A stretch of DNA of 30,898 bases, taken from positions 1 through 30,898 of the IMG/VR virus record IMGVR_UViG_3300033816_000923; one strand, given 5' to 3'. Of this stretch, positions 1-30,898 are shown in pieces (position 1 is the first letter of the stretch; each line of letters opens with the position of its first letter). Below the pieces are notes generated by a model. It saw nothing but the letters and a program-made list of their open reading frames with translations, ran no database searches and had not been told where the DNA came from. Made by a program: the position numbers and the translations under genes. Source of the stretch: a virus.

Positions 1-3000
1 GTGGGCTCCAAGCTGACAACCGAGCAGGCCAAGGCCATCGCCAGCCAGACGCTGGGCAAGGCCGCTGCAGACTACACCGCCAAGACGGGTCTGGCCATGG
101 GCCGCGAAGGTTTCACCGAAGTCGTGCAGCAGTCGCTTGAGCGTTTGCAGGCAGGCCTGAACATTGCGGACCCCGAAGCCCGTGAAGAGTACATCGAGAG
201 CTTCATTGGCGGTGCGGTGTTGGGCGGCGCTATTGCCCCTGCCGGTCGCTACATTGAGCGCAGCGGAGCCAAGACACAGGCAGCCCGAGCCGAGCGCAAC
301 GTGGCAGCCAAAGAAGCCGCCGAGCAAGAGCGTGTTGCCGCCGAGAAAGAAGCGGCTGAGCGTAAGACACCTGAGTACGCGCTGAAGATCGTTAATGAAC
401 AGACCGCGCTGGAGCAAGAGAAGGTTGCGTTAGACCAACAGATTCGCAAGATCAGCAAGGACTCTCTTACCGAAGCCGAGGACAAAGCGTTCAACAAAGA
501 GATCAACGCCAAGCTCCAAATTAATGCGGCTGCTCGAAACGAAAATGCCTCAGAAGTTTCCCGCGTAAAGCAGTCCGGCCTGTACCAGCAGGCATTGGAG
601 CGTGCCCGCGTTGCAGGCATGGACCCCTTTGACTACATGGTGGAGCAGTCAAAGACGGTCAGCAACAAACCCGCAAAGGTTGCGGAGCCTGATCTTGAAG
701 GCTACTACGATCCGCAAATCATTGTGCCAAGCGAAGAGCGCCGCAAAGCAGAAGAAGCAGAGCGTGCCCGCGTGGCAGAAGCGGAAGAAGCAGAGCGTGC
801 CCGCGTTGCGGCTGTCCCCGTCGCATACGCTGCTGAGCGTATGGAGCTGGCGCGCACCCAAACGTACGACCCGACCGCGCAAGACTATGCGGACTACTTG
901 CTGCAAGACCCGTACAAAGCGTTGCTGGTGATTGAAACCAAGACACCGCTGCCCGGCCTGTCTGCCAGCGAAAGCCGCCTGATCCTGAACGACGTGGCTA
1001 AGAAGATCAAGGCAATGAGCAAAGAAGAGCTGGCAGCACGTCAGACAGAGCTACAAGGCCAACAGGTGAGCGCAGAACCTGTAAACCCCATGGCCGCGTT
1101 CATGGAGCAGTCCGATGTGCTGGATGTTGACCGCCGCCAAGGAGTGACCGATTCCGATATTGCTTTTGCTGAGCGCCAAGCGGTGATGCCGACACAAACC
1201 GTCACCCAAGGTGAGCTGTTTGGCGGTGCTGCGCAGCGCGTCAACATGCCCCAAACCGGGACTCCGGTGGACATCAACGCTCAGATTGCTGATTTGGAAA
1301 AACAGCTGGATGTGGCCAAGAGTTATGGCGCACCTGACTCTGCTACCCGCCCAAGCGATCGTGAAGGCCGACGTGCAAACCGCGAACGCGTGTCTGACCT
1401 CATAGAACAGATCAAGGATTTGAAAGCACGTCAGGCCAAGATTGAAGCGGGAGCCCCAATGGGGGGCGACACTGACGCCGTACGTGCGTACATTGCCGCC
1501 GGAACTCCCGAGCGTGCCCCCAACCAGACAGTTGAAGATTGGTATGCCAGCCTGCCAGAAAACGCAGGCACCATGTCAGCACTGCCAGAGCAAGAAAAAG
1601 CCCGACGCGAAGCAGCGGACGCCCGCACTGCTGCGGCACAAGATGTCATCCTGAATCGCCAACAAGACCGGCGTGAAGCGGTTGTCGGTAACCTGCTCAA
1701 AGAAATTCAGTTGGTGCGTGGACGTCTCAAACCTGAGACCATTACGCAGATTGTCAGTGACGTTGATGCCATCCTCAACAAACCTGAAGACTCCGATGCT
1801 GCGTTGCAGGCTTTGGATGATCTGAGCGCTCGCTGGCGCGCAGGCACGCAACGTGGCACATACGGCGCTGCGACTCCAACTCCGACACAGACTTCCAAGG
1901 ACATGTTGCTCGATCAGATGGATCGTGTCTTTGCCCAACGCGAGCGCTATGCCCCGGAAGTTATGCGTTTGTTGGAACAGGTTGCCGAAAACTTTAATGC
2001 GTTTGCCGCTAACACTGATCGCCGCAACATGGTGGCGGAATGGTTGCATCGCGTGTCTGTTACTGGGCGTTCCGATTTGGCTCGCGTTGAAGAGATTCGC
2101 GGTGCGTTGAGCACACTTGAAAAAGCCGCAACTGACGATAGCAAACAGTTGGAGCTGGGCGCTGAACTCATGCCAGAAGCCGTCGCTCCTCAGTCTGAGA
2201 CCCGTGTGGTCAAAGGCAAAGTGCAGTACGTCTCTCCCGAAGACGTTGGCCCGCTGCAAGGCTCCGCCGCTGAGCGTTACGCGCCAATTCAAAAGGGCGT
2301 CATTTTTGATACGCCTGAAGAGCTTGACCGCTACTTGGCCAGCGACTACTTGAAAGAAGCGCGGGAGAACCAAGGCTTAGCCCGTGAGACGGTGTCCCGT
2401 TTAAGCAGACAAGTCACAGAGTACGAGACCAAGATTGCGGACACGCAAAAGCAAATTGACGCGCTGCAAGAACGCAGGTCGGAGCTTCAAACCGTGCAAG
2501 TGTCTGAGCGCCGTGCCGCTGACAAAATTATTGCCGACACAGAGGTTCAACTTGCCGATTTGCTTACGCAACTGGCCGACGACCTTGGCTCAATCCGCAT
2601 GGCGTACGAGCAGGCGGAACTCAATCTGGCTGCGGCCGAAGCACGCTCCGAAGAAACCAGCCGACTGATTGCCAACAACATTGCCAGCTTTGAGTACATG
2701 GACAACAAGGTGGTCCGTGCTGCGGAAGCCACTGTTGCCGCAAAAGCGGAACTGCGCAAGGCCCGCAACAAGTTGGGCAGTCTGGAAGAAAAGCGCCCTG
2801 CCATTGACGAAGCACAACGCAAAGTGATTGACGCTTTGCAGCGCCAGCGCAACCCACTCTTGTACGAGATGCAGGAGAAGATGCAGGACCTGCAAAAACG
2901 ACAATCACTGGCGCGGGTCACGCAACCACGCACGGTTGAGCGGCTTCAAAAAGAGATTGATGCGCTGGAAGACTTGATGGACATGCAGCGGGATAACCCG

Positions 3001-6000
3001 TACGTGCCCTCTTCGGCCATGGTTACGTTTTTGAACAACGACCTGCAGTTGCAAATGGACGCCATGCAAGACCGCCAAAAGATTGGTGCCGCCAAACGCT
3101 CTGTCCTCCACTTCAAGAAAAAGCTGGACAAAGCGGCTGCCGATTTGAAGGTGGACATCTCTACGCACCCCGAAGTCAAAGCGCTGCGCGAACAGGTTGG
3201 CATTGCCAAAGAACTCGGCACCGCCGGGCTGCGCGGCGTAGAAGGTGAGCTGGCACTGTTGGACTCCGAGATCGAGAAGGCCCAGCTTGCACAACAGGCT
3301 ACCCAGCGCCAAGCGGACAACATTGAAGACCAGATCATCCGTGCTGGGGAAGAGCGCACCTTTGCCGGGCAGCTTGCCGCTGGTACTCCCGATACCCGCT
3401 CAGCGCTTGACCGTGCCGAGGCATTGGCCAAAGACAAGCAAAAGTTGGAAGAGTTTCAAAGCCGCACTAAGCGCCTTGCTGCACTGCCCGGTCAGCGCAT
3501 CGACTTCAGCAAGCGTCAGGAAATGTTTCAGATGGTCAATGCGGCCACCGAAGACTTTGCTCAACTAGACGCAGACATAGAGGCTTTGCGTGAAGGCGTT
3601 GAAGAGCTGCAAGTGCGCGACCATTTCATGCACGAAGAGATGCTGGACCTGCAAGATCAGGCTAAGTCGTTCCGTGGCCCACGCAAGAACAGCAAGGCGG
3701 GCAAAGAACATTTTGCCAAGATGGAAGAGCACAAGAAAAAAATGGAGGAGAACAACAAGCGCATCCAGTCTTTGCGCGACTCCATCACGCAGTATGAAAA
3801 GACCCGCGCCACCAAGCAGGTGGCCTTGGCCAAAGCTGAACAGGCCATGTCCAGCGACCCCGAGGTTTATCAGGAGATTACAAAAGCCATCGACGCCCGG
3901 ATGGATAAGCTGGACAAGACCATTGCAGGCAAGCAAGCTGCTGTTGTCAAAGCGGATGCCGCTATTCTGGATATGGCCCGCGACATCAAGGCCAAAGCAG
4001 ACGCCGGTAAAACAGCGCCAGAGAAGCTGGCCAAGATGCGCGAGCGCCTCAAAGTGCTCAGGGCTTCACAAGCTGACCGCAACAAACACCTGAAAGAGTA
4101 CCTCAAGGAACGCGATGTACTGAAGGCGCGTCGTTCAAACCGCTTGGGCATTAAACGCACGTTGGCCAACATCGACGCACTGAAAGAAGAGCGTGATACC
4201 GCTCAGGCACGCCTGCGCACACAGCGCAGCATCGTCAACAGCAAGGATGCAACAAAAGCAGAAAAAGCTGCCGCTGCCAAGGAAGTGGAAACACTGACGG
4301 AATCCGTAGCAGATTTGAACAAGCGCATCGAGGCTCGTCCAAAGAAGGCCACCCTCACTGAGCAAGAGCAGTTTGACGCCGAAGTTGAGCGCGTCAAAGA
4401 ATTGGGCAAAGTCAACGATCGTTTGGAACAGCTTGAGAACGCCTTGGCTGCCGTAGAGAAGGCTCCTGCGCCTGCAGAGGGCGAGAAGCAGGCCGAGCGT
4501 GCAACGAAGTTAGCCAACCTGAAAGCAGCCATCAATTCGCTGCGCAATCAGCAACAAGAAGTTGCCGCCTCGCTGCAACCCAAAACAGTGGGCGCGGTGT
4601 CGCAGGCCACCAAGATCGAGTCCAGTGCCCCCGCCAAGCTCCGCGCAGGCACAGCCGAGTCCAAGGCGCAGCCCGGTGTTTCGCGTCGCCCAATTACTGA
4701 GTCACGCACGGTTGCGCAGCCCACATCTGAAAAGGCTGTAGCGGACGCCAACGCTTTTGCTCAACGTCTGGCTGACGCAAAAACTCCCGAAACACTGGAC
4801 GCAGAGTTTGCTGCCAAAGAAGTTGAAACGCAGAACCAGATTATCGAAGCTGTAGAAGACAACATTGCGCGTTTGCAAATTGCAGCCGACAACCTGTCCA
4901 ATGAGCTGCTGGACTTAAACAGCATCCCTGCAACCAACATGACACCTCAAAGCGCTACACGCAAAGAAAAAGTGCGCGATGACTTGGGTTACGCCGAGCG
5001 GATGCTTAACGGAGCCCTGCGCGACCGCGCACGTTTGCTGAAGGTTCAAGAAGAAGCTGAAGTTGCGGCTCCTGCCGATCAGGAAGAAGTGGGTCTGCCA
5101 AGCGGTTTCAAATCTTTTTCTGGTCGTGACACGATCGGTAACGACGACTTTGAGTTTGAGTTTTCTCGTGGCGCACCTGCTGATGGCGGGCAAACCGTTG
5201 AGGCGCTTGAAAAAGCGTTGGACAAAGTTGTGGGCGATCCCGGTGTTGCAGGCAAGCGCATCAAGATTTTCCAATCCGTCAGCGACTTGTTCAACGATCC
5301 CGCGTACAAGTACGACTACGACGGAGCTGACATTCCTGCGGACGCTAAGGCGTTTGTAAACCCGAAGAACGGGCAAGTGTTTATGTTTGCCGACAACATT
5401 GGCAAAGGCGAAGCGCTTGGCGTATTACTGCACGAAGTTGGTGTGCACATCGGATTCCGCAACCTGTTCAACAAAACGCAGTACGCACGTCTGGTATCTG
5501 CCGTAAAAGGCTGGGCAAACCGCAACGACAACTCGTTGGAGTCAAAGATTGCTAAACGCGCAGTGGCTCGCGTAGAAGCTGCCGAGACAACCGCCGACCA
5601 GTACGATGACGAGTTGTTGGCTTACGCCGTGGAAGAAGCAATCAAGGCAGGGGTCAACCCAGATGCTCTGCAAGGCGGCAGCCCGATCCGGAGCTGGCTT
5701 AAATCCGTGATGGATGTGTTGCGTAACGCGCTGTCCAAATATGGCATCAATGTGAAGACGCTGACGACTGGCGATCTTGTCAACATGGCGTATGGCGCAG
5801 CCCAATTGGAGTTGCGCGGCACATGGCACGGCAGCGATGCCGCGTTTACAGCCTTCAATACCAAGTACGCAGGAGCTGGTGAAGGGGCGTTTGATCTCCG
5901 CTTTGAGGCGGAGAAGTCACTGGGCGTGGGGCCATACACCACTCCCAACAAAGAATACGCAGAGTATTACCAACACGCAGTGCCTTTTGGTAAAGCGGCC

Positions 6001-9000
6001 AACGAATCTGGCTACGGTACGCAAGACTACCAAGACTACCGCGCCTTGGATGAAATGTTTTTGCGCACGCCTAACGACGTTCTTTCCACTGCGTATGTGC
6101 AGGGTAAGTTTGAGTCACGTCTGGTAACGGCTTATTTGGAGGGCGTAAGCGCGGGGCAGTCGCTTGACCCTACAAAAAACAAAAACGCACAGGAGATGTT
6201 GAACCGCTTGCAAACCGGTGCACGCACTCCTAAAGAAGAGAAAGCCGCAGCCACTTTGTCGTTGCAAAAAATCAAGGCGCTTAAAGACTACCCCTCAAAA
6301 GGCAACCTCTACCGTACGTTGGACGACATCCCTCGTTCGCGCATCTATTCCGTAAACTCAAACTTGAAAGTTGGCGAACGTCCCGCGCTCGACGCATTGC
6401 TCCAAAAATACGGCGACGACTGGGCAAAACGTACCGCTAAAGAAACAGGCTCGTATCCCGCCAACACGGTGTTTTTTAGCATGCGGGAAAAAGTAGGCAT
6501 CAAGAAAACCACGGAGCTTCTAAAGGCTGCAGGGATTGATGCCATCGAACAAAACAACGAGCGCGGGAAATTTGTTGAGCGTGCGTACATTGACCAAGCG
6601 CCAGAGATTCTTGGTATAAATCTTAAGCCTGTCGGTCCGGCCGCAGGCAAAGGCCGTCCCGGTGCCGGAACCTTGCTGTTCTCTCGCGGTGCCCCCGCCG
6701 ACGCACTGGAGTCGCTGTCGAAGAAAATCATTGCACAGCCCAAGACGCTCAAGGAAAAGCTTGGCAGCAACCTTGCGCTGCAGCTTGAAATGCAGGGCGT
6801 GGATATGCGTGCGGGCCTGCGCGACACACTCAAGTTTGGTGACGACACTTTGTTCACTCAGGCCATGTACCACGTGCGCAAAGCTGAGCAGAAGATGGCG
6901 CAGATGTTCACCGTGATGAACAGCGGCCCGCTGGTGGCGTACAAAGACTCCAAGGGGCTGACTGGCTACCGCAGCTCAAACCAGAACAGCGCCCGGGAAG
7001 TGTTTGATGCTATTTCCGACATCCCTGTGGACAACCCGCAGCTGAAAACCGATCTTGCGCAAACGTATTTGGTTGCAGTTCGTGCCAACAACAAGGGTTT
7101 GCCCAAGCTGGACTTGGGGGCGATGGAGCTGAAGCAAGCAGACTTGGACGCTGCCTTGGCCGCAGCCGAAGCCAACCCTGCCTTGAAATCTGCGCTGGAG
7201 AACGTGCGCCGCAAGTACAGCGCGTACAACAAAGGCATGATTGAGTTTCTTGCCAGCACGCAACGTATTACCAAAAAAGAAGCGGCGGACTTGCTCAAGG
7301 AAGGCGACTACGTGCCTTTCTACCGCGTGGACAAAAACGGCAAAGCCGACTTGGTGTTCAACAACAACGTCAAGTTCAACGTGGGCGACATTCGCCGTCA
7401 GCCATACCTTGCAGAACTCAAGGGCGGCGACACAAAACTGTTGCCGCTAAACGAAGCCATCCAGCGCAACACGCTGCTGTTAACAGACATGGCGCTGACC
7501 AACAACGCTGCCAAGAGCGTGGCGTACGGCCTGCAGGCGCTGGGCAAAGGCAAAGGCCCTGTCGACCCAAAGACAGGCAAACCCTCGAACGTAATGGCCA
7601 TCAAGAAGGGGTTTGGCCCTGACGATGCCAAAGTCATCCGGTTCTACCAAGAGCCAGACCCAAGTGACCCAAAAGACGACGGCAAGCGCCACATCATCGT
7701 GGACACCGAGGGCACGCTTGCCGAGGGCATCCCCGCCGAACTGGTTGTGCAGAGTCTGGAAGGCGCGAGCCTTGCGTTGCCCGGCTTCTTTAAATTGGGC
7801 GGTATTGCTGCCGACTGGTTGCGTGCTGGCGTAACCCGCACACCCTTGTACATTGCCCGCAAGCTGCTGCGCGAACCCATGGCCGCTTCGTTTACCGGCG
7901 GCTTGGAGTCGAACGCGTTCTCCTCTGTCTTCAAGGCGGGCGCTGAGTTCTTGCGCATGAGCGCTGGCAGCAGTGACGCGCAGGCCAAGCTGGTTGAGAA
8001 GGGTTTGATCCAGTCCAACATCTTCGCAGGCGACATGTCGGACATGAAGAAGATGGCGCTCCAGCTTGCCAGCGGCAAAGACCAGAGCGCATGGGAAAAA
8101 GTGTTTGCTGCAGCCGACCGCTACGCCATGCGGGCTGACGCCGCCACACTGGCGCTGGTGCTCAAGAACGCTGAAGCCAGCGGGTTGTCCGAAGTCGAGG
8201 CTGACATGGCCACGATGGAGTCGATGAACTTCTACAAGCGGGGGCTGTCTCCCACCTTGCAGTACGCCAGCCGCCTGATCCCGTTCTTCAACGCACAGAT
8301 TCAGGGCCTGAACGTGTTGGTCAAAGCCGCACGCGGCAACATGCCGTTTGAAGAGCAGCAAGAGATCAAGCGCAAGTTCCTCAACAACGCGCTTCTGTTG
8401 ACTTTTACTGGTGTGGCATACGCCATGGCCATGGAAGACGACGAGACCTTCCGCAACGCACGCCCACGGGACAAGTACTCCAACTTCTTCATGCCAATCC
8501 CCGGCGTGGACGAGCCACTGAAGCTGCCGATCCCGTTTGAAGCAGGCTACTTCTTCTCGCTGGCTGTGGCGGCTGTGGACAGCATGCGTGCCGAGACCGA
8601 CGGCAAGGCGCAGTGGCAAGCCATCCGCGATCTGTTTTTGGGTTCTATCCCCGGCTACTCGTCCGCGTTCGTGCCGCAGATTGTCAAGCCTGCGTTTGAG
8701 GTGTGGTCCAACAAAAACTTCTTGACCGGTGGCGCAGTCGAGTCCTTGCGTTTGCAGGGCCTCGACACAGAAGAGCGCTACCTTGCCACCACCACAGAGC
8801 TGGCCAAGCAGATGAGCAAGGCTGTGCCGCTCCTGTCGCCCATCCAGATCGAGCACATTGTGCGCGGTTACTTTGGCGTGATGCCTCTGGCTGCCGTGGC
8901 CGCTGCCAACAACTTGTTTGCGCGTGAAGACAAGGGCGAGAAGCCTGCAGGCCGTGCGTCGGACCTGCCGCTTGTGGGCACAGCTTTCCAGAAGAAATAC

Positions 9001-9336
9001 GGCGGCGCAGATGCCGACGTGGTGTTCCGCGAAGTCGATGAAATCCTGCAAACTCGCAACACCTTCAACGACATACTCAAGAGCGGTCGTAGGGAAGAAG
9101 CGGTTGAGTACCGCGACAAGCACCGCGTCGAGCTGGCCATGGCCCCCGCCGCCGGGCAGTACCGTCAAGTGATCGGCCGCATCAACGAAGACGTTCGCCG
9201 CACACAGGGGCGCAACGACCTGACGCCAGAAGAGAAGCGCTTGCGCTTGGACGAGCTGGACAAGGCCAGACAGGGCCGGGCGGAGGCGTTTATCAAGATG
9301 CAGCGGGCAATTGAGGCGCGGCAAGGCGCGGACTAA
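1..9336 (+). CDS. Giant phage polyvalent protein, 5'-truncated (coiled coil, zincin, ART-like, LPD38-like)
   Basis: The frame is open from the first base to a TAA at 9334-9336 (3111 residues), so the true start probably lies outside the window and the GTG at base 1 is likely an internal Val. Residues about 1-90 are helical and Ala/Gly-rich; about 95-300 and 780-1560 are charged heptad-like coiled coil. A zincin-like motif HEVGVH lies at 1811-1816 with a candidate third ligand E1871. An ADP-ribosyltransferase-like module begins at W1942-H1943-G1944-S1945 and runs to about 2210. The C-terminal third, with the region around 2590-2850 (including the IPFFNAQIQGL stretch), resembles the large polyvalent protein domain LPD38. 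FSRGAPAD occurs at 1721-1728 and 2227-2234, bracketing the peptidase/ART part. Such proteins in podovirus-like phages are thought to be virion-internal and delivered into the host; that role is inferred here. No transglycosylase motif was seen in the visible part. Confidence 0.85.
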   Translation: MGSKLTTEQAKAIASQTLGKAAADYTAKTGLAMGREGFTEVVQQSLERLQAGLNIADPEAREEYIESFIGGAVLGGAIAPAGRYIERSGAKTQAARAERNVAAKEAAEQERVAAEKEAAERKTPEYALKIVNEQTALEQEKVALDQQIRKISKDSLTEAEDKAFNKEINAKLQINAAARNENASEVSRVKQSGLYQQALERARVAGMDPFDYMVEQSKTVSNKPAKVAEPDLEGYYDPQIIVPSEERRKAEEAERARVAEAEEAERARVAAVPVAYAAERMELARTQTYDPTAQDYADYLLQDPYKALLVIETKTPLPGLSASESRLILNDVAKKIKAMSKEELAARQTELQGQQVSAEPVNPMAAFMEQSDVLDVDRRQGVTDSDIAFAERQAVMPTQTVTQGELFGGAAQRVNMPQTGTPVDINAQIADLEKQLDVAKSYGAPDSATRPSDREGRRANRERVSDLIEQIKDLKARQAKIEAGAPMGGDTDAVRAYIAAGTPERAPNQTVEDWYASLPENAGTMSALPEQEKARREAADARTAAAQDVILNRQQDRREAVVGNLLKEIQLVRGRLKPETITQIVSDVDAILNKPEDSDAALQALDDLSARWRAGTQRGTYGAATPTPTQTSKDMLLDQMDRVFAQRERYAPEVMRLLEQVAENFNAFAANTDRRNMVAEWLHRVSVTGRSDLARVEEIRGALSTLEKAATDDSKQLELGAELMPEAVAPQSETRVVKGKVQYVSPEDVGPLQGSAAERYAPIQKGVIFDTPEELDRYLASDYLKEARENQGLARETVSRLSRQVTEYETKIADTQKQIDALQERRSELQTVQVSERRAADKIIADTEVQLADLLTQLADDLGSIRMAYEQAELNLAAAEARSEETSRLIANNIASFEYMDNKVVRAAEATVAAKAELRKARNKLGSLEEKRPAIDEAQRKVIDALQRQRNPLLYEMQEKMQDLQKRQSLARVTQPRTVERLQKEIDALEDLMDMQRDNPYVPSSAMVTFLNNDLQLQMDAMQDRQKIGAAKRSVLHFKKKLDKAAADLKVDISTHPEVKALREQVGIAKELGTAGLRGVEGELALLDSEIEKAQLAQQATQRQADNIEDQIIRAGEERTFAGQLAAGTPDTRSALDRAEALAKDKQKLEEFQSRTKRLAALPGQRIDFSKRQEMFQMVNAATEDFAQLDADIEALREGVEELQVRDHFMHEEMLDLQDQAKSFRGPRKNSKAGKEHFAKMEEHKKKMEENNKRIQSLRDSITQYEKTRATKQVALAKAEQAMSSDPEVYQEITKAIDARMDKLDKTIAGKQAAVVKADAAILDMARDIKAKADAGKTAPEKLAKMRERLKVLRASQADRNKHLKEYLKERDVLKARRSNRLGIKRTLANIDALKEERDTAQARLRTQRSIVNSKDATKAEKAAAAKEVETLTESVADLNKRIEARPKKATLTEQEQFDAEVERVKELGKVNDRLEQLENALAAVEKAPAPAEGEKQAERATKLANLKAAINSLRNQQQEVAASLQPKTVGAVSQATKIESSAPAKLRAGTAESKAQPGVSRRPITESRTVAQPTSEKAVADANAFAQRLADAKTPETLDAEFAAKEVETQNQIIEAVEDNIARLQIAADNLSNELLDLNSIPATNMTPQSATRKEKVRDDLGYAERMLNGALRDRARLLKVQEEAEVAAPADQEEVGLPSGFKSFSGRDTIGNDDFEFEFSRGAPADGGQTVEALEKALDKVVGDPGVAGKRIKIFQSVSDLFNDPAYKYDYDGADIPADAKAFVNPKNGQVFMFADNIGKGEALGVLLHEVGVHIGFRNLFNKTQYARLVSAVKGWANRNDNSLESKIAKRAVARVEAAETTADQYDDELLAYAVEEAIKAGVNPDALQGGSPIRSWLKSVMDVLRNALSKYGINVKTLTTGDLVNMAYGAAQLELRGTWHGSDAAFTAFNTKYAGAGEGAFDLRFEAEKSLGVGPYTTPNKEYAEYYQHAVPFGKAANESGYGTQDYQDYRALDEMFLRTPNDVLSTAYVQGKFESRLVTAYLEGVSAGQSLDPTKNKNAQEMLNRLQTGARTPKEEKAAATLSLQKIKALKDYPSKGNLYRTLDDIPRSRIYSVNSNLKVGERPALDALLQKYGDDWAKRTAKETGSYPANTVFFSMREKVGIKKTTELLKAAGIDAIEQNNERGKFVERAYIDQAPEILGINLKPVGPAAGKGRPGAGTLLFSRGAPADALESLSKKIIAQPKTLKEKLGSNLALQLEMQGVDMRAGLRDTLKFGDDTLFTQAMYHVRKAEQKMAQMFTVMNSGPLVAYKDSKGLTGYRSSNQNSAREVFDAISDIPVDNPQLKTDLAQTYLVAVRANNKGLPKLDLGAMELKQADLDAALAAAEANPALKSALENVRRKYSAYNKGMIEFLASTQRITKKEAADLLKEGDYVPFYRVDKNGKADLVFNNNVKFNVGDIRRQPYLAELKGGDTKLLPLNEAIQRNTLLLTDMALTNNAAKSVAYGLQALGKGKGPVDPKTGKPSNVMAIKKGFGPDDAKVIRFYQEPDPSDPKDDGKRHIIVDTEGTLAEGIPAELVVQSLEGASLALPGFFKLGGIAADWLRAGVTRTPLYIARKLLREPMAASFTGGLESNAFSSVFKAGAEFLRMSAGSSDAQAKLVEKGLIQSNIFAGDMSDMKKMALQLASGKDQSAWEKVFAAADRYAMRADAATLALVLKNAEASGLSEVEADMATMESMNFYKRGLSPTLQYASRLIPFFNAQIQGLNVLVKAARGNMPFEEQQEIKRKFLNNALLLTFTGVAYAMAMEDDETFRNARPRDKYSNFFMPIPGVDEPLKLPIPFEAGYFFSLAVAAVDSMRAETDGKAQWQAIRDLFLGSIPGYSSAFVPQIVKPAFEVWSNKNFLTGGAVESLRLQGLDTEERYLATTTELAKQMSKAVPLLSPIQIEHIVRGYFGVMPLAAVAAANNLFAREDKGEKPAGRASDLPLVGTAFQKKYGGADADVVFREVDEILQTRNTFNDILKSGRREEAVEYRDKHRVELAMAPAAGQYRQVIGRINEDVRRTQGRNDLTPEEKRLRLDELDKARQGRAEAFIKMQRAIEARQGAD
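748..813 (+). repeat. Two tandem 33-bp (11-residue) units in the giant gene
   Basis: Two in-frame units start at 748 and 781 and encode near-identical charged 11-mers of the form AEEAERARVAE and AEEAERARVAA. The core of 18 bases or more is the same in both copies. The unit fits helical heptad-rich sequence and probably arose by slippage. Confidence 0.7.
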
Positions 9337-9524
9337 GGCTGCTTGGGAGGGCGGTAAAACCAAACCCCAAGCATCCCGTCCTTGATGACGGCCACGGTCT
9401 TGATACGGAGGCGCTGAGCTACCGCTGAGCGCAACCCGAGTTCTCGGGCTTTCTCCGTATCAATGGCCGGTACGAAGAAGCCCTCACCCGGCTTCAGGGT
9501 CGTCCACGGATAGTTTGTCTTCAT
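9333..9524 (-). CDS. Small conserved-type phage protein, unknown function
   Basis: This 63-residue protein begins at an ATG (9522-9524) inside the last 41 bases of the primase-helicase gene, so translation is probably coupled to it. The N-terminal pattern P-W-x2-L-K-x-G-E-G-F-F-V-P, then an AxxxR helix and a C-terminal G-V-W-x-Y-R strand, recalls small phage proteins of unknown function that lie beside replication genes. Its TAG stop (9333-9335) overlaps the TAA of the convergent giant gene. The ribosome site is weak (AGCGGA). It is the last gene of the leftward block. No catalytic residues were recognised. Confidence 0.7.
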   Translation of the reverse strand: MKTNYPWTTLKPGEGFFVPAIDTEKARELGLRSAVAQRLRIKTVAVIKDGMLGVWFYRPPKQP

Positions 9525-12438
9525 CGACGCTGTCCGCTGGGCGGCTCACGTGCATTACGTTGACGCGCATGGTCGGGCCATTGGTCCGGGCCAGCATGTC
9601 TTTCTTGGTGTACGTCACCTTGAACTGTGCCTCAAGCTGCTTCTTGAAGTCCGTGTAGCCGAAGCTCATGGACACGCAATGCTGCTTGAGCAGTTGTTCC
9701 TCAATGAAGTACTCAACGTACCCGGGCTGCAGCGTGGCATGCTCAATACGCCCCAGCACCTTGCTGCGCGTGATCGAGGTGTCTCGGGTGTCCCGGCCAT
9801 CGCCCCACGTGGCCAGCAAGCTCTTGCCCTCCATCTTGCGGATGACAATGAAGCTGCCGTAGTTGTCTCGGGTATACGCGTTGAGCACGTCTTCCGCCGT
9901 GCGCACGTTGCGCCGCAAAACGCCCCGGGCCTTCTTGACCATGTCGTACAGCGCCTCTGTGACGCCCTCGATGGGCACGGCCAGAATGTTGGCGTACTTG
10001 GGACCCATCAACACAGCTGCCGTGATGATGGAGGTGCACCCGGTGTGCCAGTACCGCTCGTCATCGTCGAACTCCATACGCGCCTTGAGCTTCGCATGCA
10101 CACGTTGCCACATCTCAGCGCACTCTGTCTGGTGCGTCACCATCCAGCGGACCCAAGCCTCACCCGCAACGCCGTAGTTGGTCTTGATGTTCTTGAGCAC
10201 GCCGCGCTCGTCGTCCGAGAACACCAACGCTTTGTTGGGCGTCCACTCCAGCATGCGCAGTAGCTCGCCGTTGGAGCTGTGCTTACGGGCTCCTGACATG
10301 TAGTCGGTCAGGTGGGTGTTGGAGGTCATGGTGCACGAGAGCTTCCACGTGCTGTTGTTGATCCGCTCCTTGTTGGCCCCGGACTCCATGCGCTCCTTGC
10401 CTTTGCCCTCAGTCACGTCAAAAATGAACCCGGGGGCCCACTCCAGATCAGCGCGTTGCTTGCCGGTGATTTCGTCGATCAGCAGGGGCATGCTGTTGAG
10501 CAGGCCAGCGCGTTGTTGCAGTGCCACGGGGGAGGTGCCCTTGCTGGTGCGGTAGTGGATTGGGTGCCCCCAGACGCCCGCCTTGGCGCTCAGCGTGAGT
10601 GACTTACCCGTTCCTGACTCGGTGGAGCCGATGTGCCACACGAAGCCCTCGTACTCCGAGAAGTGCAGCAGCGGGCAGCCGAAGCTGTCCAAGCACATGG
10701 CCAGCATGGTGTGCATCTTGCGCCGCGCCAGCAGCGCCCAGAACTCGCGCCAGCCATCCATGGTCCCAGCGCTGCCCGTGTTGCTGTTGATGTTCTCCAG
10801 CCCGGGCATGGGGACGGTCAGCTCACGGCCATCCTTGGTGAACACCCTGTAGTTGTAGACGAACGAGCCGTCCTTTTGCCAGCCCGCTTGCTGCGGCACG
10901 TCCACCGCTCGCTTGGACAGAGACGCTTCTTCAACGCAGGCCCTGACGTAGTCGAACAGGTTGGCGTCATTACCTTTGCCAAAGCTGGCGATGACGTTCT
11001 GGCTTGCCAGAAACTTCACGGTCTCGTCCTTGGACACCACACACTTGCTGGGCAGCATGATGTTCTTGGCCCCGTCCGGGCGCAACGCGATCAGGTGCAC
11101 CACGTAGTCGGCCTCTTGGCGCAGCATATCAACCACAAACAAGTCGTACGCAAGTATCTGCACCTGTTTCTTGGACTTGGTGCCATCGTCGTTGTCCACC
11201 ATGCGATCGCAGTACACGCCGCCGTTGGTGCCGTACGAGAACCCGCGCGGGGGCTTGGGCCGTCTGACAATTTGATGGGGGGTTTCGCCGCCCACTTCGC
11301 TGGCCACTTCGGTCAGGTCGAACATGGCGTCCACGTCTTCCTGCATGCTGTCGTGGTGCGGCGGCGCAAGCGGGATGTCTTTCTCGGTGTTGTCGGTCTT
11401 GAGTTCACGCCCGAGCGCCAGCGGGTTGGTGATCTTGCCGAAGTGTGGGCAGCTGTTGCACAGCCCCGGGTTCTCGCCGTCCATCTTCGTGCAGGGGTAC
11501 GGCCCTTTGATCTCGGCCAGCTTCTGGCGCATGCGCTCGGCGGGGTAGGGGTGCAGGTCGCTCAACCACTTGGACCAGTCTTCGCCGTCCTCACAAACTT
11601 TGGTCCACGAAAGCAGCCCGCGCCATATTGGCTCAAGGCCGTCTTCCTTGGGGTTGGCAATGTAGTTGGCCAACTGCGCGCAGCCAACGCCAGCCTCGGT
11701 GCGGGCGTGGATGTTTTCAAACAGCGTCACGCTGTTCTGCATGAGCTTGACTTGCGCTGCGTTGGGCTCACGCTTGAGTCGACGTCCGGGAATGGCCTCG
11801 AACTTTGGCGCTTGCATTTCGGGCACCAGAACGGCATTGATGAGTGTTCCCATTGCCTCCAGCGAAAAAATGCCTCCCGTGCTCATGAGCTTCACAGGGC
11901 GGGGCGTGTCGTACTTCTTCTTGAAATTGGTGGTGCCCGGCACGCGCAGCACGCGGGCTGAGTCGGCTGTCACCGTCATGTCGATGCGCAGGTCTTCCTG
12001 CTTGCACAGCCGCTTGAAGTTCTCAGCAACAGGTTTCCAAGAGGTGATGTCGACCTCTTTGTCCAGCGGCCAGTAGCAGTGCAGCCCACCGCCCGAACCC
12101 ACTACCCACGGGGTGCCCAGCGCGGCCAAGCCGGTCTTGTCCAGAAACGCGCTGAGCGCCAATGCTGCGGCCTTCTTGGACGCGTACCCGTCCATGTCAA
12201 CAAACAAGGCCTTCACGAATTGCGCGTTGTCTGCCAAGCGTGAGCCGGTCTTCTCAAACGTGGCCAGCGCGAAGTAGACGTCCTTGTTTGCGCCGTGCCA
12301 CTTGTTTATGGCGGGGTCCAGCCCCTCGATGTCTTCTGCATACTTGTGCTCCTTCTTTGTTGTGCTCAATTCGGCCGCGCAATAGTACCCGTGGCCCGGG
12401 GACGGCAGAACAGCCGCTAAGAAATCCAGCGGTGTCAT
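9484..12438 (-). CDS. Primase-polymerase / DUF927-type helicase fusion
   Basis: This 984-residue protein probably makes primers and unwinds DNA at the phage fork. The N-terminal archaeo-eukaryotic primase-polymerase signature is clear: metal-binding D81-M-D83, the GSGGGLHCYW motif at 114-123, and the D159...R-V-P-G-T-T-N segment to about 174. A cysteine-rich stretch follows (C316, C327, C330, H332), resembling a primase zinc motif. The C-terminal half resembles DUF927-type helicases, with Walker A GSTESGTGKS at 604-613 and Walker B LLIDE at 652-656. The ATG at 12436-12438 has an AAGGA site upstream. A single protein with both activities makes a separate DnaG-type primase or DnaB-type helicase unnecessary, and none is seen in the window. 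The family assignment is firm for the motifs; the precise subfamily is not certain. Confidence 0.88.
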   Translation of the reverse strand: MTPLDFLAAVLPSPGHGYYCAAELSTTKKEHKYAEDIEGLDPAINKWHGANKDVYFALATFEKTGSRLADNAQFVKALFVDMDGYASKKAAALALSAFLDKTGLAALGTPWVVGSGGGLHCYWPLDKEVDITSWKPVAENFKRLCKQEDLRIDMTVTADSARVLRVPGTTNFKKKYDTPRPVKLMSTGGIFSLEAMGTLINAVLVPEMQAPKFEAIPGRRLKREPNAAQVKLMQNSVTLFENIHARTEAGVGCAQLANYIANPKEDGLEPIWRGLLSWTKVCEDGEDWSKWLSDLHPYPAERMRQKLAEIKGPYPCTKMDGENPGLCNSCPHFGKITNPLALGRELKTDNTEKDIPLAPPHHDSMQEDVDAMFDLTEVASEVGGETPHQIVRRPKPPRGFSYGTNGGVYCDRMVDNDDGTKSKKQVQILAYDLFVVDMLRQEADYVVHLIALRPDGAKNIMLPSKCVVSKDETVKFLASQNVIASFGKGNDANLFDYVRACVEEASLSKRAVDVPQQAGWQKDGSFVYNYRVFTKDGRELTVPMPGLENINSNTGSAGTMDGWREFWALLARRKMHTMLAMCLDSFGCPLLHFSEYEGFVWHIGSTESGTGKSLTLSAKAGVWGHPIHYRTSKGTSPVALQQRAGLLNSMPLLIDEITGKQRADLEWAPGFIFDVTEGKGKERMESGANKERINNSTWKLSCTMTSNTHLTDYMSGARKHSSNGELLRMLEWTPNKALVFSDDERGVLKNIKTNYGVAGEAWVRWMVTHQTECAEMWQRVHAKLKARMEFDDDERYWHTGCTSIITAAVLMGPKYANILAVPIEGVTEALYDMVKKARGVLRRNVRTAEDVLNAYTRDNYGSFIVIRKMEGKSLLATWGDGRDTRDTSITRSKVLGRIEHATLQPGYVEYFIEEQLLKQHCVSMSFGYTDFKKQLEAQFKVTYTKKDMLARTNGPTMRVNVMHVSRPADSVDEDKLSVDDPEAG

Positions 12439-12456
12439 AAAAATCCTTGGGTTGGG

Positions 12457-12597
12457 TTACTTGCCGTCGTCCAGCAACGCCTCGAAGCGCTTGCAGATTT
12501 CCTCTGCCCACTCTGGGGACAGCTTGTCGTAACCGGTCAGGTGCGCGTAGTCCAGAAGCTCTTGGTCGGTCAGCTGTTGTGGTCGAATGCCTTGCAT
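12457..12597 (-). CDS. 46-residue microprotein between the HTH and primase genes
   Basis: A short ORF begins at ATG 12595-12597, preceded by GGAG with good spacing, and ends at TAA 12457-12459. It encodes 46 residues starting MQGIRPQQLTDQELLDYAHL and ending in an acidic/lysine tail. The start overlaps the last 28 bases of the upstream HTH gene and the stop lies 19 bases before the primase-helicase start, so it fits the coupled gene order. The composition is that of a small acidic helical protein. No function is recognised. The ribosome site, spacing and lack of any other gene in the gap support it as real. Confidence 0.65.
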   Translation of the reverse strand: MQGIRPQQLTDQELLDYAHLTGYDKLSPEWAEEICKRFEALLDDGK

Positions 12598-12848
12598 GCT
12601 TTACTCCATGCCTCCTCGGCCGTGCCGGAAGACTGCAAAATTTGAACGAGAGACGTCACCGTTGGTCGGTACGCCACGAAGACTTCGCCGCCGCTGAACC
12701 AGTTGTAGATCGTCTGACGAGACACGCCGGTCAGCTCAGAAATCTTGGTCACGGGGAAGTTGAGATACACGGCCCAGCGCCCAAGCTGGTTGCCCAGCGT
12801 CTTGGGGGCGCTCTGAACCGCGTCAATCACTTGTTGGGAATATGCCAT
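12570..12848 (-). CDS. Small helix-turn-helix DNA-binding protein
   Basis: This is a 92-residue protein with one clear helix-turn-helix at about residues 31-54: KISELTGVSRQTIYNWFSGG is the recognition region, with the typical GVSRxTIYNW pattern of Cro/XRE or phage-regulator HTHs. The rest is helical with no catalytic motif. It lies between the probable ssDNA-binding protein gene and the primase-helicase gene, so it may regulate the replication block or act in replication initiation; both are inferences. Upstream there is an 84-base gap that could hold its own operator. The ribosome site is not strong. Confidence 0.8.
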   Translation of the reverse strand: MAYSQQVIDAVQSAPKTLGNQLGRWAVYLNFPVTKISELTGVSRQTIYNWFSGGEVFVAYRPTVTSLVQILQSSGTAEEAWSKACKAFDHNS

Positions 12849-12932
12849 GGTGTTTAGGTGGGGGTACTCGCTGCGTCTGGCCGTGGACCGTATGAGATCG
12901 TTGCACCAGCATCCGCTTTCCCCCCGATTTAA
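12849..12932 (-). other. 84-bp non-coding gap upstream of the HTH gene
   Basis: No gene fits this gap. It has a G-run at 12860-12864 and a C-run at 12920-12924 that could pair at long range. No convincing promoter, operator palindrome or terminator was found by eye, although the position before an HTH gene would suit an operator. Confidence 0.3.
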
Positions 12933-13913
12933 TTACTCGTCGTCCCAGTCATCGACCATGGAAGCCAAGTTGGACTTGGCTGCTGGCACAGCGCTCGGCT
13001 TCTTCTCTTCCGTGCGCACGACTGGCTCTTCTGGTTCTTCGGCAACCGGCTCCGCCTTGGGCTTGGCTTTCGCTTTGGCCTTGGGTGGTGGAGCTGGGGC
13101 TTCGTCTGCATCTGCTGCGGGCGCTGCCTCGGCCTTGGCCTTGCTTGCTGCAGGGCGCTCACCGCCAATGCTTGGATCGGCAGGCTTGGACACGTTGTCC
13201 ATCTTGGCCACGCTCATGGTGATCGCCTTGATGGCGTCGTCGGAAGCGCCTTGCTCCTTGATGTTCGGATACTCGTCGTCGGTCAACCAGCGCATGGCCT
13301 TGAAGAACAGCTTGGGCGACTCGGACGCTGTGTCGAACTTCATGCGCGTCACAACTTCGGACGGGTCAATGTTCTGTGCGGCCAAGTAGCGAGCGTACGC
13401 TTGCAGTGGGCGGTTGTCGCCAGTCTCTTTGCCGAAGATCGAAGTCGCAGGCAGCGCCAGTTGCAGCACATCACCTTCTTGGTCATTGGCCAGCACGACA
13501 GCCAGACGCTGTTGGTAGCGGCATGCACGGCTTTGGCCTTGGCCAGAACCAGCAATGTTCTGTGGGCACTCGGAGCAGGTCGAGGCTTGCTTGTTCTCGC
13601 TGTCAGGGCTTGGCTTCTCGCCGTCAGCCGACCAGCAGTCTGGAGGTGCTGGGTTCTCAGCATCGTACTTGGCCATGTAGAACACGCGAGACACCTTGGG
13701 CGCAGCGTTGACGACCACCACGTCGAGATAGCGCTCGTCGATGGCAGCAACTTCTTTGCCGTTGTTTATCAAGCGAAACACGCCGCCTTTGATGGAGATG
13801 CGAGGGCCACCACCGCCACCACCCGCAAGGGCTTTGGCCATGGCCGACAGTTCACCACGCGCTTTGGCAAAAGCGGGGACTTGGGAAGGGTTGAAGAGCG
13901 TTACGTTACTCAC
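12933..13913 (-). CDS. Probable phage single-stranded DNA-binding protein
   Basis: This 326-residue protein has three visible parts. Residues 1-90 have a basic Gly-rich stretch (GGGGGG at 31-36) followed by beta-strand-like sequence. Residues 93-131 hold four cysteines (C93, C113, C116, C131) that could bind zinc, as in phage ssDNA-binding proteins such as T4 gp32. After about 250 comes a low-complexity Ala/Pro/Lys/Glu linker and a short acidic tip, DDWDDE, at 321-326. An ordered core, a flexible linker and an acidic tip with an aromatic residue is the usual plan of SSBs, whose tips bind replication partners. The place between a coiled-coil protein and the prim-pol helicase fits. The role is inferred; other Zn-binding phage proteins are possible. 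Confidence 0.55.
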   Translation of the reverse strand: MSNVTLFNPSQVPAFAKARGELSAMAKALAGGGGGGPRISIKGGVFRLINNGKEVAAIDERYLDVVVVNAAPKVSRVFYMAKYDAENPAPPDCWSADGEKPSPDSENKQASTCSECPQNIAGSGQGQSRACRYQQRLAVVLANDQEGDVLQLALPATSIFGKETGDNRPLQAYARYLAAQNIDPSEVVTRMKFDTASESPKLFFKAMRWLTDDEYPNIKEQGASDDAIKAITMSVAKMDNVSKPADPSIGGERPAASKAKAEAAPAADADEAPAPPPKAKAKAKPKAEPVAEEPEEPVVRTEEKKPSAVPAAKSNLASMVDDWDDE

Positions 13914-13933
13914 TTTGATTCTCCTGTTGAAAT

Positions 13934-14401
13934 TTACTTTGTGGGCTTGCGCACACTGATTGCGTACTCGGTCATCGAGTTGAGACCGGGCGGGACAACA
14001 CCGGGGTTCTCTTCCAAGAACGTGCCCATGTTGGTCTGCGCAATGCGCTTCTCCAACAAGTCGATGGCGTCGTGCTCTTTGATGAACTCTTTGAACGAGT
14101 CCCAGTCTTGTGTGTTGTAGCGTGTCTTGGTGGACAACACCACAGTGCCGTTCTCGGTGCGCACGGAGCTGACACCCATCACGAGCATCTGATCCTTGAG
14201 CGCCGTCTTCACAGCGTCTTGTTGGCGTTTGATTTCTTCGACTGCCGCGTCGTATTCAGTGGTCAGTTCCTGAATCTTGGCAGCCATCTTGCGGTACACC
14301 TTGGCCAGTCTGTCCATGGGGACAGCGGCCAATGCTTCGGCTTCAGCTCGGCGCTCGGCCGTGGTGCTTGCGGTGGGTGCTTCGTCGTCTATTTCAGTCA
14401 T
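13934..14401 (-). CDS. Coiled-coil conserved phage protein
   Basis: This 155-residue protein lies 20 bases upstream of the probable ssDNA-binding gene in the same direction. Residues 20-75 form a long charged helix, likely coiled coil; the rest is mixed, with the TVVLSTKTRYNTQDW stretch at about 86-100 and a C-terminal PPGLNSMTEYAISVRK strand. The start ATG follows AGGAG AAGCAA, a very good site. Proteins of this plan are found next to phage recombination/ssDNA-binding genes, which suggests a Gam- or Gp157-like accessory role, but no family was firmly recognised. Confidence 0.65.
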   Translation of the reverse strand: MTEIDDEAPTASTTAERRAEAEALAAVPMDRLAKVYRKMAAKIQELTTEYDAAVEEIKRQQDAVKTALKDQMLVMGVSSVRTENGTVVLSTKTRYNTQDWDSFKEFIKEHDAIDLLEKRIAQTNMGTFLEENPGVVPPGLNSMTEYAISVRKPTK

Positions 14402-14444
14402 TTGCTTCTCCTAAAAGCGGTGGGGGGTTTGTCTAAGATTTGAC

Positions 14445-14472
14445 ATCATACATGTGTTTTTTTCGCATGCAA
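14445..14472 (-). promoter_or_regulatory. Possible sigma70-like promoter for the coiled-coil/SSB operon
   Basis: On the minus strand TTGCAT (14467-14472) and TATGAT (14445-14450) are separated by 16 bases in the 80-base gap after the helicase gene. The -10 matches 5 of 6 consensus bases; the -35 only 3 of 6. It would drive the genes from 14401 downward, allowing more SSB than helicase. It is moderate evidence only. Confidence 0.4.
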
Positions 14473-14481
14473 CTCCTTTCT

Positions 14482-16044
14482 TCAAGAATTTTTTACTTCG
14501 CTGTCGAACAAGCCAACCAGCAACGTGTTGTCAGAAACCTTGGTTTTCATGGCCCCAAAAAGTTTCTTCTCGATGGGGCTCGACTCGATGTGCACCACGG
14601 TGACTTTGTCGGAGTCCTGCCCCTTGCGGTCGGCTCGGGCGATGCACTGGATGTATTGCTCCACGCTCATGAGCGGGCCAAAGAACACCACCGTGTCAGC
14701 TGCCGTTAAGGTAATGCCGTGGGCAGTGGCCGCAGGCTGCATGACCAGCACTTGGATGGTGGGCGTGTTCTGGAAGTCGTGGATGATGCGCCCACGTTTG
14801 GACGCGTTCACGTCGCCGTGGATTTGCTCGACGCCGTAACCCTTCTTGGTCAGGTGGCGCACGATGGTGTCGATGCTGCTGCGAAACAGCGCGAAGATGA
14901 TGACCTTGCGGTCCGTCTCCTCCAGCACCTCCTCCAGCACGCTCAAGCGCGGGCCTGCGTCGAACTCCACAACTTCTTTGTCGTCGGTATATGCCGCGCC
15001 GCACGAAATCTGCAACAGCTTGTTGACGGCCACACCCGCATTGACGGCGCTGATCGTCTCACCCGCTGCGCGCACCATGAGCTGCTCCTTGAGCATCTTG
15101 TAATACTTGTTCTGCTGCGGGGTCATCGGCACTTCACGCGTCACGGTCAACACCGGGGGCAAGTCAAGGCACTGCGCTTTTGTGAAACGTATTGCTGGCT
15201 GCAAGGCGCTGAACACTGTGTCGCGTGCATCGGGCTTGGCTGCCCACTTGAACATGGTCAGCTTGTTCATCACCTTGTCGCGCCACGCCGTGAAGAACTT
15301 GGGCACGCCACCGGGGTTCACCAGCTTGGCCAAGCCGTACGCATCCACGGGTGACTGCGAGGCCGGTGTGCCCGTCATCATCCACAGGTACGTCTCGGGC
15401 TTGAGGATCGAGTTCAGCGCCTTCCAGCGCCGCGTGCCCGGGTTCTTGTACGCGTTGGCTTCGTCTACGATGACCAGATCGAAGCGACCATCTGCATTGA
15501 TCTCGTTGGCGATCAGGTTCAGGCCGTCATAGTTGGCAATGACGATCTCGTAGTTCTTCTGGATCATCTCAATGCGGCGCGATGCCTGCGCATGGTGGGC
15601 CACCACAGCGGAGCGGTGGATGATGCTGCTGTTGATGTCACCCATCCACGCGCTGTGCATGATCGACAGGGGGCACAGGATCAACACACGCCGCACGTCA
15701 CCGCGCTTCATGAGGTAGTCCGCTGCCCACAGTGCGCTCAGCGTCTTGCCGGTGCCGGGATCGTTGAAACAGAATGCGCGGCGGTACAGCGTGAGGAAGC
15801 TGGCTGTGTCGACTTGGTGATCCATCGGCTTGTATCGGCCGGGCCATGCGTACTTGCGTGTGATGGGGGATGGTGCGTTTTTCACGCCGAGGTTGCGCAG
15901 CACGCGCATCTCGTCCAGTCCCCAGTACACGGCCACTTCATATGTGCCGTCGTGCTCAGAGAGCACTTTGTGTTTTGGGATGACGCTGTACTTGTGTGGG
16001 TTGCGTGTGCGCACCACCAGCGCCTTGTTGTCAATGATCTGCAT
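14482..16044 (-). CDS. SNF2-type SF2 DNA helicase/translocase
   Basis: This 520-residue protein has the motor motifs of superfamily 2 SNF2-like helicases. Motif I (Walker A) is DPGTGKT at 95-101, motif II is DEAN at 194-197, and motif III is TGTP at 224-227. The second RecA lobe has HGDVNASKRG and motif VI ARADRKGQ at 469-476, with the arginine finger. ATP hydrolysis would drive movement on duplex DNA, possibly branch migration or replication restart at the phage fork. No extra domains are seen beyond a short N-terminal beta region. The gene starts 1 base into the upstream stop (TAATG), so the two genes are coupled. It is shorter than cellular SNF2 proteins, as expected for phages. Confidence 0.9.
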   Translation of the reverse strand: MQIIDNKALVVRTRNPHKYSVIPKHKVLSEHDGTYEVAVYWGLDEMRVLRNLGVKNAPSPITRKYAWPGRYKPMDHQVDTASFLTLYRRAFCFNDPGTGKTLSALWAADYLMKRGDVRRVLILCPLSIMHSAWMGDINSSIIHRSAVVAHHAQASRRIEMIQKNYEIVIANYDGLNLIANEINADGRFDLVIVDEANAYKNPGTRRWKALNSILKPETYLWMMTGTPASQSPVDAYGLAKLVNPGGVPKFFTAWRDKVMNKLTMFKWAAKPDARDTVFSALQPAIRFTKAQCLDLPPVLTVTREVPMTPQQNKYYKMLKEQLMVRAAGETISAVNAGVAVNKLLQISCGAAYTDDKEVVEFDAGPRLSVLEEVLEETDRKVIIFALFRSSIDTIVRHLTKKGYGVEQIHGDVNASKRGRIIHDFQNTPTIQVLVMQPAATAHGITLTAADTVVFFGPLMSVEQYIQCIARADRKGQDSDKVTVVHIESSPIEKKLFGAMKTKVSDNTLLVGLFDSEVKNS

Positions 16045-16367
16045 TACGCGTCTTCTTTCAAACGATACCAGCCTTCAAACATCTCAAACATGTTGGCTTT
16101 GTTCAAACGGTCAAAAGCGTCCGTGTAGAAGTCTTTGCCGGGTTCTGGTCGAGGACGGTCTGCGTCGTACCACGCATCCCCGTGCTTGATCCGCCACAAC
16201 GTGACAAGTTGCGCCAGCGGGACGTTAAACGCCTCAATCTCGTTGGGGTTGAACCTTGGCCGTTTTTGTTTCATGCCCCCCAGTCCTTGTTGCGTTGCGT
16301 ATTGCTCCTCGTAGTCCGCCTGCGATCCGGGGTAGGCCCCGCCAAATACACTGTTCATCAAACTCAT
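16044..16367 (-). CDS. Small phage protein, paralogue of the next gene upstream
   Basis: This 107-residue protein starts at ATG 16365-16367, preceded by AGGAG that overlaps the upstream stop. Its centre has the pattern L-x2-L-x2-L-W-R-x-K-H-G-x-x-W-x-D and ends in FYxxAFDRL plus an aromatic tail. The same pattern occurs in the neighbouring 127-residue protein, so the two are very probably duplicated copies that diverged. N-terminal residues are Gly/Tyr-rich and look flexible. The function is unknown; the setting between an HNH protein and the helicase suggests a DNA-related or assembly role. The stop overlaps the helicase start. Confidence 0.75.
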   Translation of the reverse strand: MSLMNSVFGGAYPGSQADYEEQYATQQGLGGMKQKRPRFNPNEIEAFNVPLAQLVTLWRIKHGDAWYDADRPRPEPGKDFYTDAFDRLNKANMFEMFEGWYRLKEDA

Positions 16368-16376
16368 GTTGCACTC

Positions 16377-16760
16377 CTATGCTGGTTTTCTACAAACGAA
16401 CCGCGCCCGGTTCGTCAGGTAATGTGTTTCAAGTTTGCCCATAGCTTTGAGCCGCTTGTAGGTGAGTCCGTAGAACTCCTCGGCAAGCACGTCTTTGACG
16501 TCTACCCATTCGTTTCCATAACGTGCTACCCAGAGATTGAGTAGCGTCTCTATCGGTGTGCTGAACGGCAGGCTTTCAAGGTCTTCCATACTTACCTCCA
16601 CGTCGTTTGAAATGACGCCGTCAGGCGCACGGAAAGTTCCTGTTGCGTTAGAAGGGCTGGAGAAGCCGAAGGCAGTGTTCGTAGCGCCGCTTGTAAGAAC
16701 TTGTCCGGCAGAACCCAAACTGGGCGAAGTGTAGATACTGGGCATCACTTTACTGGGCAT
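16377..16760 (-). CDS. Small phage protein related to its downstream neighbour
   Basis: This 127-residue protein has an N-terminal Ser/Gly/Thr-rich half (residues 1-50), then TLLNLWVARYGNEWVDV and FYGLTYKRLKAMGKLE, which align with the LxxLWxxxxGxxWxD...FYxxxxxRL pattern of the protein encoded at 16044-16367. The ATG at 16758-16760 overlaps the upstream HNH stop as TGATG and is chosen for coupling; a GTG sits directly before it and a second in-frame ATG lies five codons later because a 15-bp unit is duplicated here. No strong ribosome site is seen. The function is unknown. Confidence 0.7.
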   Translation of the reverse strand: MPSKVMPSIYTSPSLGSAGQVLTSGATNTAFGFSSPSNATGTFRAPDGVISNDVEVSMEDLESLPFSTPIETLLNLWVARYGNEWVDVKDVLAEEFYGLTYKRLKAMGKLETHYLTNRARFVCRKPA

Positions 16761-16765
16761 CACTT
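16736..16765 (-). repeat. Exact 15-bp tandem duplication at a gene junction
   Basis: TACTGGGCATCACTT (+ strand) occurs twice without spacer at 16736-16750 and 16751-16765. On the coding strand each copy carries the AAGTGATG junction, so the stop-start region of the HNH gene and the next gene is duplicated. The unit is five codons long, so the downstream frame is kept, adding five residues at its N-terminus. Confidence 0.9.
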
Positions 16766-17020
16766 GATCGAGTGGTCGCTATTGCGATCAAACGTCCGGT
16801 TCTGGCTCTTGGGTATTGCCTTGAGGTTCTTGCGCGTCGTGGTGCCGCCTTTGGACAGGGGCTTCTTGTGGTGCACGTCTTTGCCGTCACCCTTTTCCAC
16901 AACGCCTTCTTTCATGAGCATGCGCCGGGCCTTGTTGCTTTCAGCACGCGACTTCTTGGCTTTCGTGGTCTGCGCGTATGGTGGGTATGTGTCGCGGTCT
17001 TTGGGGTTCTTGTAGGGCAT
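16760..17020 (-). CDS. Small HNH-type endonuclease-like protein
   Basis: The 86-residue product starts at ATG 17018-17020, chosen because AAGGAG lies six bases upstream; the frame is open further but without a site. The C-terminal half has DVHHKKPLSKGGTTTRKNL (residues 48-66) and N74, an HNH-like arrangement: His-His, a conserved Lys-Gly-Gly turn and Asn. The N-terminal half is very basic (PYKNPKDRD then KAKKSRAESNKARR), suited to DNA binding. No zinc CxxC pairs are visible. It could nick or cut DNA (homing-like or replication/packaging-related), or be an inactive HNH fold. It follows the Cas4/AddB-like nuclease gene closely and ends in TGATG with the next gene. Confidence 0.65.
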   Translation of the reverse strand: MPYKNPKDRDTYPPYAQTTKAKKSRAESNKARRMLMKEGVVEKGDGKDVHHKKPLSKGGTTTRKNLKAIPKSQNRTFDRNSDHSIK

Positions 17021-17030
17021 TTCAGGCTCC

Positions 17031-17696
17031 TTAGTGTTTGGGGTTGAATTCGCAGCCAGTGACTTGGCACCAGCCGCATAACGGGGTTTGGTTTGGGTTC
17101 CACACGTCGTTGGCAAAAGACGCTTCGAGCCGCGCCGTGCGCTCACGGTAGCGCCACCACGCCGCAGCCTTCTGATCACGCGTCATCTGCAACTTGACCA
17201 TACTGTTTTTCACGATGAAGAGCAAGGCCGAGTTGACTTTGCGGATGTGCGGGAAGTACTCGAACACCATGCAGGACATGAGCACGAGCTGGTCACGGTC
17301 AGGGTACTTGTTGTTGCCCGTCTTGTAGTCGCCCACCCACGCCGTCAGGTTGTCGTCGTCAACGATCAGGATGTCAGCAATGCCGCGCACCCACACGTCT
17401 TTGGACTTCCACTCAGTGGGCTTCAAGTCCACGGTCAGCGCCATCTCGAACTCAGCCAGCTTGCGCCCGGGCTTCTTGATAAGCGCATCGGCCACGTCCT
17501 TGAACTGCTCGTGCTCAGGTGGGATCGGCTTGCCGTCCCGGACATACAGCTCAAGCGACTCGTGCACTTGGTTGCCGTAGCGCGTGGCCTCGGTCTCTTG
17601 GAAAGGGTATTTCTTCAAGACCTTGACCTCGTGGTAGCGCCGTGCGCAGCCCTCAAAGTCTTTGAGGGACGAGTGTGACCAAGCTGGTTTTTTCAT
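17031..17696 (-). CDS. Cas4/AddB-like PD-(D/E)XK nuclease with four candidate Fe-S cysteines
   Basis: This 221-residue protein (ATG at 17694-17696 preferred; a TTG 14 codons earlier is also in frame) has a RecB-like nuclease core: H45 in GNQVHESLE, D108 in VRGIADILI, D123-x-K125 in VGDYKTG, and Q136. These are the usual metal-binding and catalytic residues. One cysteine (C17, in FEGCARRY) and three at the C-terminus (C207, C210, C215, in CGWCQVTGC) match the four-cysteine plan that holds a 4Fe-4S cluster in Cas4 and AddB. It would cut or trim DNA ends during recombination or host DNA degradation. No helicase domain is fused. The start overlaps the end of the upstream gene. Confidence 0.8.
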   Translation of the reverse strand: MKKPAWSHSSLKDFEGCARRYHEVKVLKKYPFQETEATRYGNQVHESLELYVRDGKPIPPEHEQFKDVADALIKKPGRKLAEFEMALTVDLKPTEWKSKDVWVRGIADILIVDDDNLTAWVGDYKTGNNKYPDRDQLVLMSCMVFEYFPHIRKVNSALLFIVKNSMVKLQMTRDQKAAAWWRYRERTARLEASFANDVWNPNQTPLCGWCQVTGCEFNPKH

Positions 17697-17916
17697 ATCT
17701 GTCTTTGTTCCGTAAAAAATAGTTGAACGCGTCTTCAAAGCTGTCCGCTATCACAGGAATTGGGTAGCGGTCTCGGACTGTGGCTGGCGGGTTTGCGTAC
17801 AACCAGCCCCGCTTTGTGTGCTCAGAGTCAAAGGCCGGGTGTGTGACTGTCCAGCCCAACAGCTCCATGACGTCGACCTTGGTCTGCTCCTCAGAACTTT
17901 GCGGAACGTATCGCAT
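17653..17916 (-). CDS. Unknown 87-residue phage protein
   Basis: The start is ATG 17914-17916, preceded by AAGAGG; the longer frame begins with a TTG inside the zincin gene and is less likely. The product has VDVMELLGW then PPATVRDRYPIPVIADSFED and a charged helix. It overlaps the zincin gene by 26 bases and the nuclease gene by 44 bases, if the chosen nuclease start is right, so all three are probably translated together. No known domain was recognised. It may be an accessory to the nuclease or zincin neighbours, but nothing in the sequence shows this. Confidence 0.6.
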   Translation of the reverse strand: MRYVPQSSEEQTKVDVMELLGWTVTHPAFDSEHTKRGWLYANPPATVRDRYPIPVIADSFEDAFNYFLRNKDRYEKTSLVTLVPQRL

Positions 17917-18193
17917 CGTTGAGCCTCTTGGAAAACGCAGTGACAAACTGTTCGTTAGATTCGAGCTTGCTGCCCATGTCGTGCAAGATGGCGTGCGTCA
18001 CCTCGTGCCAGAAAGTCTCGCTGCGCTGGCGCTCGGAACGTGCGGTGCTGCGGCCCCCCGTGCGTATCTTGAACGCAACACGGATGGTTTGTCCGTATGT
18101 CACGCTGCCTGCGCGGTCGGGGGGTATCAGCATGTACGGCTGCACCACTGGGTAACGCGTTTCTCCAACGCGGATTGATTTTGGTAGTTGCAT
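17891..18193 (-). CDS. Small zincin-type metallopeptidase (ImmA/SprT-like size)
   Basis: This 100-residue protein has a canonical zinc-peptidase motif, HEVTH, at 63-67 in FWHEVTHAIL, and a likely third ligand E81 in the NEQFVTAF helix about 14 residues on. The N-terminal half is beta-rich (IRVGETRYPVVQPY), as in minimal gluzincins. The ATG at 18191-18193 has AAGGAGAG upstream. It lies directly after the DNA polymerase gene. Phage ImmA-like proteins cleave repressors and SprT-like ones act on DNA-protein crosslinks; both fit a replication neighbourhood, and the sequence does not decide. No signal peptide, so it should act in the cytoplasm. Confidence 0.75.
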   Translation of the reverse strand: MQLPKSIRVGETRYPVVQPYMLIPPDRAGSVTYGQTIRVAFKIRTGGRSTARSERQRSETFWHEVTHAILHDMGSKLESNEQFVTAFSKRLNDAIRSAKF

Positions 18194-18208
18194 AGTTGCT
18201 CTCCTTGG

Positions 18209-20236
18209 TCAGTTTTTGGCCAACCCATATCGACGGTGTGCGCCACCGTCAGCGGCCAGAGGAATCCCCGGCAAATACTTTGGCTCCATAGTCATTTGCG
18301 CCAAGACCCAAGTCTTAGCGAAATCAACTTCATCGTCCGGCACCACAGCAATCAGCTCGTCGTGCACGGTGCCCTTCACAGGGTACTTCTTGTCGACGCG
18401 CAGCATGCCATCAGTCATCACAATGCGGGCTACGCCCTGCACAATGTTGTTCGTTATCTTACCAGCATACAGCTTCGTTGCGTCATCGCCGTACACCCAC
18501 TGCAAGCCGCCTTCCTTCTCGTTGCCGTCCTCGTCCTTGACCTTCTCCCTGACTTGTCTCAGGTTGGGGTACAGCAGGCTCATGCCGTTGGGCAAAACGA
18601 TTTCTTCTTTGCGGAAGATGACGCATTTATACGTGAACTCGTTGCCGCCGTAAAGTGAGCGCTCGATCAACGACCCGCACATATCCCAGAACGCCACCAC
18701 AGGCCACGCCGTGGCGCGGTACTTGTCGATGATCATCTTGGCCGCTATGCAGTGCACCAGCAGTTCGTCGTCTGTGCAGGTGCGCGGAATCTCCATCATC
18801 TTCTTGACGTTGTCGTCCCACTCAAGAAACTTCTGTATGTACGTCGTGGTAACGCCGAGCTTCTTTGCAAAGTCTTTGTTGTAGCGTTGAGGCGGCGCAC
18901 CGAGGAAACCCACGAGTAGCTGGGCGGCAAATGAAGCCCAGCCCAGTCCGTAACCACAGCCCAGAAGCGCGGACTTTGCCGACTGGCGGAGATCAGGGTG
19001 TGACTCTTTTGTAAGGCCCGGTATGTTGAACATCTGAGCGCCGAACGCCGCGTAAGGATCACCGCCCTGCCGGAAGATGAGTAGCATGTCCTCGTAATCA
19101 GCCAGCCACGCAAGAACTCGCGGTTCAATCTGTGACAGATCACCGACGACCAGTTGGTGCGCTTCGGGAGCCATAATAGCTTTGCGCAAGAACGATCCTC
19201 GCTTGAGGTTCTGCATGTTGATGGCGCTGCCTTTGCTGGCCGTCCAGCGCCCGGACTTGGCACCGTAGTACGAGAGCGGAACAGGTAGTCTTCCGCGCTT
19301 CGAGATGTCCAGAAACCGCTGCGCCCGCGTACGCTCAGTGGTCGATTTAACTTTGAGGCGAGCCTCACACAAAGCGGCAACGTCTTCGTTGTCCCCGTTG
19401 AGCATCGCTTGAAAAAGCGCGTCATTCTTTGCAAGAGCAAGCGTCTGTTTGCCAGTCGTCTTGCTCTTCTTGTAGGGCGGGGGCATGCCGAGTCCGCGCA
19501 GGACTTCAGCGAACTGTTTGTTTGACGCAAGTGAAGATTCGTCAACACCGATCTTTTGTAGGAGTGCTTCACGTTTTTCCTTTTCATCGTACAACGCGTC
19601 AGTGAGCATGCTCTGGTCCAGCTCCAGCACCGGGCGCGTGTACATCTTGAGCGTCATGTCGATCAGGCGCAGCTCCTTGGTGGGGTACAGCCCGTTGGAC
19701 ATCCCCGTCGCAGGGTCAAGGCGCATCATCAGCTTGCTGAACACCTGCTCGCACAAATACACATCATGCGCACAGTACGCGGCCAGCTCCTGCTCAGTCT
19801 TCGGGTCCAGCTCTTCCATGCCGTTGGTGCTGTGCACCGCTTTGCCTTTGTCGGGCAGGCCGAAGTCACTGGCCAGCTTCTGCAACGAGTTGCCTACTTC
19901 GACCCCGCGCAAGGCCCGAGCCATAGAGAGGCTGTCAAAGATAAAACACGGGCGTGCGCCGTAGACCCACTCCATGATCGAGACATCGAACTGCGCGTTG
20001 TGTGCGAGCACGGCTGTGCGGCTCCAGTCGATGCTGTTGAAGTAGTCTTGCAAGTCGTCGTGCCTGATCCAAGGCGCTTTGCCTGTTGCTCCGAACTCTT
20101 TGGCGCAAGCGCCGAATGCTTTAAAACGTGGGTCACGAATATATTCCTCTGTTGTCATTTTGGAGAGCGTGAAACTTTCTTTGTCCCAGCGCGTCTCGAA
20201 GTCGATTGCGATGATCGTGTCGTATGGTTTTGCCAT
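18209..20236 (-). CDS. Family A DNA polymerase with 3'-5' exonuclease, Leu at the 762 position
   Basis: This 675-residue replicative polymerase has both domains. Proofreading: Exo I D12-x-E14, Exo II NAQFD (D84), Exo III Y154-x3-D158. Polymerase: motif A DLSQIEPR at 366-373 (D366, E371), motif B R417...K421...L425-G-C-G-Y429-G430, motif C H625-D626-E627. Motif B aligns with E. coli Pol I RRSAKAINFGLIYG, so Leu425 replaces Phe762. No 5'-3' exonuclease domain is present, as in T7-type enzymes. The ATG overlaps the upstream stop (TGATG). It is downstream of a VRR-NUC nuclease gene and upstream of the zincin gene. Length is close to T7 DNA polymerase. Confidence in the family is very high. Confidence 0.96.
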   Translation of the reverse strand: MAKPYDTIIAIDFETRWDKESFTLSKMTTEEYIRDPRFKAFGACAKEFGATGKAPWIRHDDLQDYFNSIDWSRTAVLAHNAQFDVSIMEWVYGARPCFIFDSLSMARALRGVEVGNSLQKLASDFGLPDKGKAVHSTNGMEELDPKTEQELAAYCAHDVYLCEQVFSKLMMRLDPATGMSNGLYPTKELRLIDMTLKMYTRPVLELDQSMLTDALYDEKEKREALLQKIGVDESSLASNKQFAEVLRGLGMPPPYKKSKTTGKQTLALAKNDALFQAMLNGDNEDVAALCEARLKVKSTTERTRAQRFLDISKRGRLPVPLSYYGAKSGRWTASKGSAINMQNLKRGSFLRKAIMAPEAHQLVVGDLSQIEPRVLAWLADYEDMLLIFRQGGDPYAAFGAQMFNIPGLTKESHPDLRQSAKSALLGCGYGLGWASFAAQLLVGFLGAPPQRYNKDFAKKLGVTTTYIQKFLEWDDNVKKMMEIPRTCTDDELLVHCIAAKMIIDKYRATAWPVVAFWDMCGSLIERSLYGGNEFTYKCVIFRKEEIVLPNGMSLLYPNLRQVREKVKDEDGNEKEGGLQWVYGDDATKLYAGKITNNIVQGVARIVMTDGMLRVDKKYPVKGTVHDELIAVVPDDEVDFAKTWVLAQMTMEPKYLPGIPLAADGGAHRRYGLAKN

Positions 20237-20523
20237 CAGTTGTACATCCCGTGGTCGGGAGCCTCTACTTTGATTTCGTTGACGATAAGTTCGTGGGCTT
20301 CGCTGATAAGGCCCGCCACTTCAAACTCGTTGGCGTTGATGCCGACAAGGACACTCTTTGCGCCGTCAGACAGGATCAACACGCCGCCGAACGTCGCATC
20401 TTTTCCATAACACGTTGCCAGCAACGTCAGCACGCTGGCGAAGTGTTCCTTCTGTTGCGTGGTCATGTCCTGCGCGGCCTTCGTGATGGCCTCCACCGCT
20501 TTGTTTGCAATGTCTTTATTCAT
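20236..20523 (-). CDS. Unknown 95-residue protein between VRR-NUC and polymerase genes
   Basis: The product is helical at the N-terminus (MNKDIANKAVEAITKA, then QQKEHFASVLTLLATCYG), followed by a beta-hairpin-like region with GGVLILSDGAKSVLVGINA and a C-terminal helix. No catalytic motif is seen. It overlaps the VRR-NUC gene by 8 bases and the polymerase start by 1 base (TGATG), so the three form one translational unit. The ribosome site before its ATG is weak (GGGGG-type), in line with coupling. Its function is unknown; a polymerase or nuclease accessory is possible. Confidence 0.7.
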   Translation of the reverse strand: MNKDIANKAVEAITKAAQDMTTQQKEHFASVLTLLATCYGKDATFGGVLILSDGAKSVLVGINANEFEVAGLISEAHELIVNEIKVEAPDHGMYN

Positions 20524-20821
20524 CGCGCCCCCGTATGAAGTGAATCAACGGCTCCAGCGTGTAGAGGTTCTGCTCGTTGATGACCATTGCCACGCCGCGA
20601 GACTCCGTGATTCTGGCTAGGTGGTCTTCTTGCAGCGCGGTGGTTGTGCCTTTGCCTGCCTTGGCCTCGATGGCCACAAACCTGCCTGCAACGCAGCACA
20701 GGAAGTCGGGCACGCCGCTGTTGCCGTAGCCTGTGCCGATAGGCATGGCGTAGTAGACGCCCTCGGCGTCAAGTATTTTTCTGATCTTCTTTTTGACCAG
20801 TGCTTCTGGCGTTGATGCCAT
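20516..20821 (-). CDS. VRR-NUC family nuclease
   Basis: This 101-residue protein contains the compact PD-(D/E)XK core of VRR-NUC nucleases: G-V-P-D39, then the strand FVAIEAKAG with E52-x-K54, and Q64 in the following helix (LQEDHL), and a final strand AMVIN. VRR-NUC enzymes act on branched or flap DNA. The ATG at 20819-20821 follows the GGAGAAGCAACC leader shared with four other genes. It is the first gene after a structured 165-base non-coding leader, so probably the head of the nuclease-polymerase operon. It is of usual length for stand-alone phage VRR-NUC proteins. Confidence 0.85.
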   Translation of the reverse strand: MASTPEALVKKKIRKILDAEGVYYAMPIGTGYGNSGVPDFLCCVAGRFVAIEAKAGKGTTTALQEDHLARITESRGVAMVINEQNLYTLEPLIHFIRGRDE

Positions 20822-20833
20822 GGTTGCTTCTCC
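20822..20833 (-). promoter_or_regulatory. Shared translation leader, copy 1 (VRR-NUC)
   Basis: GGAGAAGCAACC stands directly before the ATG and is identical to the leaders of the VWA-peptidase and the 28282-29247 genes. Confidence 0.8.
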
Positions 20834-20858
20834 GTGATGTGTTGGTAAAAGATCGGGG

Positions 20859-20967
20859 GTACGGGTAGATTCAGCGCCCCCGCCGCTGTGAGGAGTTGGT
20901 GAGCTGGGTAACGCGAGCTGAGCGCCCTCTCACCGACAAAGCGTACTTGCATCTACCGGGCTTGTAC
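20859..20967. ncRNA. Candidate structured RNA: three-way junction in the non-coding leader
   Basis: The 165-base gap at 20822-20986 has no convincing gene and contains three nested inverted repeats. P1: GGTAGAT (20864-20870) with ATCTACC (20951-20957), with GTAC ends outside. P2: CAGCG (20872-20876) with CGCTG (20884-20888). P3: GTTGGTGAG (20895-20903) with CTCACCGAC (20929-20937), extended inward by GGG/CCC and CGC/GCG. P2 and P3 lie inside P1, so the layout is a three-way junction. One P3 pair is U-G on the + strand but a C-A mismatch on the minus strand, a slight hint of + strand transcription. As a minus-strand element it would be a 5' leader of the VRR-NUC/polymerase genes. No known RNA family was recognised, and it is not a tRNA. 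Confidence 0.4.
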
Positions 20968-20986
20968 GCGTTGTGCAACCATGAAC

Positions 20987-21226
20987 TCAGCTCTCGTGTT
21001 TGCTACAAATTTCGTCCAGCTTCATCTTGTAGTGCTGGGCTTTGTTGCCGTCGTCAGTGCCTTCTTTCTTGCCCTGACGCATGGCGTATTTGATGATGTT
21101 CCCTTTGAGGAAACCTTTGAATTCTTCGGGCGTGAGTACCGCCTCCATGACATGCCAAGGCTGCATGCCCATGTCTTTGTAGTGCGTGCCGCCGATCTGC
21201 ACGGTGTCGGCTGTTGTCTGTGTCAT
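20987..21226 (-). CDS. DUF3310 family phage protein
   Basis: This 79-residue protein has the DUF3310 pattern: GGTHYKDMGMQPWHVMEA (residues 12-29), a central FLKGNIIKYAMRQGKK helix and a C-terminal KAQHYKMKLDE helix. The family is common in phages, often annotated as nucleotide-kinase-associated, and its function is not settled. The ATG at 21224-21226 is preceded by GGAGTAGCAAC, close to the recurrent leader of this genome. It ends just before the structured non-coding region. Confidence 0.8.
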   Translation of the reverse strand: MTQTTADTVQIGGTHYKDMGMQPWHVMEAVLTPEEFKGFLKGNIIKYAMRQGKKEGTDDGNKAQHYKMKLDEICSKHES

Positions 21227-21280
21227 GTTGCTACTCCTGAAGTTATTACTGTTCGTGTTTGTCCAGTCTTGGATTGTATG

Positions 21281-21760
21281 TCAAACGGCATGCGGGGCCT
21301 CCACAATAGGGCGCATCTTCTTCAAGCGCAAGCTCTCCATGACATCGGCCATGGCGGTCTCAAGCTGCTTGACGGTCACGGTCTCAAGCTGCGCATCATG
21401 AACCTCAATGAGCAGGTTCAAAGCCACAAGCTCCGGGCCTTTGGCGACAAACCGAAAGCTGTTGGCCACACCCCGGCGGGCCAGCGCAAGGATGGCATCT
21501 TGACCGGCGCGTATCTCCGGCTTCCAGTCCTCGCCTATGCCCCGGTTGGCCAGCGCTTCGGTGATGTTTGCAGCGTCAATCAGTGCGTCGATGTCGAAGC
21601 GCGTGGCTGCGCCAAGGCGCAGGTTGTTCATGGCATCGTGGTTGCGGATTTTGAGCGTGGTGCCTGCGCTGATCTCGTCAACTTTTTTCAGGCCCGCACG
21701 CACCCACGTCATGGTGTCCGGGATGATCTGCCGGGGTTTGTACTTGCTACGCTTTCTCAC
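21281..21760 (-). CDS. Unknown phage protein with basic N-terminus, GTG start
   Basis: The start is GTG 21758-21760, chosen because it is directly preceded by GGAGAAGCC and overlaps the upstream stop as GTGA. The 159-residue product begins with a basic RKRSKYKPRQ segment and is then helical, with an Ala-rich centre (DIDALIDAANITEALANRG) and a C-terminal amphipathic helix. Basic N-terminal openings of this kind occur in phage proteins of unknown function. No catalytic residues were recognised. It could bind nucleic acid through the N-terminus. The frame is open 16 codons further upstream but without a ribosome site. Confidence 0.7.
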   Translation of the reverse strand: MRKRSKYKPRQIIPDTMTWVRAGLKKVDEISAGTTLKIRNHDAMNNLRLGAATRFDIDALIDAANITEALANRGIGEDWKPEIRAGQDAILALARRGVANSFRFVAKGPELVALNLLIEVHDAQLETVTVKQLETAMADVMESLRLKKMRPIVEAPHAV

Positions 21761-21912
21761 GGCTTCTCCTTCAAAACAATTTTCTCCAACTTCTCCACAG
21801 AAAGACACAGGTCTTCGTGCAGGTAGTCAGGCAGTTGGGTCTTGGTGCTGAACGCCCAGCTCTCCATCGCGGACAGCAGCTTGATCAGTTTGAGTGCGTC
21901 TTCTTTGGTCAT
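21757..21912 (-). CDS. 51-residue unknown protein
   Basis: ATG 21910-21912 is preceded by AAGGGGG, and it overlaps the stop of the upstream gene as ATGA. The product (MTKEDALKLIKLLSAMESWA...) is two short helices with an acidic/aromatic loop DYLHEDL. It ends in GTGA with the next gene. The start is chosen over an earlier ATG that lacks a ribosome site and would overlap the upstream gene extensively. No function is recognised. Confidence 0.65.
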   Translation of the reverse strand: MTKEDALKLIKLLSAMESWAFSTKTQLPDYLHEDLCLSVEKLEKIVLKEKP

Positions 21913-22163
21913 GTGTTCCCCCTTGCTCGGATGTGTCTCGCAATGGTTTCGGTCAGGTTTTTGGTCAATTGCTGTGGGGTGAACTCGTGACCACCCGGGA
22001 CAAAATCCCAACCTTCACACACCTTTGCACACGCCTCACGCTCATCAGCACGAACAAGCTCGGCAAAGGCTTCAAGGTCTTCGCGGCGCTCAAACGTGTG
22101 GTAGCTCCCATCTAAAGGAAATACAGCACCTGCTCTACGCGCCATCTCAATCACATCTCTCAT
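21909..22163 (-). CDS. Small phage protein with a Glu/Arg-rich helix (Ea22-like segment)
   Basis: ATG 22161-22163 follows GAGGAG and overlaps the upstream microprotein stop as ATGA. The 84-residue product starts MRDVIEMARRAG and has LEAFAELVRADEREACAKVCE in the middle, a helix type that recurs in unrelated lambdoid and other small phage proteins (Ea22-like region). The C-terminus is helical and basic. The function is unknown. An earlier ATG 17 codons upstream lacks a ribosome site, so it is not used here. Confidence 0.7.
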   Translation of the reverse strand: MRDVIEMARRAGAVFPLDGSYHTFERREDLEAFAELVRADEREACAKVCEGWDFVPGGHEFTPQQLTKNLTETIARHIRARGNT

Positions 22164-22270
22164 AAACAACTCCTCAATGTCAACAGGCCCAGCATCAGCA
22201 CGATGAAGGCCCACAGTATCCAGATCAACTGCCCGTCAGCCGGGGTTGGCTTGTCTTCGTCTTCGTTCAT
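22160..22270 (-). CDS. 36-residue single-membrane-span microprotein
   Basis: ATG 22268-22270 is preceded by GGAGG and overlaps the upstream stop by ATGA; its own stop overlaps the next start by ATGA. The product has an acidic N-terminus (MNEDEDKPTPADG) and a hydrophobic segment LIWILWAFIVLMLGLLTL at 15-32, then a short tail with one Arg and one Cys. The size and charge pattern fit an inner-membrane microprotein with the N-terminus negative. A holin or spanin role is possible but no lysis neighbours are visible. Confidence 0.7.
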   Translation of the reverse strand: MNEDEDKPTPADGQLIWILWAFIVLMLGLLTLRSCL

Positions 22271-22359
22271 TTGATGATCCTCCTGAACGCGCCGCATCGG
22301 GCGCACTTGTACATACCCGGCCCAGTGATGGGCTCCCATCGGTGTTGGCATTCGCGCAT
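22267..22359 (-). CDS. 30-residue zinc-knuckle-like microprotein
   Basis: ATG 22357-22359 lies one base after the upstream stop, and TGA 22267-22269 overlaps the next start as ATGA. The product has C4-x-H6 and C19-x2-C22, a four-ligand arrangement that could bind one zinc, with a basic tail (RRIIK). It is among the smallest plausible proteins here. The ATGA overlap and exact fit between neighbours are the main evidence for it. The ribosome site is a G-run only, so coupling is expected. Confidence 0.55.
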   Translation of the reverse strand: MRECQHRWEPITGPGMYKCARCGAFRRIIK

Positions 22360-22360
22360 A

Positions 22361-22930
22361 TCAACCCCCGAAGATTTTGCGCAGCTCATCGTACAGCGCA
22401 CGGGCTTGCTTGATGCTCAAGCTGTTGAGCAAATTCTCCGCGTTCCACACCAAGTCAAAAGTGTTGACCTGCGGCGCGGCTTCTGTCTTGACTTCCGGTT
22501 TGGCTTTTGGTTTTGCTGCCTTTGCTGCCTTTGGTGCGGGGGTTTGATCGGCCTTGCTCCGCTGTGTCTTCAAGGGCTTGTACTCCGAATGTTGTGCAAA
22601 TATAAAGCCGTCACGGTTGACGATGTGCCCTTGCTTTGTGAACTGGCCTATCAGTGAGGACGTGGAGCCCTGTTTGTAGCCTTGCGCTTCGAGCGCGTTG
22701 AGAATTTCTTTGCGGGTCTTGCCGGGGTGCTTGACGATGTAATCGAACGTGGCGCGTGTCACGTTGTTGGTTGTGGTGAAGAACTGTCTGGGCATGGTTG
22801 CCTCCTTGGCTTTGGTGGTGATGGATTCGATAGCGGCTTCGCCGCCTTCGTCGTCCCAATCGGCGGGCAGTTGCGGATCGGGTTGGGCTTTTGCGAGCGC
22901 TTGCTCAAACGCGGTCTTGATGTCTGGCAT
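22361..22930 (-). CDS. Winged-helix-like regulator with possible internal start
   Basis: The 189-residue product has an acidic N-terminal part (WDDEGGEAAIE at 25-35), then a winged-helix-like domain at about 56-105 (DYIVKHPGKTRKEILNALEAQGYKQG... plus a beta hairpin GHIVNRDGF), a Lys/Ala/Pro linker and a C-terminal helix. AAGGAAC precedes ATG 22928-22930. A second in-frame ATG (22793-22795, codon 46) follows a perfect AAGGAGG, so a 144-residue form is possible. The protein probably binds DNA. A role as transcription regulator is inferred from the wing-helix pattern; no family was recognised. Confidence 0.7.
   Translation of the reverse strand: MPDIKTAFEQALAKAQPDPQLPADWDDEGGEAAIESITTKAKEATMPRQFFTTTNNVTRATFDYIVKHPGKTRKEILNALEAQGYKQGSTSSLIGQFTKQGHIVNRDGFIFAQHSEYKPLKTQRSKADQTPAPKAAKAAKPKAKPEVKTEAAPQVNTFDLVWNAENLLNSLSIKQARALYDELRKIFGG
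22796..22809 (-). promoter_or_regulatory. Internal ribosome site inside the winged-helix-like gene
   Basis: AAGGAGGCAACC stands directly before the in-frame ATG at 22793-22795. The SD match is perfect and the rest resembles the recurrent GGAGAAGCAACC leader, so translation may start at codon 46 as well. Confidence 0.5.
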
Positions 22931-22942
22931 GATGAATGTTCC

Positions 22943-23104
22943 TTACTTGGTTGCGATCTGGTTGATGGGTACGGCGAGGAGCCACTTGTTTCCGAGCAGG
23001 CGCAGCGAGCGAGCCCACTGGCGCATGTTGTGTCGCTGCACATGGACTGGTGCCCAGTCGTTGCAGAAGTTCTTACGGGCGAGGGTCAAGAATTTCGTGT
23101 TCAT
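22943..23104 (-). CDS. 53-residue basic protein, too short for usual cut-offs
   Basis: ATG 23102-23104 follows AAGGAAGG and overlaps the upstream stop as ATGA; TAA lies at 22943-22945. The product has 53 residues, is basic and aromatic (FCNDWAPVHVQRHNMRQWARSLRLLGNKW), and carries several Trp and Arg residues. No catalytic motif or membrane segment is seen. The ATGA overlap and strong site support it. Function is unknown. Confidence 0.65.
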   Translation of the reverse strand: MNTKFLTLARKNFCNDWAPVHVQRHNMRQWARSLRLLGNKWLLAVPINQIATK

Positions 23105-23580
23105 AGTGTGAACCTTCCTTTCGGAGTTGTTTGCCTAAAAGGTTGCACGATGTTGTGCAACAGCTTGTTGACAGGCCGAAGCCCGTGTTCGACAACGATG
23201 TCGATGTCGTTCTTGATGCCGAACAACGTGGTGAACGTCTCCAGCATTGGGTTGAGTTCCCTGCATGCGAACCACAACGCGTCCTCTAAGTTCAGCGCGT
23301 CGTCGATAACATAGTCTCCGAGTTCAACACGCACGCTGAAGCTCCCGATACGTGCGCTGTATCCGATTTTGTCCGGGTTGAGCCAAGAGCGCTGCGCCAT
23401 CTCGATGAAGCCAACAACGCCTATCTTGTCGCGCCACGATGTCAGCTCCGCGATCCGTCTCGTATCAGCAAGAACGAAGCGTGCGTACCAAGTCGCTTGC
23501 GGTAGGAAACCCCTAGCTAATGGCACCGTGTCTATCTTCAAGCCTTCCAACTTAAAAGGAGAATTTGTTGAGGATGTCAT
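23101..23580 (-). CDS. Unknown 159-residue protein downstream of the DUF3150-like gene
   Basis: The preferred ATG 23578-23580 overlaps the upstream gene by 29 bases and has only a weak AAGAAAG site; a TTG directly after the upstream stop is an alternative start. The product is mixed alpha/beta with ATWYARFVLADTRRIAEL, YSARIGSFSVRVELGDYV and a C-terminal helix with LFGIKNDIDIVVEHGLRPV. No known domain was recognised. It lies next to the DUF3150-like gene and so may belong to the MoxR/VWA group. The longer upstream open frame lies over the DUF3150-like gene and is not used. Confidence 0.6.
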   Translation of the reverse strand: MTSSTNSPFKLEGLKIDTVPLARGFLPQATWYARFVLADTRRIAELTSWRDKIGVVGFIEMAQRSWLNPDKIGYSARIGSFSVRVELGDYVIDDALNLEDALWFACRELNPMLETFTTLFGIKNDIDIVVEHGLRPVNKLLHNIVQPFRQTTPKGRFTL

Positions 23581-24430
23581 CGACGGCTTTCTTGGTGTCT
23601 TGGCGCAGCGCTTCATCTTTGCGCAGGTCGGTGGGTGCGATACCGCACAGTGCCTTCTCCAACGCGCTGCGTGCGGCTTCGAGGTCCAGATCATTGACCA
23701 CGTTGAGCGTCTTGGTCAAGTCGCACAGCTCCAAGGCACCATCGACAAGGCTGTCGTGGAACCTGCGAGGCTTGGCTTCACCCTGCACGTAGTCGGTAGT
23801 GAGGCGGTCCGACATGCGCTTGAGGTGGTCACCGATACGCTGGCGCACGTCCTGCATGGCCGCGTCCACACGCTCTTGTGCCACACGTTCGAGCTTGGCC
23901 TTGATGTCGTCCATCGCAGCGTTGCCCACATCCACACGGAAGTCACCCGCCGTAGGCACGGGCAGGTAGTTCACACGGAAGGCAAACTTGGTCATGATCT
24001 CGTTCTGTGAGGGGAAGTCGTTGCGCTGAAACATATCACCCAAGGCCATGGCCTGCGCTGTAATGAGCGTGGGGTAGATGTTGACGAACGACTCGACCAT
24101 CATTGCGAACTCGTCCTCGAAGTCGTTCATCTTGGTAGCGAAGCGCTCGAAGTTGGCAGTAGGCAGCAAGCGCAGGCCCGAGTCAGACCATGGCAGCGTG
24201 TGGTCGTACACGTAGGTGCGAGCACGGCCGATCATCTGTTGAATAACCTCCAGCTCTGTGCGCCCTGCAAGCAGGTGCTTGTTGACGCGTGCTGCATCCT
24301 TGGCCGCAGCGTTCTTGGATGTGACGATCTCGTCTGTTGCGCCCCTGTCCAGCTTGCGTGCGGTCCACACGCTGGCGTTGAATTCGGTGAGCATGGCGCA
24401 GGTGTCGATGTTGTAGCGAGTTGTGTTCAT
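23552..24430 (-). CDS. DUF3150-like phage protein
   Basis: This 292-residue, largely helical protein starts with MNTTRYNIDTCAMLTEFNASVWTARKLDR, the opening typical of DUF3150-like phage proteins (the 'S.WTARKLD' stretch). The rest has MDDIKAKLERVAQERV and DHLKRMSDRL helices and a C-terminal acidic/basic end. DUF3150 proteins are recurrently neighbours of CobS-like (MoxR) ATPases in phages, as here. The family call is from memory of the N-terminal pattern and neighbourhood. The ATG 24428-24430 uses the shared leader. The protein is probably a soluble partner of the ATPase/VWA pair; its role is not known. Confidence 0.55.
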   Translation of the reverse strand: MNTTRYNIDTCAMLTEFNASVWTARKLDRGATDEIVTSKNAAAKDAARVNKHLLAGRTELEVIQQMIGRARTYVYDHTLPWSDSGLRLLPTANFERFATKMNDFEDEFAMMVESFVNIYPTLITAQAMALGDMFQRNDFPSQNEIMTKFAFRVNYLPVPTAGDFRVDVGNAAMDDIKAKLERVAQERVDAAMQDVRQRIGDHLKRMSDRLTTDYVQGEAKPRRFHDSLVDGALELCDLTKTLNVVNDLDLEAARSALEKALCGIAPTDLRKDEALRQDTKKAVDDILNKFSF

Positions 24431-24442
24431 GGTTGGTTCTCC
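24431..24442 (-). promoter_or_regulatory. Shared translation leader, copy 2 (DUF3150-like)
   Basis: GGAGAACCAACC directly before ATG, one base different from the copies at VRR-NUC, VWA-peptidase and 28282-29247. Confidence 0.75.
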
Positions 24443-24673
24443 TTAGTAAATGTTGGATGCGTTGGTGAAGTGTTGCTTGACTGCGCGCAGTGCGATGCGC
24501 TCAATTTGGGCTTGTTGGTACGAGACAATATTGGTGCTGACTTCGTGCATGTGGACCTGCAAGTAGTTCACAACGATCTTCTCCACTGCATCGACGACTG
24601 CGCGTTGTATTGCCTCGTCGTGATCTGCGAGCAAGACCGTGTTGGCCAGTGCGTTGGGTATCGGTTGGTTCAT
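24443..24673 (-). CDS. Unknown 76-residue helical protein
   Basis: ATG 24671-24673 has the shared GGAGAACCAACC leader and overlaps the upstream stop as ATGA. The product has QRAVVDAVEKIVVNYLQVHMHEV and YQQAQIERIALRAVKQHF, two amphipathic helices with a short Asn/Leu-rich N-terminus. It lies directly before the DUF3150-like gene. No function is recognised. An upstream ATG 12 codons earlier lacks a site. Confidence 0.65.
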   Translation of the reverse strand: MNQPIPNALANTVLLADHDEAIQRAVVDAVEKIVVNYLQVHMHEVSTNIVSYQQAQIERIALRAVKQHFTNASNIY

Positions 24674-24927
24674 GGTTGGTTCTCCTGTTGTTGGTACATC
24701 ATTTCGCAAAGCAGTATGGTGCTCTGCACCATCTGCCGTTGCTCGTCAGCGCTGACTGCGTAGAAGTCGTGCATGAATGCCACGACTGGTGGGCTAAAGC
24801 CCGGCTCCGAGTAGGTGCCGTAGATGATCTGCCCTGATTGGTTGAACGGGGGCCTGACAAAAAGGGGGCGCTCCCCTCGTCGGTACTGCCCCCTCGGGCG
24901 GAAGTCGAAGTCAATGCCTTTGCTCAT
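24670..24927 (-). CDS. Unknown 85-residue protein
   Basis: ATG 24925-24927 overlaps the upstream stop as ATGA; GAGG lies upstream. The N-terminus is basic (SKGIDFDFRPRGQYRRGERP), then SGQIIYGTYSEPGFSPP and a C-terminal helix that includes MVQSTILLCEMMYQQQ. No domain is recognised. It is part of the ATGA-coupled chain from the VWA-peptidase gene. Confidence 0.6.
   Translation of the reverse strand: MSKGIDFDFRPRGQYRRGERPLFVRPPFNQSGQIIYGTYSEPGFSPPVVAFMHDFYAVSADEQRQMVQSTILLCEMMYQQQENQP
24674..24685 (-). promoter_or_regulatory. Shared translation leader, copy 3
   Basis: GGAGAACCAACC directly before the ATG of the 76-residue gene, preceded by CAACA as in the VWA-gene copy. Confidence 0.75.
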
Positions 24928-25151
24928 GCTGCACACCTCACAAGGTTGATGCACGTATCACGCAGCGCGTTGGTGAGAGGTGCGCTGGTGGTGAACGCAG
25001 CCAGCACGTACGTGGTGCCGCTGCTACGGCACTTGGCCTCCACTGCGTACATGTAAGGTGTCCCGAAGTGCTGACGCCTGACCCGGAAGTCAAACATGTC
25101 CTCCGTGGGGGGCTTGAACAGTCTCCACTTGACCAGCTCGGGCTCGCTCAT
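24924..25151 (-). CDS. Unknown 75-residue protein
   Basis: ATG 25149-25151 overlaps the VWA-peptidase stop as ATGA; GAGG lies upstream. The product is a beta-rich small protein (FRVRRQHFGTPYMYAVEA, then GTTYVLAAFTTSA) with a C-terminal helix. The coupled start directly behind the VWA gene suggests a partner, without other evidence. No function is recognised. Confidence 0.6.
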   Translation of the reverse strand: MSEPELVKWRLFKPPTEDMFDFRVRRQHFGTPYMYAVEAKCRSSGTTYVLAAFTTSAPLTNALRDTCINLVRCAA

Positions 25152-26332
25152 GGACGAATCCTCAACACCTTGCCTGCGCGTGGCATGAAGTCTTCGTTGT
25201 CCACGACACCCCACAAGGTCGGCATGTCGGTCATGCGGTAGTCGGACTCGATGTAGCCATCGGTCAGCATGATGACAGCCTTGGCCTTGATCTTGTGCTC
25301 GGCCACGTAGTCAGCAACACACGACACAACGGTGCCGCCACCGCCCTTGGGTGCAAGCTGCGTGGCAATGTCTTGGTACTGCTCGGGCTTGAACACCTGA
25401 TCGCCGCACACCTCCGTGTCCCACCACAACATGCGCACGCTGTCTGGTCGTGTGTTCTGCACGATACGCGCCACTTCACCGAACACAACAGGGTACGCCC
25501 AGTGCATGGAGCCTGACGTGTCGCACGCAATGACGATCTCGCCAATGTTCTCGTCGAAGTGCGAAGGCATGATGAAGCCGGACGCAAGCAAGCGCTTGTT
25601 GGGTGGGCAAAAGCGTGAGTTCTCGTCGCCAACGCACACAGAACTGATGAAGTCCTGCAACGCATCACGCCAGTTGGTCACGCGCTCCTGCGCTGTGCCA
25701 AGGATGTCACGGCCACCCTCTTTATCGCCACGCATCTTGCGCACAAGCAACTCGCCTTGGCGGTTGGCATCGTCGACCATCTTGCCCAGCTTCTCGGACT
25801 CCTCGGGTGTCATGGGGTCACCACCACCCTCGCCGTTCATCTGGTGGTCGTCCATGGCCTGCGGCTGTTCGTCGGCATCCTTGAGCAACTCTTGCAGCAC
25901 CTGCGGGTACGACATGCCCTTGAACTTCTCGTCGAACAGAATCTTGATCTTGGCGGGGAAATCCATGAACTTGCGCTCAGGGTCAAGCTCGTCGATCAGG
26001 CCGTTGACCACGTAGTCCATGGCCGCGTTGTTGATCTGCGGACCGAAGCGCTTGCTGTACCCAATGTACGCTGGCAAGACGCAGTGCTTGAGCGCCACGT
26101 GGAAGTTCTCGTGCAGCACAACGAAGCGCAGCTCCTTGCGTGTCAGGTCACTGATGAACGCTGTGCCGTACAGCTTGTCCTTGCCGTTGGTTGCAGCAGT
26201 GGGCATGTCATCACATGCCTCGGACTTGCCCATGCACACGATGCCGGACAGCAGCGCGAACTTGTGGTGACGCATCACGTCGATGTTGCACGCTTGGATT
26301 TTCTGGTTGGGGGTAAGTTTGTCAAAGCTCAT
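25148..26332 (-). CDS. VWA-domain protein with zinc-peptidase-like N-terminal domain (DUF2201-like)
   Basis: This 394-residue protein has two linked modules. The N-terminal part (1-160) carries H74-E-N-F-H78 with H83 nearby, a DUF2201-type zincin signature. A charged linker (about 155-235) follows. The C-terminal VWA domain has the MIDAS set D271-T-S-G-S275, T334 (GGGGT) and D358 (LTDG), which would bind Mg. Such proteins are usual partners of MoxR AAA+ ATPases, and such an ATPase is encoded three genes upstream on the same strand. The shared GGAGAAGCAACC leader precedes ATG 26330-26332. A soluble protein, no signal peptide; the substrate is unknown. Confidence 0.88.
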   Translation of the reverse strand: MSFDKLTPNQKIQACNIDVMRHHKFALLSGIVCMGKSEACDDMPTAATNGKDKLYGTAFISDLTRKELRFVVLHENFHVALKHCVLPAYIGYSKRFGPQINNAAMDYVVNGLIDELDPERKFMDFPAKIKILFDEKFKGMSYPQVLQELLKDADEQPQAMDDHQMNGEGGGDPMTPEESEKLGKMVDDANRQGELLVRKMRGDKEGGRDILGTAQERVTNWRDALQDFISSVCVGDENSRFCPPNKRLLASGFIMPSHFDENIGEIVIACDTSGSMHWAYPVVFGEVARIVQNTRPDSVRMLWWDTEVCGDQVFKPEQYQDIATQLAPKGGGGTVVSCVADYVAEHKIKAKAVIMLTDGYIESDYRMTDMPTLWGVVDNEDFMPRAGKVLRIRP

Positions 26333-26682
26333 GGTTGCTTCTCCTGTTGTTTAAGGTTCAGTTCGGTCGGATGGTAAAGCTCCGACATCTTTGGTTCGTG
26401 GTGGATCACGACAAAGTCAGACACACCGAAGTGCATGGCCCACAAGAACGCGACGGTGTCACGTGCTGCGATCACCATGTCCTTGGTGTGCGTGGCCTTG
26501 TCGAAGAACTCACGGTGAACAAGGCGCAGGGCCTTGTCCTTGATGCCGCGCCCTGCATACAGCGAGACAGCTGCCTTGCCCTTCGATGCGGTCAGCCACA
26601 CCTTGGACACGATCACGATCTCGCCGTCAGCGTTACGGCAAAACAGGTTGATGTTCTGCGACTTGTCGTAACGTGCTGTCAT
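26329..26682 (-). CDS. Unknown 117-residue protein between the MoxR and VWA genes
   Basis: ATG 26680-26682 follows GAGGAG and overlaps the upstream stop as ATGA; its own stop overlaps the VWA-peptidase start as ATGA. The product begins with TARYDKSQNINLFCRN and is alpha/beta with GEIVIVSKVWLTA and a helix FLWAMHFGVSDFVVIHHE. A C-terminal Gln/Lys tail ends it. No domain is recognised. Position inside the MoxR-VWA group makes it a candidate component. Confidence 0.65.
   Translation of the reverse strand: MTARYDKSQNINLFCRNADGEIVIVSKVWLTASKGKAAVSLYAGRGIKDKALRLVHREFFDKATHTKDMVIAARDTVAFLWAMHFGVSDFVVIHHEPKMSELYHPTELNLKQQEKQP
26333..26344 (-). promoter_or_regulatory. Shared translation leader, copy 4 (VWA-peptidase)
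   Basis: GGAGAAGCAACC directly before ATG; identical to the VRR-NUC and 28282-29247 copies and preceded by CAACA as at 24674-24690. Confidence 0.8.
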
Positions 26683-27005
26683 TTCAGCTTGCTCCTCAGT
26701 GCGTACTCAGTGCCGTGCTTCACAGCAAACAGATCGCACATGGTTCGCAGCATGCGGTGCTTCTCCGCCTTGGGCGTGTCACGCGGCACGAACATGCGGT
26801 GCAAGATGGTGCGCTGCGCGATGCCGTGCCTTCCGGCCAACACCGTGGGGTGCCAGAAGCCGTACACGGAGAGCATTGCCCACCCCTCCTTGTACGCCGC
26901 TTTAGCGTCGAGCCGCAGCGCCCCTTTCGGGGTACGCAGCAGCTTGCTGACGTCTATGTCCACATCCACATAGTCGTACTTGTTCATTGCGCGTACTGTG
27001 CTCAT
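26679..27005 (-). CDS. Unknown 108-residue protein of the MoxR-VWA group
   Basis: ATG 27003-27005 lies three bases after the MoxR stop, with AAGTAAG as a weak site, so translation probably continues from the ATPase gene. A second ATG at codon 7 is possible. The product has a short acidic beta stretch (YDYVDVDIDV), a KGALRLDAKAAYKEGWAML helix and a basic C-terminal helix. No known domain is recognised; the coupled position suggests a shared role with the ATPase. Confidence 0.65.
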   Translation of the reverse strand: MSTVRAMNKYDYVDVDIDVSKLLRTPKGALRLDAKAAYKEGWAMLSVYGFWHPTVLAGRHGIAQRTILHRMFVPRDTPKAEKHRMLRTMCDLFAVKHGTEYALRSKLK

Positions 27006-27008
27006 GAC

Positions 27009-28133
27009 TTACTTCGTGCTGAAGAAAATCTTGTGCGATGCCAAGAGCGAACCGAAGTTCGTCAACGACACATAGTGCGCAATGTTGGACGAGTTGGCCA
27101 CGCTGTTGCAGAAGATCGACTGCATCTCTGTGCGCATGCGCAGCACGTACTCAACAACCTTGGCCGCATCGTCGCGCTTGTCAACGCGTGAGACGAACTG
27201 GAACACCTGCACAAGCTGCGCAGTGGGGTTGTCGGCCAGCGGCGCAGTCGCAGGGTCTTTGAGCACACGTTCGAGTGAGCAGATGTCACGGCCAAAGCGT
27301 ACGAATGAAGACAGCGCCTCAGCAGTCGTGGCACCCAGCGTACCGATCAACGCAGCCTCAAGCGTGTCATCGTCGAGCACACCGTCACCAGCATCGAGCA
27401 CGTCACCCGCTGCAACCAAGCTGCGCGGCGTAGCATATGCCAGTGCCATCGAGCGAGGATTGAAGATGTAGCCGTTGTCCTTGGACTGATCCTTGCCCTC
27501 GTGCTTGCCGCCCTTCTCGTAGTCGAGGAACGAGTCCATGACCTGAGCGTAGCTGTTGACGAATGCAATCACCGAAGCGTTGACGCCCTTGTCGATGGCC
27601 CACTGCACCCACTCGCCAGCGGTAGGCTTGCGCATCTTGACGAACACGAGACGGTTGCGCAGGTGCGCCTGAATGCTATCGCCAAGACCCTCAACAGCCA
27701 AGTTGGTTGCACAGAACACCACGCTACCCTCGGGCATGTGGTAGTTGCCAACGCGGCGCTCGTAGATGATCGGGGCCAGCACGTTCTTGATGAACTGCGG
27801 AGCCTTGGCGATCTCGTCGAGGAACACCATGATTGGCTTGGCATCGTTGACACCCATCTGATTGGTGCGCGATACACCGAAGCGCTCGTTTGGCAACTCA
27901 CGTGACACGCCGTTCTCGCGGTCGAGGTCAGGCATCCACACAGAACCATCGGAGAGCTGTGTGCAATCGACAGGGTCAACTGCGATGTGGCCAGCGAACT
28001 TGGGGTGCTTCTTGAGCGCGTGGAACAGCGCGGTCTTGCCTATGCCGTTCTCGCCCTCGACGATGACGGTGCGCTTGTCGCCAACAGCGGCGATGAGGTT
28101 GAGGACTTGAGTGAAAGAAAGCATTTTGTTCAT
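27009..28133 (-). CDS. MoxR/CobS-type AAA+ ATPase
   Basis: This 374-residue protein is an AAA+ ATPase: Walker A GENGIGKT at 27-34, Walker B VFLDEI at 103-108, a sensor-1 region FCATNLAVEGLGD and RNRLVFVKM around the arginine finger. It resembles MoxR/CobS ATPases, which power VWA-domain partners and act in metal-chelatase or protein-remodelling complexes; phages carry such CobS-like ATPases. It has the right partner, the VWA protein encoded at 25148-26332. ATG 28131-28133 is preceded by AGGAG. The 148-base upstream gap holds a strong promoter and hairpin, so it is probably the first gene of the MoxR-VWA transcript. Confidence 0.88.
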   Translation of the reverse strand: MNKMLSFTQVLNLIAAVGDKRTVIVEGENGIGKTALFHALKKHPKFAGHIAVDPVDCTQLSDGSVWMPDLDRENGVSRELPNERFGVSRTNQMGVNDAKPIMVFLDEIAKAPQFIKNVLAPIIYERRVGNYHMPEGSVVFCATNLAVEGLGDSIQAHLRNRLVFVKMRKPTAGEWVQWAIDKGVNASVIAFVNSYAQVMDSFLDYEKGGKHEGKDQSKDNGYIFNPRSMALAYATPRSLVAAGDVLDAGDGVLDDDTLEAALIGTLGATTAEALSSFVRFGRDICSLERVLKDPATAPLADNPTAQLVQVFQFVSRVDKRDDAAKVVEYVLRMRTEMQSIFCNSVANSSNIAHYVSLTNFGSLLASHKIFFSTK

Positions 28134-28173
28134 GATTAAGAACTCCTAGTGATGAAAGAAAAATTGAGAGGTT

Positions 28174-28198
28174 ACTGGGGAGAACCGTTCTCCCCAGT
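28174..28198 (-). other. Perfect 11-bp hairpin, loop 3, at the predicted transcript 5' end
   Basis: ACTGGGGAGAA (28174-28184), loop of three, TTCTCCCCAGT (28188-28198), with no mismatches. On the minus strand the transcript from the promoter at 28206-28235 should start at or next to its first base, making it a 5'-terminal hairpin. On the + strand it is followed by TTTTT (28198-28202), the form of a Rho-independent terminator, but no + strand gene lies near it. Confidence 0.75.
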
Positions 28199-28205
28199 TT
28201 TTGAT

Positions 28206-28235
28206 ATTGTATCTCATTTGTCCATTGTTTGACAA
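28206..28235 (-). promoter_or_regulatory. Strong sigma70-like promoter for the MoxR-VWA operon
   Basis: On the minus strand TTGTCA (28230-28235) and TACAAT (28206-28211) are 18 bases apart; each box matches 5 of 6 consensus bases. The expected start, about 7 bases beyond the -10, is near 28198-28199. It lies after the stop of the 28282-29247 gene and directs transcription into the MoxR gene. It is the best promoter seen in the window. Confidence 0.6.
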
Positions 28236-28271
28236 CTCCTTTGCAAAAAGATTGATGAATGTTCCTTCTCT

Positions 28272-28287
28272 CCCTGACACGTCAGGG
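28272..28287. repeat. Inverted repeat over a stop codon
   Basis: CCCTGAC and GTCAGGG (28272-28278, 28281-28287) with a 2-base centre overlap the TGA of the 28282-29247 gene. No T-run follows directly on either strand, so it is a weak terminator candidate at most. Confidence 0.4.
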
Positions 28288-29247
28288 GTAGGGCGTGGCT
28301 GTGTTGGGGAAGTCTTTCACGTCCATGAACGGGGCCAGTTGGATAGCGTCGGACTTGCGCTTGAGGACGCTGCACTCTCGCTTGGCTATTCTCCACAACG
28401 CGTCAGCCAGAACCTTCTCTGTAACGTGTTCCAGTATGGAGTCGTTGGGGTAGCGCTCCGCTGCCTTGGTTGCCTCGTAGTCGAACACGTCCTCGGCCAG
28501 CAGCATGAACGCATTGATGCGCCTCTCTTGTGACTCCGGCTTGAGCATGTTGAACAGGTCGGATGTAATCGCCTCCAGTGCTTGGCGTGTGTCGAACCCC
28601 ACGTTGATACCTTTGAACGGTTCGAGCAAGTCGTAGTCGAGGTACACACGCCCAAGGAATTCGGGTATGCGCATGCAGGCCAGCGTAATGAGGTTCTCCA
28701 TGTTGGCCCGTGCCCGCTTGTGCGTGGCTCTGTCGTCGGGGCTCATGCGCTTGACGTAGTGTGTTGTGTGCGATGACTTGGCCACGTCGAGGCGCAGGCC
28801 GTAGAGCACCTCATGCTTAACCAGCCACAGGTCAGCGCTGAACGAGGAGCCTTTGTCTGGGATGCTGTCTCTGTTGGCGATAGGCACTGCCACAGTGCGC
28901 CCGTCCGTCGTCATCCACGTGTTTTGATGGCGCACATTGAGCACGTGGCGCATGAACTGTTTGCTCATGTTGGAGGGGTGCCCGGTGTACAGCACGCGCC
29001 GCCCGTCTGCTGTTGGTTTGTAGTAGCGTGCCATCACTGTGTGGTGCAGGCACACGTCGTAGTGCTCGCCCCCGTTGATGCGCTCGATGCGGTAGTGCCA
29101 CGAGCGGTTGTCCTTGAGCGGGCGTTGGTTGTCGTTCCACTTCTGTGTGCTGCGTGGGCCTTTTGGGCGCGGCGTGTTGTTGAACGTGTTGTGCGCTGAC
29201 TCCCACGTGGTGACGTTGGGCAGCGTGTGTATGGATGATGAAAACAT
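28282..29247 (-). CDS. Unknown 321-residue phage protein
   Basis: ATG 29245-29247 is chosen because the shared GGAGAAGCAACC leader precedes it; the frame runs 11 codons further without a site. The product is mostly soluble and helical. Visible features: a basic N-terminal third (KGPRSTQKWNDNQRPLKDNRS), GGEHYDVCLHHTVMARYY, a long central region with MSPDDRATHKRARANMENLITL, and ITSDLFNMLKPESQERR near the C-terminus. No domain was recognised and no catalytic triad is visible. It lies directly upstream of the MoxR promoter on the same strand; its own terminator is weak. Confidence 0.75.
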   Translation of the reverse strand: MFSSSIHTLPNVTTWESAHNTFNNTPRPKGPRSTQKWNDNQRPLKDNRSWHYRIERINGGEHYDVCLHHTVMARYYKPTADGRRVLYTGHPSNMSKQFMRHVLNVRHQNTWMTTDGRTVAVPIANRDSIPDKGSSFSADLWLVKHEVLYGLRLDVAKSSHTTHYVKRMSPDDRATHKRARANMENLITLACMRIPEFLGRVYLDYDLLEPFKGINVGFDTRQALEAITSDLFNMLKPESQERRINAFMLLAEDVFDYEATKAAERYPNDSILEHVTEKVLADALWRIAKRECSVLKRKSDAIQLAPFMDVKDFPNTATPYP

Positions 29248-29259
29248 GGTTGCTTCTCC
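29248..29259 (-). promoter_or_regulatory. Shared translation leader, copy 5
   Basis: GGAGAAGCAACC directly before ATG 29245-29247; identical to the VRR-NUC and VWA-peptidase copies. Confidence 0.8.
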
Positions 29260-29293
29260 TAGTGTTGTGTGAGACGACATGTCTCACGGTTGA

Positions 29294-29569
29294 TTACTCG
29301 GTAAGAACTTCTTGTATGTAGCGCACGAGACCGCGCACACCGCCGAACTTTTTCCTGATATGGGTGTGGTTGGTCCCAGTACCCCATTCGTTTCCCGGGG
29401 GTTTGTGTCGCCACGTACCTGTGGTGGGCCACAGGTGGTACTCGTGCCTGCGGCCGTGCCGGTCTATGTTGTACACGATGATGTGTTCGCCGTGGTTGTG
29501 TACAGTGAACTCCAGACCCGCTACCGTCAAGATGGTCGGCGCGACCAAGACCCACTCGTCCGGTGTCAT
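29294..29569 (-). CDS. Unknown 91-residue His-rich protein
   Basis: ATG 29567-29569 overlaps the upstream stop as ATGA. The product is rich in His and aromatic residues: FTVHNHGEHIIVYNIDRHGRRHEYHLW, then a Thr/Trp loop and a basic C-terminal helix with GGVRGLVRYIQEVL. Several His clusters could bind metal but no known motif is seen. It ends 46 bases before the next start. Confidence 0.6.
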   Translation of the reverse strand: MTPDEWVLVAPTILTVAGLEFTVHNHGEHIIVYNIDRHGRRHEYHLWPTTGTWRHKPPGNEWGTGTNHTHIRKKFGGVRGLVRYIQEVLTE

Positions 29570-30252
29570 ACAAGCGCTCCATCCTCGTCGAACATCCAGC
29601 CGTTGGCTTCGGCGGCTTCGATCAGTGACTCCTCACTGGTGAGGTGCTCGTGCTCGGACTCAAGGTCGTCGTATATCTGGCGTGCGTAGGCCTGCGCCTC
29701 TTCGAGTATCCACGTCTCAAGGTCGTCGATCAGGTGGTCGATGTCTGCGCCCTTGTACAGTTGGTAGATGTTCGCACGTTGCAGCGGGCCTTCCTCTTGC
29801 AAGCGCTCTTCATCGTCCTCGTCGAGGCATTCGAGGTTACTGTAGCTGATGCTCTCAAGGCGCATCATGTTGTCGTGCACGTAGTGGAAGCCACTGCGGT
29901 TGACGTTGGTGTAGCGCTCGACCCAGTCGTACCCCTCGTTGAGGATGGCTTGCAGTATGAAGTAGCGGCCGAAGTCGGGGTGATCTTCCTTGAGGTGGTA
30001 GTCAAGGAACTCTTTGATGCGCACGCTGCCTGTCCACGATGCGCCATCACCTTGTGACCAGAAGCCTGAGAAGCGTATGTCGTCAATCTCGAAGCCACGT
30101 TCAGGCCCGTCTGCTTTGGCGTTCTCGTACACACCGTCCCACCACTCGTGGTCCAGCGATTCGCTGAACCACTGCAACGCCTTGTCCTTGGCGCGTTGGC
30201 TGAGTTCTTGGTAGCTGAACTCGGTCTGTTCTGTTTCGGTTTCTTCAGTCAT
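29566..30252 (-). CDS. Acidic phage/plasmid-type protein with FWSQGDGASW motif
   Basis: ATG 30250-30252 follows GAGGAG and overlaps the previous gene by 8 bases; an ATG-like start five codons earlier is less supported. The 228-residue product has a helical LSQRAKDKALQWF region, then a GFWSQGDGASWTG motif around 62-75 (in this numbering), and an acidic C-terminal half. The FWSQGDGASx pattern recurs in phage and plasmid proteins of unknown function. The high Asp/Glu content could mimic DNA, as in anti-restriction proteins; this is speculation. Confidence 0.65.
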   Translation of the reverse strand: MTEETETEQTEFSYQELSQRAKDKALQWFSESLDHEWWDGVYENAKADGPERGFEIDDIRFSGFWSQGDGASWTGSVRIKEFLDYHLKEDHPDFGRYFILQAILNEGYDWVERYTNVNRSGFHYVHDNMMRLESISYSNLECLDEDDEERLQEEGPLQRANIYQLYKGADIDHLIDDLETWILEEAQAYARQIYDDLESEHEHLTSEESLIEAAEANGWMFDEDGALV

Positions 30253-30412
30253 TTGAGTGCTCCTCAATTTCAGTCACGTTGTTCTCGCCGTAGTTGGCGC
30301 TGTGGTGTGGGAACAAGCGCCATGCTTTTTCCTCGGCTTGCTCTTTGTCTTCGGCCTGCACCTCGATGGTGTAGAACTCGACTGCTTGGATGTGTACTGT
30401 GTACGCTTTCAT
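30245..30412 (-). CDS. 55-residue small protein
   Basis: ATG 30410-30412 follows AAAAGGAG and overlaps the upstream stop as ATGA. The product is a strand-helix-strand type small protein (MKAYTVHIQAVEFYTIEVQAEDKEQAEEKAW) with an acidic tail. It overlaps the downstream gene by 8 bases. The pattern of a beta strand, E/A-rich helix and a final acidic part is common to small phage accessory proteins; no function is recognised. Confidence 0.65.
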   Translation of the reverse strand: MKAYTVHIQAVEFYTIEVQAEDKEQAEEKAWRLFPHHSANYGENNVTEIEEHSND

Positions 30413-30681
30413 TGCTCGTTCTCCTTTTGTTGACGGTATGCGTTGAGTGTGTGCCACTTGTCCAGCTCCTTGGTTGACACGACCTGCACTGCGGCGCTGC
30501 GCTGCGTATCGAACAGCGCGAAGCGCAACTCGTAGTTGTTATCGTGGCCTACGTACCCGCTTTGTCTGCCCACGTAGTTCTCCTCGATGGTCTCTGCCTG
30601 CTCAGCAAGGGCCACCATGGCGTCGAGCTGCTCTGCTGTGAGCAACAGCTCAGCGTTACCGAATCTAATCTTGAATCTCAT
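30409..30681 (-). CDS. Unknown 90-residue protein
   Basis: ATG 30679-30681 follows AAAGGAGAAAGCAA and overlaps the upstream stop as ATGA. The product begins with beta-rich MRFKIRFGNAELLLTAEQLDAMVALAEQAE and continues with a GYVGHDNNYELRFALFD strand pair and a Lys/Gln-rich end. No catalytic motif is visible. Its N-terminal strand-helix pattern resembles small phage proteins of unknown function. Confidence 0.65.
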   Translation of the reverse strand: MRFKIRFGNAELLLTAEQLDAMVALAEQAETIEENYVGRQSGYVGHDNNYELRFALFDTQRSAAVQVVSTKELDKWHTLNAYRQQKENEQ

Positions 30682-30869
30682 TTGCTTTCTCCTTTGGTTA
30701 AATTGCACAACTCCTGAAGCCTGAACAACACAGGCTCCAGTTCTTTGATGGCGTAGCCGTCACTCAGTGTTTTTAAGTTGCTCTCATTGAGAATCTGCAC
30801 AGCGTGGCGCACCTTTGCCAGCATGTAGTCCAGCTCGATGTGCCATTCGTGCTCTTGTCCTTCGTTCAT
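30678..30869 (-). CDS. Unknown 63-residue helical protein at the window edge
   Basis: ATG 30867-30869 follows AAGGAGAAAGCAA. The product is helical with HIELDYMLAKVRHAVQIL and IKELEPVLFRLQELC, likely amphipathic. It is the first gene seen of this leftward run; its own upstream neighbour lies beyond the window. No function is recognised. Confidence 0.65.
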   Translation of the reverse strand: MNEGQEHEWHIELDYMLAKVRHAVQILNESNLKTLSDGYAIKELEPVLFRLQELCNLTKGESK

Positions 30870-30898
30870 TTGCTTTCTCCTTGTAGTTTGATAAGCCA

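Follow-up and report, generated by a model that had tools for sequence, protein, structure and literature searches.

Dispersed phage-specific palindromes, one of them at a MoxR-VWA operon start site, are probably stoperator-like operators of an orphan phage protein

Phages of an uncultivated group carry phage-specific palindromes that are probably stoperator-like operators of a phage-encoded protein, here termed protein A, and one of these palindromes lies at the start site of the MoxR-VWA operon in the DNA studied here (IMG/VR record IMGVR_UViG_3300033816_000923; 'the window' denotes the whole analysed stretch of 30,898 nucleotides). For this copy, at 28174-28198, a role as candidate DNA operator of protein A is the reading that we favour and hold to be fairly likely on comparative grounds; it is supported by a conserved promoter, the existence of a palindrome family, DNA-like mismatch statistics and covariation with protein A. 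Because the arms follow protein A and show no RNA-pairing signature, the palindrome is probably a DNA-binding site of A rather than an RNA stabiliser only.

A preliminary description of this DNA had reported a perfect 11-bp hairpin, a TTGTCA-18-TACAAT promoter and the placement of the former at the transcript 5' end by the latter. The hairpin is indeed a perfect 11-bp stem with a 3-nt loop (ACTGGGGAGAA-CCG-TTCTCCCCAGT); its energy on the - strand is -18.7 kcal/mol, a value that none of 200 shuffles equalled, and no other stem in the window reaches 11 bp with a loop of 3-8 nt. Such a stem is present in 13 of 100 shuffled windows, so that its length alone is just mildly unusual, and the bare promoter motif occurs at the chance level for the region (5 found versus 5.0 expected); the case therefore rests on comparison with relatives. 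Promoter and palindrome occupy the gap between the upstream gene, which ends at 28282, and the MoxR gene, which starts at 28133; relative to the predicted transcription start, the stem sets in at about +2. All genes called from 9484 to 30869 lie on the - strand (Table 1).

Table 1. Positions of the promoter, palindrome and associated genes (window coordinates unless stated otherwise)
Feature	Position	Strand	Remark
Palindrome ACTGGGGAGAA-CGG-TTCTCCCCAGT (coding strand)	28174..28198	-	Proposed protein A operator and 5'-proximal hairpin of the MoxR transcript
-35 element TTGTCA	28230..28235	-	Motif match; kept in relatives
-10 element TACAAT, spacer 18 nt	28206..28211	-	Motif match; kept in relatives
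Inverted repeat TTGTC-N8-GACAA over -35 and spacer	28218..28235	-	Candidate second operator
Predicted MoxR transcript 5' leader, 66 nt	28134..28199	-	Start at ~28199 inferred from -10
MoxR-type AAA+ ATPase gene	27009..28133	-	First gene after promoter
VWA-like gene (DUF2201)	25148..26332	-	Same strand and cluster as MoxR gene
Gene A	6065-6505 in L003		L003 overlaps the window; gene A lies just outside the window itself

The MoxR promoter is judged real by its conservation: among 80 MoxR loci fetched, 27 were picked as retaining it, some of them closely related to each other and thus not independent. An inverted repeat TTGTC..GACAA spans the -35 element in most of the 27 and is near-constant between phages, in contrast to the downstream palindrome; read as TTGTCAA-N4-TTGACAA, it lies over -35 regions at 28218-28235 in the window and at 4714-4740 in L077 as well as in the relatives of L077, and probably serves a different regulator. 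In most relatives from L077 on, MoxR directly follows a different gene, apparently VWA, and has neither promoter nor hairpin upstream. A further palindrome, TCTCCACAA-N4-TTGTGGAGA, whose arms are the same in many phages, occurs after the third slot (L077 104-125 and relatives).

The hairpin at the MoxR slot is retained in position more than in sequence. Of the 27 promoter-bearing loci, 24 have a 5'-proximal hairpin (within the first 50 nt, at -7.5 kcal/mol or better) and the other three have none, which supports its placement at the 5' end counted from the predicted start; many of these hairpins start at +1 to +9, while in L049-L053 the main stem starts at about +19 to +21, not at the extreme 5' end. 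The arms vary (GGGAGAA, GTGAGAC, GGGAACA, GCGGACA, GCTGACA and others), even between phages with 99-100% identical MoxR: the window has GGGAGAA arms, and relatives with 99-100% identical MoxR have GTGAGAC arms. Conservation with compensatory changes, which the preliminary description had proposed to look for, is seen in part, as stem changes in L059, L061, L064 and L066 preserve RNA pairing (a double change plus G.U pairs), whereas the palindrome family at large shows no such changes.

By sequence, the 28174-28198 hairpin is one copy of a dispersed palindrome. Four further viral contigs contain the exact 25-mer, one of them in triplicate, and 45 contigs contain its 17-nt core. Almost all phages examined carry a palindrome family of their own, in which the arms are constant and the centre varies (usually 3 nt); it typically numbers 4-8 copies per genome, confined to the early operon, which runs from a divergent promoter to MoxR. 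The slots are the same across phages. Most copies are intergenic (68 of 85 copies in 15 genomes mostly so, versus an intergenic fraction of 10%), roughly every second copy (66/129) has a stop codon within 16 nt, and many are found just past stop codons or just ahead of ribosome sites. Phages with A2- and A3-type proteins carry one copy inside gene A, where it codes different residues in each family, and in type A1 phages copies flank gene A rather than lie in it. Among the centres of all relatives, CGG outnumbers CCG on the coding strand (34 versus 8, with related copies counted repeatedly). An Rfam search for the element returned no match, a search of cultivated phages only weak chance-level pieces, and a host-origin scan of genome contigs 23 scattered single matches, near the estimated chance level. 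Two further elements were observed alongside: a second dispersed family, GCCGGTGCGGTTCACCGGC, with five copies at 8658-11207 of L004, the same contig as the GGGAGAA family; and a near-constant near-palindrome, GTGGAACAGTGTTCATG, in the divergent region upstream of gene A in most relatives.

Mismatches within the arms can separate a DNA site from an RNA stem, as selected RNA pairing is expected to leave an excess of G.U over A.C. The palindrome arms show none (G.U 24 versus A.C 23 on the coding strand), their deviations are mostly confined to one arm (113 single-arm versus 14 matched), and C.C and G.G mismatches are common (e.g. AACTSGCAGACA) because the half-sites vary independently. As positive control, the 5'-terminal hairpin that these phages have at their early promoter gave G.U 45 versus A.C 3 with compensatory changes, a significantly different ratio (Fisher p 2e-6). 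Control stems were the best 9-bp match per leader under Watson-Crick scoring alone, which treats G.U and A.C alike; palindrome copies were picked by their similarity to a consensus arm defined for each genome, up to a set number of mismatches, a selection that might favour symmetric copies and should not favour A.C over G.U. On these comparisons the palindrome family has the statistics of a DNA operator and not those of an RNA stem. The control hairpin (e.g. ATCGGTT..CCGAT) is itself a genuine conserved 5' RNA hairpin, a stem-loop directly after the -10 element of the early promoter upstream of gene A (L003 reverse strand ~2000-2040; same place in L206 and G001-G019).

Protein A, the partner proposed for these sites, is the first protein of the divergent early operon, an orphan of ~120-145 aa. 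L003 matches the window at 100% identity over 1,654 bp and continues past the window's right end, after which the two differ by one gene. L206 is ~98% identical to L003 over the common left flank yet has another gene A, and it carries TTGCGGACA palindromes where L003 has ACTGGGGAGAA, with near-identical flanks on either side. One copy upstream of gene A in L206 retains GGGGAGAA arms (L011) and GTGAGAC palindromes are retained farther downstream in L003, which indicates that the rewriting is incomplete. A C-terminal piece of A is common to L003, L206 and G001, implying that the N-terminal domain was exchanged.

Across 26 phages, protein A distance was correlated with half-site distance given a neighbour gene (partial Mantel r 0.63, p 0.0002), and the neighbour gene was not correlated with the arms given A (r -0.05); with hand-set half-sites and phages of common ancestry, the permutation p is not exact and serves as a guide. 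Masking the palindrome-coded segment leaves the covariation intact, and it is also seen within type A2 (p 0.011). Protein A was picked after the fact, once two other proteins, C and B, had been examined. That choice did not draw on the loci retrieved solely by A sequence, above all L247; these have the arms expected for their A type wherever a family is detectable (e.g. L247), several short loci being without a detectable family and some being records seen before.

The zinc-ribbon protein C (L003:4241-4969) was rejected as specificity factor since its zinc domain is identical in L003 and L206 and the palindromes differ. This protein, whose gene lies among the palindromes, is conserved, with orthologues in 65 of the loci and genomes compared; it contains two CxxC motifs and matches no Pfam family. 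Small protein B was rejected as well: the B of L206 resembles that of G001 although the arms differ, and several GGGAGAA phages showed no B-like protein. CsrA-like loop recognition was discarded because the palindrome centres are too variable.

Searches with protein A gave no Pfam or PDB match, only weak PHROG matches and no match among cultivated phages. Its predicted structures (mean pLDDT 86 and 80; pTM 0.64 and 0.60) suggest helices and a beta-hairpin in a winged-helix-like order; fold searches returned nothing significant, with LysR, MarR and BlaI domains at E above 1 only, and thus neither sequence nor a significant fold match reveals a recognisable DNA-binding domain. Elsewhere in the window, at 12570-12848, a 92-aa protein shows weak helix-turn-helix similarity (PF13384, E 2e-4, which falls short of the curated cut-off).

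In the mechanism that we propose, protein A would recognise the palindrome, probably as a dimer, each phage of the group pairing an N-terminal domain of its own with corresponding palindrome arms. When bound, A would halt or retard RNA synthesis in the early operon, of which gene A itself is part, and on palindromes away from promoters it may act as a roadblock. At the MoxR slot, the A site would cover about +2 to +26 of the conserved promoter, and A may thereby repress the MoxR-VWA operon or postpone its expression. A T-run usually accompanies the copy after gene A, which may double as a terminator. Several points count against the operator reading: protein A shows no recognisable DNA-binding domain by sequence or significant fold match, and the gene A of this phage lies beyond the window; L058, L071, L125 and the L059 group have at the MoxR slot a hairpin other than their own palindrome, and three relatives have no hairpin there; and the centre bias is not explained by a symmetric operator.

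There is room for a separate 5' RNA role at the MoxR slot, since a hairpin is kept there also where it is foreign to the phage's own palindrome family. Stabilising stem-loops at the extreme 5' end are known from the ompA type, and the MoxR hairpin resembles them in lying at or near the transcript 5' end, within a few nucleotides of the predicted start. The protection of MoxR-VWA mRNA by a hairpin that blocks 5'-end-dependent decay, alone or atop an operator role, is a possibility to which we give a minority share. The 5'-proximal position kept in 24/27 loci despite sequence change speaks for it, as do the preserved pairing in the L059 group and the true 5'-terminal RNA hairpin at the early promoter of the same phages. 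Unlike the ompA stem-loop, the sequence at the MoxR slot is particular to each phage, recurs at a distance from promoters and is linked to protein A; the whole family is without an RNA signature, and the main stem of L049-L053 is displaced from the 5' end. The mRNA protection put forward in the preliminary description thus keeps its positional support and, with DNA-like family statistics and arms that follow A, would be at most a second role.

Less likely is a hairpin that acts as RNA and is bound by A or some other phage protein, in N/boxB-like antitermination or translational control. The coding-strand centre bias and the many copies just ahead of ribosome sites would suit it, and covariation with A suits any contact between A and nucleic acid, but the arms have no excess of G.U over A.C and mostly change singly. 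We consider it slightly less probable still that the palindromes are REP- or MITE-like repeats spreading by copying or gene conversion with no trans-acting partner and the gene A copy as donor. Many near-identical copies in each genome and replacement between near-identical flanks are consistent with such spreading; against it, masking the palindrome-coded segment does not remove the link of the arms to A, the link also holds in type A1 phages, whose copies flank gene A and do not lie in it, and slots shared across phages mean that copies do not insert freely. An intrinsic terminator on the + strand, an appearance that the preliminary description had remarked on, is very improbable despite the TTTT after the stem on that strand and the coding-strand T-run that follows the copy just after gene A in most phages, as no + strand gene is called in the window from 9337 on, the T-run beside the MoxR slot is not retained in relatives and many other copies have none.

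The operator reading can be placed among known systems. Lambdoid CI/Cro operators are palindromic sites of a small phage regulator with fast-changing specificity, clustered at two promoters; the sites proposed here are likewise palindromic and assigned to a small phage regulator with changing specificity, but spread past stop codons along the operon. Closest are the stoperators of Cluster A mycobacteriophages, the sole parallel that we found in the open-access literature on dispersed phage-specific palindromes. These are genome-wide sites of one repressor, mostly off promoters and up to ~30 per genome, asymmetric, ~13 bp long and bound by a monomeric repressor in temperate phages (PMC6550527, PMC9283540), and from phage to phage their motif varies along with the repressor (PMC6550527). 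The palindromes are similarly dispersed in several copies, mostly off promoters, with a motif that tracks protein A. They differ in being palindromic, ~17-27 bp long, present in 4-8 copies per genome and restricted to the early operon; in place of an asymmetric site in one orientation there are palindromic arms with just a CGG-over-CCG centre bias, and protein A is unrelated by sequence to any known family. A tyrosine integrase (PF00589) was not found in 16 records of these phages, which may be incomplete. By analogy, the palindrome/A system appears to work like stoperators, and we do not file it as a member of that class.

In its widest form, a proposal to which we give about even chances, these probably virulent phages would possess an orphan family of small regulators with swappable N-terminal specificity domains and their own dispersed palindromic operators, and domain exchange would be accompanied by the rewriting of operators in place at several slots, including the MoxR promoter. 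How and why several operators are rewritten together between near-identical flanks upon exchange of a regulator domain is the question that this raises; interference between co-infecting phages of the same A type is a possible reason. If the proposal is true, the many related phages would amount to a natural set of regulators with their cognate operators, and a code of protein-DNA specificity could be deduced from it and put to the test.
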